Shown here one piece after another: positions 1 through 64,000 of a stretch of DNA of 64,000 nt. The translations under genes were made by a program, and so were the position numbers. The notes below the pieces were generated by a model. It was not told where the DNA came from. It worked only from the letters and a program-made list of their open reading frames with translations, and searched no databases. Positions within the stretch are counted from its first letter, which is position 1. Each line of letters opens with the position of its first letter. Location: assembly GCF_007971025.1 (NCBI RefSeq), contig NZ_CP042436.1:744001-808000 (forward strand). Reading direction: 5' to 3'. This stretch comes from Mucilaginibacter ginsenosidivorans (lineage in GTDB: Bacteria; Bacteroidota; Bacteroidia; Sphingobacteriales; Sphingobacteriaceae).

Positions 1-327
1 GCAGACCCAGTGATAATAGTTATACCAGGGATGGTGTATTACCAAATAAGTATTATCATCGTCCAGTGTTACCAGGTTTTCCGGATGATCGGACACATCA
101 TAGTAATAATGCGCGGCTTCGCTTTGATAGTCACCATATTGATGGGGGTGCTTATGGTGGCATTCTTTGATCAGGCCTTTGCCATTGAGGCAAAAACCCG
201 AATTTCCGACGAACACGTTTTTTAACTTTTTCACCTGTTGCCGGTTTACCTCGTAAAACCGATACGGTTCATAAAGGCCGGTGTTTTCGCCCGTGATATT
301 TATAGGAAGGGGTACGGTGATCTTCAT
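1..327 (-). CDS. Glycosyltransferase family 61-like protein, N-terminal part (gene runs off the left edge)
   Basis: This open frame starts at an ATG (complement of 325-327) and is still open at base 1, so only the first 109 residues are visible. The translation begins MKITVPLPINITGEN and near the edge contains HHPWYNYYHWVC. An N-Y-Y-H-W core like this is typical of GT61/DUF563 glycosyltransferases ('NYYHWL'), which transfer sugars onto polysaccharides or glycoproteins. The catalytic region would lie outside the window, so the substrate cannot be judged. The gene points the same way as the thioredoxin and VKOR-type genes to its right, with about 60 bp between its start and the thioredoxin stop. 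It could belong to the same peptide-maturation locus. The family call rests on one motif. Confidence 0.6.
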   Translation of the reverse strand, partial: MKITVPLPINITGENTGLYEPYRFYEVNRQQVKKLKNVFVGNSGFCLNGKGLIKECHHKHPHQYGDYQSEAAHYYYDVSDHPENLVTLDDDNTYLVIHHPWYNYYHWVC

Positions 328-389
328 ATCAGTATTTGGGTGTATGGATTAAGATTGAAATGTTCAATTATTATGCAGTTCCAAACCCG

Positions 390-1553
390 TTATTTCTTTC
401 CATTTTTTTCCTGAATAAGTTCAGCAATCTTTGCAATCAGCTTTTCACCTCTTAAGTCCTTATCAATCACTTTTCCGGTTGGGTCGATAAGAAAGTTGCC
501 TGGGATTGTCTCAATGTTATATTGATTTGTGACGGGACTTTCTCCTCCTCTAATATCAATCAAATGAACAAAACTTTGTGTGCCATCCTTTATAATTGCT
601 TTTTCCCAATCATCAAGGCTTTTATCGATGGACACGCTCAAAATCACAAAATTATTGTTACCAAAACGCTGCAAAGCCCTTTTGAGATAAGGAGATTCCT
701 TCCGGCAAGGCGCACACCAACTGGCCCAAAAATCAACGAGAACGTATTTGCCCTTAAATTGGGACAGGCTAACCAGTTTGCCATCTTTATCCGGCAACGT
801 AAAGCCTGCTAAATGGGTACCGTTGGCAGGTTTAGGTTTTGTATTGAACGGATGAATTTGCAACCTTTCGTTGATGTTGATTTGTTGTAACGTTGGGTTA
901 TCGTCCTTAAATTTTTCTTTAAGCTTAGTGAATTCCTCTTGGGTGTAAGCTACTACCCCCCCCTGCGATTCCATTAACGCTAAAACTACAACATACGCAC
1001 AATCAGTATTGAAAATAGTTTTTCTTATAAATGTTCGCTTTAGGTTATCAATAGAATCTAATTTATGCTTTAGTATAACACTATCCTTGCTGTGGTTATT
1101 TAGTGCAATTTTGTAATCAGCATAGTTAGGCCCAATTGCCATTATGGTATTCCAATACTGTAAAAATTCGCGCGTTCGTGCTGACCCATCATATGTAATA
1201 GCGTTCAGTTTATTGAAATCAATGGTAATTTTCAGATGTTCACCAGGTGCAATTACTGGAATGAAACGTTCCGGTTTCTTTTCAGAAAATATCAGACCTA
1301 GGTGGCACTCCCGTCCTTCAATACTCAGATCATATGTTAAACTGTCAATTCCTCCATTTTTCCCCAGCATAGCCGAATCAATTATGTCGTATCCTAAGCC
1401 TTGCCGGCTACTCCGCAAAATAAACAGTTGTTCAGGGGAATTTTTTATAATAAGGGTAATACTTGCATTTGACTGCCTATTAGAGTTAGTTTGACCGCGA
1501 CTGAGGGTACATAATATCAAACATAGGATACATAACAACGATAACTTTTTCAT
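390..1553 (-). CDS. TlpA-like thiol-disulfide oxidoreductase with DUF4369-type N-terminus
   Basis: A secreted or periplasmic thioredoxin-fold protein of about 387 residues. I prefer the ATG at 1551-1553 over the in-frame start at 1607 because it opens directly onto a signal peptide (MKKLSLLCILCLILC). Residues 25-200 resemble DUF4369, the beta-rich domain often joined to TlpA-like thioredoxins in Bacteroidota. The C-terminal third is a thioredoxin fold with the redox motif WASWCAPCRK near residue 280 and the cis-proline region IETIPGNF. The expected role is reduction or exchange of disulfides in exported proteins. It lies downstream of a broken Cys-rich peptide gene and a VKOR/thioredoxin fusion on the same strand, so disulfide handling of those peptides is a reasonable inference. 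Confidence 0.85.
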   Translation of the reverse strand: MKKLSLLCILCLILCTLSRGQTNSNRQSNASITLIIKNSPEQLFILRSSRQGLGYDIIDSAMLGKNGGIDSLTYDLSIEGRECHLGLIFSEKKPERFIPVIAPGEHLKITIDFNKLNAITYDGSARTREFLQYWNTIMAIGPNYADYKIALNNHSKDSVILKHKLDSIDNLKRTFIRKTIFNTDCAYVVVLALMESQGGVVAYTQEEFTKLKEKFKDDNPTLQQININERLQIHPFNTKPKPANGTHLAGFTLPDKDGKLVSLSQFKGKYVLVDFWASWCAPCRKESPYLKRALQRFGNNNFVILSVSIDKSLDDWEKAIIKDGTQSFVHLIDIRGGESPVTNQYNIETIPGNFLIDPTGKVIDKDLRGEKLIAKIAELIQEKNGKK

Positions 1554-1674
1554 ATAAAAGTTGACAGATTTGTTTAAATCATAAACCAAATTGCTAAGAT
1601 AGCCCAAATGGATTTTTAGGTTCGTTCCAATAACAGGGCTAATCTTATCATGCTTGCTTATTATTGTTAACGTA

Positions 1675-1717
1675 TCAAAACTTACGAGGCATTAAACCTC
1701 GTAAGTTTTGATCGTTT
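1675..1717. terminator. Strong hairpin terminator
   Basis: A perfect 15-bp stem (1675-1689 pairs with 1697-1711) with a 7-nt loop, followed on the plus strand by a run of T. It lies just past the stop of the broken peptide gene and can fold in either direction. On the minus strand it would separate the peptide gene from the TlpA-like gene. Confidence 0.8.
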
Positions 1718-1718
1718 T

Positions 1719-1948
1719 TTAGTGGTGATCACATTCACAAGAAGTTGAAGGACCATGATTTCCACAAGCTACGTCACCGTCATCTCCATTTGTATCACTG
1801 CAATTGAAATAGCCTGCTACGACAGTGCCATCTTTACATACTGCCGTCGCTTGACAACTACCCCCACCACTCCCGCCATAATCATTTTCATTTCTCCCCT
1901 GCTCAAAACATTTTTAATGCTTTTTAAGCTTAATTTTTCTTTCGTAAT
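1719..1948 (-). pseudogene. Broken double-glycine leader, cysteine-rich peptide gene
   Basis: On the minus strand, one frame reads KEKLSLKSIKNVLSRGEMK followed by MIMAG. This is the usual leader of Bacteroidota peptides that end in a Gly-Gly-type cleavage site. Two frames away the expected mature part follows: GGSGGGSCQATAVCKDG, then NCSDTNGDDGDVACGNHG and SCECDHH, stop. One inserted base in the G-run around plus position 1873-1878 would join the two. There is no ATG at the expected start; the codon there is ATT (1946-1948). The gene therefore looks dead, or a sequencing error has removed one G. The locus sits between a C39-like/VKOR/thioredoxin fusion and a TlpA-like protein, consistent with an exported, disulfide-bonded peptide. 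Confidence 0.6.
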
Positions 1949-2048
1949 AGAATAAGTTTAAAATTTAGATATGTAAGTTTAGGTATCACGGTACAACCGG
2001 CTTTTTAAAAGGCATGCTCCTTTACCTTGCAAAGTATCTTAAAAGCTG

Positions 2049-3635
2049 CTACGCCAGCATGTATTTAATATCTTCTACCTGGTAATCTGCCGGCAAAACG
2101 TAGCCGTTAATTAGGAGGGTGGGGGTAGCTTTTACCTCCGCCATTTCGCACCAAGCTTTTTGTTCGTTAAGTTTATAATATTGGTTTTCATCCAATTGCA
2201 CGGGGTAAACATCGGCCCAGGCGTTATAATCCTTTTGTTTTTGTTCATACCAATCGTGCAGGGCGCGTTTTATCAATGCTTTGTCACCGGTTTCATTCAG
2301 CGCCATCAAATGTCGCACCACCGGAGTTTTGTTATCATTCTCCGTATTGTCGGCGGTAAAAACAATGCGCAGCTGAATATCATCCAGCCTGCCCAGCCAG
2401 TTGTCCAGTTCCTGGTGGGTTTTGCTGCAAGGGGGGCAATAGGGGTTACTTACCATGGTGATGATAGTGGCGGCCTCCACATTACCCAATACAATACTCC
2501 AGTCATCGGAAGGCAAAGCGTATTTGGGCTGGCTTTGCAGGGCGGTATCAAACAGTTCCTTATTGTATTTAAACTTTTGCAATTGTGGTTTTAATGTTTT
2601 CAGCTGCTGGGCCTTCAGTAATAATGGTTTCAAAAGTATCCATGTGGCTACGGGTAAGGCCAGGCATGCCAAAATAGACAGCCATTGGCTAACGCCCGGT
2701 AATAAAACAGGGGATTTCAGAAAAGTAACCAGGGGAATAAATTCGATCCAAAGCAAGGCCTGGACGGTGCAACAAAGCACGCACCATTGTTTTGCTGTGC
2801 GAGCCTGGTAAAAAATGGAATAAAATGTATACGGCAGGCTAACCAGGTTTAAAAAGGCAAGAACCTGCAGCGATGCTACCGAACCATTACTAAACAGCAG
2901 TGCAAGCAAAGTGCCGGCAAAGTAGAAGAAACCAACTTCGCTCCAGCTTAGCCAGCTGAACAATTTGGCGGCTTTTGAGGAAAGAATAGCGTTGCAATCG
3001 CTTTTTCCGTTGCCGGTACACAAGGTTTGTATAAGTGGGTTATTTTTGTCTATACTCTGTACCAACAGCAAGATCGAAGTAACCAGTCCTGTAGTTTTAC
3101 TTATCGTCAGCAGGGCCACCTGCCAGCTTAAATTGGTAAAATAATGATTATTGAGCAGTATCCCGCTAAGCACGATTCCCGCAAGTAGATATATAATAAC
3201 GTCCTTATATTTGAAAATCGCACTCCATGTATTTTTTGGGGGATAGCCGTACCCCGACAGCGATGGCTGCACAGCCAGGACCACGCCGTCGAAAAACTGG
3301 GCGGCGTTTTTTACCGGTATTTTATAATTCTTTTGTTTATGGTCCGATACAGTAAGTTCTCCAGCAGATATTTTGCTTACTACAACGAAATCATTTTTAA
3401 GGGTATGAGCAATAAAAGGCACCGGCACTTCGGCTAACTCACTTGTCTCTATGCGATACGCGGCATTGTCTATTTCAAACCAGTTCAATACATCACTTAT
3501 CGCCAGCATACTCGGATACTCTGGATGTTTTTCAAGCTCCGCAATAATATCCTCAGATCTTACATTGACGGATAATTCCTTAAGCAGCCCAATAACGACG
3601 GAATCTGCATTGTTTTGATTATCAAATAATTGCAT
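2049..3635 (-). CDS. C39-like / vitamin K epoxide reductase / thioredoxin fusion protein
   Basis: A 528-residue inner-membrane oxidoreductase in three parts. Residues 1-125 resemble the C39 (double-glycine) peptidase fold, but the usual catalytic Cys near the start is missing (NADSVVIGLL), so it probably binds a leader peptide without cutting it. Residues about 145-340 form a multi-helix VKOR domain with a Cys pair near 205-214 (LCTGNGKSDC) and a CVLC motif near 284. The C-terminal third is a thioredoxin-like domain with CPPC near 402 and the cis-Pro segment ATPTLLING. VKOR-thioredoxin fusions make disulfides in exported proteins using quinone. The C39-like piece and the adjacent broken GG-leader peptide point to peptide substrates. 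The start at 3635 is the first ATG. Confidence 0.85.
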   Translation of the reverse strand: MQLFDNQNNADSVVIGLLKELSVNVRSEDIIAELEKHPEYPSMLAISDVLNWFEIDNAAYRIETSELAEVPVPFIAHTLKNDFVVVSKISAGELTVSDHKQKNYKIPVKNAAQFFDGVVLAVQPSLSGYGYPPKNTWSAIFKYKDVIIYLLAGIVLSGILLNNHYFTNLSWQVALLTISKTTGLVTSILLLVQSIDKNNPLIQTLCTGNGKSDCNAILSSKAAKLFSWLSWSEVGFFYFAGTLLALLFSNGSVASLQVLAFLNLVSLPYTFYSIFYQARTAKQWCVLCCTVQALLWIEFIPLVTFLKSPVLLPGVSQWLSILACLALPVATWILLKPLLLKAQQLKTLKPQLQKFKYNKELFDTALQSQPKYALPSDDWSIVLGNVEAATIITMVSNPYCPPCSKTHQELDNWLGRLDDIQLRIVFTADNTENDNKTPVVRHLMALNETGDKALIKRALHDWYEQKQKDYNAWADVYPVQLDENQYYKLNEQKAWCEMAEVKATPTLLINGYVLPADYQVEDIKYMLA

Positions 3636-4282
3636 AGGTTATTAGAAAGGTTAGGGTATAATTATTTACCTGAGTAAGCTAAAATTTAACTTTTGGGAAA
3701 TCAATCGGTGTTTTCACGGTAATTTGGGGGGGTGTTTTCACTGACTATTTGATTTTCGGGCCGTAAAATGATGTATAGAAACTACGTTATCAGCCAGTAT
3801 GCAAAATATCCTGACAGAAAACAGGGGCGATTGTTTTTCCGCTTAAAAGTTGCGAGTCCTTTTGTTTTTCGGGTGGATACAATTCATCAGACAATACTCT
3901 TCTAAAAGCTGACTCTATTATGATGCTATTACTTTTTACCTGTCAAATTTATAACTGGCTAAAATTTTTTTATTCATCAGCATGTTTTGACCGGAGCAAA
4001 TAAATTTATTATTAAGCATTATTTTACGCGAACCATAAGTCGCTGAAAACAAACCATATAATTTTTTAAATAAATAAAACTCTTTTATGATTTAATAGTT
4101 AAATACTTATTAACAAAAGAATATAACGGTTTGTATATTAACTACATTTAAATCAGATTTGCATTATAATTAGTTGTTATAATATTCTGATAATTAACGC
4201 GTATAAATACTTTATTTAAAGTACTTTGATCTCACGGCGGGTTATTCAAACATTAACCACAAAAAAATTAAATTACAGTCAT
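3636..4282. other. A+T-rich intergenic region, no convincing gene
   Basis: About 650 bases between divergent genes. The longest coding possibility is a 45-codon frame starting at 3768 (MMYRNYVISQYAKYPD...), with no recognisable family. The right two thirds are very A+T rich. I see no hairpin terminator, tRNA or clear promoter pair here. Confidence 0.5.
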
Positions 4283-4657
4283 ATGAAAAGGATTTTCATT
4301 ATAGCGCTGTTATTTGTAGCATTCAGGGCGTCGTCCCAAAATATCATCCCCGGACAGGAAGCCTCGAAATACGTGGGGCAAAAAGTGTCTGCATATGGAT
4401 ATGTGTACAAGATCGAGCGGGAACCCAAATCGAAAACATGGGTCATTACTTTTGGCAGCAAGTATCTTTCAAAGGGTGTTGTTCTAAAGTTGAGCGATGA
4501 ATCTAAATTGCAACCCGCCAGTACATTCCAGGATGTGAATGGTCATTTCATTTCTGTAACCGGAAAAGTAATCAAGGAAAAAGGAAAAGTATTTATTAAT
4601 GGCGACGATCCTTCTACAATGGTCTCGGTCAAACAGCAATCGCTCGCGGTAAATTGA
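4283..4657 (+). CDS. Small secreted OB-fold-like protein
   Basis: A protein of about 124 residues. I use the ATG at 4283, not the upstream in-frame start at 4226, because it is followed at once by a signal peptide (MKRIFIIALLFVAFRASS) with likely cleavage after SSQ. The mature part, IIPGQEASKYVGQKVSAYG then VTGKVIKEKGKVFING, is all beta and ends in a G-K-V-...-G-K-V pattern. That resembles the small OB-fold nucleic-acid or ligand-binding domains found in exported Bacteroidota proteins. There is no catalytic motif. It converges on the MFS gene, with only 6 bp between the two stop codons. The role is unknown. Confidence 0.65.
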   Translation: MKRIFIIALLFVAFRASSQNIIPGQEASKYVGQKVSAYGYVYKIEREPKSKTWVITFGSKYLSKGVVLKLSDESKLQPASTFQDVNGHFISVTGKVIKEKGKVFINGDDPSTMVSVKQQSLAVN

Positions 4658-4663
4658 TATTAA

Positions 4664-5926
4664 TTAAGAAGCCATTTCTAAAACCTGTTCTTCAACTGCA
4701 TTTATTTGCCGCTGATTTTTTAGCCGCTCCCGGCGTAAAAATCTGAAGTGTAATACACCTATCAACAAGGCAATAGCCCCTTCGGCAAGCATAGTATCCG
4801 GCGTACCTATCCATTTTGACACCGACCCAATCAACAATCCGCCGAGTGGCTGCATGCCAAAAAATGCCATCGCGTAATAGCTTATCACGCGTCCGCGCAT
4901 GTGTGGTTCTACCGTGGTTTGTATCAGGGTATTGCTTACCGTTATCTGCGACATCATGCCAAATCCGGCTACTGTTGCAAACGCCAGCGCCAGCGGGTAA
5001 TTTCCCTCGTGCGAGAAAAGGATCAGCCCGGCCCCAAATATAAGCGTATTAATAGCCAGTATCTTCTTCAGGTTGCTCCCGGCTTTGAGCGATGCCAGGA
5101 ATATGGCCCCACCAAAGGCGCCTAACCCTATAACGCTATCGAGAACGCCAAAAGTAGATGCCGTCCCCTTAAAGATATCTTTGGCATATACCGGCAGTAA
5201 GGTACTATAAGGTAAAACAAACAGGCTGATAAGTCCCAGCATCAGGATTACGAAACCGATCGAAGGCGTTTTCTTCAGGTATTCAAATCCATCCTTCAAT
5301 TCGCCAATTACATTTTTTGCATGGACAGTTGCAGTATATTGGGGTAAACGCATCATTAACAAAGAGCCGATCACCGCCAGGAAACTCAAAGCATTGAGCA
5401 GGAAGCATGTACCATCGCCCATCGTTTCCAAAACAAAACCGGCGATTGCCGGACCTATAAGTCGCGACAGGTTGACCATCGACGAGTTAAGCGCCAAAGC
5501 GTTCGGCAGATCTTTTTTGTCGTCTATCATTTCAAACACCAGTGCCTGCCTTGCCGGCACATCGAAAGCATTTATAATACCGAGCAGAACACTTAAAGCC
5601 AGTATCTCCCAAACGGCGTAATGCCCCAGCAGGATGAGTACCGCCAGTATGGTTGCCTGCACCATAGATGCTATTTGGGTGCCCAAAAGCACTTTAAAAC
5701 GATCATACCTGTCGGACACGACGCCACCAATCAACGAAAATAAAAAAGACGGGAACTGGCTCGCGAAAAGCGTCAGCCCCAGCATAAATGTTGAATGGGT
5801 AAGGGAATAGATGACCCAGCTTACCGCTGTCTTTTGCATCCATGTGCCAATCAGCGAAACAGACTGCCCTGTAATATAAAGCCGGTAATTACGGCTTTTA
5901 AATGCGTTAAACGTTGTTATTTTCAT
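4664..5926 (-). CDS. MFS transporter (EntS/MdfA-like exporter)
   Basis: A 420-residue inner-membrane protein with about 12 hydrophobic segments. The start MKITTFNAFKSRNYRLYITG and the A-like motif GGVVSDRYDRFKVLLG (about residues 67-82) are typical of major facilitator family exporters of the enterobactin-exporter (EntS) type, which move small molecules out with proton influx. It follows the MarR-type gene by 40 bp on the same strand and is probably co-transcribed with it, a common arrangement for inducible efflux. The substrate cannot be read from the sequence. Confidence 0.9.
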   Translation of the reverse strand: MKITTFNAFKSRNYRLYITGQSVSLIGTWMQKTAVSWVIYSLTHSTFMLGLTLFASQFPSFLFSLIGGVVSDRYDRFKVLLGTQIASMVQATILAVLILLGHYAVWEILALSVLLGIINAFDVPARQALVFEMIDDKKDLPNALALNSSMVNLSRLIGPAIAGFVLETMGDGTCFLLNALSFLAVIGSLLMMRLPQYTATVHAKNVIGELKDGFEYLKKTPSIGFVILMLGLISLFVLPYSTLLPVYAKDIFKGTASTFGVLDSVIGLGAFGGAIFLASLKAGSNLKKILAINTLIFGAGLILFSHEGNYPLALAFATVAGFGMMSQITVSNTLIQTTVEPHMRGRVISYYAMAFFGMQPLGGLLIGSVSKWIGTPDTMLAEGAIALLIGVLHFRFLRRERLKNQRQINAVEEQVLEMAS

Positions 5927-5966
5927 TTGGTAAATTCCACACAGAACGATCTGCAGACCGTTCCTA

Positions 5967-6404
5967 TTAATCCATATCCACTAATTTTTTTAGGGGCAAC
6001 AATGCCCTCCGCAACAGCTCCTGTTCTTCGTCCGTGCAGCTTTCCTTTATCGCTTTTGCAAGCCACTCATCGCGTTCGTTACGCATTTGGGTAAGCATTT
6101 TTTCACCTTCAGGTGTCAGCGAGATAAGCACTTTACGCTTGTCTGTTTCTGATCCTTTGCGGCTGACATATCCAAGCCCGGACAAATGACCCAATATTTG
6201 CGACATACTTTGGTTAGTGATTTTCTCCATCGATGCCAGTTCGCTCGGGAGCAGTTGCTTATATTCCTGTAGCAGCGCCATACTTGACCGCTCCGTCAGC
6301 GAAAGTTGCCGGCCGGTTACCGATTCTTTCCGTAATTTCTTAACCAACCTGGTAAGTAAATTACGGAGGGAGGTAGCAAGCTGTGTATCCTGGTTTGAAG
6401 TCAT
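5967..6404 (-). CDS. MarR family transcriptional regulator
   Basis: A 145-residue winged helix-turn-helix protein. Residues about 35-100 carry the MarR core: SLTERSSMALLQEY, the recognition helix region TNQSMSQILGHLSGLG and the wing SRKGSETDKRKVLISLT. MarR proteins bind as dimers to palindromes and are released by small ligands. A 13-bp palindrome lies 13 bases upstream of the start (6417-6429), and the efflux gene follows on the same strand. Autoregulation and control of the exporter are the likely roles. Confidence 0.9.
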   Translation of the reverse strand: MTSNQDTQLATSLRNLLTRLVKKLRKESVTGRQLSLTERSSMALLQEYKQLLPSELASMEKITNQSMSQILGHLSGLGYVSRKGSETDKRKVLISLTPEGEKMLTQMRNERDEWLAKAIKESCTDEEQELLRRALLPLKKLVDMD

Positions 6405-6416
6405 ATTAAAAATTAG

Positions 6417-6429
6417 TTAGTTAAACTAA
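6417..6429. promoter_or_regulatory. Candidate MarR operator palindrome
   Basis: TTAGTT-A-AACTAA is a perfect 6-bp inverted repeat about a single central base. It sits just upstream of the marR-type start (6404). Size and position fit a MarR dimer site that would block transcription of the regulator-exporter pair. It is seen in sequence only; binding is inferred. Confidence 0.5.
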
Positions 6430-6548
6430 TAAGTTTACCTTACAAATATAAGGCCGTTTATGCCTTTTAGGGCTGTATAATTCTCATTTAAATGTTATAA
6501 TTTTGATCATCCTTATCCGTTTAATGACGGATTGGGCACCTGATAGCT

Positions 6549-9500
6549 ATGCGGACACCGGAAAACTACGAATTGTTGATAGGGAAGATCAATACTTTCA
6601 TCCGCAAGTATTACCTCAACAATTTATTACGGGGCCTGATATTCCTCGGCGCGGGACTTTTTTCAGCATATGTTATCATTACCGTAGGTGAATACTACGG
6701 CGATTTCAACACCACCTTCCGGACCTTTCTTTTCTATTTCTTCATCATCCTTAATGTTGGTTTGATAGCGTGGCTGGTTATTCCGTCATTGATGGCCTGG
6801 CTCAGGTTGGGCAAAACCATTACTCACGACCAGGCGGCTGAGATCATCGGAAAACATTTTACAGATGTTAGCGACAGGCTGCTGAATACCCTTCAGCTTA
6901 AAAAACTTGCTGACAACAGCCCTGAAAGCCGGGCCCTGATCGACGCCAGTATCGATCAAAAGATAGAAACGCTCAAACCGGTCCGTTTTCCATCCGCCGT
7001 CAACATCCGCGAGAATACAAAATATCTGAAATGGATCATCTTTCCTATTGCCATCATTTGCGTCATCGCCCTTGCAGCACCATCCATACTTACCGAAAGC
7101 ACTAAAAAGCTGATACGCCATAACGAATACTTCGCACCGGTGGCGCCTTTCAAATTTGTATTGCTTAACAATTCTCTATCAGCAATACAGGGGCAGGACC
7201 TAAAAATTGATCTGAAACTTGACGGCGATAAACTGCCGGCAGATGTCTATATTGAAACGGGCAGCAACACATTCAAGCTTGATAAGGAAAATATCAGCCG
7301 GTTCCACTACCAGTTCAGCAACCTTCAAAAAAACACCTCGTTCCGGTTTATTGGAAATGGGTTCCAGTCGCAGGCCTACGAAGTAAAAGTGAGTTTAAAA
7401 CCTTCGCTGCTTCATTTCGATGTAGCACTGACTTACCCAGTGTATCTGCATAAGAAAAATGAGACCATAGCCAACGCCGGCGACCTAACCATTCCGGCCG
7501 GAACGATTGTAAAATGGCAGCTGCACACACAAAATGCCGATGGGATCGGATTCAGCATCAACGACAAAACCACCGAGGCAAGCCCGGGTGGCACGGATGT
7601 TTTTGAGCACACCGAAAGGATTTTAAAGAATTCGATATACAAATTGGCCCCCGTCAGCAATGCTGTAAACCGCGGCGATTCCGCAGCATATCGCATCAAC
7701 GCCATACGGGACGAACTGCCTGCTATCACTGTTAACGAAAAAAGTGACTCCGTAAGCAGCAAGGCCTTATATTTTGATGGTAAGATACAGGACGACCACG
7801 GGTTTAGTTCGCTCACTTTTAATTACAAGATCGGTACCCCTGGAAATAAAAATGAAGAAAGGATGATCTCAAAATCAGTAAAGGCCGATCTTGGCCAAAC
7901 CCAATCAGATTTCTTTTACTATTGGAACCTGAAAGATATTGCCGCCAGGCCCGGAGACCAGGTTTCGTACTATTTCGAAGTTGCTGATAACGATGGCGTT
8001 ACTGGGCCCAAAAGAGTACGTTCTCCGGAACGCACATTAAATATCCCCGATCAGAGGCAGGTTAACGACCAGCTGGATAAAGGCACACAAGTGGTAAAGG
8101 AAAAAATGGAGTCTGCTATAAAACTCGCCGGCCAGATAGAGCATGATTCGCAAAAGCTTAACCAAATGCTGCTGAATAAGAATACGCTCTCCTTCGATGA
8201 GAAAAAACAAATAGACGATTTGCTGGAGAAAAAGAAAGAGCTGGATGACCTGGTAAAAGACATACAGGCCGAGAACAAAAAAAATGCATATGAGCGCAGG
8301 GAAAACCAGCAACAGACCAAAGAGTTGGAGGAAAAGCAAAAACAGATAGAAAACCTTTTCAACAACGTGCTTGATAAGAAAACGCGCGACCTGCTTCAGA
8401 AGTTGCAGGAGTTGATGAACGAAGAGCAAAAAGACGGAACACGCGATCAGCTTTCAAAAATGCAGATGGACAACAAGTCGCTGCGGAAAGAACTTGACCG
8501 TATATTGGAATTGTACAAAAAACTGGAATTTGACCAAAAATTAGACCAGAGCGTCAATCAATTAAATCAGCTTGCGGAAAAGCAGCAAAAATTAGCCGAC
8601 CAGGCAAAACAAAGCGATGCCAGTCAGCAGGAATTGCAGCAGCAACAGGAAAAACTGAAACAGGATTTCCAGGATGTAAAAAAATCGTTGGACGATCTGC
8701 AAAAACAGGATGAAGCATCAGGAAAGAAAAATGATTTTGAAAATCCAAAAGATGATGAGCAAAAAATAGATGAGCAAATGCAGCAAAGTTCTGAAAGCTT
8801 ACAAAAGAACGATAAACAAAAAGCTTCAGAACAACAGCAGCAGGCCTCTAAGCAAATGCAGCAGTTAGCCAGCAAGTTGCAGCAAAAAAATGAGGAACAG
8901 GAGGACAGCCAGAACAATGTAGACGCTCAACAGTTACGCGAATTATTGAAAAATCTCGTTAACAGTTCATTCGAGCAGGAAAAAGTAATGGAGACGTTAA
9001 AAAACACATCTCCTTCCGATCCAAATTATAGTATATTAGCACAAAAACAAAAAGATATAAAAGATAATTTAAAAACAGCGGAAGATAGTTTATATTCGTT
9101 GAGCAAAAGGGTTCCGCAAATACAATCGACTGTCAACCAGGAGATAGCGGGCATCAATGAACATATCGACAAGGCGCTGGATAATTTGAGCGATCGCCGT
9201 ACACCGGAAGCCGGGCGAAACCAGCAATATGCCATGACATCGATGAATAACCTGGCCCTGATGCTGAATGAAGCACTGGAGCAGTTGCAAAACTCGATGA
9301 AAAACTCGAAAGGCGGTGGTGGAAAGTCGAAACAACCTTCGTTGTCGCAGCTTAACAAGATGCAGCAGCAGTTGAACCAGAATATGCAAAAGATGCGCGA
9401 TCAATTGCAGAAACAAGGCAATATGTCGCAAAGTCAGCGAAGCGGCATGAGCCAGCAGTTAGCCAGGATGGCTCGCGAGCAGCAAATAATAAGGGAAGCG

Positions 9501-9875
9501 CTTGATAAGATCAGTCAGGAAGAGAATAAAGATGGTACCGGTCGTTTAGGCAATTTGGACAAAATTTCAAAAGAAATGGAACAAACTGAAAACGATATCG
9601 TAAACAGGCGAATAACTGATGATCTGCTAAAGAGGCAGCAACAGATCCAGACCAGGCTACTTGAAGCTGAGAAAGCTGAACGGCAACAAGAGCAGGACCA
9701 GCAGCGCGAAAGCAACGCAGGAAAGGATTTGCCTCCGGGATACATAAAAGCGTTACAGGATTATCAGAAACTTAATGAAAAACAAACCGAACAAGTTAAG
9801 ACTGTATCTCCGGCACTTAATTTGTATTATAAACAAAAAATAAAATCTTACTTTGATCAACTTAATGCCCATTAG
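6549..9875 (+). CDS. DUF4175 family giant membrane/coiled-coil protein
   Basis: A 1108-residue protein starting MRTPENYELLIGKINTFIRK. Two hydrophobic segments lie near residues 27-75 and a third near 150-175, followed by an extracytoplasmic beta-rich region (about 190-530). A very long Gln/Lys/Glu-rich coiled coil (about 535-1060) comes next. The C-terminus ends with the DUF4175-type segment LPPGYIKALQDYQKLNEKQT. DUF4175 proteins are common in Bacteroidota and poorly understood; they probably anchor to the inner membrane and form long rods. The extreme Gln bias creates long spurious frames on the opposite strand. The gene following begins one base after this stop, so the two are probably translationally linked. 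Confidence 0.85.
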   Translation: MRTPENYELLIGKINTFIRKYYLNNLLRGLIFLGAGLFSAYVIITVGEYYGDFNTTFRTFLFYFFIILNVGLIAWLVIPSLMAWLRLGKTITHDQAAEIIGKHFTDVSDRLLNTLQLKKLADNSPESRALIDASIDQKIETLKPVRFPSAVNIRENTKYLKWIIFPIAIICVIALAAPSILTESTKKLIRHNEYFAPVAPFKFVLLNNSLSAIQGQDLKIDLKLDGDKLPADVYIETGSNTFKLDKENISRFHYQFSNLQKNTSFRFIGNGFQSQAYEVKVSLKPSLLHFDVALTYPVYLHKKNETIANAGDLTIPAGTIVKWQLHTQNADGIGFSINDKTTEASPGGTDVFEHTERILKNSIYKLAPVSNAVNRGDSAAYRINAIRDELPAITVNEKSDSVSSKALYFDGKIQDDHGFSSLTFNYKIGTPGNKNEERMISKSVKADLGQTQSDFFYYWNLKDIAARPGDQVSYYFEVADNDGVTGPKRVRSPERTLNIPDQRQVNDQLDKGTQVVKEKMESAIKLAGQIEHDSQKLNQMLLNKNTLSFDEKKQIDDLLEKKKELDDLVKDIQAENKKNAYERRENQQQTKELEEKQKQIENLFNNVLDKKTRDLLQKLQELMNEEQKDGTRDQLSKMQMDNKSLRKELDRILELYKKLEFDQKLDQSVNQLNQLAEKQQKLADQAKQSDASQQELQQQQEKLKQDFQDVKKSLDDLQKQDEASGKKNDFENPKDDEQKIDEQMQQSSESLQKNDKQKASEQQQQASKQMQQLASKLQQKNEEQEDSQNNVDAQQLRELLKNLVNSSFEQEKVMETLKNTSPSDPNYSILAQKQKDIKDNLKTAEDSLYSLSKRVPQIQSTVNQEIAGINEHIDKALDNLSDRRTPEAGRNQQYAMTSMNNLALMLNEALEQLQNSMKNSKGGGGKSKQPSLSQLNKMQQQLNQNMQKMRDQLQKQGNMSQSQRSGMSQQLARMAREQQIIREALDKISQEENKDGTGRLGNLDKISKEMEQTENDIVNRRITDDLLKRQQQIQTRLLEAEKAERQQEQDQQRESNAGKDLPPGYIKALQDYQKLNEKQTEQVKTVSPALNLYYKQKIKSYFDQLNAH

Positions 9876-9876
9876 T

Positions 9877-10299
9877 ATGCAAGAAGCGAACGTTCAGACC
9901 AGTGAACTTTATACTTTACAGCTTCCGTCAAAACCGGAGAGCATAACGTTGCTGGAAAACCTTATTGAGCAAATTGCTGACAAACATAACGTTAGTGAAG
10001 ATACGTTCGCTAATATGATGACTTGTCTTAACGAGATCGCTATCAATGCTATTGTACACGGCAACAAACTGGACGAAAGCAAAAAAGTGATCGTAAACGC
10101 CGAAGTGGATCCGAAACGCGTGATATGGACGATCACCGATGAGGGACCGGGCTTCGATTATGAGCACTTACCTGACCCAACCGCCGTTGAAAATCTTGAA
10201 AACCTGACAGGCAGGGGCGTTTTTATCGTAAAACAGCTGGCCGACCAGTGCGTATTCAATTCGACCGGAAATGAAGTGGAACTTCATTTTAAAATATAA
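9877..10299 (+). CDS. ATP-binding anti-sigma factor-like protein (RsbW/SpoIIAB type)
   Basis: A 140-residue HATPase-fold protein. I place the start at the ATG of 9877, directly after the DUF4175 stop, since the in-frame upstream codons lie inside that gene. It shows the N-box NEIAINAIVHGNK, the G1 box DEGPGFD and the GRGVFIVKQLAD lid, so ATP binding is probably intact. Relatives are serine kinases or anti-sigma switches that phosphorylate STAS-domain partners. No partner is encoded nearby. Its stop overlaps the ybeY start (TAATG). Confidence 0.85.
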   Translation: MQEANVQTSELYTLQLPSKPESITLLENLIEQIADKHNVSEDTFANMMTCLNEIAINAIVHGNKLDESKKVIVNAEVDPKRVIWTITDEGPGFDYEHLPDPTAVENLENLTGRGVFIVKQLADQCVFNSTGNEVELHFKI

Positions 10300-10727
10300 T
10301 GCCCTCTGTAAATTTTTTTGAAGAAGACATCCGTTTCGATCTAAAAAACAAACTCAAGGTAAAGCAATGGATAAAAGCCACTATAGCTGCCGAAGGTTAT
10401 AAACTACGGGAACTTAATTATATTTTCTGCTCAGACGGCTATTTGCTGACCATTAATCAGCAATACCTGGATCACGACACTTACACAGATATTATCACCT
10501 TCGACAACTCCCAAAAACCAGGAAAGATCGAAGGTGATATTTTTATTTCTATCGACCGCATCCGCGAGAATGCCGAAAAGTTCGGCACAGGCGAAACAAA
10601 CGAACTTCACCGGGTCATTATTCATGGTGCCCTGCATTTGCTTGGATATAAAGACAAAACGGCAGGTGCCAAAAAAATCATGACAGGTAAAGAGGACCAA
10701 TATTTAGGTATAAGAAATTTTACATAA
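10299..10727 (+). CDS. ybeY: Endoribonuclease / rRNA maturation factor YbeY
   Basis: 142 residues, the size expected for YbeY, which trims 16S rRNA 3' ends and takes part in ribosome quality control. The metal-binding stretch reads HRVIIHGALHLLGYKDKT, with two His of the H-x3-H motif and then the 'GYKDKT' form usual in Bacteroidota, where the third ligand differs from the proteobacterial His. Its ATG overlaps the previous stop codon, so it is the last gene of the DUF4175-RsbW-YbeY operon. Confidence 0.92.
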   Translation: MPSVNFFEEDIRFDLKNKLKVKQWIKATIAAEGYKLRELNYIFCSDGYLLTINQQYLDHDTYTDIITFDNSQKPGKIEGDIFISIDRIRENAEKFGTGETNELHRVIIHGALHLLGYKDKTAGAKKIMTGKEDQYLGIRNFT

Positions 10728-10811
10728 GTACTACCTTTCGGGCAGTGAAAAAACCAGAATATTAGCCCTAACTTTACCGTATATCAAGCTGAAACCAAAT
10801 TTCTTAAAATC

Positions 10812-11321
10812 ATGAAAATATTAGCATTCGTATTTGCTTTATTATTTGTCGCCCCTTCGTCCGTTTACGATTTTAAATTGAAAAGTATCGACGGCGACGC
10901 ATTCTCCCTGGCCAAATACAAGGGCAAAAAAGTATTGATCGTAAACACAGCGTCCAAATGCGGCTTTACGCCACAGTATGCCGAGCTGCAAAAATTAGCC
11001 GACCAATACAAAGACAAAGTGGTTGTGGTAGGCTTTCCTGCTAACAATTTTGGACAACAGGAGCCTGGGACCGCTGTGGAGATCAAATCGTTCTGCCAGA
11101 AAAACTATGGGGTTACTTTCCCGCTGAGCCAAAAGGTAAGTGTAAAAGGCGATGACATCGATCCATTGTTCAAATACCTGACCGAAGCGCCGAACCCTGA
11201 TTTTACAGGAGAGATCAAATGGAATTTTGAGAAATTCCTGATCGATGAAAATGGTAAACTGGTGCACCGTTTCCGTTCACAAGTTACACCGCTTTCGCCT
11301 GAATTGACAAAGTATCTCTAA
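10812..11321 (+). CDS. Glutathione peroxidase family thiol peroxidase, exported
   Basis: A 169-residue Gpx-fold protein with an N-terminal hydrophobic signal (MKILAFVFALLFVAPSS). The peroxidatic Cys is in NTASKCGFTPQY, followed by the conserved FPANNFGQQEPG (Gln) and the WNFEKFLID Trp/Asn segment, giving a complete Cys-type active-site set. Such enzymes reduce H2O2 and organic peroxides, usually with thioredoxin as the donor. The gene stands alone and is followed by a strong terminator. Confidence 0.92.
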   Translation: MKILAFVFALLFVAPSSVYDFKLKSIDGDAFSLAKYKGKKVLIVNTASKCGFTPQYAELQKLADQYKDKVVVVGFPANNFGQQEPGTAVEIKSFCQKNYGVTFPLSQKVSVKGDDIDPLFKYLTEAPNPDFTGEIKWNFEKFLIDENGKLVHRFRSQVTPLSPELTKYL

Positions 11322-11343
11322 CGCCGAGACAAAATTTAATATA

Positions 11344-11378
11344 AAAAGAGCGGCCTGGATCAGGCGGCTCTTTTATTT
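11344..11378 (+). terminator. Terminator after the glutathione peroxidase gene
   Basis: AAAAGAGC-g-GCCTG / CAGGC-g-GCTCTTTT: a stem of 13 pairs broken by one G/G mismatch, a 3-nt loop and a T-rich tail. It lies 22 bp past the gpx stop and just before the convergent mlaD stop, so it may serve both directions. Confidence 0.85.
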
Positions 11379-11388
11379 TTTACAGAAA

Positions 11389-12183
11389 TTAATTGCCGGC
11401 CTTTTTTAGCGAATCCCGCTGAGCGGCCTTTACTCTCTTTATCGAGTCCTTTTTTACTTTTTTGATCGAATCCTGCCGGGCCTTTTCCTGTTTCTTTTTC
11501 TTGTCCTTGAAAAATCCCCTTAGCAGGAAATTATGCTGGGCAGCCTTCAGGTCCTCATTCAACGTGCCGGATGTTTTGTGTACCGTGGCCATGGTGCTTT
11601 GAGCTTGTTTTATAGTGCCTTCGAGGTTCCTGGCCATTTTATCATTATTAAGCAGCCTGCCGATACTACCCTTGCCGTTATCAACCTTATCCACAATACT
11701 GGCAAGACTAGCTATCAGGTTACCCGCGTCATCGGCAATGCCGGTCACTTTCTTTATGATCTTGTCTACATCAATGGGGTTAATGGCGGCTAACTCGTCC
11801 CCGTTCCTGACCATTTCGTTGGTTTCAGCGCCACCAGGCGATATCACCACCAATTTATCTCCCATTAATCCATCGCTGCCTATGCTTAATTTTGCGTCCT
11901 TCTTTATAAACTTTCTCACATTATCATCTAAGGACAACATCACCTTAACCGTCGTATCGTTAACGATCTCTATATTCTCAACCACGCCAACATTGATACC
12001 GGCAAAGCGGGCATTGTTACCTACCTGCAGGCCGCTTACGTTTTTGAACATGCCGTGCACGTGGAACGTGGTCGAAAACAAGCCTCTCTTGTTCCCTATA
12101 AGGAATATACCGGCTACCAGCACGGCCAAGCCTGCCAGTACAAACCCACCGATCTTTATTTTTTGTCCCGAAGTGGTTCTCAT
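11389..12183 (-). CDS. mlaD: MCE/MlaD family lipid-transport substrate-binding protein
   Basis: About 264 residues. I use the ATG at 12181-12183 (MRTTSGQKIKIGGFVL), leaving a 10-bp gap to the upstream ATPase gene; the longer frame would overlap that gene. A single membrane helix near residues 8-28 precedes the MCE domain (about 35-115: NARFAGINVGVVENIEI and SLSDDNVRKFIK-type text). A helical segment follows and then a Lys-rich tail (KKKKQEKARQDSIKKVKK). MlaD-type hexamers carry phospholipid between inner and outer membranes and associate with MlaF and MlaE, encoded just upstream on the same strand. Confidence 0.9.
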   Translation of the reverse strand: MRTTSGQKIKIGGFVLAGLAVLVAGIFLIGNKRGLFSTTFHVHGMFKNVSGLQVGNNARFAGINVGVVENIEIVNDTTVKVMLSLDDNVRKFIKKDAKLSIGSDGLMGDKLVVISPGGAETNEMVRNGDELAAINPIDVDKIIKKVTGIADDAGNLIASLASIVDKVDNGKGSIGRLLNNDKMARNLEGTIKQAQSTMATVHKTSGTLNEDLKAAQHNFLLRGFFKDKKKKQEKARQDSIKKVKKDSIKRVKAAQRDSLKKAGN

Positions 12184-12193
12184 AACTGTAGTT

Positions 12194-12973
12194 TTAAAAA
12201 AATGATCTGACAAACTCGTCCTTCGACTTTTTCAGGCTGTCGAACGTGCCTTCAGCTATATATTCGCCTTCATCCATAACCACAACCCTGTCGGCGGTTA
12301 TGCTTGCGCATTCCATGTCGTGAGTAATGATGATGGACGTAGTTTTATACTTTTTTTGCATCTCCAGGATCAGCTGGCTGATCTCGCGCGAGGTTATCGG
12401 ATCAAGGCCGGTGGTTGGCTCGTCGTACAACATGATCTCGGGCTTAACTATCAGCGTTCGCGCCAGGCCGGCGCGCTTACGCATTCCGCCCGACAGGTCT
12501 GAGGGCATCTTATCTACCGCATCAGCAAGACCCACACTTTCAAGCACATCCTCCACCCTTTGATCTATTTCTGCCCTGTCTTTTAGCTTAAGCACCCTGG
12601 TCAAAGGGAATTCCATGTTCTCACGCACCGTCATCGAATCGTATAATGCCGCCCCCTGGAACAAAAAGCCTATTTTGGTTCGCAATTCTTTCAACTGCCG
12701 CTCATTCATTTCCGCCACCTCTTCACCAAAAACAGTCAGGGTTCCTTCATCCGGTATAAGTTTACCCACGATACATTCGATGGTAACAGATTTTCCTTCA
12801 CCCGATTTACCGAGCACCACCACATTCTCACCTCGTTTTACATCGAGGTTTATGTTCTTTAAAACCTCATGTTCACCGAATGACTTTTTGAGTCCCTTAA
12901 TATGGATAACGACCTCATCCTTTTTTTCGGATGATTTCTTTTGTTCCCGGGTATGTTTCTCCGCGTGTTCCAT
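12194..12973 (-). CDS. mlaF: Mla-type ABC transporter ATPase
   Basis: 259 residues with a full ABC ATPase set: Walker A VVLGKSGEGKSVTIE, the signature DLSGGMRKRAGLARTL, Walker B EIMLYDEPTTGLDP and the switch His in IIITHDM. The KSVTIE Walker A and SGGMRKR signature are typical of the MlaF/Ttg2A branch that powers retrograde phospholipid transport. A short Lys-rich extension (EKHTREQKKSSEKKDE) precedes the domain. It lies between mlaE (1-bp gap) and mlaD. Confidence 0.93.
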   Translation of the reverse strand: MEHAEKHTREQKKSSEKKDEVVIHIKGLKKSFGEHEVLKNINLDVKRGENVVVLGKSGEGKSVTIECIVGKLIPDEGTLTVFGEEVAEMNERQLKELRTKIGFLFQGAALYDSMTVRENMEFPLTRVLKLKDRAEIDQRVEDVLESVGLADAVDKMPSDLSGGMRKRAGLARTLIVKPEIMLYDEPTTGLDPITSREISQLILEMQKKYKTTSIIITHDMECASITADRVVVMDEGEYIAEGTFDSLKKSKDEFVRSFF

Positions 12974-12974
12974 A

Positions 12975-13751
12975 TCAATGATAGATCAAAATACTGCTTA
13001 TCTGCACCACAATGGCGTCGATAACGAATATCCAGAGCGAAGCTGCTACAACCGCAGAATTGGCGGCAAGTCCTACACTCTCGGTCCCTTTGTTGGAATT
13101 ATAGCCCTTATAGCAGCCTATAAAGCCAATAACAAAACCAAAAAATATGGTTTTAATAAAAGCGGGAAGAAAATCGCTGAAATCTATAGAGCCAACGCAT
13201 TTATGAAAATAAAGCAACAAGCTTACATTGCCTGTAATATTGATGGCTAAGAAGCCCCCCAGAAGGCCAAGCACGTCGCCTAATAGCGTAAGCAGGGGCA
13301 CCATTAAGGTTGTCGCCAATATTCGTGTAACAACAAGGTATTGCATGGGGTTGGCGCCGGATATATCCATCGCATCTATCTGCTCTGTCACCTTCATGCT
13401 GCCCAATTCGGCGCCTATACCCGAGGATATTTTACCGGCGCAAATAATAGCGGTAATAACGGGTCCTATTTCGCGGATAATAGAGACAGCAAGCGTTTTG
13501 GGCAGCATACTCTCCGCCCCAAAATCAACAAGGGTTGGCCTCAGCTGTAATGCTAAAACCAACCCCATTATAAATGCTGTAGTACCTACCAGCGTAAATG
13601 ATTTGTAACCTATCTCGTAGCATTGGCGAACAAACTCCGACCATTCGAACCCGCCCCGGAACATATTCCTGAAAAATCCTTTCAGAAATATCACCTGGTC
13701 GCCGCTGCTTTCAAGCCATCTCTTCCACTTTGGTAATGCCTGGTCTGTCAT
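12975..13751 (-). CDS. mlaE: MlaE family ABC transporter permease
   Basis: A 258-residue inner-membrane protein with five or six hydrophobic segments. It carries the MlaE hallmarks REIGPVITAIICAGKISSG and ELGSMKVTEQIDAMDISG. MlaE is the permease core of the phospholipid-trafficking complex. It is the first gene of a tight three-gene operon (mlaE-mlaF-mlaD). In this family the periplasmic shuttle MlaC is often absent in Bacteroidota, and none is seen here. Confidence 0.93.
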   Translation of the reverse strand: MTDQALPKWKRWLESSGDQVIFLKGFFRNMFRGGFEWSEFVRQCYEIGYKSFTLVGTTAFIMGLVLALQLRPTLVDFGAESMLPKTLAVSIIREIGPVITAIICAGKISSGIGAELGSMKVTEQIDAMDISGANPMQYLVVTRILATTLMVPLLTLLGDVLGLLGGFLAINITGNVSLLLYFHKCVGSIDFSDFLPAFIKTIFFGFVIGFIGCYKGYNSNKGTESVGLAANSAVVAASLWIFVIDAIVVQISSILIYH

Positions 13752-13839
13752 TGGTTATTCGTATAGTGCCTGTTATAAACAATTCAAAATCAAATTGTTT
13801 TAAGCCCAATAACATTTAACCCGGCAAGCCAGTTTGTTT

Positions 13840-14550
13840 TTATCTCATCGGAACTTCTATAATTAGCAGACGGGACTGCGATTTGGTTTCAATGGTAAAG
13901 GAACTTGTATCATAAACACCAATTGCGTCCCTTTTGTTTAAAACACTACCATCAACTTCCGATCCGCCTTCAACCTGCAATACATACGCGCCGTTGCCGG
14001 GTACTTTTATATCGTATTGTACCGTTTTGCCGGCTTCAAAATCGCCGAAAGAAATAGCAGCATCCTGGTTGATGAACAGTGTATCTGCATCCTTGTCGCC
14101 TGAAACCACTGTTGTCAACTCGTTCAGCTTCATTGCGTCGGTGAAGCTTTTTTGATCGTATCTTGGCTTGATATCCCTTTTACTTGGGAATATCCAGGTT
14201 TGGAACAGTTTCGCTTCCTCGGTTTTTGAAGGATTGTACTCCGAGTGCATAATGCCGGTACCTGCCGACATCACCTGCACTTCCCCGGCTTTTATCTGGC
14301 CAACATTTCCCATGCTGTCCTTGTGCTCAAGGGTACCCGAGAGCATTACGGTAATTATCTCCATGTTATCATGCGGGTGCATACCAAAGCCCATTCCCCC
14401 TGCAACGGTGTCGTCGTTCAAAACCCTTAGCATACCAAAATGCACTTTTTCAGGGTTGTACCATGGGCCAAAGCTGAATGAAAAATCAGACTGTAACCAT
14501 CCTAAGTCGCTGTGTCCCCGCTCGTTGGCAGGGTAAAATATTTTAGTCAT
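13840..14550 (-). CDS. Pirin family (bicupin) protein
   Basis: 236 residues. The N-terminal cupin carries the metal ligands in FGMHPHDNMEIITVML and MSAGTGIMHSEYN, the two conserved pirin motifs. A second cupin-like half follows. Pirins of the YhhW type bind Fe or similar metals and some oxidise quercetin; others act as redox sensors. The gene stands alone and diverges from the oxidoreductase at 14651. Confidence 0.92.
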   Translation of the reverse strand: MTKIFYPANERGHSDLGWLQSDFSFSFGPWYNPEKVHFGMLRVLNDDTVAGGMGFGMHPHDNMEIITVMLSGTLEHKDSMGNVGQIKAGEVQVMSAGTGIMHSEYNPSKTEEAKLFQTWIFPSKRDIKPRYDQKSFTDAMKLNELTTVVSGDKDADTLFINQDAAISFGDFEAGKTVQYDIKVPGNGAYVLQVEGGSEVDGSVLNKRDAIGVYDTSSFTIETKSQSRLLIIEVPMR

Positions 14551-14624
14551 TTTAAAATCCCCTTGTTTATGTGAGTAATTATATGTTTAAACACACAATT
14601 TTCATTCCATTATTTCTTTATGCG

Positions 14625-14632
14625 TATTTTTG
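14625..14632 (+). promoter_or_regulatory. Bacteroidota-type -7 promoter box
   Basis: TATTTTTG matches TAnnTTTG and lies 18 bases before the ATG at 14651, implying a very short leader. I see no good TTTG partner about 19 bases upstream, so the assignment is partial. Confidence 0.35.
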
Positions 14633-14650
14633 CCTAAAATTAAGGTAAAC

Positions 14651-15307
14651 ATGCCAAATAAAGCGGTCATAGTTGGAGCAAGCGGACTAATTGGCAGTTA
14701 TTTGCTGGACATAGTGCTGGAAAGGCCCGAATACCAGGAGGTGCTTGCGCTTGTACGCAGGGAATTACCTATCCGGCATAAAAAATTTGTACAAGCGGAA
14801 ATCGATTTTGACAAGTTGGATAATTATTCAACACTCATCAATGGGCATGCCGTGTTCTCGTGCCTGGGTACTACGCAAAGTAAAGTTGCTGATCAGTCGG
14901 CTTACCGAAGGATCGATCATGACTATCCGTTACAATTGGCAGAAATTGCCAAACGGAATAATATCACCCAATTTCACCTGGTATCCTCTATTGGCGCCGA
15001 TCCAAGATCATCTAACTTTTACACCCGTTTAAAAGGCGAAATTGAAGATGATCTTAAACAGGTGGGGTTAAAATGCCTTCATATTTACCAGCCCTGCGTT
15101 CTGACAGGCGATCGTAAAGAGTCAAGGCCCATGGAACGTTTTATCATTGGAGTAATGAAAGTAATAGATCCTTTATTGGTGGGCGGCTTAAAGAAATACA
15201 GGAGCATCCCTGCACAAACTGTGGCACGGGCAATGTTTAATCAATCATTAAAGACAGAAGCGGGTATATTTGTGCACCCTTCCGACAAAATAAAATCATT
15301 AACGTGA
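14651..15307 (+). CDS. NAD(P)-binding oxidoreductase, TIP30/HTATIP2-like short-chain dehydrogenase
   Basis: 218 residues from the ATG at 14651 (MPNKAVIVGASGLIGSY). The upstream start at 14630 falls within the promoter box. The dinucleotide-binding motif VGASGLIG, the ACTIVE-like segment FHLVSSIGADPRSSNFYTRLKGE (Ser and the Tyr-x3-Lys pair) and the overall size fit the atypical SDR group of TIP30-like proteins. The substrate is unknown. Its stop overlaps the GTG start of the following ABC-F gene by four bases, so they are probably translated together. Confidence 0.85.
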   Translation: MPNKAVIVGASGLIGSYLLDIVLERPEYQEVLALVRRELPIRHKKFVQAEIDFDKLDNYSTLINGHAVFSCLGTTQSKVADQSAYRRIDHDYPLQLAEIAKRNNITQFHLVSSIGADPRSSNFYTRLKGEIEDDLKQVGLKCLHIYQPCVLTGDRKESRPMERFIIGVMKVIDPLLVGGLKKYRSIPAQTVARAMFNQSLKTEAGIFVHPSDKIKSLT

Positions 15308-17175
15308 GTACTTATATATCTGCCGAGGCTCTTGGACATTCCTTCCACGATCACTGGTTATTTAAAAATCTAACCGTAGGCATCAACCGTGGCCAGCGTG
15401 TCGCATTAGTTGGGATCAACGGCGCGGGGAAATCCACATTTCTAAAATTGCTTGCCGGTCAATTTCTTCCGACCGAGGGGAAAGTTGTGCAGGCGCGCGA
15501 CCTTCGGCTCGGCTACCTGGAGCAGGATCCTTCTTTTGAAAAGGGCCATACAATAAGCGATTATATCTTCCATTCGGACAACAGGCAACAGCAACTTATC
15601 CGGAAATACGAGGAATTACTTGAAAATGAACCTGATAACACAAAAGCTATTGATAAAATAACCGAGGAGATAAGCAATAGCGACGCCTGGGATTATGAAT
15701 ACAAGATCAAAACTATTTTAGGAAGGCTGGATATCCATCACCTTAATCAAAGCATCAGCACCTTATCGGGCGGGCAAAAGAAACGACTCGCCTTAGCCCG
15801 GCTATTGATAGAGGAGCCCGATGTTTATCTCTTAGATGAACCAACCAATCATCTGGATATAGATACCATAGAATGGCTGGAAAAGTTGATGACCGAGGGC
15901 AATAAAACATTGCTGATGGTTACGCACGACCGCTATTTCCTGGATAATGTTTGCAACGAGATATTGGAGATAGACAACGGCAAGGTATTCCCCTATCATG
16001 GTAACTATGGCTATTACCTTGAAAAGAAAGCCGATAGGGATGCTACGCTGGACGCACAATTTCAAAAGAATTCGAACTTGCTCCGCAAGGAGCTGGAATG
16101 GATGCGCAGGCAGCCACAGGCCCGCGGAACTAAATCAAAGGGGCGCATCAACGCTTTTTATGAACTGGAAGAGAAAACCCAAAATAACGGTCCGAAAGAA
16201 AAAGTTGAATTGAGCGTGAAAACGTCGCGCCAGGGGAATAAAATAATGGAGATCCATCACCTGAACAAGGGGTTTAGCGGAACTACATTTATCAGCAACT
16301 TCAATTACGTCTTTAAAAAAGGGGACCGTATCGGCCTTGCGGGCAAAAACGGAAGCGGTAAGTCGACATTGCTGAACCTGATAACAGGTACCATCACGCC
16401 AGATAAAGGAACAATAGAGAAAGGTGAGACGACTGTTATGGGTTATTTCCACCAATCAGGTATTGTCTTTAAGGAAGATGATCGCGTTATAGACGTGGTT
16501 AAGAACGTCGCTGAGTTTATCACTATGTTGGATGGGAAAACCATATCGGCCTCCGCCCTGCTCACCTTATTTCTTTTCCCGCCAAAAAAACAATACGGCT
16601 TTATAGCTAACCTGAGCGGTGGCGAAAAGAAACGACTGCAGCTACTGCAGATATTAATGAAGAACCCCAACTTCCTGATATTGGATGAACCTACCAACGA
16701 TTTGGATATTGATACGCTGAACGTACTGGAGGAGTTTTTAACCAACTATCCCGGCGTGTTGATGCTTGTTTCGCATGATCGTTATCTTTTAGATAAGCTG
16801 ACGGACCAGCTTTTTATTATGGAAGGAAATGGTGCGGTGCGAATTTTTAATGGGAACTACTCCTCCTATCGTTACGAGCAGGAGCAGGAAAAGCAACAGG
16901 CAAAAAGCAACCAGGCGGCAGCTAAACAGGGGCCTAAGCCTTTGCAGCCAAAAAAAAGCTTGCTTGCTTTTAAAGAACAACAGGAGTTGCAAACCCTGGA
17001 TAAAGAAATACCCAATATCGAGATCGAAATAAAAAAACTGACAGACCAACTGAACTCAGGATTAACCGACCATCATCAGCTAAGTGAACTTGCAAAGCAG
17101 ATAGAGCAATTGACAAACACGCTTGATGAAAAAAGCCTGCGTTGGATGGAGCTGACGGAACTTAGCGAATTATAG
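15304..17175 (+). CDS. ABC-F family ATPase (Uup-like)
   Basis: 623 residues with two ABC ATPase domains and no membrane segments. Domain 1 has Walker A GINGAGKSTFLK and signature TLSGGQKKRLALA. Domain 2 has GKNGSGKSTLLN and NLSGGEKKRLQLL. A linker with HDRYFLDNVCNEI lies between them, and a coiled-coil tail follows from about residue 545 (KEQQELQTLDKEI). That tail is typical of Uup, an ABC-F protein that acts at the ribosome and at branched DNA. The start is GTG at 15304; it overlaps the upstream stop. Confidence 0.92.
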   Translation: MSTYISAEALGHSFHDHWLFKNLTVGINRGQRVALVGINGAGKSTFLKLLAGQFLPTEGKVVQARDLRLGYLEQDPSFEKGHTISDYIFHSDNRQQQLIRKYEELLENEPDNTKAIDKITEEISNSDAWDYEYKIKTILGRLDIHHLNQSISTLSGGQKKRLALARLLIEEPDVYLLDEPTNHLDIDTIEWLEKLMTEGNKTLLMVTHDRYFLDNVCNEILEIDNGKVFPYHGNYGYYLEKKADRDATLDAQFQKNSNLLRKELEWMRRQPQARGTKSKGRINAFYELEEKTQNNGPKEKVELSVKTSRQGNKIMEIHHLNKGFSGTTFISNFNYVFKKGDRIGLAGKNGSGKSTLLNLITGTITPDKGTIEKGETTVMGYFHQSGIVFKEDDRVIDVVKNVAEFITMLDGKTISASALLTLFLFPPKKQYGFIANLSGGEKKRLQLLQILMKNPNFLILDEPTNDLDIDTLNVLEEFLTNYPGVLMLVSHDRYLLDKLTDQLFIMEGNGAVRIFNGNYSSYRYEQEQEKQQAKSNQAAAKQGPKPLQPKKSLLAFKEQQELQTLDKEIPNIEIEIKKLTDQLNSGLTDHHQLSELAKQIEQLTNTLDEKSLRWMELTELSEL

Positions 17176-17177
17176 AA

Positions 17178-17426
17178 ATGAAAATATCGGATATAGTTGC
17201 ATCTATTGGCGTTATTATTTTACTGATTGCGTTCTTTCTGAATCTAAATAAAAAATTGAACGCGGATAGCAAGGCTTATATTCTAATGAATTTTATTGGT
17301 GCGGGCATATGCTGTGATGCCTCTTATATGGTCCGGTTTTATCCTTTTGTAATTCTCGAGGGCATCTGGGCATTTGTTGCGCTATTATCATTATTAAAAG
17401 TTTCACGTGGAACATCGGCCGATTGA
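17178..17426 (+). CDS. Small membrane protein (CBU_0592-like)
   Basis: 82 residues with three hydrophobic segments: MKISDIVASIGVIILLIAFF, YILMNFIGAGICCDASY and PFVILEGIWAFVALLSLL. The pattern matches the small CBU_0592-type integral membrane domain, of unknown function. It follows the ABC-F stop by 2 bp, so it belongs to that operon. Its last codons contain the first of two parS-like sites. Confidence 0.75.
   Translation: MKISDIVASIGVIILLIAFFLNLNKKLNADSKAYILMNFIGAGICCDASYMVRFYPFVILEGIWAFVALLSLLKVSRGTSAD
17399..17414. promoter_or_regulatory. parS-like centromere site 1
   Basis: AGTTTCACGTGGAACA differs from the well-known ParB/Spo0J site consensus TGTTnCACGTGnAACA only at its first base. It lies at the end of the small membrane gene, 40 bp from a second copy. 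The match is seen in sequence; ParB binding is inferred. Confidence 0.65.
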
Positions 17427-17428
17427 TT

Positions 17429-17436
17429 TAACTTTG
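17429..17436 (+). promoter_or_regulatory. Promoter -7 box for mnmG
   Basis: TAACTTTG fits TAnnTTTG and lies between the two parS-like sites. Transcription would start inside or just before the second site, so ParB binding there could affect mnmG expression. Confidence 0.45.
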
Positions 17437-17438
17437 TA

Positions 17439-17454
17439 CGTTCCACGTGGAACA
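17439..17454. promoter_or_regulatory. parS-like centromere site 2
   Basis: CGTTCCACGTGGAACA matches TGTTnCACGTGnAACA except at the first base and is a 14-bp perfect palindrome at its core. It ends 10 bases before the mnmG ATG at 17465. Chromosomal parS sites cluster near the origin, and mnmG (gidA) is a classical origin-proximal gene. Confidence 0.7.
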
Positions 17455-17464
17455 TGGAGGAAGA

Positions 17465-19327
17465 ATGTTTAAAAAATATGATGTCGTAGTTGTTGGCGCT
17501 GGGCACGCGGGTTGTGAAGCAGCTGCGGCTGCGGCAAACCTTGGGTCGTCTGTGTTGCTGATAACGATGAACATGGGTACAATCGCCCAAATGAGTTGTA
17601 ACCCCGCTATGGGCGGTGTGGCTAAAGGACAGATAGTGCGCGAAATTGATGCTATGGGTGGGTATTCCGGAATAATTGCTGATAAAACCACCATTCAATT
17701 CCGTATGCTAAACCTGTCGAAGGGCCCTGCCATGTGGAGCCCGCGTGCGCAAAACGACCGCATGCGCTTTGCCGAAGAATGGCGCCTGGCTTTGGAGCAA
17801 ACACCAAACGTCGATTTTTGGCAGGATATGGTTAGTTCCCTCATAGTAAAGGGTAATACTGTAAAAGGTGTGCGTACCTCGCTGGGCATCGAGATAGAAT
17901 GCGATACAGTAGTGCTCACTAACGGAACATTCTTAAATGGATTGATCCATATCGGCGAAAAACGCTTCGGCGGCGGCCGAACCGCTGAGCGGGCCGCAAC
18001 AGGCCTAACCGAACAACTGGTTGAGTTGGGCTTTGAATCGGGTCGCATGAAGACGGGCACGCCGCCCAGGGTGGACGGCCGCAGCCTTAATTATAGTGTG
18101 ATGGAAGAACAATGGGGCGATGAAAACCCCGGTCGTTTTTCTTTCACTGATGTTGAACGGCCGACCGGAAAAAGGTGCTGCTGGATAACCTATACCAACC
18201 CCGAAGTTCACGAAACTTTAAAGGAAGGTTTTGAAAAATCGCCGATGTTTACCGGGCGAATTAAAGGACTTGGCCCGCGATACTGCCCTTCCATTGAAGA
18301 TAAAATAAACCGCTTTGCCGAGCGCGAGCGTCACCAGATATTTGTGGAGCCGGAAGGTTTCAATACCGTTGAAATATATGTGAACGGCTTCTCAACTTCT
18401 CTCCCGGAAGATGTTCAATACCGCGCACTCATACAAATACCAGGGTTTGAAAATGCAAAGATATTCCGGCCCGGGTATGCAATCGAATATGATTACTTCC
18501 CTCCTACACAACTTGACCTGACACTCGAAACAAAGCTCGTAAGCAACCTGTTTTTCGCCGGACAGATCAATGGCACCACGGGTTACGAAGAAGCAGCATC
18601 GCAGGGATTTATCGCAGGCATTAATGCACATCAAAAAGTTCACGATAAGCACGAACTGATCATGAAGCGTTCGGAATCTTATATCGGCGTACTGATAGAT
18701 GACCTGGTGACCAAGGGAACCGAAGAACCTTATCGCATGTTCACATCGCGGGCCGAGCACCGCCTGCTCCTCCGGCAGGACAACGCCGATATAAGGTTAA
18801 CTCCTATCGGTTACGAGCTGGGCCTGATAAACGATGAGCGCATGGATAAAGTCAACAAGAAAATTGAGGACTCGGATAAGATAGTCACTTTTACCAAACA
18901 AGTATCAATAGAAGCTTCTTCTGCTAGTCCTTTGCTTGAAGAGCTTGGCACTGCCGCGCTTTCTCAAAATGTAAAGATGTTCAACCTGATCAGCCGCCCG
19001 CAAGTTTCACTGAACGACCTCCGGAAAGCTGACAACTCTCTTGATGAACTCCTTAATAAATTCGACCAGGAAACAATTGAGCAGGCTGAAATAAAAATCA
19101 AATACGAGAGTTATTTTGAGAAGGAAATGGACATTGTAGAAAAAATGAGGAAGATGGAGGACAAAGAGATCAACCCTGAGTTTAATTATCAATCGCTGGT
19201 TTCCTTATCAAAAGAGGCCCGTGAAAAACTCATGAAGATAAAACCAAGGACCTTAGGCCAGGCTTCCCGAATTTCGGGGGTTTCACCATCGGATATATCG
19301 GTTTTAATGGTACACATTTCAAGATAA
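17465..19327 (+). CDS. mnmG: tRNA uridine-5-carboxymethylaminomethyl modification enzyme MnmG (GidA)
   Basis: 620 residues from the ATG at 17465 ([20 protein letters not shown]), which has a GGAGGAAG ribosome-type stretch just upstream. The longer frame from 17447 would begin inside a parS-like palindrome. MnmG with MnmE installs the cmnm5 group on U34 of several tRNAs using FAD and 5,10-methylene-THF. The FAD motif [11 protein letters not shown], the [16 protein letters not shown]-type segment, [13 protein letters not shown] and the C-terminal tRNA-binding tail ([19 protein letters not shown]) are all present, and length is normal. Confidence 0.97.
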
Positions 19328-19437
19328 ATATAAACAACTGATTATCAATATATTACAAATATTGTTTTAAACGCATTATTTTTAATTCTGAATGGTAATC
19401 TTCATAAAAAGACAAAAATCATTTATAGCGGCTAAAA

Positions 19438-21081
19438 ATGGGGTTAAATAAAAAGTCTGTTTTTTCGACAAAAAATTTTGCGTTTCTCGTCACCCTATTG
19501 CTTATTTCCGGCTGCGCAAGCATACAGAAGCCGGCGGGCGGACCGAAAGACCGGACACCGCCAAAATTGCTAAAGGCCACGCCGCCGAACATGACCAGGA
19601 ATTTTAAGGAAAAGCAAATACGTCTCGACTTCGACGAATATTTTAATCTTAAGAATCCATTCCAGGAAATTATCATAAGCCCTACGCAAGAAAAGCCGCC
19701 GACGTTTAAAGTGAGCAAAAAATCGATCGTCGTCGACTTTAAAGATACGCTTGAAAAAAACACTACCTACGTTATCAACTTTGGAAAAGCCATCGCCGAC
19801 GTAAACGAAAATAACGTACTTGAGAATTTCACATACGTTTTTTCTACCGGTCCGCACATCGACTCCTTAAGTATATCAGGTGATGTTAAAAATTCGCTAA
19901 CCGGGGAAAAAGTGAAAGACGCAACTGTAATGCTTTTCCCGGTAAAACAAGACACGCTTTTTGGCAAAAAGAAACCTTCTATTTTCGCTACTACCGATAC
20001 GTCCGGAAATTTTTCGCTCAATAACCTCCATGCAGAAGATTATCATATCTATGCCTTGAAAGAAGATAACCCGAACAAAATATATGACAATGAAAAAGAA
20101 CTTGTCGGTTTTTTGAAGGCTGCGATCCATTTGAATAAAGACACCTCAAACATTCATCTCAGCTTGTTTAAACAGGATCCTGAAAAACTAAGAGTTGTTG
20201 ACCGTCGTTTCGATCTTGATGGGAAACTTTTCTTTACTTTCAATAAGCCGGTCGAAAACCCATCGGTTAAGGTTATCGAACCAGCGGCACTTAATAGTCA
20301 AAAGATAGTAGACATTAACCCAACCCGTGACACCATAGGCATTTACATGCGTTCTATGGATTTTGATTCGATAAAGGTTGCGATGATTCAAAACAACAAA
20401 CCCTTTGACACGGTAACCTTGCGTAAGGCGCGAAAAGAAAGCTACGAGCGGATCATCAAGTTGCAATACAATACGAGCCCTGACGGAAAACTAAGGCCCT
20501 CGGATGATCTCATTGTTACTTCGAGCCTGCCGCTGGAAAACTTTGATCAGTCACTCATCGCCCTGACCGAAGATTCTGTCAATATATCCAATTACAAAAT
20601 AGTCCGCGATACCGGAAGCCTTCACAAGCTATTGTTCAAATATCCGTGGAAACAAAACAGCCGCTATCAACTGGTATTTAACGAAGGTGCATTGACGGAT
20701 ATTTACGGCGACAAAAGCAAAAAGCTTGCAACGCTTTTCCAACCCGACAAAACCGAAAACTATGGACAATTAACTGTAAAAGTAAGTATCCCGGATACTT
20801 CAAAAGCTTACGTGGTTGAGTTGTTAAATACGGATAGAAAGGTGGTACATACCGACCCTGTTACCAAAAAAACCACGCTCAGCTACAAAAATTACCGCAT
20901 TGGTAAATACTATATCAGGGTTGTATACGACACTAACAAGAACGGCAAATGGGACAGCGGTAATGTAAAAAAAAGGTTATACCCAGAAAATATCTGGCAG
21001 TACAGCAAAGAAATCGTACTGCGGTCGAACTGGGATGCGGAGGAGACGCTGGATATACCCAAGGAGCCTATTGTTCCTTAA
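19438..21081 (+). CDS. Lipoprotein with SbsA-type Ig-like domain
   Basis: 547 residues. A lipoprotein signal ends at LLLISGCASIQKP (lipobox Cys at residue 26). The next 110 residues (GGPKDRTPPKLLKATPPN, then NTTYVINFGKAIADVNENN) match the SbsA/Big_5 Ig-like module of conserved Bacteroidota lipoproteins. The remainder is beta-rich and ends with a segment like YDTNKNGKWDSGNVKKRLYP, recalling calcium-loop text. It is probably an outer-membrane-anchored periplasmic protein; the function is unknown. Its 3' end overlaps the convergent carbonic anhydrase-like gene by 14 bp. Confidence 0.85.
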   Translation: MGLNKKSVFSTKNFAFLVTLLLISGCASIQKPAGGPKDRTPPKLLKATPPNMTRNFKEKQIRLDFDEYFNLKNPFQEIIISPTQEKPPTFKVSKKSIVVDFKDTLEKNTTYVINFGKAIADVNENNVLENFTYVFSTGPHIDSLSISGDVKNSLTGEKVKDATVMLFPVKQDTLFGKKKPSIFATTDTSGNFSLNNLHAEDYHIYALKEDNPNKIYDNEKELVGFLKAAIHLNKDTSNIHLSLFKQDPEKLRVVDRRFDLDGKLFFTFNKPVENPSVKVIEPAALNSQKIVDINPTRDTIGIYMRSMDFDSIKVAMIQNNKPFDTVTLRKARKESYERIIKLQYNTSPDGKLRPSDDLIVTSSLPLENFDQSLIALTEDSVNISNYKIVRDTGSLHKLLFKYPWKQNSRYQLVFNEGALTDIYGDKSKKLATLFQPDKTENYGQLTVKVSIPDTSKAYVVELLNTDRKVVHTDPVTKKTTLSYKNYRIGKYYIRVVYDTNKNGKWDSGNVKKRLYPENIWQYSKEIVLRSNWDAEETLDIPKEPIVP

Positions 21082-21583
21082 ACCAGCCGGAATACATAAT
21101 GTAGTTATGCGGCAATTGCCGCAGCATATCTTTTTGCTCCTGGCTTAGTGGTTTAATTTTTTTTGCCGGCGTACCGGCATACAGGTAGCCGGATTCGCAA
21201 ATGGTATTCTCCAGCACGACAGAGCCTGCTCCAACGATCACGAATTCCTCTACCACGGCATGATCCATTACAATAGCTCCCATACCTATCAATACATGGT
21301 CTTTCAGCGTGCAGCCGTGTACAAGCGCATTGTGCCCGATAGAAACGTTATTGCCTACCTCTGTACCTGCTTTAAGATAAGTACAATGGATAACGGCTCC
21401 ATCCTGCACATTTGTATTGTCCCCTATCCGGATATAATGTACATCTCCCCTGATAACCGCATTAAACCAAACCGAGCAATTATTGCCCATTATTACATCG
21501 CCAACGATCGTACAGTTTTCGGCAACAAAACAGTTTTCTCCCCATACGGGGCTCTTGTCTTTCACGGGCAGGATAACAGGCAT
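21068..21583 (-). CDS. Gamma-class carbonic anhydrase family protein (YrdA/PaaY-like)
   Basis: 171 residues with left-handed beta-helix hexapeptide repeats (NCSVWFNAVIRGDVHYIRIG, VIHCTY, VSIGHNALVHGC). The three zinc-ligand His positions of gamma carbonic anhydrases are visible in VIHCT, IGHNALVHG. Members are trimeric; some hydrate CO2, others transfer acyl groups or have unknown roles. The tRNA gene lies just upstream on the opposite strand. Confidence 0.93.
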   Translation of the reverse strand: MPVILPVKDKSPVWGENCFVAENCTIVGDVIMGNNCSVWFNAVIRGDVHYIRIGDNTNVQDGAVIHCTYLKAGTEVGNNVSIGHNALVHGCTLKDHVLIGMGAIVMDHAVVEEFVIVGAGSVVLENTICESGYLYAGTPAKKIKPLSQEQKDMLRQLPHNYIMYSGWFKEQ

Positions 21584-21650
21584 ATTTTCAATTATTGAAT
21601 TATCGGTTTACTGAATTATTGAATGAATTTACTATGTTTGGCTTACCAAA

Positions 21651-21723
21651 GCGGAAATAGCTCAGTCGGTAGAGCATCAGTTTCCCAAACTGAAGGCCGC
21701 GGGTTCGAATCCCGTTTTCCGCT
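21651..21723 (+). tRNA. tRNA-Gly (anticodon CCC)
   Basis: A 73-nt cloverleaf read by eye. The acceptor stem is GCGGAAA/TTTCCGC with discriminator T. The D arm is AGCTCAGTCGGTAGAGC. The anticodon arm TCAGT-TTCCCAA-ACTGA gives anticodon CCC. The T arm is CGGGTTCGAATCCCG. U at the discriminator position fits bacterial tRNA-Gly. The 3' CCA is not encoded, as is common in this phylum. Confidence 0.95.
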
Positions 21724-21728
21724 CTTAT

Positions 21729-22232
21729 TTACACCCACCACCCCATCTCAAATTTTACTTTCGGCCGCTCTTTATTATATAGGTTAAGGACCACTTTTAC
21801 CGCTTTTATCCGCCACTCCAGGGCTGCTTCGCCGGGTTCCATGTCTTCATCTTGCCTGGATTTGCCCAAAACGGTCTCAAGATGGTCGCGAATTGCCTGG
21901 AATTGATGCTTAGCATCCTCGTTTTCACTTAAAAATTCAACCGACTCCAGTGACTTCGTGCCACTATGTTGTTCATGGTTCCAGCATACTGTTTTTAAAG
22001 GCAGGCTAAGCCCGTTTAATATCTTCTTTTGTCCCCATTGATAAATGGTCCGGTCGGCCCTGAATTCCTTTTTTGCATATAACTTATCTGCCTCAATATC
22101 CACGCCCCATTTCAGAAAAATACCCGCATCTTCAAACAAAATACCGTCTGTCAGGGCCACTACACCGTCTGATGGTACTATCGTTATTTCCGGCTCGTCT
22201 TTCCTCTTTTTAAAAATTGAAAATAGTCCCAT
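21729..22232 (-). CDS. Conserved hypothetical protein
   Basis: 167 residues, MGLFSIFKKRKDEPEITIVP..., soluble, with no signal peptide and no motif I recognise. It is rich in aromatic residues at the end (RPKVKFEMGWWV). It lies 6 bp after nadB on the same strand and 6 bp from the tRNA on the other side, so it is probably co-transcribed with nadB. The role is unknown. Confidence 0.7.
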   Translation of the reverse strand: MGLFSIFKKRKDEPEITIVPSDGVVALTDGILFEDAGIFLKWGVDIEADKLYAKKEFRADRTIYQWGQKKILNGLSLPLKTVCWNHEQHSGTKSLESVEFLSENEDAKHQFQAIRDHLETVLGKSRQDEDMEPGEAALEWRIKAVKVVLNLYNKERPKVKFEMGWWV

Positions 22233-22238
22233 AAATAA

Positions 22239-23831
22239 TCAAAACACGGTATCATGTACCGGCTCAGCATGTACCTTATAATCAGTTGTATAATGCAGGC
22301 CCCGGCTCTCCTTCCTTAACATGGCCGATTTCACCACAATATAAGACACCTGTATCAAATTTCGCAACTCGCAAAGTTTAACCGACAACTTGGTTTTTTT
22401 ATAAAAATCCTCGGTTTCTTCGTAAAGCAGCCCCAACCTCCTCATCGCCCGGTCAAGCCTGAAATCGGAACGTACTATACCTACATAATCGCTCATCAGT
22501 TTCTGCATCTCGCGGATATTATGTGTAACCAGGATATCCTCGTTGGACAACTGCACCCCATGTTCGTTCCAGTCGGGTATATTTTCGGGAATAACGTTAT
22601 TCCCGAAGGTCTTTATAGCATCCTCGTATATTCTATGGGCAAATACCAATGCCTCGAGTAAGGAGTTGGATGCTAACCGATTAGCGCCATGTAAACCCGT
22701 TGACGAACACTCACCGCAAGCATAAAGACGCATAATCGACGATCTGCCGGAATGATCAACCATGATACCTCCGCACATATAGTGACATGCCGGCGCTACG
22801 GGTATCATATCCTTGGTCATGTCAATACCTATCTCAAGGCACTTGGCATAGATATTAGGAAAATGTGCCAGGATATCCTTTTTGGCGCGATGCCTTATAT
22901 CAAGATATACGTAGTCTTCTCCGGATTTCTTTATCTCATTATCTATCGCCCTGGCCACAATATCCCGCGGCGCCAGGGATTTACGCTCGTCATACTCCTG
23001 CATAAACTCCAGGCCGTTGGTACGCTTTAATATACCGCCAAATCCTCTTACCGCTTCTGATATCAGGAATGACGGGTATTCGCCCGGGTTGTATAAAGCG
23101 GTGGGATGAAACTGTATAAATTCCATATTCCTTACCTTGCCTTTTGCACGGTAAACCATAGCGACACCGTCGCCCGTGGCAATAGTAGGATTGGTGGTTA
23201 TAGAATAAATATGCCCTGCCCCGCCAGACGCCATAACGGTAACCCTGGATAATATCTTCTCTACATGCCCATTAATCGTATTCAGTACATAAACGCCATA
23301 ACAATTTATGTCCGAAGTCGACTTATCTACAAACTGCCCCAGGTGGTGCTGGGTTATCAGGTCTACCGCAAAATAATGTGTTAATATGGTAATGTTTGGG
23401 TTAGAATGTACCTGGTCAAGTAAAGCGCGCTCTATTTCCCAACCGGTAATATCCTTATAATGTAACACCCGAAACTCTGAATGGCCGCCCTCTTTTGCAA
23501 GGTCGTACATCCCTTCATTTGTCTTATCAAAGTTGGTACCGTAATCAATAATTTCTCGTATTCGCTCCGGTCCCTCCTTTATTACTATCTCCACAGTTTT
23601 CTTATCGCACAGGTCATCACCGGCAACCAGTGTATCTTCTATGTGTTTTTCAAATGAATCTTCTTTTTTATCAACAACTACAGCAACGCCCCCCTGGGCA
23701 TACTTAGTGTTCGATTCATCTTCGTTTGATTTTGTAACTATCAGTACCTTACCATGCTTTGCTGCTTTAAGTGCAAAACTTAATCCGGCTATTCCAGACC
23801 CTATCACCAGGAAATCACAAGTTCTAGTCAT
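22239..23831 (-). CDS. nadB: L-aspartate oxidase NadB
   Basis: A 530-residue flavoprotein that oxidises L-aspartate to iminoaspartate, the first step of de novo NAD synthesis. It shows the FAD motif FLVIGSGIAGLSFALKAA and the TKYAQGGVAVV segment. The active-site text VRGFGGILKRTNGLEFM and PVAPACHYMCGG is followed by CGECSSTGLHGANRLASNSL, characteristic of NadB among succinate dehydrogenase-like proteins. Its usual partner nadA is divergent across a 409-bp gap. Confidence 0.96.
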   Translation of the reverse strand: MTRTCDFLVIGSGIAGLSFALKAAKHGKVLIVTKSNEDESNTKYAQGGVAVVVDKKEDSFEKHIEDTLVAGDDLCDKKTVEIVIKEGPERIREIIDYGTNFDKTNEGMYDLAKEGGHSEFRVLHYKDITGWEIERALLDQVHSNPNITILTHYFAVDLITQHHLGQFVDKSTSDINCYGVYVLNTINGHVEKILSRVTVMASGGAGHIYSITTNPTIATGDGVAMVYRAKGKVRNMEFIQFHPTALYNPGEYPSFLISEAVRGFGGILKRTNGLEFMQEYDERKSLAPRDIVARAIDNEIKKSGEDYVYLDIRHRAKKDILAHFPNIYAKCLEIGIDMTKDMIPVAPACHYMCGGIMVDHSGRSSIMRLYACGECSSTGLHGANRLASNSLLEALVFAHRIYEDAIKTFGNNVIPENIPDWNEHGVQLSNEDILVTHNIREMQKLMSDYVGIVRSDFRLDRAMRRLGLLYEETEDFYKKTKLSVKLCELRNLIQVSYIVVKSAMLRKESRGLHYTTDYKVHAEPVHDTVF

Positions 23832-24240
23832 TTTTTAAGTATATGTTGTGTAAAAGTACGGGTTATGTTAGAAAGCGCTTTAAAAGCTGTTAATTTTGTG
23901 TAAGTAAAAAATCAATAAATAATTAAATGGTTGAAAAGTTACTTTCAGATGGATTTACACACCATTTTATCAGCGATTTTTGCATCTGTTTTCTTACTTA
24001 ATTAACATTTTTAACACGCTCAAACTATTAACATATCAGCTTTTAAAAGTATTTTAATGCAATTAGATAAGTCTTAAAATCAATTAAATAGATTTTAAAA
24101 ATGTATCAAAATTTGTTGAAAAAATGTCACAAATAACTTTTAGCTTGGTTTGCAGCACTAATTTTAAACAGAATTAACACACCAATAACAATAGCTTTTT
24201 TCTTTATATAAAAAGTATTGTTATTAATTGAATTGTTGAA
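23832..24240. other. nadB-nadA divergent intergenic region
   Basis: 409 very A+T-rich bases that must hold both promoters. I see no clear TAnnTTTG box with a spaced TTTG, no convincing operator palindrome and no open frame with a known family. Confidence 0.5.
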
Positions 24241-25233
24241 ATGGATACCTTAGATGAGCTCAATGTAAAAGGATTTGTGGACGAATACATCGACCCAACA
24301 CTTGATCTTTTTGAAGAGATAGAACGATTAAAAAAACAAAAGAATGCGGTTATTTTGGCTCATTATTACCAGGAACCCGATATACAGGATATTGCTGATT
24401 ATATTGGCGATAGTCTTGGGTTATCCCAGCAAGCAGCTAAAACTGATGCAGATATCATTGTATTTGCCGGCGTTCATTTTATGGCTGAGACCGCTAAAAT
24501 ATTATCACCACAGAAAAAAGTCCTTTTACCCGACTTAAAAGCAGGGTGCTCATTAGCTGACAGCTGCCCGCCCCATTTGTTCAGGAAATTTAAAGAGAAT
24601 TACCCCGATCATCTGGTCATCACCTATGTGAATTGCACGGCAGAACTGAAAGCATTGAGCGATATTGTTTGCACATCCAGCAATGCGGTACAAATTGTGG
24701 AAAGCTTACCAAAAGATCAGAAGATCATCTTCGGGCCAGATAAAAATTTGGGTGCTTATGTTGCGAAGAAAACAGGGAGGGATTTGGTTTTATGGAACGG
24801 AGCCTGTATGGTTCACGAGATATTTTCGAGAGAGAAAATAACAAAATTAAAAGAACGCCATCCGAATGCTAAATTATTGGCCCATCCTGAATGTGAGGAT
24901 GTTATTCTTAAAATGGCTGACTATATCGGATCGACAACAGGACTGTTAAAATATGCTACCAAAAGCCCTGAAAAGGAATTTATTGTAGCTACCGAGTCAG
25001 GAATAATTCACCAGATGCAAAAGGATAATCCGGATAAAATATTTATACCTGCTCCGCCAAATAACCAATGCGCCTGTAACGATTGTCCGCATATGAAAAG
25101 AAACACACTGGAAAAACTTTACTTGTGTATAAAAAATGAAATGCCTGAGATAACCGTTCCGGAACATATTATTGAAAAGGCCGTGAAGCCTATAGAAAGA
25201 ATGCTTAATATATCGGCCAGGTTAGGCTTGTAA
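24241..25233 (+). CDS. nadA: Quinolinate synthase NadA
   Basis: 330 residues. NadA condenses iminoaspartate with dihydroxyacetone phosphate to give quinolinate, using a [4Fe-4S] cluster. The motifs [23 protein letters not shown]-type opening, [19 protein letters not shown] and the C-terminal [15 protein letters not shown] supply the three cluster cysteines. Length and order match the family. The enzyme acts directly after NadB, encoded divergently, so the pair forms a local NAD-synthesis locus. Confidence 0.96.
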
Positions 25234-25240
25234 AAAAAGT

Positions 25241-25269
25241 ACACCTATCCTTATTTAAAGGATAGGTGT
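25241..25269. terminator. Bidirectional hairpin terminator
   Basis: A perfect 12-bp stem (25241-25252 with 25258-25269) and 5-nt loop between the nadA stop and the convergent small lipoprotein. A run of seven A before it gives a T tract for the minus strand, so the best fit is termination of the minus-strand gene and possibly of nadA. Confidence 0.75.
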
Positions 25270-25293
25270 AAGAAAATTAGTTTTCAGGGTCTT

Positions 25294-25506
25294 TCACATC
25301 AATAACATCCTGTACGCTTTGTGATTACTCCATGTCGGTGGCCTAACCGATTTATTACCTCCTTTTGCGTCATCTTCCGTTATCGTGTATTTTGTAGGTT
25401 CGCGAGGTGTTACCGGTGTAATGGGTGGCTTATTATTGTCGTTCTTTTTACAGGCTGCAATCTTCAGCAATATAAAGGCAGATAGCAACAATAGTCTGTT
25501 TATCAT
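25294..25506 (-). CDS. Small lipoprotein, hypothetical
   Basis: About 70 residues from the ATG at 25504-25506 (MINRLLLLSAFILLKIAACK). The hydrophobic stretch ending in a Cys looks like a lipobox with unusual 'IAAC'. The mature part is short, polar and Pro-rich (KKNDNNKPPITPVTPREPTK). No family is recognised. A longer in-frame start at 25545 exists but spoils the signal peptide. Confidence 0.5.
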   Translation of the reverse strand: MINRLLLLSAFILLKIAACKKNDNNKPPITPVTPREPTKYTITEDDAKGGNKSVRPPTWSNHKAYRMLLM

Positions 25507-25573
25507 AGCTAAATTGAAGCTTACTATTAATAAAGTAAACTTCAATTTAATTGTTACAAACCATTCTAAATGG

Positions 25574-25601
25574 TTGGTTTAAATAAGCTTTCGTATTTTT
25601 G
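25574..25601 (+). promoter_or_regulatory. Promoter of thiL
   Basis: TTG at 25574-25576 and TATTTTTG at 25594-25601 with a 17-bp gap match the Bacteroidota sigma-A pattern. Transcription would start near 25608, giving a leader of about 45 bases before the thiL ATG. Confidence 0.55.
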
Positions 25602-25653
25602 TAGCGGAATTACGTCCGATGCCGATTAAAGAAATGGATGTAACCGTATAATT

Positions 25654-26694
25654 ATGTTTGAAAATAGCGAAAAAGCCAATATAGAATCCTTAGGCGAGTT
25701 TGGGTTGATAGACCATCTGACCAGGCAGATAGAACTGAAACAAAAGAGCACGCTGAAGGGTGTCGGTGATGATGCTGCTGTGATCGATTTTGCAGGAAAG
25801 AAAGCATTGATATCAACCGATATGTTGCTGGAAGGTATCCATTTTGACCTGGCCTACACACCCCTTAAACATTTAGGTTATAAGGCCATACAGGTAAACC
25901 TCAGTGATGTTTATGCTATGAATGGCATTGCCACGCAGGTAACAGTGTCCTTGGGCATCTCAAGCAAATTTACCTTAGAAGCAGTTGAGGAGTTATACAA
26001 AGGGATTTACCTGGCTTGTGAAAAGTATAACGTTGACCTGGTTGGCGGCGATACGACATCGTCAAAACAGGGGTTGGTTATCGGCGTTACCGCGCTGGGC
26101 TATGCAGATGAAAAGGATATTGTATACAGAAGTGGCGCTGAAGAAGGCGATCTGATCTGCGTTTCCGGCGACCTGGGCGGAGCTTATACAGGGCTACAGT
26201 TGCTGGAGCGCGAGAAGCTGGTTTATCTTGAAAACCCCAACATACAGCCCGATCTTGAAGGCAAAGATTATATAATAGAGCGCCAGTTAAAGCCCGAGGC
26301 GCGAAGGGATATCGTTGAATTATTAAAGGATATCAGCGTAAAGCCAACCGCCATGATCGACGTTTCCGACGGACTGGCCTCTGAAGTGCTGCATATCTGC
26401 AGCCAAAGCAACAAAGGCTGCAATTTGTACGAGGAAAAAATACCCATCGACCCAATGACTTATGAAACTGCCCGGGAATTTAACCTCGACCCCACAGTTT
26501 GCGCTTTGAGCGGAGGCGAGGACTATGAATTGCTATTCACTATAAAGCAAGCCGATTATGACAAGATGAAAAATCTTGCTGATATAAGTTTTATAGGCTA
26601 TATTACAGAAGCATCCGCGGGGCGCAACCTGGTTACAAAAAGTGGTACTGTTCACGAATTAAAAGCACAAGGCTGGAACGCATTTAAAAGGTAA
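25654..26694 (+). CDS. thiL: Thiamine-monophosphate kinase ThiL
   Basis: A 346-residue ATP-dependent kinase that converts thiamine phosphate to thiamine diphosphate. It carries the PurM/ThiL motifs KGVGDDAAVID, the metal-binding VNLSDVYAMNG, VGGDTTSSKQG, MIDVSDGLASE and LSGGEDYELLFT in the right order. Other thi genes are not in the window and no TPP riboswitch is apparent in the leader. Confidence 0.96.
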   Translation: MFENSEKANIESLGEFGLIDHLTRQIELKQKSTLKGVGDDAAVIDFAGKKALISTDMLLEGIHFDLAYTPLKHLGYKAIQVNLSDVYAMNGIATQVTVSLGISSKFTLEAVEELYKGIYLACEKYNVDLVGGDTTSSKQGLVIGVTALGYADEKDIVYRSGAEEGDLICVSGDLGGAYTGLQLLEREKLVYLENPNIQPDLEGKDYIIERQLKPEARRDIVELLKDISVKPTAMIDVSDGLASEVLHICSQSNKGCNLYEEKIPIDPMTYETAREFNLDPTVCALSGGEDYELLFTIKQADYDKMKNLADISFIGYITEASAGRNLVTKSGTVHELKAQGWNAFKR

Positions 26695-26715
26695 AAATTT
26701 AAAATCGATCTTATC

Positions 26716-27576
26716 ATGAAAAAAGTATGCCTGTTGGCTCTGTTGTGTTTGGCTGTTGGTCAGCTAAAGGCCCAAAAAGCGATTGTTTTTAAAGTTAAAT
26801 ATTTGCCCAATCACGAATATAAAATGGCGGTCTCAATGGGCATGAAGATCGATGCGACATTAAAAGGCGACCAGTCGTTAATAGACAAGCTGAATGCGGA
26901 AGGTATAACACAGCCTGTTTCTGTTAATTTTCAATTCGGGATGCATGCCGATACCAAAACGGGCGCTGTAAGCAGCGATAATATGATCCCTTTAAATATG
27001 GAGGTAAGGGTCGACAGTTTGTCTGTAATAGCAAATGGAAAACAGGCGCCAATCCCACCAAACATATCGGAGAAAAGCGCCAAAATTGTCGGACGGGCAG
27101 GCTTGGACGGCCTGTCTATGATGATTGATTCCGTTGCAGGAAAAAAGACAAACGACTCGACCCAAAAGAATATGAAACAAATGATGAGTTTGTTCCAGAA
27201 GCAAATTAAATTCCCTGAGAAAGGACTTAAACCCGGCGAATCTTTTACACAAACCATGCCGTTAAATATACCCATAGGAAAGGATAGCACGAATAAGATA
27301 CACATGGATTACAGCATCACCTATAAGCTGATAAGTGTTGCAGGCGGGAAAGCTTATTTTGATGTGGTACCAAATTTCTCTATGAATTTTGCTATAAAAA
27401 CAATGAATATCAGTATGTCGGGAACTGGCCTTGGGAAAATGATTTATAGTATAAAGGACAATTTCCCGCTGTCAAATAATGGGAATTTTAACCTCGACAT
27501 CAAAGTGACATCCGATAAGTTAAATGTCGACGGTAAGGCTGTTGTCACGACGAATTCTAATACGATGATAAACTAG
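26716..27576 (+). CDS. Secreted beta-rich protein (DUF6263-like)
   Basis: 286 residues with a clear signal peptide (MKKVCLLALLCLAVGQLKAQ, cleavage after KAQ). The mature protein alternates beta strands, with many Met residues and repeated PLNMEVRVDSLS / MPLNIPIGKDS text. It looks like the DUF6263-type periplasmic proteins of Bacteroidota, of unknown function. It follows thiL by 21 bp on the same strand. Confidence 0.65.
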   Translation: MKKVCLLALLCLAVGQLKAQKAIVFKVKYLPNHEYKMAVSMGMKIDATLKGDQSLIDKLNAEGITQPVSVNFQFGMHADTKTGAVSSDNMIPLNMEVRVDSLSVIANGKQAPIPPNISEKSAKIVGRAGLDGLSMMIDSVAGKKTNDSTQKNMKQMMSLFQKQIKFPEKGLKPGESFTQTMPLNIPIGKDSTNKIHMDYSITYKLISVAGGKAYFDVVPNFSMNFAIKTMNISMSGTGLGKMIYSIKDNFPLSNNGNFNLDIKVTSDKLNVDGKAVVTTNSNTMIN

Positions 27577-27585
27577 CGACTGCGG

Positions 27586-28953
27586 TTATTCTTCGTCTAA
27601 ATATTTCTGATCCAGTTGTTTGTTGGCTTTTGCTCCAAGGCCTTTTATTCTTTCTGCTGTTTTGGTTAGGTTGCCATTGCCTTCAGTAAGTTTATTGATG
27701 GCGCTATCATAGGCATTCTGGCTTTGCTTGAGGTTTTTACCTATGCCTTCCATATCACCGACGAAGCCGACAAATTTATCATACATAGAGCCGCTAAGGC
27801 GGGCAATCTCAAGTACATTGCGATTTTGGCGTTCTTGTTTCCAGATGCTGGAAATAGTGCGCAGCGTAGCGAGTAAAGTAGACGGGCTCACAATAACAAC
27901 CTTTTTTTCCCAGGCATAACTGAATAGCTCCGCATCTAATTGTACGGCGAAGCTGAAAGAGGATTCGATCGGAACAAAAAGCAACACAAAATCGGGAGAG
28001 TTGATCTGGTACAGGTCGTGGTAGTTTTTTGAGGACAGGCCAAGTACATGATTTCTTATCGATTCCACATGAGCCTTCGAGTACAATTTACGCTCTTCTT
28101 CTGTTTCGCAGTTAACCAGACGTTCGTAAGCCAACAGGGATACCTTAGCGTCGATGATAAGGTGTTTCTCATCCGGCAGGTCAACTATCACATCGGGCTG
28201 TAAACGATTACCTTCGGGCGTTATAAGGCTAGCTTGGAGACGGTATTCGCGATCCTTAACCAGGCCTGAACGTTCAAGCACCCGTTCCAGTATTACTTCT
28301 CCCCAATTACCTTGTTTTTTACTGTCACCCTTTAAAGCTTTTGTCAAATTTTGGGCCTCGTTGCTGATCAATTTATTCAGTTCCATCAGCTGCGATATTA
28401 CTCCCTTTAAGGTGTTCCGTTCGGCAGCTTCCATGTTATATACCTTCTCTACCTTTTCTTCGAAAGCTTTGATGTTCTCTTTCAATGGGTTGAGCAAAAT
28501 ATCCAAATGCGCCCGGTTTGTCTCCACAAATTTTTGTGATTTTTCGTCGAGCAACTTATTGGCTATATTCTGAAATTCCAATTGAAATTTCTGCTGAATT
28601 TCCTGTATAGATTTTTCCTGGTCCGCCAGGCGCTCCCGTTGTGCCCTAAAAGCTTCTTCTGCTTTTACCATACGGCTTTTCTCGGCAAGTAGTTCCTGGT
28701 TTAACGCATTAACAACTTCTTCTAAACGGAGACGCTCTTCCTGCAGAGTTCGATCAGCTTTATCGCGTTCGGCAGCAAGGCCCGTGGCCCTTTCTTCAAC
28801 CTTAGCCAATCCAATTTGAAGTTGATTGTTTTCCGTCTTCAGTTTCGCAACCTCGTCAGCCGATATCCCTTCAGCAGTCTTTGGTTTTTTCAGGAAAAAG
28901 AAAACAGCAATAAGCAGTATAACAACAGAAACGATCAGAAAAGCCACACTCAT
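27586..28953 (-). CDS. rmuC: DNA recombination protein RmuC
   Basis: 455 residues: one N-terminal membrane helix (VAFLIVSVVILLIAVFFFL), a coiled coil (about 30-190), and the RmuC nuclease-like domain (about 200-400: KGDSKKQGNWGEVILERVLE, QPDVIVDLPDEKHLIIDAKV, FVPIESSFSFAVQ). The DxK-type core LIIDAKVSL resembles the PD-(D/E)xK fold. RmuC limits DNA inversions and rearrangements. Convergent with the gene before it, with a 9-bp gap. Confidence 0.94.
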   Translation of the reverse strand: MSVAFLIVSVVILLIAVFFFLKKPKTAEGISADEVAKLKTENNQLQIGLAKVEERATGLAAERDKADRTLQEERLRLEEVVNALNQELLAEKSRMVKAEEAFRAQRERLADQEKSIQEIQQKFQLEFQNIANKLLDEKSQKFVETNRAHLDILLNPLKENIKAFEEKVEKVYNMEAAERNTLKGVISQLMELNKLISNEAQNLTKALKGDSKKQGNWGEVILERVLERSGLVKDREYRLQASLITPEGNRLQPDVIVDLPDEKHLIIDAKVSLLAYERLVNCETEEERKLYSKAHVESIRNHVLGLSSKNYHDLYQINSPDFVLLFVPIESSFSFAVQLDAELFSYAWEKKVVIVSPSTLLATLRTISSIWKQERQNRNVLEIARLSGSMYDKFVGFVGDMEGIGKNLKQSQNAYDSAINKLTEGNGNLTKTAERIKGLGAKANKQLDQKYLDEE

Positions 28954-29026
28954 TTGATAAAAATATTAGCAAAACGAAGGTATGAAATTTCGAAGATTGA
29001 TGACAAAAAATTTCGTAGGACGGATA

Positions 29027-29527
29027 TTATTTACCAGGCGCTTTCTCAACCCTTAACCCTACGTCACTCACTTCGTGTAAAGGGTTATCGCGCATGTTTT
29101 GTTCGATCTGGAAATGATAGGTTCCCTTAGCAGGGAATTTGTAGTTGGTAATGACTGGCACCTGGTAACTGTATAAATTACCCGAACCTGTCCCCAGCCA
29201 GCGACCGTCCGGCTCGGCCAGTTTTAGTTCGAAGCGGGTAAGTGAATTCAGTCCCGGCCCATTGCGCCTGAGCAGTACAAAAATGTTGGAATAACGATAA
29301 TCACCCGTCACCCGCAGGTTGATGTAAATGTTATAGGGGATGGAAGCATCGTCTATTTTCACATCATTTTTGATGGTATTTGCGTACGACCAGTTGCGGT
29401 TTTCGATGGATGTATTCTGATCGGTAATAGCATTGGGGTCGGCGCAGCCTGTTGCTAACAGAACAATTATTGCGGGCAATGCTACCAGAAGCTTTTTACG
29501 AGCCGCTTTCGTTACCTTTATTATCAT
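29027..29527 (-). CDS. gldH: Gliding motility lipoprotein GldH
   Basis: About 166 residues from the ATG at 29525-29527 (MIIKVTKAARKKLLVALPA), chosen because it leads into a lipoprotein signal ending LLATGCADPN. The body (NWSYANTIKNDVKIDDASIPYN, YSNIFVLLRRNGP, YHFQIEQNMRDNPLHEVSDVG) matches GldH of the Bacteroidota. GldH is needed for gliding or type IX secretion in Flavobacterium but is present in many non-gliders. It overlaps the 3' end of ricT by 32 bases, forming a holB-ricT-gldH operon seen across this phylum. Confidence 0.9.
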   Translation of the reverse strand: MIIKVTKAARKKLLVALPAIIVLLATGCADPNAITDQNTSIENRNWSYANTIKNDVKIDDASIPYNIYINLRVTGDYRYSNIFVLLRRNGPGLNSLTRFELKLAEPDGRWLGTGSGNLYSYQVPVITNYKFPAKGTYHFQIEQNMRDNPLHEVSDVGLRVEKAPGK

Positions 29528-30827
29528 TACGATTTTGCTTGTTCTTATTTGGCCTGAACCTGCGTTTGTTCCGGTTGTTGTTGCTACCCTGCCCTTCTGC
29601 CTGGCCATCCGGCTGGCGCACCTGCTGCTGTGCCGGCCTGGGCTGCTGCTCTTTCACAGCGTTTCCCTGTGGCTGTGGTTGCTGCGGACGGTTCCCCTGG
29701 TTCTTATTTCGGTTCTTGTTTTTCTTTTTGTTACGATTGCGCTCATCAAGGCGGGTGAGGCTATCCTGTCCCACTACGTTCTCATAATCCAATACTTTAG
29801 CAGGTTTGCTTTCCAGCTCCTTTATTTCGCCGAGGTCGGGTGGAAATATACCGTCTTTATTTTGCTGCTGAATTTCCTTTACCCGGTCAATTTCCAGCGG
29901 GATCCAGCTATCCTCCATCGGGTAGCTAAACCACATCAGTTTCTTAAAGATATCGGTCTTTTGCAGGCGCGCATCGCCCTTTTCGGTCTTAAGCACATTT
30001 ACGTTATCGGGTATGCCTTTTAAGGCATCCATATAAGTATCCAGTTCGTAGTTGAGACAGCATTTCAGCTTGCCGCACTGACCGGCCAGTTTCAGCGTGT
30101 TTAAAGAAAGATTCTGATACCTGGCGGCTGATGTGGAAACCGTTTTAAAGTCAGTTAACCAGGTAGAGCAACACAGTTCGCGGCCGCAGGATCCTATCCC
30201 GCCAAGGCGGCTTGCCTCCTGGCGCATCCCAATCTGCCGCATCTCGATACGTATTCTGAAGGCTTCGGCCATACGTTTGATCAGCTCGCGAAAATCAACA
30301 CGTCCCTCGGCTGTATAATAAAAAGTGGCTTTGGTTTTATCGCCCTGGTAGTCAACATCGCTTATCTTCATGGACAGACCCAGTTCCAGCGCCAGCTTGC
30401 GGGAACGGTGCATGGTTTCCCATTCCAGATCTTTAGCGGCCTTCCATTTTTCAACGTCTGTTGTAGTAGCTTTCCTGTATATTTTTTTAGTAACGTCTTC
30501 CTCCTTTACCCGGTGTTTTTGCATCTGCATGCGCACCAGTTCGCCGGTTACCGAAACGTGACCGACATCGTAGCCGCCCGTAGCGGTTTCAACAGCTACC
30601 AATTCGCCGGCCTCCAGGTAAATATTATCGTTATTTACGAAAAAGTCCTTTCTTGAACCTTTGAATTTAACCTCGATAATAGCGAAAGGCTTATAGTTTG
30701 CCGGCATATCCATGTCGGAAAGCCAGTCGTAAACGTCTAATTTGCTGCAACCATTAGTAAGGCACGAACCGTTACTTTTGCAGCCAGCGGGGGCACAACC
30801 ACCCGTTGAGCAACTTCCACATCCCAT
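29496..30827 (-). CDS. ricT: RicT (YaaT/PSP1 domain) regulatory iron-sulfur complex subunit
   Basis: 443 residues. The N-terminus is Cys-rich (MGCGSCSTGGCAPAGCKSNG), the middle is a PSP1 domain (ATGGYDVGHVSVTGELVRMQ, RVDFRELIKRMAEAFRIRIE, RQIGMRQEASRLGGIGSCGR, ELCCSTWL, AGQCGKLKCCLNYEL). The last 90 residues are a low-complexity Asn/Lys/Gln tail (NRNKKKNKNRNKNQGNRPQQ). In Firmicutes RicT works with RicA and RicF in RNA processing; the role in Bacteroidota is less clear. The disordered tail overlaps the start of gldH. Confidence 0.9.
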   Translation of the reverse strand: MGCGSCSTGGCAPAGCKSNGSCLTNGCSKLDVYDWLSDMDMPANYKPFAIIEVKFKGSRKDFFVNNDNIYLEAGELVAVETATGGYDVGHVSVTGELVRMQMQKHRVKEEDVTKKIYRKATTTDVEKWKAAKDLEWETMHRSRKLALELGLSMKISDVDYQGDKTKATFYYTAEGRVDFRELIKRMAEAFRIRIEMRQIGMRQEASRLGGIGSCGRELCCSTWLTDFKTVSTSAARYQNLSLNTLKLAGQCGKLKCCLNYELDTYMDALKGIPDNVNVLKTEKGDARLQKTDIFKKLMWFSYPMEDSWIPLEIDRVKEIQQQNKDGIFPPDLGEIKELESKPAKVLDYENVVGQDSLTRLDERNRNKKKNKNRNKNQGNRPQQPQPQGNAVKEQQPRPAQQQVRQPDGQAEGQGSNNNRNKRRFRPNKNKQNRNDNKGNESGS

Positions 30828-30830
30828 AAT

Positions 30831-31976
30831 TTAGTTCGGTATATAATGAGTCCCCAGGGGGAGCGTTTTAAAATTTAAAACTTTAACAATTTGTAAAGAT
30901 ACATCTAAAAATAGAATTTTCGGATTTGCATTTCTTTCCACGTGGTAATGAGCCTTTTCCAGCTCTGCGCTTATGGCCTGGGCCATCGCAGTGTTCATTA
31001 CGCCGGTCATTTTTTGAGCTGTGTCCAGCTCCTGCGGCGGTAAATGCACCAGGCTTCCGGCTCCCGCCATTAACAGGCAACATTCGCGGATGAAACTGAT
31101 ACCGTATCGTAAAAAATTCTTTTGATTTTCCCGGCCAAGCTTGGCCGCCTGGTCCACAAAAGCCATTATTTCCGAGCCCTTGTTTCCATAGCAAAGCCTT
31201 AGCCACTGCACAAAAAGAGCGTGAAAGCCTTTATCCGATTGCTTTAGCATTGCCAGCGCTTCCGTCATGTTTCCATTACTCAGGTAAGCTATTTCCGAGG
31301 CGGCAAGTTCGGTTTGATGATGGTTTTCCATCAGGTCCAGTTTAATGTCGTCGTAAGCCAGAGCGGGAATTTTTACAAGTTGCGTACGCGAAAGAATAGT
31401 ATTCAATATCTGGTCCTGGTTTTGGGCCACCAATAAAAACAAAGTATTGGGCTGTGGTTCTTCAATGATCTTCAGCAGCGAATTACCTTCCTTTTCCAGG
31501 TATTCGGGCAACCAGAGTATAAGCACTTTGTAAGCCGATTCGAACGGCTTAAAGCTTAATTTTTTTATGATCTGGTGACACTCGGCAATATTGATGTTGG
31601 CTTGTTTATTTTCGGCATCCAGGTAGCCGCGCCACAAGTCAAGGTTCAGGTACGGATTCGCCAAAAAGGCCTCGCGCCATTGCTCGATAAAAGATAGCGC
31701 CGTGTCATTTTTGTCTTTGGCGAAAAAGGGGTAAGAAAAATGCAGATCGGGGTGTACCAGTTTTTCATATTTCCGGCAGGAAGAACAAACGCTGCAGGAA
31801 TCTCTGTCTTGCTTATCCTCGCAGGAAAGGTATTGAGCATAAGCAACAGCAAGCGCCAAACTCCCCGACCCTTCAGGCCCCAGGAACAATTGCGCATGAC
31901 TCACTCGGTTGTCCCTTACCGTGGCCATCAATCTTTGCTTTACAGCTTCCTGCCCTATTATGTGTTTAAACTGCAT
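30831..31976 (-). CDS. holB: DNA polymerase III subunit delta' (HolB)
   Basis: 381 residues from the ATG at 31974-31976 (MQFKHIIGQEAVKQRLMATV). It is an AAA+ clamp-loader subunit. The nucleotide site reads LGPEGSGSLALAVAYAQ, lacking the usual GKT, which fits delta' subunits that do not hydrolyse ATP. A zinc-binding set CEDKQDRDSCSVCSSCRK follows. Later text LLKIIEEPQPNTLFLLVAQ and LSRTQLVKIPAL matches the family. It sits 3 bp upstream of ricT. Confidence 0.9.
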   Translation of the reverse strand: MQFKHIIGQEAVKQRLMATVRDNRVSHAQLFLGPEGSGSLALAVAYAQYLSCEDKQDRDSCSVCSSCRKYEKLVHPDLHFSYPFFAKDKNDTALSFIEQWREAFLANPYLNLDLWRGYLDAENKQANINIAECHQIIKKLSFKPFESAYKVLILWLPEYLEKEGNSLLKIIEEPQPNTLFLLVAQNQDQILNTILSRTQLVKIPALAYDDIKLDLMENHHQTELAASEIAYLSNGNMTEALAMLKQSDKGFHALFVQWLRLCYGNKGSEIMAFVDQAAKLGRENQKNFLRYGISFIRECCLLMAGAGSLVHLPPQELDTAQKMTGVMNTAMAQAISAELEKAHYHVERNANPKILFLDVSLQIVKVLNFKTLPLGTHYIPN

Positions 31977-32045
31977 TTGGTGCAAGGTAGTAATTAGACA
32001 TGAGATTAGAGAAATGAGATAGCTGCGGCAAGGCCGGAATTTACA

Positions 32046-32077
32046 TTGAACGGATACAAGATTAACCAGTATCTTTG
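32046..32077 (+). promoter_or_regulatory. Promoter of ruvX
   Basis: TTG at 32046-32048 and TATCTTTG at 32070-32077, with 21 bp between, match the Bacteroidota promoter pattern. The expected start is about 32084, some 38 bases before the ruvX ATG. Confidence 0.5.
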
Positions 32078-32121
32078 ACTATGCTCTCGTATCTCATATC
32101 TCACGTTTCAAATCTTAAAGC

Positions 32122-32532
32122 ATGAGAGTTATGGCTTTTGATTACGGTACCAAACGCATTGGCATAGCGGTTACAGACCCTATGCAGATCATTGCTACAG
32201 GGTTGGATACCATTCACCCAAAAGATATTGTTGATTACCTTAAAAAATACCTGCAAACCGAGACCGTTGAACGATTTGTTGTCGGCGAACCGAAGCAAAT
32301 GGACAACACGCCCTCGCAATCGGCCGTTCACGTCAAAGGATTTGTCAACCTGCTGAAGAAAACTTTTCCCGAAATTCCTGTAGAAATGCTCGATGAGCGA
32401 TTCACTTCTAAAATGGCATCAGCAGCTATCGCTCAAAGCGGCATGGGAAAAAAAGCCAGGCAAAATAAGGAACTGGTAGATACCATTTCGGCGACCATTT
32501 TATTGCAGTCGTGGATGCAAAATTTCCATTAA
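32122..32532 (+). CDS. ruvX: Putative pre-16S rRNA nuclease / Holliday junction resolvase-like RuvX (YqgF)
   Basis: 136 residues with an RNase H-like fold. Active-site motifs are visible: VMAFDYGTKRIGIAVTD, VGEPKQMDNTPSQ, LDERFTSKMA and DTISATILLQSW. YqgF matures the 5' end of 16S rRNA in E. coli and can cut Holliday junctions in some species. The gene is divergent from holB. Confidence 0.95.
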   Translation: MRVMAFDYGTKRIGIAVTDPMQIIATGLDTIHPKDIVDYLKKYLQTETVERFVVGEPKQMDNTPSQSAVHVKGFVNLLKKTFPEIPVEMLDERFTSKMASAAIAQSGMGKKARQNKELVDTISATILLQSWMQNFH

Positions 32533-32543
32533 ATTAATTTTCT

Positions 32544-32551
32544 TACTTTTG
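32544..32551 (+). promoter_or_regulatory. -7 box immediately before the methyltransferase start
   Basis: TACTTTTG fits TAnnTTTG and ends 4 bases before the ATG at 32556. If used, the transcript would begin at or just after the start codon and be leaderless, or the true start codon is further downstream. Confidence 0.35.
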
Positions 32552-32555
32552 CCGC

Positions 32556-33194
32556 ATGGAGATTCTACCCCATGACCTTCAGCTCTACCTCGAAGATCAT
32601 TGCGACCCGGAACCCGCGGAGTTGCAAAAAATCAATCGCTATACTTACCTGAAGGTGCTTCGTCCGCACATGTTGTCGGGCCATTACCAGGGCCGGTTGC
32701 TGAGCATGTTGAGCAAAATGATGCAGCCGCGGCGTATACTGGAGATAGGAACATTTACCGGCTATTCAACCATTTGCCTTGCAGAGGGACTGGCAGAAGA
32801 TGGCCTGATCCATACCATAGAGATCGACAGGGAATTTGAAGAAATGCTTAACCAACATTTCAAATCAACAAATGTGGATAAAAAGATAATCCAGCATTTC
32901 GGCCCCGCAGCCCAGATTATCGTAGAAATAAATGAAGATAGCTTCGATATGGTTTTTATCGATGCCGACAAAAAGAATAATTTATCTTACTTTAATTTAG
33001 TATTTGATAAAGTAAGATCAGGCGGGCTAATTATAATTGATAATGTTTTGTGGAAAGGTAAGGTATACAGCGAAGAAACAGACGCTGACACCAGATCGAT
33101 CCGGGAACTTAATGATCACGTTGCCAAAGATACCAGGGTGGAAAAATTGATACTCCCGGTACGCGACGGCATTATGATCATTCGAAAAAAGTAG
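32556..33194 (+). CDS. SAM-dependent O-methyltransferase family 3 (TrmR-like)
   Basis: 212 residues. The SAM motif ILEIGTFTGYSTICLAEGL, the acidic loop HTIEIDREFEEML and the metal-binding SFDMVFIDADKKNN / GLIIIDNVLWKGKV segments are typical of catechol-type O-methyltransferases. The bacterial tRNA enzyme TrmR, which methylates the uridine-5-oxyacetate group, is a close relative, so either substrate class is possible. It is followed 3 bp later by a glucosaminidase gene. Confidence 0.88.
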   Translation: MEILPHDLQLYLEDHCDPEPAELQKINRYTYLKVLRPHMLSGHYQGRLLSMLSKMMQPRRILEIGTFTGYSTICLAEGLAEDGLIHTIEIDREFEEMLNQHFKSTNVDKKIIQHFGPAAQIIVEINEDSFDMVFIDADKKNNLSYFNLVFDKVRSGGLIIIDNVLWKGKVYSEETDADTRSIRELNDHVAKDTRVEKLILPVRDGIMIIRKK

Positions 33195-33197
33195 ATT

Positions 33198-33728
33198 ATG
33201 AAGAAAACAATTCTGGTTATTGCTCTTTTACTAAGCTGTATCGCAGTTTCAGCTCAAAATACCTCTACATCCTACATCGAAAAATTCAAAGACAACGCCA
33301 TCCGCATTATGCACCAGAGCGGTATACCCGCCAGCATTGTACTTGCAGTGGCCATGCACGAATCAGGCAGTGGCACCAGTTTGCTGGCGCAGCAGTTCAA
33401 TAACCAGTTTGGTGTTAAAGGAAGCGGAATGAACGTCCTTTACACGCAAAAAAAGAGAAAGCTTACACCTTACAAAAAGTATGAATCGGTTATGGATTCT
33501 TTCCAGGATTTTGCCCGCATCATGACCGAACGCAAGCAATTCAGCCACCTTAACCAGGAACTTAAGCACTACGATTATGTAGGCTGGGCCAAAGGTATTC
33601 AGCGCAGCGGGTATGCTGCAAGCCGGAAATGGGCCGCCCAGGTTTTGGGGCTTATCAAAAAGTACCAGCTCAACCTTCTCGACGAAAACCCCGCTGATCA
33701 GGCCCAGTTAGCAGCAGCAACACCATAA
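33198..33728 (+). CDS. Secreted N-acetylglucosaminidase (LytG/FlgJ-like), single domain
   Basis: 176 residues: signal peptide (MKKTILVIALLLSCIAVSAQ) and one glucosaminidase domain (GH73-like), with the catalytic Glu in MHESGSGTSLLAQQFNNQFG and the later YDSVMDSFQDFARIM-type and YVGWAKGIQRSGYAASRKW segments. It cleaves peptidoglycan between GlcNAc and MurNAc. A longer paralogue with a LysM tail lies immediately downstream. Confidence 0.88.
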   Translation: MKKTILVIALLLSCIAVSAQNTSTSYIEKFKDNAIRIMHQSGIPASIVLAVAMHESGSGTSLLAQQFNNQFGVKGSGMNVLYTQKKRKLTPYKKYESVMDSFQDFARIMTERKQFSHLNQELKHYDYVGWAKGIQRSGYAASRKWAAQVLGLIKKYQLNLLDENPADQAQLAAATP

Positions 33729-33790
33729 ATTGACTAATAAATCTTAAGTTTGGGGTGGAATAATCTGTTCCATTTTTAGGTTTATTGAGC

Positions 33791-34657
33791 ATGCAAAAAA
33801 TCGTTTACTCTTCCATTTTATTTATTGCAGGTATTTTTCTGAGCTCATGCTCTGTACATAAAGATCTTATCAGCAACCGGGAGGCACGCCGGAACAACCA
33901 ACAGGTACAAAAAGACAACAGCGAAGCCATTGCTAATTATAGATCAATGACATCGCTGGAGTATATTGATCATTATAAAACCGTTGCTATACAGGAAATG
34001 AACCTTTACGGTATACCGGCAAGTATTACGCTGGCGCAGGGATTATTCGAATCGGGTAGCGGTAACAGCGAACTTGCCCGTGTGGCCAATAACCATTTTG
34101 GCATTAAATGCAACAGTCAATGGCAGGGTAAAACTTATTATAAGGACGACGATAATCACAACGACTGCTTCAGGGTATATAACAATGCCGAGGATTCGTA
34201 CCGCGATCATTCTGAATTCCTGAAAAGGCCGAGATATGCCAATCTATTTAAGCTGGACAAGAACGATTATGTAGGTTGGGCAAACGGGCTGAAGGCCGCA
34301 GGTTACGCCACTAATCCCAATTACCCGCAACTGCTGATCAACGTTATACAGAAATATAACCTGGACCAGTATGATCTTCCGGAGACACCTGTACAGAAAG
34401 AGCAGCGCGAGGATCGCGTACTGCCGCAGATAGAGGCCAACGCGATAGCTGCGCTGAAGGATACGGTAGCCAAAATGACTGTTACCGATACACCCGTTGA
34501 CTCAAATACTCAAAATAAAACATATACAGTTGCACAGGGCGATACACTATACTCTATTTCACGACGTTTTGGACTAACCGTCGACCAGCTAAAATCGTTA
34601 AACAACCTGCCCGGTAATAATATTAAGATAGGGCAAAAACTGGTGGTAGGGAAATAG
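33791..34657 (+). CDS. N-acetylglucosaminidase lipoprotein with C-terminal LysM
   Basis: 288 residues from the ATG at 33791. The lipoprotein signal is MQKIVYSSILFIAGIFLSSC. The glucosaminidase domain (about 55-200) has the catalytic Glu in GLFESGSGNSELARVANNHF and YVGWANGLKAAGYATNPNY. The last 45 residues are one LysM repeat (YTVAQGDTLYSISRRFGLTV) for peptidoglycan binding. The domain is close to that of the preceding gene, so the two are likely tandem duplicates, with one anchored and one free. Confidence 0.92.
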   Translation: MQKIVYSSILFIAGIFLSSCSVHKDLISNREARRNNQQVQKDNSEAIANYRSMTSLEYIDHYKTVAIQEMNLYGIPASITLAQGLFESGSGNSELARVANNHFGIKCNSQWQGKTYYKDDDNHNDCFRVYNNAEDSYRDHSEFLKRPRYANLFKLDKNDYVGWANGLKAAGYATNPNYPQLLINVIQKYNLDQYDLPETPVQKEQREDRVLPQIEANAIAALKDTVAKMTVTDTPVDSNTQNKTYTVAQGDTLYSISRRFGLTVDQLKSLNNLPGNNIKIGQKLVVGK

Positions 34658-34676
34658 TGGGATAATTATTCAATTA

Positions 34677-35495
34677 ATGCGAATGCAAGCCGGTAAGAGA
34701 GATAGGTTTTTTAAGAAAAAATTTTGGCTGATATTACCGGTATTAGCAATTCAAGTGTTTACAGCACTAGGCCAGGACAAGCAACTCGACGGGATAGTAT
34801 TCGATAAGGATACGAAGGAACGCCTGGCCCGAATAGGCATATTGAACCTGCGTACAGGGGCGCTGTGGTACAATGATCTTAAAGGGGCTTTTAAGATAGA
34901 TGCTCGGATCGGGGACAAGCTGGTGTTTACCAAAGAGGATTTTTTGCCCGACACCGTTTTGGTGAAAAATACTGAAAGCATGGTTATTTACATGCAGCGC
35001 ACGGCGATAATGTTGAAAGAAGTGACCATCCGCGATTCGCTTCACACACCGTTACAACGCTTGCTGGCTACCAAAAGGGAGTATAATAAAGCATACGGTT
35101 CCCGTGCTTTCAGCGACCCGTTCAGCACGGCACCGGGTGGCGGGGCAGGGCTTAACCTGGATGCATTGTACAATTCGTTAAGTAAAAGCGGGCAGAACGC
35201 GCAACACCTGCAGGAGCTGATACAAGGTGATTATGAGCAAAATGTGATCGATTATCGCTTCAGCCGCTCATTTGTTGGCAATATCACCAAATTAAATGGC
35301 GAGGACCTTACTGAGTTTATGCATCGCTACAGGCCAAGCTATTTTACGGTAACAAACGATACCGAATATGAATTTATCGTTTATATCCGGACGAGTTTGA
35401 GAAGATTCCTGAAATCAAGAAAATCCTATGCCTTGCCACCGTCACATCAAACTAATTCCGAATTAGATTCGCCTAAAGCTGTTTCAGAAGACTGA
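34677..35495 (+). CDS. Carboxypeptidase-regulatory-like domain protein
   Basis: 272 residues. After a hydrophobic start (LILPVLAIQVFTALGQD) comes a CarboxypepD_reg-like beta-sandwich (QLDGIVFDKDTKERLARIGI, KGAFKIDARIGDKLVFTKE, about 33-110), as in the plug-side extension of TonB-dependent receptors, but no barrel follows. The rest is helical with no clear family. It is probably an exported or outer-membrane-associated Bacteroidota protein of unknown role. Tandem ATGs at the start (ATGCGAATGC) make the first residue uncertain by two codons. Confidence 0.7.
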   Translation: MRMQAGKRDRFFKKKFWLILPVLAIQVFTALGQDKQLDGIVFDKDTKERLARIGILNLRTGALWYNDLKGAFKIDARIGDKLVFTKEDFLPDTVLVKNTESMVIYMQRTAIMLKEVTIRDSLHTPLQRLLATKREYNKAYGSRAFSDPFSTAPGGGAGLNLDALYNSLSKSGQNAQHLQELIQGDYEQNVIDYRFSRSFVGNITKLNGEDLTEFMHRYRPSYFTVTNDTEYEFIVYIRTSLRRFLKSRKSYALPPSHQTNSELDSPKAVSED

Positions 35496-35618
35496 TCCCG
35501 CCAATCGGAAGTGGCTTTGGGAATAGTGGTACAGGGGACAATAAACATGTATATTATCCTGTTATAGAAAAGGATTTTCTTTTAAAAACCAACGGGTTTT
35601 GCTTTAATTTGCATCACT

Positions 35619-36623
35619 ATGTTAAAGACAGGTCTTGGACTATTGCTATTTACTTTTATTTTCTCGTCCGCCTTCGCACAAAAAACCGATACCTTAAAAG
35701 CAGACACTAACTTGCTCAACAAATATCGTCTTGAGCCGGCCCGCAACTCGCTTCCTAGCCACGTAAGACCTGTCCAGGTGACAGAACAATTAATACCTGT
35801 GGAGCTGCTCGATTACAAGGTAAGCTACTGGCATAAGAGTGTCGTATGGGGACTCAACTTTAACCAGGCGGCTTTTACCGGTAACTGGAGTGCCGGTGGG
35901 ATAAGCTCGGTGGCATTGGGGACAAATTTCGATTTTAAAGCAGATTACAACAAAACGCCGCTCGACTATACGACGGAGACCAACCTCATCTATGGCATTG
36001 CTGCGAACAAGGGCCAGGGATCACGCAAAACAAACGACCGTATATTTTTAGATAACAAACTGGCAACGCGAATATCAAAACAGTGGTATTTTTTCGGATC
36101 GCTAAGTTTTGAATCTCAATTTACCGCAGGGTATACTTATACTGATGCCGCAGGTAACCCTGTGACGAAGGGACTTACCATTTCAAACTTTATGGCGCCA
36201 GGCTACCTGACCGAGTCCATCGGTTTTGAGTACAAGCCCAATAAATATTACGATATACGCTTGGGCACCGGCACGGCGAAACAGACCTTCGTAACCGATA
36301 CTACTATTTACCACAACCTGCCGGAGAACTACGGTGTGAAACCCGGCCACACATTCTATAACCAGCTGGCATTCCAGGGGGTAGCAACAGTGGATAAGGA
36401 CCTGATGAAAAATCTGCATTTGAACGCCCGTTACGCCATTTTTATCCCATATGTACAGCCATTTGCCTATACCACGCACCGCGTAGATGCTACCCTGACA
36501 GCAAAAGTTAATAAATTGATCAACGTTAGCATGAACGCCACACTGCTTTATGATAAGAATACCTCGCACGACCCTCAGGCCACTGAAGGGATATCAATGG
36601 GCGTAGCTTATACATTCCCGTGA
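35619..36623 (+). CDS. DUF3078 outer-membrane beta-barrel protein
   Basis: 334 residues with a signal peptide (MLKTGLGLLLFTFIFSSAFAQ). The central motif YWHKSVVWGLNFNQAAFTGNW and the alternating amphipathic strands up to the C-terminal SMGVAYTFP (terminal aromatic, Pro) match DUF3078, an outer-membrane protein family restricted to Bacteroidota. Function unknown. Confidence 0.82.
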   Translation: MLKTGLGLLLFTFIFSSAFAQKTDTLKADTNLLNKYRLEPARNSLPSHVRPVQVTEQLIPVELLDYKVSYWHKSVVWGLNFNQAAFTGNWSAGGISSVALGTNFDFKADYNKTPLDYTTETNLIYGIAANKGQGSRKTNDRIFLDNKLATRISKQWYFFGSLSFESQFTAGYTYTDAAGNPVTKGLTISNFMAPGYLTESIGFEYKPNKYYDIRLGTGTAKQTFVTDTTIYHNLPENYGVKPGHTFYNQLAFQGVATVDKDLMKNLHLNARYAIFIPYVQPFAYTTHRVDATLTAKVNKLINVSMNATLLYDKNTSHDPQATEGISMGVAYTFP

Positions 36624-36699
36624 AATTTACCTTAATAGGGATGCTTTGTCGTATTTTAGCGGAATATTTTTCTCTAAACCGAACAATAGCTATTCCTAT

Positions 36700-37197
36700 A
36701 TGACCCCCGAACAGTATGTTTATAAAACCAAACCTCCTTATGTTTATTTGGTGATTTATCTGTTGAGCGCAGGGTTTTTCTGTTTTATCGGGAGTTTGGT
36801 GATGCCAATGTTTAAGAACGCCGCCCACGCGCATGATCAGTCGTCGGAAATTATTACCGGGATCATTTTAGGAGGATTCCTCTTTTTTGTGTTGTGCAGT
36901 TTGTGGCTTATTCTCGCATTTAAGATATGCTACCTGACTTCAACAGAACTTGTGATCACCAGGCCGTTGCTTTCTTGGAAGCGGACAGTTTTATTCACCG
37001 AGATAGAGCGGACATTTCATAAGGACAACAAGATCGATATAAGCAGGAGTGCATTTACAAGAGATTGGGTGAAAGTAGGAGAAACTGTTAAGCTACAACT
37101 TAAAAGTGGCAGTATCATCAGGGTAAGCAGTATGGAGACCAGCGGTTATCAGACATTTATTAAAAAACTCGAAACTCAAATCCGAAAATCCAAATAA
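36700..37197 (+). CDS. Membrane protein with PH-like domain
   Basis: 165 residues from the ATG at 36700 (MTPEQYVYKTKPPYVYLVIY); the longer frame from 36646 has no better start. Two membrane helices (about 13-38 and 55-85) are followed by a cytoplasmic beta-rich part (TELVITRPLLSWKRTVLFTE, VKLQLKSGSIIRVSSMETSG) resembling bacterial PH domains. Role unknown. Confidence 0.65.
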   Translation: MTPEQYVYKTKPPYVYLVIYLLSAGFFCFIGSLVMPMFKNAAHAHDQSSEIITGIILGGFLFFVLCSLWLILAFKICYLTSTELVITRPLLSWKRTVLFTEIERTFHKDNKIDISRSAFTRDWVKVGETVKLQLKSGSIIRVSSMETSGYQTFIKKLETQIRKSK

Positions 37198-37214
37198 GCT
37201 TTACCCAAGTTTGA

Positions 37215-37245
37215 TTGAGCAAATCACTTCAAAATCTTAACTTTG
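37215..37245 (+). promoter_or_regulatory. Promoter of ffh
   Basis: TTG at 37215-37217 and TAACTTTG at 37238-37245 with 20 bp between fit the Bacteroidota pattern. The ffh ATG follows 25 bases after the -7 box. Confidence 0.55.
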
Positions 37246-37270
37246 CACCCTTATTTTACTTGTAATAACA

Positions 37271-38596
37271 ATGTTTGAAAATCTTTCAGATAAACTCGAC
37301 AGGGCGTTCAAGGTCCTGAAGGGCCAGGGGACCATTACTGAGATAAACGTGGCTGAAACCATGAAGGAGATCCGCAAGGCCCTTCTGGATGCTGACGTTA
37401 ACTATAAAACCGCCAAAACTTTTACCGATGATGTAAAGCAGAAAGCGCTTGGTCAAAATGTGCTGACTGCCATATCGCCGGGACAGTTGCTGACCAAGAT
37501 CATGAACGACGAGCTGGCTGCCCTGATGGGTGGCAGCACCGCCGAATTGAATTTTCCGGCTACACCTACCGTTATCCTGATAGCAGGGTTGAACGGTGCA
37601 GGTAAAACCACTTTCAGTGGCAAGCTGGCTAATTTCCTGAAAACGCAAAAGAATAAAAAACCCTTACTGGTTGCCGGTGACGTTTACCGCCCTGCGGCCA
37701 TTGAACAGCTAAAGGTTTTGGGTGAGCAAATAGGCATACCGGTTTATGCTAATTTGGAATCGAAAGATCCGATCGCGATAGCAAAAGAAGGTGTTGCCCT
37801 TGCCAAACAGCAGGGTAATAACGTTGTAATAGTAGATACAGCGGGTCGTTTGTCGGTAGATGAGGCCATGATGGTGGAGATAGAACAGGTAAAGGCAGCT
37901 GTTAACCCGCACGAGATATTGTTCGTGGTGGATTCCATGACAGGCCAGGATGCTGTTAATACCGCCAAAGTATTTAACGACAGGCTGGACTTTACCGGCG
38001 TGGTGCTGACTAAGCTTGATGGCGATACCCGTGGTGGTGCGGCGCTATCGATCAAGTCGGTGGTAGATAAGCCTATCAAATTCATTGGTACGGGTGAGAA
38101 GATGGAAGCACTTGATGTATTCCACCCGGATCGTATGGCTTCGCGTATCCTGGGTATGGGCGACGTAATATCGCTCGTTGAACGCGCGCAGCAGCAATTT
38201 GACGAGAAAGAGGCGGCCGAACTGCAAAAGAAGATCCGCAAGAATAAATTTGATTTTAACGACTTCTACAGCCAGATACAGCAGATCAAGAAAATGGGTA
38301 ACATGAAGGACCTGATGGGCATGATACCAGGCGTTGGTAAAATGATGAAGAATGTTGAAGTTGATGATAATGCTTTCAAAAATATCGAGGCTATTATCCA
38401 GTCGATGACGCCATTTGAAAAGGAGAACCCGGATTCGATCAACCAAAGCCGCCGCAACCGGATCGCAAAAGGTTCGGGGACTGATATGCAGGAAGTGAAT
38501 CGCCTGCTAAAGCAGTTTGAGGACATGCGTAAGGTGATGAAGCAGATGAGCAACCCTGCCGCTATGGCCAATATGATGCGAAGAATGCCGAAATAA
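37271..38596 (+). CDS. ffh: Signal recognition particle protein Ffh
   Basis: A 441-residue SRP54 GTPase that binds 4.5S RNA and signal sequences for co-translational targeting. The N domain covers about 1-85. The G domain has GLNGAGKTTFSGKLA, DVYRPAAIEQL, VDTAGRLSVDE and TKLDGDTRGGAALS. The Met-rich M domain ends IAKGSGTDMQEVNRLLKQFE and NPAAMANMMRRMPK. Complete, normal length. Confidence 0.97.
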   Translation: MFENLSDKLDRAFKVLKGQGTITEINVAETMKEIRKALLDADVNYKTAKTFTDDVKQKALGQNVLTAISPGQLLTKIMNDELAALMGGSTAELNFPATPTVILIAGLNGAGKTTFSGKLANFLKTQKNKKPLLVAGDVYRPAAIEQLKVLGEQIGIPVYANLESKDPIAIAKEGVALAKQQGNNVVIVDTAGRLSVDEAMMVEIEQVKAAVNPHEILFVVDSMTGQDAVNTAKVFNDRLDFTGVVLTKLDGDTRGGAALSIKSVVDKPIKFIGTGEKMEALDVFHPDRMASRILGMGDVISLVERAQQQFDEKEAAELQKKIRKNKFDFNDFYSQIQQIKKMGNMKDLMGMIPGVGKMMKNVEVDDNAFKNIEAIIQSMTPFEKENPDSINQSRRNRIAKGSGTDMQEVNRLLKQFEDMRKVMKQMSNPAAMANMMRRMPK

Positions 38597-38619
38597 GAAA
38601 TATGCGAAAGTAACTCAAG

Positions 38620-38640
38620 AGCGGCGGCAGCCGCTTTTTT
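38620..38640 (+). terminator. ffh terminator
   Basis: AGCGGC-GGCA-GCCGCT followed by TTTTT, 24 bp after the ffh stop. A textbook intrinsic terminator with a 6-bp G+C-rich stem. Confidence 0.88.
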
Positions 38641-38681
38641 GTTCCCTAAATCATTTACCTTTGGCTACTCAATATTCCTTT

Positions 38682-40268
38682 ATGCGCAAGCCGTTTTTAT
38701 ATCTCTTATATTTCTCGCTATTAATTTCGCTGCCTGTAAAAGCGCAGGTACCAGGTGCAACCATAGATGTGCAGCACTATGGTTACGCTATCCGGGTAAA
38801 TGATCAGAATGATACGATATATGGCAGGGCCGAAGTGACCGTCAGGTTTTTGCAGGAGGCGGGATCGTTTAACCTCGACCTGACCAGGCCGGACAAAAGC
38901 GGGAAGGGGATGACAGTAACCAGTGTAATGGAAAAGAAAAACCAGCTGGAATTTAAGCAGGCTGAGCAGTCGTTAAACATTTTGTCGCCGGCGCGTGAGG
39001 GGAGCAAGCACACTTACATTATCACTTACCAGGGTATTCCGGCTGACGGGTTGATCATCGCAAAAAATAAGTTCGGGCATCGCGGCTTTTTCGGCGATAA
39101 CTGGCCCGACCGCGCACATAACTGGATGCCTTGTGTGGACGATCCGGCTGATAAAGCAACGGTCGATTTCATTATAACGGCACCGGCTCACTACCAGGTT
39201 GTTGCAAATGGCGCAAAAGTAAGCGAAGTAAACCAACCCGGCGACCTGAAAGTTACGCACTGGAAGGAATCGGAGCCGCTTTCGACAAAAATTATGGTGA
39301 TCGGCATAGCTGATTTTGCTATAGACCATGTTGCTGATATAGGAAAAGTACCTGTTTATAGTTATGTATACCCCGAAAACAAGGAGGTAGGTTTTGCCGG
39401 CTATGCTTATGCAAAAGAGATACTTCCCTTTTATGTACAAAAATTTGGACCCTATGCCTTTGAAAAATTAGCAAATGTGCAATCCAAAACAAGGTTCGGC
39501 GGCCTTGAAAACGCGGGCTGTATTTTTTATTACGAGAATTCCGTAGGCGATAGAAGCCTGGAGGAACTAATGGCCCATGAAATAGCGCACCAGTGGTTTG
39601 GCGATGCTGCCACAGAAAAAAGCTTTGTACACCTGTGGCTAAGCGAGGGCTTTGCGACTTATATGACCAATGTTTATCTTGAAAATAAATATGGTGAAGA
39701 TATCTTAAAACAGAGGCTTATAGCCGACAGAAATGATGTTTTTGCGTTTGAAAAAACGCGGTTTACTCCAGTTGTTGATACAGCGGTAAAGGATGATTTT
39801 ATGCAACTGTTAAACCCAAACAGTTATAAAAAAGGCGGGTGGGTGTTACACATGCTGCGCCGCAAACTAGGAGAGGAAAAGTTTTGGAAGAGCATACGTG
39901 AATACTATGAAAAGTATAATGGCAGTAATGCTAATACCGACGATTTTCAGGCGGTAATGCAAAAAGCCGGTGAACAGCCGCTGGAACAATTTTTTAAGCA
40001 ATGGCTGTATACTCCAGGTCATCTTCAGCTGTCAGCTAAATGGAATTATGACTCTGCTGAAAAAATGGTGGAGATTGAAGTGGGGCAGGTACAAAGTAAC
40101 CTTTACGAATTTACCCTTGAGTGCCAGATAGGTGACGAAGTGCATCAAATTGAAATAAAGAATAAGCTAACCACGGTGCAGATCCCGGTAAAGGGAACGC
40201 CAACCAATGTAATTTTCGACCCCAATGTAAACTTACTTGCCGAGATAAAGCTTGAGAAAGGGAATTGA
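38682..40268 (+). CDS. M1 family metallopeptidase, short form, secreted
   Basis: 528 residues from the ATG at 38682 (MRKPFLYLLYFSLLISLPVKAQ, a signal peptide). The zinc site is intact: LMAHEIAHQWFGDAATEKSF, then LSEGFATYMTNVY supplying the third ligand. The upstream GGLENAGCIFYYEN is the GxMEN-type exopeptidase motif in modified form. A TACCTTTG promoter box lies at 38656-38663. M1 aminopeptidases often exceed 800 residues; here the long C-terminal ARM-like domain is absent, placing it with the short Bacteroidota forms. Confidence 0.93.
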   Translation: MRKPFLYLLYFSLLISLPVKAQVPGATIDVQHYGYAIRVNDQNDTIYGRAEVTVRFLQEAGSFNLDLTRPDKSGKGMTVTSVMEKKNQLEFKQAEQSLNILSPAREGSKHTYIITYQGIPADGLIIAKNKFGHRGFFGDNWPDRAHNWMPCVDDPADKATVDFIITAPAHYQVVANGAKVSEVNQPGDLKVTHWKESEPLSTKIMVIGIADFAIDHVADIGKVPVYSYVYPENKEVGFAGYAYAKEILPFYVQKFGPYAFEKLANVQSKTRFGGLENAGCIFYYENSVGDRSLEELMAHEIAHQWFGDAATEKSFVHLWLSEGFATYMTNVYLENKYGEDILKQRLIADRNDVFAFEKTRFTPVVDTAVKDDFMQLLNPNSYKKGGWVLHMLRRKLGEEKFWKSIREYYEKYNGSNANTDDFQAVMQKAGEQPLEQFFKQWLYTPGHLQLSAKWNYDSAEKMVEIEVGQVQSNLYEFTLECQIGDEVHQIEIKNKLTTVQIPVKGTPTNVIFDPNVNLLAEIKLEKGN

Positions 40269-40278
40269 CGCCAATGGT

Positions 40279-40355
40279 GTATATTATTCTATTTTTATAA
40301 CAGTTTATCATATTATGTTTGGCAAATAAACTTATTGCAGAATAATATACTTTTT
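40279..40355. repeat. 12-bp perfect inverted repeat with T tail
   Basis: GTATATTATTCT at 40279-40290 and its exact complement at 40339-40350, followed by TTTTT. The 48-bp loop is unusually long for a terminator. It could still stop the peptidase transcript, or be a small MITE-like remnant. Confidence 0.5.
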
Positions 40356-40361
40356 CGCAAG

Positions 40362-40449
40362 GCGATACGTTTTATAATAAACAAGCCAAAACCACTATGA
40401 AGCTTAGCCCCAAAGCTTCGTAGCGATAAACCTCTAAACACGTATCGCT
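40362..40449 (+). promoter_or_regulatory. Structured leader with competing hairpins and an 8-codon upstream frame
   Basis: Three pairings can be read. GCGATACGT (40362-40370) pairs with ACGTATCGC (40440-40448). An 11-bp stem pairs 40395-40405 with 40413-40423 (one U-G). AGCGATA (40422-40428) pairs with TATCGCT (40443-40449), the seven bases touching the ATG at 40450. The first and third cannot form together. An upstream frame, ATG at 40397 to TAG at 40423 (MKLSPKAS), lies inside the middle hairpin. This looks like translational control of the following gene; no known riboswitch is recognised. Confidence 0.45.
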
Positions 40450-40833
40450 ATGTTAAAGTCATGTCAGTCCATTTATGTATCGCTTTACAGGTGGACATTC
40501 AAAAATTTCGGCCAGGGTGATCAACCCCGTTTCAAATCGCTGTTCAACGTAAGCTTTTTGCTTATTATCGCCCTAACATGCCTGTTGCTGGTCATGCAGC
40601 TCATGCTGCGGTCGCAGATGATAACGGCTACACCGCTTACCGAAACCACGCTGGTATTCGGTGCAACATTTTTGCTGCTGATCAATCATTTCATGTTTTT
40701 AAACAATAAATGGTTCAAAAACATCAATGCGCGCATGCGTTTGCTTGGCAGGCACAACCCAAACACCTGGTCGGTTGTAGTACTTGTAAACGTGATCCTG
40801 ATCTGTGGTTTTTTGATCTTTACTATCGGGTAA
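40450..40833 (+). CDS. Small integral membrane protein, hypothetical
   Basis: 127 residues with three hydrophobic segments: SLFNVSFLLIIALTCLLLVM, TTLVFGATFLLLINHFMF and TWSVVVLVNVILICGFLIF. No family recognised. Its leader folds into competing hairpins that reach the start codon, so expression is probably controlled. It lies 58 bp upstream of yifB on the same strand. Confidence 0.65.
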   Translation: MLKSCQSIYVSLYRWTFKNFGQGDQPRFKSLFNVSFLLIIALTCLLLVMQLMLRSQMITATPLTETTLVFGATFLLLINHFMFLNNKWFKNINARMRLLGRHNPNTWSVVVLVNVILICGFLIFTIG

Positions 40834-40891
40834 GCGCAATTGCGGAAACTTCCGGATTTCTGTAACTTACGCCGTATTAAACTTTGTCACG

Positions 40892-41743
40892 GTGTTAGTT
40901 AAAACTTTCGGCAGCGCAGTATTCGGTATACAGGCTATTACAATTACGGTAGAGGTAAATATTGCTGCCGGTACTAAGTACTTTATTGTCGGTTTGCCTG
41001 ATAATGCTGTCAAGGAGAGTTATTTCCGTATCGAGTCGGCACTCAAAAATACAGGTTATCGTATGCCGCGCCAGCAGGTTGTAGTTAATATGGCGCCTGC
41101 CGATATCAAAAAGGAAGGTTCGGCCTATGATCTTACTATCGCTACCGCTGTGCTGGCCGCATCGGGACAGGTGGAAGCGAATGACCTGGACAAATACATC
41201 ATCATGGGCGAGCTATCGCTCGACGGCAGCCTTCAGCCGATCAAAGGTGCATTGCCGATAGCTATACAAGCACGAAAAGATGGTTTCAAAGGATTTATAT
41301 TACCTAAACAAAATGCACGCGAGGCGGCGATAGTTAACGATCTGGAAGTTTATGGAGTTGAAAATATAACCGAAGTGGCGCGGTTTTTCAATGGCGAAGG
41401 CCAACTTCAGCAAGAAATAGTAAATACCCGAGAGGAATTCTTTAACAGCCTCTGTAATTACGACAGCGATTTTAGCGAAGTAAAGGGACAAGAAAACATT
41501 AAACGTGCCCTGGAAATAGCCGCCGCCGGTGGGCATAACGTGATATTGATCGGTCCGCCGGGGGCAGGTAAGACGATGCTGGCGCGCAGGCTGCCATCGA
41601 TATTGCCACCCCTGACCCTGTATGAATCGCTTGAGACTACCAAGATACATTCTGTGGCAGGTAAACTTTCTACTACAGATGCTTTGGTCACGATAAGACC
41701 GTTCCGCTCGCCGCACCATACTATCAGCGATGTTATTAAATAG
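40892..41743 (+). pseudogene. yifB: yifB/comM (Mg-chelatase-like AAA ATPase), 5' fragment cut by element 1
   Basis: From a GTG at 40892 (MLVKTFGSAVFGIQA) the frame encodes the S5/Lon-like N-domain and the Walker A LIGPPGAGKTMLARRLPSIL (about residues 213-232). At HHTISDV (41734) host sequence ends, and three element codons (IK, stop) follow. Walker B and everything after it are missing. YifB/ComM is a AAA+ helicase that promotes branch migration of incoming DNA during natural transformation. The continuation is at 59440, where GATGTT is repeated and the frame resumes as [10 protein letters not shown]. Confidence 0.93.
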
Positions 41744-41759
41744 TTGTTTCAGTTTTGTA
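41729..41759. mobile_element. attL of element 1: core GATGTT plus left arm
   Basis: The core GATGTT (41729-41734) is shared with 59440-59445. A 16-bp arm TTGTTTCAGTTTTGTA (41744-41759) matches the complement of the right arm (59411-59426) at 14 of 16 positions. The arms are centred on the GA of the core, as expected for the crossover dinucleotide of a serine integrase. Confidence 0.75.
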
Positions 41760-41793
41760 TGTTTGTTTTAATTCAATCCTTTCTGAATAAAGC

Positions 41794-43584
41794 ATGTCAC
41801 GCAAAAAAACGAATATAGAGTTACCTCTTCCCAATAAATTAGCGATATACATTCGCGTTTCCACACAACAACAAGCAAAAGAAGGCATTTCTGCTTTAGA
41901 CCAAAAAATGCGGGGTGAAAAACTTGCCCGTGAATTAGGATGGGATTTTGAATTTTATGATGATTCAGGATTATCCGGAACTAAAGGAATTGAAGATCGA
42001 CAAGGCTTGTTGAAAATGCTTAACGACATTGAAGATAGGAAAATCGGTGGAATGTATTCAGTAGATATAGATCGATGGAGCCGAGATTCTAACTATGAAG
42101 AGCCTCAGTATATAATAACTAAATTAAAGGAGGCTGGCATAAAGATATATTTCCCAGGAGGTGAGTTTAATTTAAGCGACCCAAACATTGAATTGATGGG
42201 GCGAATTAAGGGTGTTTTTGCATCTTATGAAAGTTTACAAACGAAAGCTCGCGTAAAACGTGGACTTGAAAGAAGCATGTCGGAGGGAAAGAATGCTGGA
42301 GGCGGGGCCATGGTTGCCTATGGATATGACAGGATTGATAAAGTCTTACATATAAACGAAAAGGAAGCTACAGTCATTAAAAACATTTTTGAGTTGTATA
42401 TCGGTGGCATGGGTTCATTCGCTATTGCAGGATACTTAAATGACAGGGGTATACCGACTAAAAGGAATACCACGGCTTCCGGCCAAATGAGAATTGGGAA
42501 AAAAAGAATAGTTACTATAGAGGATGGAGCAATTATTGAAGATAAGCAAGTAAAACAACCTAAAGAATTTAAATGGAGAGATAGCGTTGTAATGAGCATC
42601 CTTAAAAACCCGATATACAAGGGAGAGAAGCGGTTTAATGACCAAAAAATCCCTTGCCCTATCATCATAGAACCCAATATATTCGATAGCGTGCAACTGT
42701 TATTTGCGGAACGAAAAAAATTCAAATCACCACCTAACTCAAATGACCCCAATCGGATAACGAAAAATAAGTTTCTTTTAAAAGGTTTACTTGTCTGCGG
42801 TAGGTGTTTTAAGTCTTTTTACGGTAAGCTTAGAGCAGATCTAAAAGACAAGGCTTATGTGTGTCTAAGTCAGAAATACAAAAATGAATGGTGCGGAAAT
42901 AAAGGAGTAGATATAGATTTTCTAAATAATTTGGTTTGGAATGAATGCTTAAATATTGAACAAGCCATAGTTAAGCACTTTGAACGATTTGAAGAAGAAA
43001 ATAGCTATAATGGAAATTCAAGTATAAAGGACAACTTAGCAGATGTTGAGTTTGCGAATAAAAGTTTAGACGAAATTCAAAAATCAAAACTGAAGTTATT
43101 GAGAAATTTTAATGAGGAAAGAATCAGCGAATCAGACTTTAAATTACTTAACAGTGAATATGATAACGAAATTATAATTTATGAAGATAAAAAGGCGACC
43201 GCAGAAAAAGCACTTTCCGTTTACAGAAGTAAGGATAAATTAATAGCTCACGTAAAAAATTACCTTAAACTTATCGAACCGGAAACAGCAACGTTTGAAC
43301 AAAAGCAAAGCTTTATTAGAGCGTTTATAAAACGTATAATATTAGACAGGGGCTTATTTTGGACAAACTATAGATATCCGGAAGCGCATCGTATCATTAT
43401 CGAATATAAATTCGATGAATTAACAGGTTTAAAGATGACCAATAAGGTCGAGGTCGGTTATAAACCAAATGGACATAGGTCCGGGGAGATAACTCACGAA
43501 GTTAATCTATCGCAACATTTATGGTTAGGGGATGAGCAAACAACAGGTTCTCGTTTTTTAGATAATATCGAGCATAAATATTGA
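41794..43584 (+). CDS. Large serine recombinase (integrase of element 1)
   Basis: 596 residues. The resolvase domain (about 15-165) has the nucleophile Ser23 in AIYIRVSTQQQAKEG and the SVDIDRWSRDS Arg motif. The recombinase domain (about 180-300) has GYDRIDKVLHINEKEA and ILKNPIYKGEKRFNDQ. A zinc ribbon (LVCGRCFKSFYG ... CLSQKYKNEWC) and a coiled coil (about 400-490) complete the large-serine-integrase layout. It catalyses attP x attB recombination at the GATGTT core in yifB. A TATGTTTG box (41758-41765) next to the left arm may drive it. Confidence 0.95.
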   Translation: MSRKKTNIELPLPNKLAIYIRVSTQQQAKEGISALDQKMRGEKLARELGWDFEFYDDSGLSGTKGIEDRQGLLKMLNDIEDRKIGGMYSVDIDRWSRDSNYEEPQYIITKLKEAGIKIYFPGGEFNLSDPNIELMGRIKGVFASYESLQTKARVKRGLERSMSEGKNAGGGAMVAYGYDRIDKVLHINEKEATVIKNIFELYIGGMGSFAIAGYLNDRGIPTKRNTTASGQMRIGKKRIVTIEDGAIIEDKQVKQPKEFKWRDSVVMSILKNPIYKGEKRFNDQKIPCPIIIEPNIFDSVQLLFAERKKFKSPPNSNDPNRITKNKFLLKGLLVCGRCFKSFYGKLRADLKDKAYVCLSQKYKNEWCGNKGVDIDFLNNLVWNECLNIEQAIVKHFERFEEENSYNGNSSIKDNLADVEFANKSLDEIQKSKLKLLRNFNEERISESDFKLLNSEYDNEIIIYEDKKATAEKALSVYRSKDKLIAHVKNYLKLIEPETATFEQKQSFIRAFIKRIILDRGLFWTNYRYPEAHRIIIEYKFDELTGLKMTNKVEVGYKPNGHRSGEITHEVNLSQHLWLGDEQTTGSRFLDNIEHKY

Positions 43585-43597
43585 ATACTCAATTGAT

Positions 43598-43620
43598 ACT
43601 TCCTGTAAAAAACAGGAAGT
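43598..43620. terminator. Bidirectional terminator between the two recombinase genes
   Basis: ACTTCCTGT-AAAAA-ACAGGAAGT, a perfect 9-bp stem with a 5-nt loop between convergent genes. The flanking sequence is only moderately T-rich. Confidence 0.65.
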
Positions 43621-43623
43621 AAT

Positions 43624-44223
43624 TTAAACCGTCATTAATGTTTTAACTTTCAAAGTGGTTTTAGTAGAAACACCAACGATTTTACTTACTTCGCGAATAG
43701 TTAAACCTTTTCTTAGACCTTTTGCAATTTCTTTTGATTTTGGTTTTTCTAAAAATGCTTTCTGATTCTCAGATGATCCAGATGGCCGCCCCAGTTTACC
43801 ACCCCGTTGCACATATACCGCTCTACCAACTAATGTGCGTTCACGTATGTTCTCCAGCTCCATACTGTAAATTGATGACATCAGCGACGACACCATATTC
43901 CACAGAGGGTTCTTTACACCGTTAGGTCTTGATTGAAGCCCAACATTCCGGATAACAACATTTACTTCTTTTTCTTCTAACCAAGCTAAAACCGAAACCA
44001 AATCTCCAGTTGAACGTCCCAGTCTTGAAAATTCTTCAACAACTAATTCTTTCACCTGTCCGCTTTCAATCATCCGAGCCAACTTACCTCCATTCTCACG
44101 ATTTTTAAACGCCACGCTTCCTGACACTTTATCCAGTAAAATTAAATCGTAATTATCATTATCTGCGGTGAAACGATTACCTGATTGGCTAATTGTCGAA
44201 ACTCTATTGTATTTAACTCTCAT
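43624..44223 (-). CDS. Small serine recombinase (resolvase/invertase type)
   Basis: 199 residues from the ATG at 44221-44223 (MRVKYNRVSTISQSGNRF), chosen because it opens the resolvase domain; the upstream start at 44268 adds no conserved text. Ser9 is the predicted nucleophile. The core VKELVVEEFSRLGRSTGDL and MSSIYSMELENIRERTLVGR lead into a C-terminal helix-turn-helix (LRKGLTIREVSKIVGVSTKT). Such enzymes resolve dimers or invert segments. It converges on the large integrase gene. It could resolve element multimers or switch a segment, but no obvious inverted sites were found. Confidence 0.88.
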   Translation of the reverse strand: MRVKYNRVSTISQSGNRFTADNDNYDLILLDKVSGSVAFKNRENGGKLARMIESGQVKELVVEEFSRLGRSTGDLVSVLAWLEEKEVNVVIRNVGLQSRPNGVKNPLWNMVSSLMSSIYSMELENIRERTLVGRAVYVQRGGKLGRPSGSSENQKAFLEKPKSKEIAKGLRKGLTIREVSKIVGVSTKTTLKVKTLMTV

Positions 44224-44377
44224 CTGTAGTATTTTATATCTGACAATAAAAATACGGCAGGAACCCATGTTTCACCCCATATTTGGGCGGAATGTGGGGA
44301 AGTTTTCTGTGGTCAATTTAACCATGAATAAAATTACTACCTGAGATAAATAGGAATAGGTGGTTTTCCTTTAGTCA

Positions 44378-44620
44378 TTATCGGGATTGATTGGTAGCCT
44401 TCTTTTTGGTTGTGAAGAAAAAAGCTAACAAGGTTCCAAAAAACACCCCCAATACACTTTCAATTGTGGCGTATTTGGCATTGTCTTTTGGGTCTTTGCT
44501 TGTAATCCATAAAATCAACACTACAGTGATAAGGATAATGACTACCAACCCGCAAAGAAACTTTAGGATAACATTTGTCAATCCATCATATACTTCTACT
44601 GTTTTTTTGTCTAAAGCCAT
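44378..44620 (-). CDS. Small two-helix membrane protein
   Basis: 80 residues with two membrane segments (VILKFLCGLVVIILITVVLIL and VLGVFFGTLLAFFFTTKKK) and a Lys-rich end. The start ATG overlaps the upstream gene's stop region at 44620 by one base, so it is the last gene of a three-gene operon. A small two-TM protein at the end of a defence operon is often a membrane effector, but nothing here proves that. Function unknown. Confidence 0.65.
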   Translation of the reverse strand: MALDKKTVEVYDGLTNVILKFLCGLVVIILITVVLILWITSKDPKDNAKYATIESVLGVFFGTLLAFFFTTKKKATNQSR

Positions 44621-44985
44621 TACAATAGCGACTGATAATAAATTATAGTTTTAACATCTGATTTTGAAAATTCATATTTATCAATCTCAAGCTGTTGACA
44701 ATTAACACAAGTTATCGTTTCTGGGATTTCTGAGGGATTATCGATAGTCTGTATTATTCTTCCATCATTAGGGCATACTATACCTATTCGCCTTCTAAAT
44801 ATTCCTTCCTTGACAGCTAACTCACAAAAAAACTTAGCTGCCCAAAAAGGCATATTGTAAAAGCTACGAACATTCTCGACGTAAATTCTATCTGGGTTAG
44901 TATGTTCCAGGACGTTTATGCGTTTCTCCAAGAACCTCCCAATAAACGACTTTTCAATTATTTGATAGAATCTTTGAAATGACAT
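44620..44985 (-). CDS. Unknown protein with Cys pairs (possible zinc ribbon)
   Basis: About 121 residues from the ATG at 44983-44985 (MSFQRFYQIIEKSFIGRFLE); the longer frame from 45021 overlaps the upstream gene further. The body is helical (VRSFYNMPFWAAKFFCELAV), then a compact Cys-containing part, RRIGIVCPNDGRII ... ETITCVNCQQLEID, which could bind zinc. I do not recognise the family. It overlaps the preceding gene by 32 bases, so the pair is translationally coupled and probably works as a complex. Confidence 0.6.
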   Translation of the reverse strand: MSFQRFYQIIEKSFIGRFLEKRINVLEHTNPDRIYVENVRSFYNMPFWAAKFFCELAVKEGIFRRRIGIVCPNDGRIIQTIDNPSEIPETITCVNCQQLEIDKYEFSKSDVKTIIYYQSLL

Positions 44986-45823
44986 TTTCGATCTGATTTT
45001 GAGTTTCTGGATAAGTGGCAAAATTCAAGGTGCCGTTTGATGGGTCAGCAGTGAAATGTTTGGGAAAATCGTCATCATCCCCTTTGTATTTGAATACTGT
45101 TTTGTTTAACGGCGATCTCATCAAATTTTGATATACATCTGGATATTGTTCCTTTAAAGTATATTCTTCATCCATTGACTCAGTTGTTGTAGATCTATCT
45201 TTCTTCCACTTTGCAAATTTTGAATCAATAAGATTATGTTCCCAAAGATGTTTTACCCCTCTATTAACATCATTTTGATTTACAATATTCTGATTATTCC
45301 AATAATTTAATAGCTGGTCTATAATGAAATCTTCTGAATTTTCCTTTTTAACATCAATTACTCTCTGATTTGCTGGAAAATATGAACTAATGTTCTTTTC
45401 CATTATAGTCGTTTGAATAATTAAATCGTGATTTTTTACGTAGACTGTAACCGGCTGTATAAATTTAATTGTAGCGTCTTCATAATCAACCGCTTTAATT
45501 ACTACATTAAAATCAACGAGTGGTAATAATTTAAAACGGTAACCGCCGTCCGTTATTGTTTCATTAACTATTTCAAATGGAAAATCAAGTCTATTAAATG
45601 TATTGATGTTAAACTGTTGATTCAAGCGATATAAGAATATATGTTGTTTTGTATGATTATGATTGCTATATGCAAAAGCTTTTATAGCTGCCTCTGTATT
45701 ATTTGCAACAATTTCATCAATCATGTCAGCTTGACCGCTATTTTCAGGATCAAAATACTCTTTAACAACTTTTACTGGGTATAATTTTAATAATCTACGT
45801 AGGAGATTTCTTGTATCGTTCAT
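44954..45823 (-). CDS. Unknown protein, first gene of a three-gene operon
   Basis: 289 residues, MNDTRNLLRRLLKLYPVKVV..., soluble, no signal peptide. The N-terminal half is beta-rich (NHTKQHIFLYRLNQQFNINT, FPFEIVNETITDGGYRFKLL, VKNHDLIIQTTIMEKNISSY). The C-terminal half is polar and helical. No catalytic motif is seen and I cannot name a family. A perfect TTTG-N19-TAACTTTG promoter precedes it. The two genes downstream overlap in series, so the three make one operon next to restriction-modification genes. Confidence 0.65.
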   Translation of the reverse strand: MNDTRNLLRRLLKLYPVKVVKEYFDPENSGQADMIDEIVANNTEAAIKAFAYSNHNHTKQHIFLYRLNQQFNINTFNRLDFPFEIVNETITDGGYRFKLLPLVDFNVVIKAVDYEDATIKFIQPVTVYVKNHDLIIQTTIMEKNISSYFPANQRVIDVKKENSEDFIIDQLLNYWNNQNIVNQNDVNRGVKHLWEHNLIDSKFAKWKKDRSTTTESMDEEYTLKEQYPDVYQNLMRSPLNKTVFKYKGDDDDFPKHFTADPSNGTLNFATYPETQNQIENVISKILSNN

Positions 45824-45884
45824 GAAAAAAGGTTTGGTTCGCGTTTGGTTATATGTGGAGTTTTAAATTATTGAACCCTATTGT

Positions 45885-45915
45885 CAAAGTTAATAATATT
45901 TATTTTCATTACAAA
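45885..45915 (-). promoter_or_regulatory. Consensus Bacteroidota promoter of the unknown operon
   Basis: On the minus strand TTTG (complement of 45912-45915), exactly 19 bp, then TAACTTTG (complement of 45885-45892). This is the full -33/-7 consensus of the phylum. Transcription should start near 45878, giving a leader of about 55 bases. The -33 box abuts the vsr stop codon. Confidence 0.75.
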
Positions 45916-46380
45916 TCACTGATTTATAAGCTTCAAAATATCATTTACACACCTTTCCGTATTTCTTTTTACATCCTTTTCCCAAAACCGCAAAACCGTA
46001 TAACCCATTGTTTCTAATATTTTATTATGTGATTTATCTCGCTGCATATTTCGCTCAATTTTAGGAATCCAAAAATCTCTATTAGTTTTTAGCTTTTGTT
46101 TTTTATTATCCCAATCGTAACCATGCCAAAATTCTCCATCGATAAATATAGCCAGTCTGTTTTTCCTTATTAGTATATCTGGTTTACCCGGGAATGTGGG
46201 GACATTTTTCCTATACCTTATTCCTTGACTCCATAGGGCTTTTCTTAATAATAGTTCTGCAACAGAGTTTGTTGACCGTATTTTTGACATCAAAGCACTA
46301 CGCTGTGGTGTTGTTTCAAAACCATTAGAAGCTTTAAATCTTGGTCCTTTTATAATTTCGTATGGATTTGATTCCGACAT
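45916..46380 (-). CDS. vsr: Very short patch repair endonuclease (Vsr)
   Basis: 154 residues. Vsr cuts next to T:G mismatches formed when 5-methylcytosine deaminates, so it accompanies C5-cytosine methyltransferases. The family text is clear: RSALMSKIRSTNSVAELLLR, LRKALWSQGIRYRKNVPTFP, KPDILIRKNRLAIFIDGEFW, FWHGYDW and a C-terminal RDKSHNKILETMGYTVLRFW. It is divergent from the methyltransferase gene, 81 bp apart. Confidence 0.95.
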   Translation of the reverse strand: MSESNPYEIIKGPRFKASNGFETTPQRSALMSKIRSTNSVAELLLRKALWSQGIRYRKNVPTFPGKPDILIRKNRLAIFIDGEFWHGYDWDNKKQKLKTNRDFWIPKIERNMQRDKSHNKILETMGYTVLRFWEKDVKRNTERCVNDILKLINQ

Positions 46381-46461
46381 CAGTTTACTTTTTGTTGACC
46401 ATTTTCAATACAATAAACAAAACCATGAAGTAGTATATTTGTGTTTTACTATAATCGTTCA

Positions 46462-47808
46462 ATGGTATCAGTAGTTAGTTTATTTAGTGGATGTGGTGGT
46501 CTGGACTTGGGTTTTCATGACGATTTTTTTAAGTTAAAAGCTGCTTATGATAATGATGCAGCAGCGGTTAAATGCTTGCAATTTAATTTAAAGGTTCCAT
46601 CAAAAGTTTTAGATGTTACATCTGAAGACTTCAATATTGAATTAGGGAGACTTAAAACAGCCGATATAGTATTGGGAGGTTTCCCCTGTCAAGGTTTCTC
46701 AAAAGCCGGGCCCAAAAACAATGATGATCCACGAAATCAACTTTATTTGGCGATGTTAAAAGCAGTGGATCAACTCAACCCTGCGATTTTTATTGGTGAA
46801 AATGTAGACGGCTTGGCTCAAAATTTCAACGGTAGCTTTGTCGATAAAATTATAGCCGACTTTGGTGCAATTGGTTACAATGTTGAATATCGAATTTTAA
46901 ATGCCGTTAATTATGGTGTTCCACAATTCAGGAGGAGAATTATTTTCATAGGGACCCGTAAATCATATACGCAGAAGTTTTCTTGGCCAAATCCAAGTCA
47001 TTATGGAATAACGCGCAATGGTGAATTTAAAACGGAATGGGATGTTACTGAGCACTCAGACCTGTTTAACCAAACTACATTAAAACCTGCTAAAACAATA
47101 AAAGCAGCGATAGAAGACTTATTAGAAAAGGATGAAAGTTTTCCCGACCATAAGGTTACTGAAAAATTAAAAAAGAATGATTTACTAATTGTTCAATCAA
47201 TAAAACAAGGTCAAAAACTTTGTAATGTGCGATTTTCGGATACTTCTGTTTATACATGGCAAATTCCATCAGTTTTTGGAGAAACGACAGAACGCGAAAG
47301 AAAAATACTTGAAACTATAGGTAAAAACCGTCGAAAGAAAATATATGGGGACATTCCCAATGGAAATCCTTTATCAATCGAGGTGATTAGCGACTTAACG
47401 ACCCTTGACATAAGCAAAAAAGAACTGGATGTATTAGTCACAAAAAAATATTTGCGAACCTGGGATAGCAAATACGACTTAACAGGAGCCATGTTCTGCT
47501 CCGGCCTTTACAAAAGACCATCTTGGAATGAACCGAGTCCAACTGTTCTTACTGTTTTCCATAGCCCAAGATATTTAGCTCATCCATTGAAGGTTAGACC
47601 ATTTACAATAAGAGAATGTGCAAGGCTACAATCCTTTCCCGATGATTTTAAATTTTTAGAAAGTGGCATATCTGTAGAAGATTCGTATAGATTAATAGGA
47701 AATGCGGTTCCTCCATTGTTAGCAAAGAGCTTATCAAACTCTGTTAAAGAATATTTTACGAACCTTAAAAATAAACATGAAACTCACCTTACCACAGTTG
47801 CCCTTTAG
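46462..47808 (+). CDS. DNA (cytosine-5) methyltransferase
   Basis: 448 residues from the ATG at 46462 (MVSVVSLFSGCGGLDLGF); the upstream start at 46441 coincides with the promoter box. Motif I SLFSGCGGLDLGF binds SAM, and GGFPCQGFSKAG carries the catalytic Cys. GENVDGL, PQFRRRIIFIG and the C-terminal RECARLQSFPDDF / YRLIGNAVPP complete the set. A long variable region (about 195-330) would set specificity, which I cannot read. TATATTTG at 46434-46441 is a likely -7 box. Its 3' end overlaps the putative endonuclease gene by 32 bases. Confidence 0.96.
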   Translation: MVSVVSLFSGCGGLDLGFHDDFFKLKAAYDNDAAAVKCLQFNLKVPSKVLDVTSEDFNIELGRLKTADIVLGGFPCQGFSKAGPKNNDDPRNQLYLAMLKAVDQLNPAIFIGENVDGLAQNFNGSFVDKIIADFGAIGYNVEYRILNAVNYGVPQFRRRIIFIGTRKSYTQKFSWPNPSHYGITRNGEFKTEWDVTEHSDLFNQTTLKPAKTIKAAIEDLLEKDESFPDHKVTEKLKKNDLLIVQSIKQGQKLCNVRFSDTSVYTWQIPSVFGETTERERKILETIGKNRRKKIYGDIPNGNPLSIEVISDLTTLDISKKELDVLVTKKYLRTWDSKYDLTGAMFCSGLYKRPSWNEPSPTVLTVFHSPRYLAHPLKVRPFTIRECARLQSFPDDFKFLESGISVEDSYRLIGNAVPPLLAKSLSNSVKEYFTNLKNKHETHLTTVAL

Positions 47809-49423
47809 TGAAAAGCTTGAAGAATTTGATTTTTGGATTACTCCCGCACTTGGTGAGATAAGATCGTCTGAGCGTTACAAAGAAGTTCAGGATTCACTTT
47901 GCTCATTGATCGAAATCATAGGATCGAAAATTAATTACTTCGCATCTATTACTGACATCAATTCTGAAAAAATCGCAGACGCAATAATTACTCATACCGA
48001 TAGTCTTGCTATTAAAGAAAAACTTGGCATTGTAGAAGCATTAGCAACTTTTCTATTTCTTGTAACAGGAAAAACTGATAATAATAGCAAGTGCCAATTT
48101 CCAATTTTTTTGAGAGATGTAGCACGTGTATCAGGATATCCTAAAGTGACGGGCTCCAAAACAGCCAAGGTATTATCAGAAGTGGATATTCCGAGAGAAA
48201 TTAAAAGCGATAAAATCGCTAAATTATTCTGTGAGCTTTCTGATTTTCCTAAAAAACAATATGAGTTTCTGACACAATATATAGATTTTATATTAAACGG
48301 GGATCAATTTATCAAATCGTTGTGGACTACTGGTAATACGTATTTCGCAATGAAAAAACTTGGTTATGAAAAAGATTTTTTGCAACCGATGATTATCTTT
48401 CAAGTTCGCGGATCTGTAAGCGCCTCTGGTGGCCACGAGCCGGAGGACTTATTACGTCAACGAATGCAAGAATGGGGACTAAAGCCCAATATTGATTTTA
48501 ATAACACCGATATAATTATAATTGAATTACCTACAGAGGGCGAAAATGCCAAAAACATATTAGTAGCAGAGGCAGTAACTAAAGAAGTTGAGGCCTCAGC
48601 TAAGTTAGCAGAGGTAACCGTTGAAGTTTCAACCGAGGATACCGCGGAAACAGTTATCGAGAAAGTTGAAGATACTATCAAAAACAAAACTCGTGCATAC
48701 GATTTTGTTCTCCCTTATAAGGTTGAGGGCTGGGATCAAAAAATATTCATTCAATGCCAATTCTATGCTGGTGATAGCGGTAGTGTAAGTCATAAAAACG
48801 TAGACCAAACCCGAACTTCTCGTGAATATGTAAAGACAAAAAGAGGAAATCCTATCTTTCTTGAATACATTGATGGCGCTGGATATTTCAGTTCCTTGTG
48901 GGGGGATTTAAAAAAGATATTAGCCATGGCTGATACCGATGATTTTTTTCAAGTAAGGACTGCGGTTATTAAGCTAAGGGGTAAACTCCAATCATTGGGC
49001 TATCTTACACCTTTAGAAGTAATCCATGCCTGGGCGCTTAATGAGGCTCAGTTGGACAAAACAAAGCAACATTTGCTAAAAGAGGGCTATGTTGAAAAGG
49101 AAATTGAACGTGTATTACAATACGAAGTATTTACAATTGATGGTAACGATTTAAAAATAGATAACTCGATGATAGAATTAAGCAGACGGTATTTGTTATT
49201 AGATTTTATCGCTGTAAAAGGGAAAAAATTTACCGATTACAGCACAATGAAAGGAGTGCTTTTAGTTCCTGCATTTGGGAAATATTTCGGTGTGCGCATC
49301 GAAGAACTTGTGGATGGTGTTATTCCTATGGCTGGATTATTTAAAAACGAATGGAAAGATACTGGAATAATTTTCAAGGACATTCAATTTTTAGCAGACA
49401 AAGGCTGGATAGCACAGCGTTAA
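47777..49423 (+). CDS. Putative type II restriction endonuclease
   Basis: 548 residues. The call rests mainly on context: it overlaps the C5-methyltransferase gene by 32 bases, beside vsr. A Ser/Glu/Val-rich segment lies around 270-305. The region YDFVLPYKVEGWDQKIFIQC, QFYAGDSGSVSHKNVDQTRT looks like the catalytic core: an Asp then Q-C-Q where PD-(D/E)xK enzymes show (D/E)-x-K, so the site is either variant or misread by me. HEPEDLLRQRMQEWGLKP may contribute an acidic residue. A strong terminator follows. Confidence 0.65.
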   Translation: MKLTLPQLPFSEKLEEFDFWITPALGEIRSSERYKEVQDSLCSLIEIIGSKINYFASITDINSEKIADAIITHTDSLAIKEKLGIVEALATFLFLVTGKTDNNSKCQFPIFLRDVARVSGYPKVTGSKTAKVLSEVDIPREIKSDKIAKLFCELSDFPKKQYEFLTQYIDFILNGDQFIKSLWTTGNTYFAMKKLGYEKDFLQPMIIFQVRGSVSASGGHEPEDLLRQRMQEWGLKPNIDFNNTDIIIIELPTEGENAKNILVAEAVTKEVEASAKLAEVTVEVSTEDTAETVIEKVEDTIKNKTRAYDFVLPYKVEGWDQKIFIQCQFYAGDSGSVSHKNVDQTRTSREYVKTKRGNPIFLEYIDGAGYFSSLWGDLKKILAMADTDDFFQVRTAVIKLRGKLQSLGYLTPLEVIHAWALNEAQLDKTKQHLLKEGYVEKEIERVLQYEVFTIDGNDLKIDNSMIELSRRYLLLDFIAVKGKKFTDYSTMKGVLLVPAFGKYFGVRIEELVDGVIPMAGLFKNEWKDTGIIFKDIQFLADKGWIAQR

Positions 49424-49426
49424 ATA

Positions 49427-49458
49427 AAAAAAGACTGGGTAATTACTCAGTCTTTTTG
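49427..49458. terminator. Bidirectional terminator between the endonuclease and RT genes
   Basis: AAAAAGACTG-g-GT-aatt-AC-t-CAGTCTTTTT: an 8-bp core stem with one mismatch, extended by A/T runs on both sides. It lies between convergent genes. Confidence 0.85.
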
Positions 49459-49488
49459 TTTTACAGACAATACTTTGAATAAATGTGA

Positions 49489-51117
49489 TCAATAATGCTT
49501 TTTCAAGTGTTTTGCTAAAGCCTCATTAAAAATAGAACGTCTTTTATTTATTTGTTTATAAATTCTACGGTCGCCAGTTAATCGTTGCGCACGATTTACA
49601 TAAGATATATAGTTACTCTTCTTTACATCTTTTTCGGTTTCAGCCTTAGGTTTTAATTCAACCGATTTATAATTAAATCCACCATCACGATTTTTCACCA
49701 ACCTTTTGACCTTAAAAAGCGTATCACGATTTGAATCTAAATCCAAACGCTTATATAACTTTATCAATCTACCTTTGAAAACTACTGGTTGGGATTTGCT
49801 CACTAATGCTATATGTTTTGCTCGACTAGCTTTCCGTTTGACCGAGTAAATTATTCTTCTATAAAATTTCCCAATATTAGCCGATTTTATTAGCGTCTTA
49901 TTTCCATAAAACTCAAATCCCAAATAACTAAGTGGTTTTTCAATTTTACACTGGTCTTTTAATAATTGAATAGAAACAATTCTTGACTTATTAGGACTGA
50001 TTTGAAAGGGTTTGAACAAATAAATCTCAGTTTTTTCTATACTGATTGATACAAGACTTTTCTCTATTTCTGATATAATAAATTTCTTGATGCAATCTGA
50101 TTGGTTTGGTTTACAAACTATCAAAATATCATCTGAATAACGTCTGTAATAACCGCCATGCTCTTCAACAACGTAGTCAAAAACTTTCTTATCAAATTCA
50201 AGAAGGTAAAGATTAGCTAAAATAGCACTAAGGGGAAGGCCTTGAGGGATGCCAACGGGAACACCATTTTTCACAAACTGTCTTTTATAGACTTTTATCT
50301 CTTTTGATTTGATAGCTTCCCTAAAGGCCTTTTCATTTTCAAAAAAAGCCTCTATACCATGCTCTTTTCTAATTTTCGCCAACATTCGCTCATCAAACCC
50401 TGCCCTTTTTCCATTAGTAGATTTCTTTAATCTAAGTTCGTCTCTCAGAATATATTTAAATTGTGTGGAAGCTTTAAATACATTATAATGATCTTTAGGC
50501 AGGCGGTCTTTATCTAAAAGCTTGCACCAGGCTCTTTTTAACTTTTCATGATTAAGCTCGCTAAAGAAGCTTTTAATGTCAAACATTAAAACAACACATT
50601 CAGAACAGGCTCGCTTTTCAATTTCACTAAATGCTTCTTTTGCAAAATTTATAGTGCTCTTACCTATTTCAGCGTTATCTTCCGTAGCTACTTTTCTGTA
50701 GGCTGTTATGCAATCCGATAATTCGTCAATTGATTTTAGCTTTTTTTCATACAACTCCAAAAGGCGATGTCCGTAATAGCCAAATATTAAAGCATCAATA
50801 TGGGTAGCGTAATGTAGTGGTCGAAGCTTCGCTGTTTGTTTGTAAACGCCCTTGTGGTAATAGTTATGTCCTCTTTTTGTAGGATTTTCGGGATGTTTTT
50901 TGAATTTTCTTTCTTTAATGGTTGAGTGAATTAAAGGAAAAAATGCATGGTTACCTACATATTTTTCGCTTTTAACCTTGGAAATAATCTCCCGTTCTTT
51001 TTTGTTAACGTTGATTTTAGGTGTTATGTGAAGATAACCACGATTTTTCAGCCATTTCGGCTTTTCAATAATTAAGTCCTGCTCCCTTGGTGTATCGGAT
51101 TTTTCGTTTACAAACAT
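49489..51117 (-). CDS. Defence-type reverse transcriptase (DRT2/UG2-like)
   Basis: 542 residues. The RT palm is clear: SECVVLMFDIKSFFSELNHE (motif A), VGIPQGLPLSAILANLYLLE (motif B) and YYRRYSDDILIVCK (catalytic YSDD near residue 328), then YLGFEFYG. The N-terminal region (LKNRGYLHITPKINVN, NHAFFPLIHSTIKERKFKK, LRPLHYATHIDALIFGYYGH) recalls the UG2/DRT2 antiviral RTs. It lacks the maturase and endonuclease domains of group II introns. DRT2 enzymes copy a noncoding RNA encoded just upstream; here a 390-bp gap with strong hairpins lies upstream. The RT call is firm; the DRT2 subfamily is my recollection of motif style. Confidence 0.85.
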   Translation of the reverse strand: MFVNEKSDTPREQDLIIEKPKWLKNRGYLHITPKINVNKKEREIISKVKSEKYVGNHAFFPLIHSTIKERKFKKHPENPTKRGHNYYHKGVYKQTAKLRPLHYATHIDALIFGYYGHRLLELYEKKLKSIDELSDCITAYRKVATEDNAEIGKSTINFAKEAFSEIEKRACSECVVLMFDIKSFFSELNHEKLKRAWCKLLDKDRLPKDHYNVFKASTQFKYILRDELRLKKSTNGKRAGFDERMLAKIRKEHGIEAFFENEKAFREAIKSKEIKVYKRQFVKNGVPVGIPQGLPLSAILANLYLLEFDKKVFDYVVEEHGGYYRRYSDDILIVCKPNQSDCIKKFIISEIEKSLVSISIEKTEIYLFKPFQISPNKSRIVSIQLLKDQCKIEKPLSYLGFEFYGNKTLIKSANIGKFYRRIIYSVKRKASRAKHIALVSKSQPVVFKGRLIKLYKRLDLDSNRDTLFKVKRLVKNRDGGFNYKSVELKPKAETEKDVKKSNYISYVNRAQRLTGDRRIYKQINKRRSIFNEALAKHLKKHY

Positions 51118-51465
51118 AATACTCTTGCGATAAGGCCATTACCCAGTTTTGAGTCACACCGTAATTGTCCAATAAGATATATAAATCAGTGGTTAAACAT
51201 ACCAAACCAGTAATGATGTTGATAGTTCAAACAATAATGTGTATATTAGAGGCTTACACGGTAAGCACCCATAAGATGATGTTCCTACATCCAATACTAC
51301 TGGCTCTGCACTGTGCAGAGGTAGTAGGCAAGGTAATATCTGGTCTCATAGATGGTTTCCAATGCAATCTCTTCCCTGTTACCCTATTTCAGATAACAGT
51401 AAGTCCACTTTTACATGAACTTTCCGGCCCATACTAATTGTCTGTAATCCTCAAGGTTGCAGGAC
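51118..51465 (-). ncRNA. Structured noncoding RNA upstream of the reverse transcriptase
   Basis: On the minus strand a -7 box TATATTTG (complement of 51471-51478) could start an RNA near 51463 that runs into the RT gene. Four hairpins fold within it. The first is 51401-51422, 7 bp with one G-U that would be a C/A mismatch on the other strand. The second is 51376-51399, CUGUUA/UAACAG. The third is 51295-51326, 13 bp with a 3-nt bulge and 3-nt loop. The fourth is 51252-51266, GCUUAC/GUAAGC. No protein frame is convincing. The layout matches the template RNA of DRT2-type systems. Ends are approximate. Confidence 0.55.
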
Positions 51466-51511
51466 TTATACAAATATAAGTATTGTTAAAATATTTATAG
51501 TATGTTTAATT

Positions 51512-52654
51512 ATGGATACCGAAGTAATTAACCTGGGTGACATTATAACCCTAACCTCACACGCATATTTAAACGATTTAACCTCTATAGTTATAAGCGG
51601 AGAGCCGCAATTTTTACCTCCGCTATTTGCTGTAGTTGAAATTTACAAAGTGCAAGGTGAAGAAGGTAGTCCTGATTCATTTGAATATAAATGTATTTGG
51701 TTCGCAACTAAACTACAGACATTTGAATATGTAAGATTTAAGCATATCTATGTTAGAAAGTTAACAGTTGATAACTCAAATTTACTTGTTGACGAATTAC
51801 AGCCTGGAGCCATGGTCACTTTAAAGACAATGGACTATGAATTATCTAAAAGGAAAGCCTCACTAAGTTTGGAAGATAATACTTTGCATAGTGGAGCAAG
51901 TAATACCACTATCAATGCATTACTTACCCATTTATCTCCAGTAATGCATGTCCTAAGCATTAAGGACCATAAATCGAAGCATCCCAAAAACAAGATTGAA
52001 CATGAGGAACCTGAGCAAGCGGAAATTAGACATCCATCGAAAGATGTGATGTGTTTTTGGTATAATTCTCTAAAAGAAAAATTCTCAGAAATAGTCATTC
52101 CTATTGAAGCTTTAAAGCTTGTAAACCCAATAAATCCAACGTTATTAGACTTAATAAATGAGGTAATTAACTCTGCTTTTTGTTTAAGGGTTATCAATCA
52201 AGAGCAAATATATCTTGTTAAGCCCAAATTGATAACGTATCGGAGTGGCTACTATTTTTTAAGAGGTTATGATTATGTTTTAAACCGCATTACTGAACTT
52301 TCAATTGATAATAATAGCAAATATGAAAAAATTGAAAAGTTTGTATTACACTCTGCGCCTGAGTTTAATTTGGAACAAGACCCAAACTCGTTATCAAAAG
52401 ATGCAGCACTGGTTGATATAGAGAAAAAAATATCCAATGCTAGCACTAATCATAACTACATTCGGATTAAGTATAAAAACAGAAATGATATTCTTTCCAT
52501 TCGGACGATTAAAGAATATAAAATCTTATTAGGACGAGAGGATGGCGCAGATTACAAGTATCTTCAAGGGTTTTGTTGTTTAAGAATGGCTGAACGAGTG
52601 TTCAGATTGGATCGCATCGATAATGTAGAGGAATTAGATCTAAAATTTGAATGA
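51512..52654 (+). CDS. WYL-domain protein of unknown function
   Basis: 380 residues. The last 70 (NYIRIKYKNRNDILSIRTIK ... YLQGFCCLRMAERVFRLDRI) read as a WYL domain, a ligand- or nucleic-acid-sensing fold common in regulators of phage-defence loci. The N-terminal 85 residues are beta-rich (INLGDIITLTSHAYLNDLTS) and unfamiliar; no helix-turn-helix is apparent. The gene is divergent from the reverse transcriptase, sharing its 390-bp upstream region, so it may sense infection or regulate that system. The start is the ATG at 51512. Confidence 0.7.
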   Translation: MDTEVINLGDIITLTSHAYLNDLTSIVISGEPQFLPPLFAVVEIYKVQGEEGSPDSFEYKCIWFATKLQTFEYVRFKHIYVRKLTVDNSNLLVDELQPGAMVTLKTMDYELSKRKASLSLEDNTLHSGASNTTINALLTHLSPVMHVLSIKDHKSKHPKNKIEHEEPEQAEIRHPSKDVMCFWYNSLKEKFSEIVIPIEALKLVNPINPTLLDLINEVINSAFCLRVINQEQIYLVKPKLITYRSGYYFLRGYDYVLNRITELSIDNNSKYEKIEKFVLHSAPEFNLEQDPNSLSKDAALVDIEKKISNASTNHNYIRIKYKNRNDILSIRTIKEYKILLGREDGADYKYLQGFCCLRMAERVFRLDRIDNVEELDLKFE

Positions 52655-52706
52655 GAGAATTATCGGTGGCAACTATTTTTAGTGAAATACATTAATAATA
52701 AATTAT

Positions 52707-53591
52707 ATGTTAACATATAACGAGCTTATTGAATTAAAGAAAAAGCTGGCTAATGAAGAGGTTACGTTAGAATATGCAAAAGAATCATGTTGGAAAGATT
52801 TTCAAGAAGGGGCAAGGGCATGGCATACAAATGATTGGAAAAAGAGACGAAGTGAAGTCCTTAAAGACAAATGCGAGATATGTGACAGCAAAGAAACTTT
52901 AACATTACAACATCTTTCTCACACCCTAAAATATAATGACTACGAAAGAGAAGTAACAAAAAGGTATACTGAAACTTTCATAGGCTCTAACAGTATTGTT
53001 GATAAATTTGAATTTAGTGAACACGTAATAAAAGACTATGATTATGTCCCTATTCCTTTGTGCCCAAATTGTGAAGATAACCGACCTAATAAAAGAGTAA
53101 GAAAACTTCCACAATACCTTTGCGCAGTATGCCGACACGAATTTGATAAACCTGTTTATAAATCAGTGGAGGAACTCATCGCTATTTTTTATGAAAATGA
53201 AGACGCTATTGAGGTTCGTGACAAGTGTTTTATTTCAAAAGATAAATGGAAAAACAAGCTTAATTTATCCAATATTAAGTATTGGTTTCAAAGAAATATG
53301 GCAAAAACCAAAGACAATGAGACAATTGGCAAAGAGGCATTTTTACTTTATTTAGATGATAACATCAAATATCTTTCCTTCTCTGATACAATAACTGCTT
53401 GTAAAAAATGTGCATTTAGTTATGATATAAAGAATATGGAATTATGTCCAAAATGTAAAGAGCATTACAAAGGCATTCAATATGCAACTTGTATTCAATG
53501 CTTACCAGAAGACAGGCGAAAAGCGGCATTAGAAACGATTGAATTTGGAAAGGAAATGCACGCTATACATAAAAAACTTGGAATTGACTGA
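52707..53591 (+). CDS. HNH-like / multi-zinc-ribbon protein
   Basis: 294 residues with six Cys-x2-Cys pairs (CEIC, CPNC, CAVC, CKKC, CPKC, CIQC). The stretch WKKRRSEVLKDKCEICDSKE then LTLQHLSH looks like the start of an HNH domain (W..R..vL, C-x2-C, then H). The remaining pairs would form further zinc ribbons. It could be a nuclease or a nucleic-acid-binding adaptor. It follows the WYL gene by 52 bp on the same strand and is probably expressed with it. No family is named with certainty. Confidence 0.65.
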   Translation: MLTYNELIELKKKLANEEVTLEYAKESCWKDFQEGARAWHTNDWKKRRSEVLKDKCEICDSKETLTLQHLSHTLKYNDYEREVTKRYTETFIGSNSIVDKFEFSEHVIKDYDYVPIPLCPNCEDNRPNKRVRKLPQYLCAVCRHEFDKPVYKSVEELIAIFYENEDAIEVRDKCFISKDKWKNKLNLSNIKYWFQRNMAKTKDNETIGKEAFLLYLDDNIKYLSFSDTITACKKCAFSYDIKNMELCPKCKEHYKGIQYATCIQCLPEDRRKAALETIEFGKEMHAIHKKLGID

Positions 53592-53750
53592 ACAACAATA
53601 AATTAACACATGGGCAAATCAGATGAAATTGATTGACTTTAAAAATATATCAATATCATAGCCTATTCAAAAACGCATGTAAACTGCATTATTCCATAAT
53701 CAATCCATTGTTTCAATTAAACTTTTTTCATTTCAATATATAATAAAGTA

Positions 53751-53767
53751 ACCCGGTTAAATCGGGT
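53751..53767 (+). promoter_or_regulatory. Small hairpin before the replication module
   Basis: ACCCG-gttaaat-CGGGT lies 15 bases upstream of the ATG at 53782. It could be an operator or a leader hairpin that touches the ribosome-binding region. Weak evidence. Confidence 0.3.
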
Positions 53768-53781
53768 CAAAAACTAATTAT

Positions 53782-54012
53782 ATGGGAATGAAGAAAAGAA
53801 ACATTGAAACTGACTTTATCCAATTTATCATTGATAAATATTCTGCTAACCCCGGTGCCACAGCTTCTAAGGACGATGATAGAAAGTCTTCGGACGACCA
53901 GTCCAATGATGAAGACGATACCGACCAAGAGGTGGTTGAGAAGCTCTTATTAGAGTATAAAAAAATCAAAGACAAGTATGAGTATTATAGCTTACAAAGT
54001 AAAAGAGGGTGA
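53782..54012 (+). CDS. Small acidic hypothetical protein
   Basis: 76 residues, MGMKKRNIETDFIQFIIDKY, then a strongly Asp/Ser-rich stretch (KDDDRKSSDDQSNDEDDTDQ) and a short helical end. Such acidic tails are typical of small accessory proteins of mobile elements that bind a basic partner. No family. It overlaps the next gene by 35 bases. Confidence 0.5.
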   Translation: MGMKKRNIETDFIQFIIDKYSANPGATASKDDDRKSSDDQSNDEDDTDQEVVEKLLLEYKKIKDKYEYYSLQSKRG

Positions 54013-54223
54013 GCATCATTACTACGACTTTTCCACTATCAAAGATTTGCTAAATATGGATAGGTCAAAGCTACAACGTGATTTGAGGAGAATTGCTAAG
54101 GCAGACTTTATCAAATACAAAAACCAACACCTATATAAACAAGAAGTGCTTTTTATTTTAATGGAAGAACAATTGATGAAAGGTTTGGATAAAATCGAAT
54201 CATCATTAAATGAACATTCATAA
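53978..54223 (+). CDS. Small winged-helix-like DNA-binding protein
   Basis: 81 residues. YYDFSTIKDLLNMDRSKLQR and DLRRIAKADFIKYKNQHLYK reads as helix-turn-helix plus wing, similar to small winged-helix regulators. It overlaps both neighbours (35 and 14 bases), so all three small genes are one translational unit. It may control copy number or excision of the element. Confidence 0.5.
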   Translation: MSIIAYKVKEGEHHYYDFSTIKDLLNMDRSKLQRDLRRIAKADFIKYKNQHLYKQEVLFILMEEQLMKGLDKIESSLNEHS

Positions 54224-54362
54224 AATACAAATGCTTAATGACAGGATTAGGACCAATAGGAAAAAGCTAACCATTGAACAGGACTCTAAAAAACGTCAAA
54301 TCAGGATGCTACAAATTTGGATTGACCAATATCAAATCAGAATGGAACGTTTGAAGAACTAA
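54210..54362 (+). CDS. Tiny basic helical protein
   Basis: 50 codons from the ATG at 54210 (MNIHKIQMLNDRIRTNRKKL) to the TAA at 54360-54362. It overlaps the previous stop by 14 bases and is followed by a strong terminator, which supports a real last gene of the operon. It is Arg/Lys/Gln-rich and entirely helical in prediction by eye. No family. Confidence 0.4.
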   Translation: MNIHKIQMLNDRIRTNRKKLTIEQDSKKRQIRMLQIWIDQYQIRMERLKN

Positions 54363-54390
54363 CAAGAAACAACATCGTGTAAATTAAAGG

Positions 54391-54424
54391 AAGTCTATAC
54401 TGGTAAATGGTATAGACTTTTTTG
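54391..54424 (+). terminator. Strong intrinsic terminator
   Basis: AAGTCTATAC (54391-54400) pairs perfectly with GTATAGACTT (54410-54419) over a 9-nt loop, followed by TTTT. It ends the small-gene operon. Confidence 0.88.
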
Positions 54425-54567
54425 TTGCGGTGAGTATCTATATATCTCTATCATTAATACTCTTGCTCACTTTTTTAAATTCTTTAAACAAAGGTGAAGA
54501 ACCATCCTATAACTGGGTAAAGTGACTATACACTTCAATATATAGACTATAAAAAATTATAAAATGG

Positions 54568-55560
54568 ATGATAATAACATTGCCAAAGGAATTTAAAGAG
54601 GCTATTAATGAAATGCCCTTTAACCTCACCGTTAAAAGGAATGCTTTAAAAATATACGCTGCATTACTCACTAAAAAACACTTAGAAAACTCGCTTGGTT
54701 ATTTCCCGGTGTCAAGTGCCTATCTCGCATCTATAAATAAGCGATACTATAAAATCATGGAATATTTTATAGAAAAGAAACTCATTGATTATTATAAAAA
54801 AGCTTACACTGATGAAAACGATATTTTCAATACCGTTTATCGAAAAGCATATAACAAAGAACTGGGCATAACAGCCAAATACCGGTTTCTCGTAAATGTT
54901 GAAGCCGGCGACGAAATTAACGTTGATATGATTACCAATAGAACTTACAGGTGGTATGAAATTATTGAGAAAAGTTTAGAGGAAACAACGTTCCCAATTA
55001 AAATTAAACGAGATAGCTATGGCAGGCGTGTGCACCACACGGCTATCAAGAATTACAAAACAGACTTTAAAGGTTATTATACCATAGATGCCGTTTGTTC
55101 GCAACCCCGGTTGCTTTATAACCACCTTAAAGAAAAAGGAATTGTTGACCCAGAGTATAACCGAATATTTGAAAGCAATTTAGATTTCTATATGGAGGTT
55201 GCATCCAGGTTAAACTTTCAGGGTTCCAACCAAGATAAGCGTAACGAAGCTAAAGATTTGTTTATGCACTGGATTAATGGCCATGGCTATGTTCCAAACT
55301 TTGAGATACACAACCTTTTTAGAACGGTATCTCTTTATCTTAAAGGAATTAAACGTGGAAATTATAAGAACAGCGGATCATTATTACAGCGTATAGAAAG
55401 TAAAATTTGGATAGACGGCATATTGAATAATATACCGTGTGATTTCGCAATACCGATACATGATTGTGTGATTGTCAAAGAACAGGATGCCGATATGGTG
55501 TTAAATTATTGCAAGCACCAATACCCAAATATCAAGTTCAAAAAAGAACTAATAAAATAA
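54568..55560 (+). CDS. Putative replication protein with family A DNA polymerase-like core
   Basis: 330 residues. The first 110 look like a helical DNA-binding region (AYLASINKRYYKIMEYFIEK). The rest carries polymerase-A-like signposts: YYTIDAVCSQPRLLYNHL in the place of motif A (Asp near residue 171), LLQRIESKIWIDGIL in the place of the later helices, and AIPIHDCVIVKEQD as motif C (HD near residue 297, like the 'VHDE' of Pol I). There are no exonuclease motifs. Such short PolA-like proteins can serve as replication initiators of plasmids and satellites. The family is inferred, not proven. Confidence 0.6.
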   Translation: MIITLPKEFKEAINEMPFNLTVKRNALKIYAALLTKKHLENSLGYFPVSSAYLASINKRYYKIMEYFIEKKLIDYYKKAYTDENDIFNTVYRKAYNKELGITAKYRFLVNVEAGDEINVDMITNRTYRWYEIIEKSLEETTFPIKIKRDSYGRRVHHTAIKNYKTDFKGYYTIDAVCSQPRLLYNHLKEKGIVDPEYNRIFESNLDFYMEVASRLNFQGSNQDKRNEAKDLFMHWINGHGYVPNFEIHNLFRTVSLYLKGIKRGNYKNSGSLLQRIESKIWIDGILNNIPCDFAIPIHDCVIVKEQDADMVLNYCKHQYPNIKFKKELIK

Positions 55561-55561
55561 A

Positions 55562-55843
55562 ATGAGAATGAAAATGTTTAAGAAAGCAAGGAAACAAACG
55601 TTACAAGACCTGATTACTTGTAATCAGAATGTAGCAGACCCAATAGAAAAGTTTTGGACAGAAATGGAGATAGTTAACTATCCCGTTAGATTGCACACTT
55701 TTATTAAAAGGAAAGACGACTACCTATTTATTACGAAAATAGCACCATCCATTAAAGCGCCGTTTATGGTGGACGGATATAGTGTGAGCACTCAGCAATT
55801 CAGACACTATATCATTTCCGAGATACTCGGGTCAGATTATTAA
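55562..55843 (+). CDS. Small hypothetical protein, cotranscribed with the replication protein
   Basis: 93 residues from 55562 (MRMKMFKKARKQTLQDLITC), or 89 from the ATG at 55574. It starts one base after the preceding stop. The pattern FWTEMEIVNYPVRLHTFIKR ... KAPFMVDGYSVSTQQFRHYI suggests a compact alpha/beta domain. No family recognised. Position suggests an accessory role in replication. Confidence 0.5.
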   Translation: MRMKMFKKARKQTLQDLITCNQNVADPIEKFWTEMEIVNYPVRLHTFIKRKDDYLFITKIAPSIKAPFMVDGYSVSTQQFRHYIISEILGSDY

Positions 55844-56004
55844 ACCGTTTGATTTGGGTGGTTCTAAGAAATCCGTTTTGTTCGGTTGATACATTGTAAG
55901 GCTTCAGTCTAAAAAGTGTCTTATAACCACCCGAATCACTTTAAACTTAGTAACTGGCTACAATAACCACTCGATTGTTTCTTGGAAAAAATAAATCTCA
56001 AAAC

Positions 56005-56038
56005 AAAAAGGCTCCTGTAGTTATACAGAAGCCTTTTT
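56005..56038. terminator. Bidirectional terminator
   Basis: AAAAAGGCT-c-CTGTA-gtt-... pairs with TACAG-a-AGCCTTTTT. It has a 9-bp outer and 5-bp inner stem, with T runs on both strands, between the convergent genes ending at 55843 and 56073. Confidence 0.88.
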
Positions 56039-56072
56039 ACAATATAGGTTGGGGTGATTGATGTCTAATTCT

Positions 56073-56693
56073 TTAATTGTTAAGCGTAAAGCCGGGGTCG
56101 CCGTTGCCTACAAAGGTAATGTCGTCAATATTACCTCTGTTGCCATTTGTTGGCTGCACAATCTTGAAACGAACTTTGGCAGACGTTGTGATTTTAAAGG
56201 TGGCAGTATAAAATCCGGTGTCCGCATTCCCCGTAGTAATTTCGTTGCTTAATTGGCTCCAAGTGTTACCGCCATCAGTGGACATCATCACTTGATGAGG
56301 CATGCCAAGAGAATATTTAAAGCTAAACTGATTAAGGCCGCTAACATCAAACATCATTGTTATCCAGCATAGACCAAAGTTCATTCGTGCAGAGGCCTTG
56401 CCATTTATTATGTCTTTGTCCGTCCTTCCGATAAGGGCTTCATCAAAATACCATACACCGGAAGAAAGCGTAACATTCGCTGGGGCATAAGCATCTTTTG
56501 TGCCTTTCTCAAAAGTTTCTGTCAACGAATATGATTTGGGTTGTGTGGGGTTTACTGGTGTAGTTGTTGTGTCTGTTGGATTGGTCTTTGTTGTGGTTGG
56601 GGGATTGTTTTGGGTAGGTGTGCCGGTGCCGTCTTTTTTACAGCCAATAGCAATTAAAAAAAATGGAATAAAGATTAAGGTTAGCTTTTTCAT
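56073..56693 (-). CDS. Lipoprotein with jelly-roll-like domain
   Basis: 206 residues. Lipoprotein signal MKKLTLIFIPFFLIAIGCKK, a Pro/Thr linker (PTQNNPPTTTKTNPTDTTTT), then a beta-rich domain (SYSLTETFEKGTKDAYAPAN, GVWYFDEALIGRTDKDIING, DVSGLNQFSFKYS, STDGGNTWSQL). This resembles the jelly-roll modules found beside nuclease or lamin-tail domains in Bacteroidota surface proteins. No catalytic domain is present. A surface protein on a defence-type element might affect phage adsorption; that is speculation. Confidence 0.7.
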   Translation of the reverse strand: MKKLTLIFIPFFLIAIGCKKDGTGTPTQNNPPTTTKTNPTDTTTTPVNPTQPKSYSLTETFEKGTKDAYAPANVTLSSGVWYFDEALIGRTDKDIINGKASARMNFGLCWITMMFDVSGLNQFSFKYSLGMPHQVMMSTDGGNTWSQLSNEITTGNADTGFYTATFKITTSAKVRFKIVQPTNGNRGNIDDITFVGNGDPGFTLNN

Positions 56694-56734
56694 GATTTTA
56701 AAAATTTAACCAAACATAAAATATCTAAACGACT

Positions 56735-56754
56735 TGTCAATCATACGGATGACA
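56735..56754. promoter_or_regulatory. Candidate operator between lipoprotein and XRE regulator
   Basis: TGTCA and TGACA, 10 bases apart, form an inverted repeat in the divergent region between the lipoprotein start (56693) and the XRE regulator. It fits in size for a small helix-turn-helix dimer. Weak evidence. Confidence 0.3.
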
Positions 56755-56788
56755 TTATTTACCCACATCATGGCTATCATTGAAGTTC

Positions 56789-57052
56789 ATGCCAGCCAAA
56801 AGAAAGGAAGAAAATGTAGAAGCAGAAAGGGAACTCCTGATAAAATTAGGAGCGAAGTTTAAGCTGGTGCGTGAAGAAAAGAAACTGTCATTAGAAAAGT
56901 TGGGAAAGATCATCGGAAAAGACAGGCAATCAATTCATCGCTTTGAGAGGGGGGAGTTTAACCCCTCATATCTCTATTTAGTAGAACTGTGCAAAGGATT
57001 GGAGATAAATATTGGGGAGATACTAAAGGAGGCGAATAACGAAACTTTATAG
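56789..57052 (+). CDS. XRE family helix-turn-helix regulator
   Basis: 87 residues from the ATG at 56789 (MPAKRKEENVEAEREL). The HTH is LVREEKKLSLEKLGKIIGKD, RQSIHRFERGEFNPSYLYLV, a standard Cro/C1-type fold as in controller proteins of restriction systems and element repressors. It is probably autoregulated and may also control the divergent lipoprotein. Confidence 0.85.
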   Translation: MPAKRKEENVEAERELLIKLGAKFKLVREEKKLSLEKLGKIIGKDRQSIHRFERGEFNPSYLYLVELCKGLEINIGEILKEANNETL

Positions 57053-57109
57053 CCTACCGAAAACTCCCATCGTTAGATGGAAGTTTATTTTATCCGGTAT
57101 TGATAATTA

Positions 57110-57364
57110 CTAAATTTTGGTTAGCAGATAGCCACCATCAACTTTAGATATAGAAAGAGTTTTAACTTCTTTACCTTTTGAATACTTAGCATAGTAGTAA
57201 GCTGGGATTGAGGTTCGCAAGGTAAATTCCTCCTGGGTTATTAAAAGTCCTTCACCTTTCTTAAGTGCCTCTATTTCGGCGGCAAACAGCACGGGCTTGT
57301 TAACGCCTGTTCTCTTGGTTGCTAAGATTGCTTTTACGTCTTCTTTTGATTTTACTACTGGCAT
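57110..57364 (-). CDS. Small hypothetical protein
   Basis: 84 residues, MPVVKSKEDVKAILATKRTG, ... LITQEEFTLRTSIPAYYYAK, YSKGKEVKTLSISKVDGGYL. It is basic, with a helix followed by short strands and the repeated 'K-E-x-K-T-L' style of small DNA-binding element proteins. Family not recognised. It lies between the XRE regulator and the ParB-methyltransferase. Confidence 0.5.
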   Translation of the reverse strand: MPVVKSKEDVKAILATKRTGVNKPVLFAAEIEALKKGEGLLITQEEFTLRTSIPAYYYAKYSKGKEVKTLSISKVDGGYLLTKI

Positions 57365-57483
57365 GATTGAATGTTTTTAATTATTAATGTTTAGGCTATT
57401 ATGAGGAGTTTTCCGTCAATGGCGGAATCCAAGGGTGAAAAAGTTCCCCACATTTTTAAAATTTACTATTTTTAAATATTCAA

Positions 57484-57554
57484 AGCCACAACCTTGTGGC
57501 TATTGTGATAAGGTTTAGGTTGATACCCCGAAGCAGCGAGTGTTTTCGGGGTAT
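57484..57554. terminator. Two hairpins after the ParB-methyltransferase gene
   Basis: AGCCACA-acct-TGTGGCT (57484-57501) and ATACCCCGAA ... TTCGGGGTAT (57523-57532 with 57545-57554). The second lies 5 bases past the stop of the minus-strand methyltransferase gene. Neither has a strong T run on the minus strand, so the terminator role is tentative. Confidence 0.45.
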
Positions 57555-57558
57555 TGTT

Positions 57559-59151
57559 TTATGCAGCCATTTGGAATATTTCAGTCATACATCCGTCCGA
57601 TTTTTCCTGAATAGCCTTATTGATGTCAAGTGTGCTTAGGGCAAAATTTTCTTTATTTAATTCGTAGCCAATATACTTTCTTCCCAATAGTAAAGCCACG
57701 CGCCCTGTGGTGCCTGACCCAGAGAATGGATCGAGAACAACGTCACCCGGTTTAGATGTTGTAAGTATTGGAAGAACTGGTAAATAATCGGGAAACAATG
57801 CGGGATGATCTACCGTGTTATCCAGTTGCTGCAATTCTTTTTGACGAGCGGAGGCATTATTGCCAACTATAACGTCATGCACTTTTTGCTCCTCAATGAA
57901 ATCCTTAAATTTTTTATAAGGCTTGGTTAACAGCCATTTACCATCTTTTTTATTGCCATCGTCTTTTACATCTCTATAACCGGGCCCTTTAACCAGTTTG
58001 ATAGGATTGTTATGCCAAATCTTAAATTCTTGATAGAAATAGTTATCAGGGTCTTTAACCAAATGAAATATCTTCTCATAAGACGTGTGCAACTTGTTAG
58101 TTAAAGATTGTGGTATAGGGTTTTTCTTTTTCCAAATGATTTCGTTAACCAAATACCACCCTTGTTCCTGGCAAAGTGTTAACAGTAATTTAGTTGGTAT
58201 CAATAGGGCTTGTCTATCCTTGTAGGTTTCGCCGATATTTAAGAAGAAAGAACCGCTTTGCTTTAATATCCTGCGAACATCCTTTAAATGGCTTACAAGG
58301 TTAACGATAAACTCTTCAGGGGTTGATTCCAAACCCAGCTCCGGAATGCCATCAACACCGTTTCCGTAATTCCGTAAGCCGTAATATGGCACTGAGGTCA
58401 TTACGACCTGAACACTCTTGTCCTCAACCTCATTCATGTTTAGACATGACTTATTAAACAACTTTACACTTTCTTCAATCAAGCTATCTTTATAAAATGG
58501 TGTAACAATGTTGCAGCTCTCATTCTTTAATTTTCGGTAATTCTTTACAAGTTTATCGCCAACGCTAAATGACATTTCGCCACTTCTGACCTTATCTAAA
58601 ATTCTTAGCTCTTTATGTTCTTCGGCTTCTTTTTCAAATTCTATGACATTACTAAGCTGACGGAAGGATGAACCTGATAAACCTATCATTTTACCTGCAC
58701 CTTCAAATCTGTCTTTCCCTTTTACATTGAAAGTATCAGTTGTGTTATTGCTTTTTAAATCATTTCGTTGTCCCTGTCTTTTAATTAACAGAGGTAACAG
58801 TATCTCAGCTTCTTTAACAAGCTCTTCCTTTGTCTTCGTCCTTTGCTGATTATGGCAAACAATATTTAAGGCATCGTCCTTACCGTTATCATGAATAACG
58901 ATTGCATCTAATTCGGCTATGCTATCAATTTGATTTATTGCCATCCATCTTCGGCCTCCTGACAATATTTGATTATTATGATTAATAATGACCGGCTCTC
59001 GTTGTCCTACCTCTTTAATTGTTATCGCTAAATCCTCAACGGCCGACACATCACTATATGTGTAAATGTTAGCTAATAATGGATGCAGTGACAATAACTC
59101 TTTTCTAATTTTAATTACTTGCGCGTTTGCTTGAACGTATTTTTTTTCCAT
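57559..59151 (-). CDS. ParB/Spo0J-like domain fused to a DNA N4/N6 methyltransferase
   Basis: 530 residues. Residues about 15-115 are a ParB N-domain (DLAITIKEVGQREPVIINHN, NQILSGGRRWMAINQ). From about 225 on is an amino-methyltransferase of the beta order: the catalytic loop TSVPYYGLRNYG near 252 comes before the SAM motif DPFSGSGTTGRVALLLGRKY near 472. The usual loop is TSPPY; here Val replaces the first Pro. It would methylate adenine or N4-cytosine. ParB-MTase fusions are frequent in phages and islands, where they protect element DNA. No matching endonuclease is adjacent. Confidence 0.88.
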   Translation of the reverse strand: MEKKYVQANAQVIKIRKELLSLHPLLANIYTYSDVSAVEDLAITIKEVGQREPVIINHNNQILSGGRRWMAINQIDSIAELDAIVIHDNGKDDALNIVCHNQQRTKTKEELVKEAEILLPLLIKRQGQRNDLKSNNTTDTFNVKGKDRFEGAGKMIGLSGSSFRQLSNVIEFEKEAEEHKELRILDKVRSGEMSFSVGDKLVKNYRKLKNESCNIVTPFYKDSLIEESVKLFNKSCLNMNEVEDKSVQVVMTSVPYYGLRNYGNGVDGIPELGLESTPEEFIVNLVSHLKDVRRILKQSGSFFLNIGETYKDRQALLIPTKLLLTLCQEQGWYLVNEIIWKKKNPIPQSLTNKLHTSYEKIFHLVKDPDNYFYQEFKIWHNNPIKLVKGPGYRDVKDDGNKKDGKWLLTKPYKKFKDFIEEQKVHDVIVGNNASARQKELQQLDNTVDHPALFPDYLPVLPILTTSKPGDVVLDPFSGSGTTGRVALLLGRKYIGYELNKENFALSTLDINKAIQEKSDGCMTEIFQMAA

Positions 59152-59254
59152 TGTTTTTAAAGTTGTGGCAAGCGACTTCCTTTTATTTACACGAAGTTTT
59201 ACCTGATTAAAAAAATAGAAGTAGGGTTTTGCGAGGGTTCTTCTTTGTCCTCGG

Positions 59255-59334
59255 AATCAGCAATTAAATAGCGCTCTTTAATTGTTGATTAGTGTTATTG
59301 ATGGTTACAAAAGTAGGTAAGAGAAACTATGCAA
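59255..59334 (-). promoter_or_regulatory. Promoter and leader hairpin of the ParB-methyltransferase
   Basis: On the minus strand TTG (complement of 59332-59334), 16 bp, then TACTTTTG (complement of 59308-59315). The leader of about 150 bases contains a 14-bp stem (59255-59268 with 59277-59290, one G-T pair, 8-nt loop). The hairpin suggests an attenuator or a protein-binding leader. Confidence 0.45.
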
Positions 59335-59410
59335 GGAAAGGAAATCACTGATACAACAACCTTACACGCGATATATTTTCAAAATGTTAAATATCTTTTA
59401 ATCAGTGTTT

Positions 59411-59445
59411 TATAAAACTGATACAATTATATTATAAGGGATGTT
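59411..59445. mobile_element. attR of element 1: right arm plus core GATGTT
   Basis: Right arm TATAAAACTGATACAA (59411-59426) is the imperfect inverse of the left arm. The core GATGTT is at 59440-59445. A second ACTGATACAA at about 59346-59355 and an ATCAGT (59401-59406) facing ACTGAT are further integrase-site-like repeats. Confidence 0.75.
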
Positions 59446-59655
59446 GCCCTGGTGGGTGGCGGCAGCAACCCGCAGCCAGGTGAAATATCCATGGCACATA
59501 ACGGGGTGCTTTTCCTTGATGAATTGCCGGAATTTAAACGTTCGGTACTCGAGGTAATGCGTCAGCCGTTGGAAGAACGGCGTATAACCGTTTCCCGTGC
59601 CAAATTCTCAGTTGACTACCCCGCAAATGTGATGCTGATCGCGAGCATGAACCCA
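59440..59655 (+). pseudogene. yifB: yifB middle fragment between the two elements
   Basis: About 72 codons of Yif[21 protein letters not shown], the Walker [41 protein letters not shown] and MLIASMNP. It resumes exactly where the 5' fragment stops and ends inside the conserved MNPCPCG motif, where element 2 begins. The rest of yifB is not in the window. Confidence 0.93.
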
Positions 59656-61127
59656 TGGCGTGGTGATACCTTTTCTCTGGATTTAGACGAAGGAGGGGTG
59701 GCGTAGGCAAGCGTGATGGTGATGTCTTGCTTGGTGATTTCCACTTTGCTCGTGATCACTTCAACAATTGCGCGTTTCTGATCAAGACTCATAGAACCCC
59801 ATTCATCATAAAGTGTTTTGGCATCTGTTAGCACCACGTCGCTTGAAATCAATTGAATATTTCTCACGTCGATTTCCGCCTCAAGCTCTGGAATAATCAC
59901 GTCTAACTGCTGCATCCGTTCTTCTAACGGCGTGTATTGTTCAGTGTACCGTTCTTTAGTGAGGCTGCCGTCGAGACGCAAGTCAACCAGTTCGGTGATA
60001 CGCTTAGCAAGCTTTGTCCGCTCCTTTACCGTCACCTCCAGCAGTTGCTTTTTCTCCTGCAATTGCTGGTCGGATTGTCGTAAATAGTCTTCTCTGTTGA
60101 TGCCGCTCAGATACTCTTTGAGATACACCTGGTATATCTCATCAATATCAGCGACACTGATACGGGTTTTGCAGCGTTTGCAGGCATAGTTTTTCGATGA
60201 TTGATAGACATACATAGTGGTGCCGCAGGAGCATTTCACGAAGCCGGATAAGAGATAGACGGGTTTCGGGCCACGTGGTCTGCGCTTGGCTTCCTGGTTG
60301 TCGAGGATGCCGTTGCATTGCTCCCACAATTCGGGTGAGATAATCGACTCACAGGGAATGATAACCCATTCCGATTGCGGTTTCAGCACCCATTGCTTGT
60401 TGTTGCCGGTGGTTTGGGTATAGTTGGCCCGGCGCTCGCCTTTAGCAGTGCTGTCACGCAATAATCGAGAAACGGTGGTGGCGGTAAATTGTGTGCCATT
60501 GCGAGTGCGATAGCCGCGCCTATTCAATTCCTGGGCCGTACTCTTTTTGCGCTGTAATTGGAGAAACAGTTGATACATGAGTGCTCGTACCGGTGCTTCA
60601 GTCGTGTTGACGACAAATTCTTTGCCGCTCCACTGGTAGCCAAAGGGGGCTTGCCCTCCTAATGATTTGCCAAGTTTTGCCCTGATGGGAACTGATGCGG
60701 CGACGCGGGCGGCTATTTCTTCACGCTCCCATTCTGCCATTGCGGAAATAATGGTGAAAAACAATCTGCCGGCTGGACTGCTTGTGTCGATGTTTTCAGA
60801 CAGCGAGACCAGGTCCGCGCCCTCTTGGCGGAAAATTTCCGCGAACTCCAAGAGTTCTTTGGTGCTCCGGGCCAATCGCGCTAGCTTGGAAAAGACTAAG
60901 CCCGTGATATGTCCGCTCCTGATGTCAGCGAGCATGCGCTGTGCCTCGGGATGCTGCATGACTGATTTCCCACTCACAGCATCCAATCGATACACCTCCA
61001 TTACCTGCCAATCATGCGATTGGGCGTAGTATCGTGCTCGTTGTTCGTGATGCTCGGGACTATCGTCCTTGACTTGCATATCGGTACTCACGCGTATCCA
61101 TATGCCAACTCGTTTTTGTATTGCCAT
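59616..61127 (-). CDS. Large serine recombinase of element 2
   Basis: 503 residues. Ser14 in [16 protein letters not shown] is the nucleophile. [16 protein letters not shown] and [15 protein letters not shown] complete the catalytic domain; [19 protein letters not shown]-like text, the zinc ribbon [20 protein letters not shown] and a coiled coil follow. It is not close to the element 1 integrase and is more G+C rich. About 12 C-terminal residues ([11 protein letters not shown], stop) are encoded by host yifB DNA, so the protein's end depends on integration. Its target is the yifB stretch encoding MNPC. Confidence 0.93.
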
Positions 61128-61161
61128 CTGATAAGTGTTTAGTTGTTGAAAGAATTTGCTT

Positions 61162-61175
61162 TACCTAAAGATAGC
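61162..61175 (-). promoter_or_regulatory. Shared 14-bp promoter box, copy 1
   Basis: TACCTAAAGATAGC on the plus strand; on the minus strand this reads GCTATCTTTAGGTA and contains TATCTTTA, close to the TAnnTTTG box. It precedes the element 2 recombinase by about 35 bases. An identical 14-mer is at 62972-62985. Confidence 0.55.
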
Positions 61176-61220
61176 AAGAGGCAGGTATAATTTATAGGGG
61201 GAACGATTAGTTTAGAAGAA

Positions 61221-61703
61221 CTAACCTGGCGTGACACTGTCGCGATAGCGTGAATGGTGAGCGACCAAGACGGCTTCAGCCATTTTGTGGTGGTATTTGT
61301 TCCGATTCGTCAATTCTTTGGAAACTTTTGGGACAATCATCGGGTACAACAGCGCTGCATGTTCTAACAATTGCCTAGTATTGCGGGCGTGCGGTACCGC
61401 ACCTTTCAACTCTTTTTTAGTCTTATATTCCACCATGCAGCCGTGATAGGTGAATAGGGCAACGAGCTTTTCAAGGAGCATCATGATTGCGGTCGTTTGA
61501 TGCGTCAGGGGTGGTATCTTGAGCGCCACCACGGTAACCCGATGGCGCTTGATATAGTGTTCATAGCTGGAGACGATAACGTCAGCCTTTTGTGCTGACC
61601 AGGGATTTTTGAATGAAAGGGTACGCCATTCGATCAGTCCTCGTTTGTTGATGATGGCAATCCCTGAGGTTCTAGTACCAATGCTAATTCCGAGAATGAC
61701 CAT
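61221..61703 (-). CDS. RuvC/RNase H-fold protein with altered acidic residues
   Basis: 160 residues. The opening VILGISIGTRTSGIAIINKR mirrors the first strand of RuvC (LGIDPGxxxTG), with Ser where the catalytic Asp is expected. VTVVALKIPPLTHQTTAIMM has Lys where RuvC has Glu, and HHKMAEAVLVAHH has Glu for the last Asp. The fold call is reasonable; catalysis looks doubtful. It may bind branched DNA or RNA without cutting. It overlaps the upstream gene's end by 20 bases. Confidence 0.6.
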   Translation of the reverse strand: MVILGISIGTRTSGIAIINKRGLIEWRTLSFKNPWSAQKADVIVSSYEHYIKRHRVTVVALKIPPLTHQTTAIMMLLEKLVALFTYHGCMVEYKTKKELKGAVPHARNTRQLLEHAALLYPMIVPKVSKELTNRNKYHHKMAEAVLVAHHSRYRDSVTPG

Positions 61704-61950
61704 ACCCGCCGAATCGTTTGTATTGGTTCACACTGTTAACGAAAATGGCAGCACGCGATTTGAGGACTTGCGCGTCAGGTGTGGAGCAAGCTTTATTGAG
61801 GGCTTGCCGTAAAAAATCGTGAGGAAATTCTTGTGCGTAGCGCAAAAATTGTGTCAGAGCAGCCGGATCTTCCAGCCGTTCTGCGATTTCATTGGCCAAT
61901 TGAATTTGTTCGGGGGTATACATGTGGGAATAGTGTTTAAAGTGCTTCAT
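61684..61950 (-). CDS. Small hypothetical protein
   Basis: 88 residues, or 79 from the ATG at 61921-61923 (MYTPEQIQLANEIAERLED). It is all helical (AALTQFLRYAQEFPHDFLRQ, ALNKACSTPDAQVLKSRAAI). It overlaps the RuvC-like gene by 20 bases, so both are made together and may form a complex. No family recognised. Confidence 0.55.
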   Translation of the reverse strand: MKHFKHYSHMYTPEQIQLANEIAERLEDPAALTQFLRYAQEFPHDFLRQALNKACSTPDAQVLKSRAAIFVNSVNQYKRFGGYGHSRN

Positions 61951-62089
61951 AAATGATTATGCTAACTATTAATTGCATCGTTCGGTCGCTCGTTTTTTAT
62001 TTTTTTTCGCTTCGTTCGAATATCTCTCTCATCATCTTGTCCTTTATCTATCGGACATACCAAATACGCACTTCAGTGTGCCACACTGA

Positions 62090-62362
62090 CTAGGCCTTTT
62101 GAAATTGTTCAAACTCTTTTAGACGGAGTGTTTCGCGAAAATCCTGGAAGAGTTCGTCATATAGCTCATTGGGTATCGTGTGATAAATGAGACTAAGTTT
62201 GATGAGGTTCATCGCATTGGGAAGCTTCGTGCCTTTTTCCCATTGTGAGATGGGAACGGAATCATGCAGGTCCAACAATGTTGCCACCTGGCGTTGTGTG
62301 AGCCCAAGTGTCTGTCGGTGGAGCCGTAATGCATTTGGAAAAAATCGATGCTGTTTTTCCAT
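62090..62362 (-). CDS. XRE family helix-turn-helix regulator of element 2
   Basis: 90 residues. LHRQTLGLTQRQVATLLDLH and DSVPISQWEKGTKLPNAMNL form a Cro/C1-type HTH. It is a likely repressor of element 2 genes. Confidence 0.88.
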   Translation of the reverse strand: MEKQHRFFPNALRLHRQTLGLTQRQVATLLDLHDSVPISQWEKGTKLPNAMNLIKLSLIYHTIPNELYDELFQDFRETLRLKEFEQFQKA

Positions 62363-62505
62363 GAGTTAAGGATAACAGCAGGGTGTGAAAGAGATAAGGG
62401 AGGGAAAATAGTTTTAAAGAAAGCACGGGAAATTTTTGCTTTCAGTCAGCTAACAATTTCCGGCTGGTTTTCAGCTTATAAACCACACAATCTTTAATCT
62501 CATTT

Positions 62506-62712
62506 TCAGGTTGATTCTGGCTCCATCATATCTAATGATTCCTGCTTCTTTGCGTCTATCTTGGCTTGCAGTTCAGGGGTAAGATTTGTATACGTGTAAT
62601 CGCCGTAGTCGTCTGCAATTTGCATTACGCAATTAGCTGCTTCTAATTCTTCCTTTAATTCGGGGCCGATCTCATTCCAGATTAACCGGGTTAGTACGTC
62701 TTTTATTGTCAT
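62506..62712 (-). CDS. Small acidic hypothetical protein
   Basis: 68 residues, MTIKDVLTRLIWNEIGPELK..., acidic (DDYGDYTYTNLTPELQAKID). No family. It follows the next gene upstream by 8 bp, so the two are co-transcribed. Confidence 0.5.
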   Translation of the reverse strand: MTIKDVLTRLIWNEIGPELKEELEAANCVMQIADDYGDYTYTNLTPELQAKIDAKKQESLDMMEPEST

Positions 62713-62720
62713 TGCAGAAG

Positions 62721-62972
62721 TTACCCTTGAATACGATAATCGGTAGATGCTACTGGAGCTGCTTGTTGTACGGGCGGCTGTGAAGCAAATCGCAAACGAG
62801 TTTTTGCGGCGGTTGATTTAGATAATTGGCGATGTGTTGCTTTGTTTTCTGCCATCAATTGTTTAATCTCTTCGACGCGCTGCCGTAAATGGGCAAGACG
62901 TTTTTCAGTAACCGCCAGTAATTCATCAATAGCTTGAGGGTCTTGCGGCAATAATGTTATTGGGTTAGCCAT
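62721..62972 (-). CDS. Small coiled-coil hypothetical protein
   Basis: 83 residues, MANPITLLPQDPQAIDELLA, with a helical coiled coil (VTEKRLAHLRQRVEEIKQLM) and a disordered Pro/Ala end. The start codon lies immediately after the shared GCTATCTTTAGGTA promoter box, so the transcript is probably leaderless or nearly so. No family. Confidence 0.5.
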   Translation of the reverse strand: MANPITLLPQDPQAIDELLAVTEKRLAHLRQRVEEIKQLMAENKATHRQLSKSTAAKTRLRFASQPPVQQAAPVASTDYRIQG

Positions 62973-62985
62973 ACCTAAAGATAGC
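62972..62985 (-). promoter_or_regulatory. Shared 14-bp promoter box, copy 2
   Basis: The same 14-mer as at 61162-61175. Here its end is the A of the ATG of the coiled-coil gene (complement of 62970-62972). Confidence 0.55.
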
Positions 62986-63316
62986 CAGGCACAGGGCAGG
63001 TCGCAATAGGGAACATCAAATACCGTTAAAAAACGGTGTAAAATGGGTTAAAACACGATCCGAAATAGTGAACGATAATATCTATCGTTGCTCTGGTTAG
63101 TTAAAACACTGTTAGGGGTAAGGCCTGCTTGACGAAAGAACAGCAGGCTTTCATTTTCTTCTAATTGCTCTTCATCAAACTGGTTTAAAAGTCAGAGCTA
63201 ACCCGAAATTATATTCGTGCTCAATCATTCGTCAATGCTTTAAACTCATTCGACGTTTAACAATATTTAGTAGAAACCAAAAAGTCGGGCTACGCTATTT
63301 AGCAGTTGCTGTAGTA
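62973..63316. other. Intergenic region with two hairpins
   Basis: 344 bases without a convincing gene. It holds AACGATA-atatc-TATCGTT (63071-63089) and GCCTGCT ... AGCAGGC (63123-63129 with 63142-63148). The second is followed by a T-rich stretch on the plus strand. They may be attachment, origin or terminator structures of element 2. Confidence 0.45.
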
Positions 63317-64000
63317 CTACCGTTTTTTCTTGACTTCCTTTATAACATTTGATTTATTAGACGAGTCTGTCTTTAATCGTAATAGCTGGATTTTCAGTGA
63401 TTGAATCTGTTTCAATTGCTCAGTTAACTGCTGCTCTTGCTTGTCTTTTTCGCGACTTGACCTAAGCGCCACAAAGGACACAATTAAAGTGCCTAAACCC
63501 AAAACAGCGGTTATCAAGAAAATCATTGTTTGCCGATTTAAGATGTTTGTCTGACCAGTAGAATTTATAACAATCGAACGATTCAATACTAACTGTTCCT
63601 TGGAAACGCGCTCCATTAAATCATTGATTTTTCGAACCGACTCATTTGTTTTCAATGTAGATTCATTGGTATCAAGTAAAGACTGACTAAGAGCATCTTG
63701 TTTTTGTCGCTGTCTTTCCTTTTCTAATGCTTCAATACCTTTGTCTGTAATTGCTGCAAACAACTCGACTTCATCATATAAATGTTCGAAAGTATTTTTA
63801 AATGTCCCAATCTTATTTAAGCCACTCGGGTCATATTCAATATAGCCAGTATGTTTTAGTATGCTCAAGAATGCCAGTATTTTTTGGCGTTCTACACTTT
63901 TTTCATTTTCGTCAGCCTGAGCTGTGATTGGATAAAGACGTTCAACAAAACGTGAAATGTCAGTGGCGCCAAAAATCCCCTCTGATTCTAGGTATTCTAA
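63317..64000 (-). CDS. Membrane-anchored coiled-coil protein, N-terminus outside the window
   Basis: The frame is open from the right edge (LEYLESEGIFGATDISRFVE ...) through a helical region (EKSVERQKILAFLSILKHTG) to the stop at 63317, 227 codons in view. The residue taken as a start by simple ORF calling (63868) is internal. A coiled coil (about 90-160 of the visible part) leads to one membrane helix (TMIFLITAVLGLGTLIVSFV) and a second basic coiled coil. It may be a membrane sensor or effector scaffold; no family is recognised. Confidence 0.6.
   Translation of the reverse strand, partial: LEYLESEGIFGATDISRFVERLYPITAQADENEKSVERQKILAFLSILKHTGYIEYDPSGLNKIGTFKNTFEHLYDEVELFAAITDKGIEALEKERQRQKQDALSQSLLDTNESTLKTNESVRKINDLMERVSKEQLVLNRSIVINSTGQTNILNRQTMIFLITAVLGLGTLIVSFVALRSSREKDKQEQQLTEQLKQIQSLKIQLLRLKTDSSNKSNVIKEVKKKR

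Follow-up and report, generated by a model that had tools for sequence, protein, structure and literature searches.

A probable DRT2-type system of Bacteroidota with a structured leader RNA, an endless antisense frame and a divergent WYL partner

We analyzed a reverse transcriptase (RT) locus in a 64,000-nt stretch of the Mucilaginibacter ginsenosidivorans genome (the window). DRT2 systems defend bacteria against phages: by copying an RNA repeatedly, their RT assembles a gene that is absent from the genome. We conclude that the locus is very probably a Bacteroidota system of the DRT2 type, in which a neo gene would be built and a divergent WYL partner is a constant component. The architecture of the RNA, the template edges, the endless frame and the linkage of the partner were computed here. 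Drt2 RTs and the rolling-circle synthesis of neo were already known, and the link between RT and WYL was known as a profile. In the literature searched, outside which most subscription papers lie, no description of neo in this clade was found. The RT gene, the RNA and the partner gene are located as follows.

49489-51117, minus strand: reverse transcriptase, Drt2/UG2-like, with YSDD; start codon uncertain (ORF, profiles, PDB chain)
51074-51467, minus strand: structured ncRNA, from stem to stem; the real ends may differ (closing-stem test, folding)
51512-52654, plus strand: divergent partner gene; the N-terminal half matches RTasYodC, and two WYL-like domains (205-277 and 294-380) are predicted in the C-terminal half (profiles, model)

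The minus-strand ORF encodes an RT of 542 aa with the motif YRRYSDD. The initial annotation had regarded it as a probable DRT2-type RT without an intron or retron companion and proposed a comparison with DRT/UG profiles. In PADLOC, two Drt2 models came out on top, at 424.6 and 273.4 bits; the next-best family was RT_UG17 (77.1 bits), and Drt9 scored 39.6 bits. The closest PDB chain was also a DRT2 (9c0i, E 3.6e-40). The RT thus matches Drt2 best, and a placement outside the UG groups was not seen. It missed the cut-off of the Drt2 equivalog in NCBIfam (321.6 versus 390 bits), and therefore it is divergent from the members that set this cut-off. The score for group_II_RT_mat of NCBIfam was 64.6 bits, below the cut-off of 300. 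With curated thresholds, Rfam detected one tRNA and nothing else in the whole 64-kb window. Thus, there is no group II intron RNA beside the RT, and the absence of an intron companion was confirmed. At E <= 1, a single chance-level Rfam match (E 0.48) was obtained in the leader.

For the comparative analyses, we used the best 80 of 435 relatives in the species genome collection, which are 35-56% identical to the window RT and nearly all titled Bacteroidota. Together with the window and L003, from a genome of the same genus, they provide 82 leaders. L002 and L020 are one locus, and L020 alone was used. The RT is uncommon: at E <= 1e-30, it was detected in 12 of 395 evenly drawn Bacteroidota genomes, the window's own included.

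The leader between the RT and the divergent WYL gene (51118-51511) is 394 bp long, and had been described as a structured gap of about 390 bp transcribed from the minus strand. The minus-strand fold from 51467 to 51074 had an MFE of -121.8 kcal/mol (z -4.83), and none of 100 shuffles was as low. In contrast, the plus-strand fold of the same stretch had a z of -1.50, with 8 of 100 shuffles as low. Since the unusual folding is confined to the minus strand, transcription from this strand is supported. The gap is structured as described, but the RNA does not end at the ATG at 51117, because its closing stem reaches 51074. This ATG also sits in a motif common to the relatives' RNAs. Therefore, the annotated ATG is only a putative start of the RT; the window RT has no ATG where the relatives' RTs begin. 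The elements of the RNA outside the template are listed below.

51471-51478, minus strand: putative -7 box TATATTTG, TAnnTTTG, of the ncRNA/RT transcript (sequence; word in relatives)
51459-51467, minus strand: 5' arm of the closing stem P0, AAGTCCTGC (stem pairing test)
51074-51082, minus strand: 3' arm of the closing stem P0, GCAGGACTT, within the annotated RT ORF (stem pairing test, sequence)
51074-51170, minus strand: conserved 3' domain (covariation, matches of model R1)
51160-51156 with 51093-51089, minus strand: helix of the 3' domain (covariation)
51154-51150 with 51145-51141, minus strand: hairpin ACTCA/TGGGT of the 3' domain (covariation)

We take TAnnTTTG to be the Bacteroidota-type -7 box consensus and read TATATTTG as such a box. 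The word was present in the expected stretch of the leader in 54 of the 80 relatives. In the relatives' leaders, the 5' stem arm lies directly after this box and pairs with the strand just ahead of the RT start. The pairing was tested in 56 of the 82 leaders, namely the 54 with TAnnTTTG in the expected stretch, together with the window and L003 (segments hand-set). The native arms gave a mean of -24.76 kcal/mol, as compared with -13.95 kcal/mol for swapped partners, and the lowest mean in 20,000 random re-pairings was -16.34 kcal/mol. The native partner came first in 32 of the 56 leaders, second in the window and no higher than 20th in seven. As judged by eye, the 3' arm in L023 (near 4965) and L043 (near 4998) seems to contain an in-frame ATG of the RT, so that RNA folding could restrain RT translation.

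In the 3' domain, 32 sequences showed 46 double-change cells, as compared with 24.0 after shuffling, and this number was reached by none of 500 shuffles. The proportion of paired cells was 79.0%, versus 73.0% in shuffles and 28-45% when the sequences were slid. Further pair types were not raised (24 versus 25.1 in shuffles), and only 52.8% of the cells pair in helix 3. Model R1, which represents the 3' domain, found the leader in 35 of 57 loci outside its training, with one match each at E <= 0.01. In the window's 5.35-Mb genome, it matched a single place, the leader (61.1 bits). The 22 loci missed by R1 were 15 relatives (L074, L076, L079-L083, L085, L086, L090-L092 and L096-L098) and seven remote yardsticks (L114, L115, L100-L102, L004 and L005). 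Conservation of the leader upstream of homologues, on which the initial annotation had made its reading depend, was thus observed in the stem partners, the covariation of the 3' domain and the matches of R1.

The region between the 5' part of the RNA and its 3' domain contains the presumptive template.

51174-51368, minus strand: template of 195 nt, the inferred copied unit (alignment-defined edges)
51365-51368, minus strand: putative 5' jump motif ATTG, the first bases of the template (aligned edges)
51170-51173, minus strand: putative 3' jump motif ATTG, immediately past the template (aligned edges)
51174-51368, plus strand: inferred neo frame, one unit of 65 codons, stop-free; first ATG at 51213 (frame analysis)
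51219-51249, plus strand: candidate promoter inside the neo unit, made up of TTG (51219-51221), 20 nt and TATATTAG (51242-51249) (8 of 9 consensus positions)

The edges were set by two alignment columns, an ATTG behind a conserved hairpin and an ATTG ahead of the 3' domain. When the template of the window is read antisense and concatenated, a single endless frame with 65 codons per unit is obtained. The edge analysis covered 59 of the 82 leaders in sets A, B and C, that is, all except L074, L076 and L079-L099 (23 leaders). Set A consists of the 35 leaders with a visible closing stem and 3' motif. For sets B and C, alignment-based edges were counted, and hand-picked edges from a shared-word scan were excluded as biased. 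The concatemer frame was open in 51 of the 59 leaders (32 of 35 in set A, 10 of 14 in set C and 9 of 10 in set B), and the distance between the edges was divisible by three in 33 of 35, 11 of 14 and 9 of 10, respectively. The 33 leaders of set A with such a distance have 12 different unit lengths. These counts are not independent, because the relatives share ancestry. When the set-A units were shuffled with their dinucleotides and lengths kept, 2.04 of 35 were expected to be open, and the maximum was nine in 100,000 draws. After a shift of one edge by 1 or 2 nt, 0-1 of the 35 units stayed open; sense-strand frames were open in four of 35.

In eight of the 59 leaders, no open unit was found at the aligned edges (L039, L057 and L059 in set A; L052, L054, L055 and L040 in set C; L068 in set B), and their edge alignment looks wrong. 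In set C, L069 is open with aligned edges that have no letter in common, and L063 differs in the first letter. The direct repeat GACAATTA (51442-51435 and 51169-51162, spacing 273 nt) was tried as another candidate jump site and rejected. It gives one TAA per period and is also absent, by eye, from the relatives' leaders; the alignment-defined edges replaced it. As a control, a Drt2 leader from Photobacterium was analyzed. Among the distances 100-124, only 111 was open and had TTGACA/TATAAT 15-19 bp apart at the junction. The spacing across the junction was 17 bp, and the second edge was ATA, not ACA. The 111-nt unit and the junction promoter are as described for Klebsiella DRT2 in PMC12039810.

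In the window, ATTG is present at both template edges. In the 32 open units of set A, the leading letters common to both edges numbered at least three in 27 units, at least four in 19 and fewer than three in five. Matched changes were observed in L034 (ATTC/ATTC) and L038 (ATCA/ATCA). In the sister groups, sets B and C, most leaders have TTTA at the two edges. In a quick RT tree of 85 rows, made without L037, L064 and L078, a branch separates the ATT group from the TTTA groups. In this clade, the putative jump word thus changes from one sister group to another, and the two edges change in step.

TTG-N18-21-TAnnTTTG words were enriched in the unit (sum 238 versus 219.7 in shuffles, with a maximum of 228 in 200 shuffles); the sum on the other strand was 220. 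In contrast, sigma-70 word pairs (TTGACA-N16-18-TATAAT) were not enriched (276 versus 274.65 in shuffles), and TATAAT occurred in five of the 32 units, as compared with 5.77 expected. A TTGACA/TATAAT promoter at the junction was not found in these units: the best word crosses the junction in seven of the 32. The best sigma-70 pair of the window, TTGATA/TATATT, is within the unit. The best Bacteroidota-type word lies 65-71 nt into the unit in 12 of the 32, with a spacing of 20 in seven of those 12. Since it crosses the junction in six of the 32, including L024 with 9/9 positions, the internal promoter is not uniform.

The neo unit is predicted to form one long helix (pLDDT 81.4). In 29 of the 32 units, a stretch of 19 residues scores above 1.6 on the Kyte-Doolittle scale; the near-copies L033 and L046 were counted separately. 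The mean was 2.03, versus 1.75 for the same residues shuffled; in the window, both values were 1.85. Neo sequences show little residue conservation: they are 7-25% identical to that of the window. The changes at the three codon positions in three close pairs were 40/38/52, without a clear excess at the third position.

The antisense frame might be an ordinary plus-strand gene for a small hydrophobic protein, regulated by the leader RNA as an antisense transcript in the manner of a type I toxin-antitoxin pair and without template jumping. The frame is indeed readable in the genomic DNA (51165-51437, 90 codons, TTG start), and the hydrophobic stretches in 29 of the 32 units suit such a product. 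A linear antisense gene might preserve its frame as well, and so we examined the part of the unit that would not need to be open in an ordinary gene, namely the codons between the 3' edge and the first ATG. Yet no stop was found in 478 codons of the 51 open units, whereas 42.0 were expected after shuffling those letters, and the other two frames contain 68 and 48 stops. Since the 51 units were picked as open, this zero is partly built in; the weight is carried by the rate of 51 in 59 and the contrast with the two other frames. Beyond the two template edges, the nearest stops are reached after a median of 8 and 9 codons, and some relatives have stops 2-3 codons outside the 3' edge, which argues against an ordinary gene. 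Moreover, nothing in a linear gene demands that the distance between the edge words be divisible by three. We consider this explanation improbable.

It is likewise quite unlikely that the cDNA made from the RNA is non-coding, as in DRT9 and DRT10, and that the open frame has another cause. DRT9 and DRT10 are also UG-family RTs with a template RNA, and PMC12632851 describes their products as homopolymer or short-repeat DNA and the RT_UG17 group as DRT10. The same source reports several kinds of repetitive cDNA from class 2 UG RTs, and the weak codon-position signal (40/38/52) fits a non-coding product. However, the 32 open units of 35, against 2.04 expected, speak for coding, and the Drt2 score of the RT is far above those of Drt9 and RT_UG17. 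Finally, the locus could be a decayed copy, as the RT has no ATG at the start site of its relatives and lies in stacked recombinase elements within a broken yifB. This is extremely unlikely, because the RT frame, the template frame, the closing stem, the 3' domain (61.1 bits in R1) and the WYL gene are all intact.

According to the DRT2-type reading, the RT would bind the leader RNA, a minus-strand transcript, and copy its 195-nt template (51368-51174). Template jumping at the repeated edge words would give a concatemer. In the concatemer, each unit would add 65 codons to a single frame without end and would bring its own ATG and a candidate Bacteroidota-type promoter, from which transcription may start. 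The product would be a helical, rather hydrophobic repeat protein. In DRT2 systems, concatemeric cDNA and Neo are produced when phages infect, and the defence is abortive. The product proposed here may be toxic and halt the growth of the infected cell, and the divergent WYL protein, as the constant second component, may gate the output.

The partner gave a PADLOC match to RTasWYL-YodC (353.9 bits), and thus its association with RTs is already catalogued. It also matched Pfam WYL (31.7 bits; cut-off 21.8). In its predicted model (pLDDT 90.6), the WYL-like domains are nearest to those of PafBC (Z 11.8), BrxR, CapW and DriD; these fold matches have Z 9.7-11.8 over 72-88 residues. Foldseek alone was weak (best E 5.6e-4). 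The partner shares WYL-like domains with these regulators, but Pfam detected no DNA-binding domain in it, and its N-terminal half matches RTasYodC instead. The structure entries of CapW and DriD are titled as ssDNA-bound.

By a one-sequence search, the WYL gene was adjacent and divergent in 53 of the 80 loci. By profile, it was adjacent, and always divergent, in 79 of the 80, the exception being L096. At E <= 1e-15, the WYL profile matched in five of 390 Bacteroidota genomes, and these are the five with the best RT matches. Among the seven genomes with remote RTs only, four had matches (E <= 1e-5), in the WYL part alone; each was either on a different contig from the RT or some 147 kb away from it, and none was adjacent. 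Since the RT is expected to make single-stranded cDNA and the WYL protein adjoins it, a cDNA sensor is suggested. The protein may bind single-stranded cDNA, or sense infection, and thereby gate the output. We further propose, tentatively and with considerable doubt, a three-part DRT2 in which the tandem-WYL protein would be a dedicated sensor of the concatemeric ssDNA made by the RT and would license or restrain neo expression from the promoter within the unit, not from a junction promoter alone. No paper tying RTasWYL-YodC to DRT2 or neo synthesis, or WYL to DRT systems, was found in the literature searched (most subscription papers were outside it).

With Klebsiella pneumoniae DRT2, as described in PMC12039810, PMC11100668 and PMC12596737, the locus shares a Drt2 RT, an upstream ncRNA on the same strand, a template followed by a structured 3' region, a template length divisible by three, an antisense frame that is stop-free over the junction, and a helical Neo. 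The endless frame in 51 of 59 leaders strengthens the initial assignment to a probable DRT2-type system; the ACA edge word and the junction promoter of Klebsiella were not found in this clade. The edge word is ATT(G) here and TTTA in the sister groups, whereas it is ACA in Klebsiella according to the same sources. Unit length is 195 nt in this locus and ranges from 102 to 207 nt among open relatives; the Klebsiella units have 111-129 nt. The promoter words are of Bacteroidota type instead of TTGACA/TATAAT at the junction, and the RT exceeds the Klebsiella protein (425 aa) by about 100-120 aa. The long-range closing stem at the RT start (the search for which covered this clade only) and the divergent WYL gene are further differences. 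According to PMC11100668, the ncRNA is predictable in more divergent DRT2 clades and the annotation of Neo is more challenging; the authors take this difficulty as a hint that rolling-circle copying and neo expression follow other mechanisms there. Our results give a concrete answer for one Bacteroidota clade, with template edges, unit lengths and a constant partner that resembles ssDNA sensors. The relatives suggest that genes absent from the genome are widespread in a phylum.

The initial annotation had placed the RT in a yifB-borne element beside a WYL gene, and this is the case. The yifB gene (Mg-chelatase-like) is split into 40892-41743 and 59452-59706 of the window, and the WYL gene adjoins the leader. 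The element between the two parts carries a large serine recombinase (41794-43584), the RT, Vsr, a cytosine methylase and others, and a second recombinase (59616-61127) apparently interrupts it in turn. The segment 45916-49423 is a defence island adjoining the RT.

45916-46380, minus strand: Vsr nuclease
46441-47808, plus strand: C5 methylase
47777-49423, plus strand: 548-aa protein without a match in Pfam, PADLOC or NCBIfam

From its position, our guess is that the 548-aa protein is a restriction enzyme. A cysteine-rich protein (52707-53591) is encoded next to the WYL gene. A search at E 1e-5 against the ORFs of all 80 loci gave no relative of it, and thus it is probably outside the system. 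In L014 (G017:C14:861330-861446), 39 codons are 79% identical to the C-terminus of the window RT, and the same genome has an intact relative; this stretch is perhaps a remnant. L082-L099, mostly from marine Flavobacteriaceae, have a shorter WYL relative of about 230-280 aa from stop to stop, and many of them have an altered 3' hairpin, GAGTCGAGAATTCGGC.
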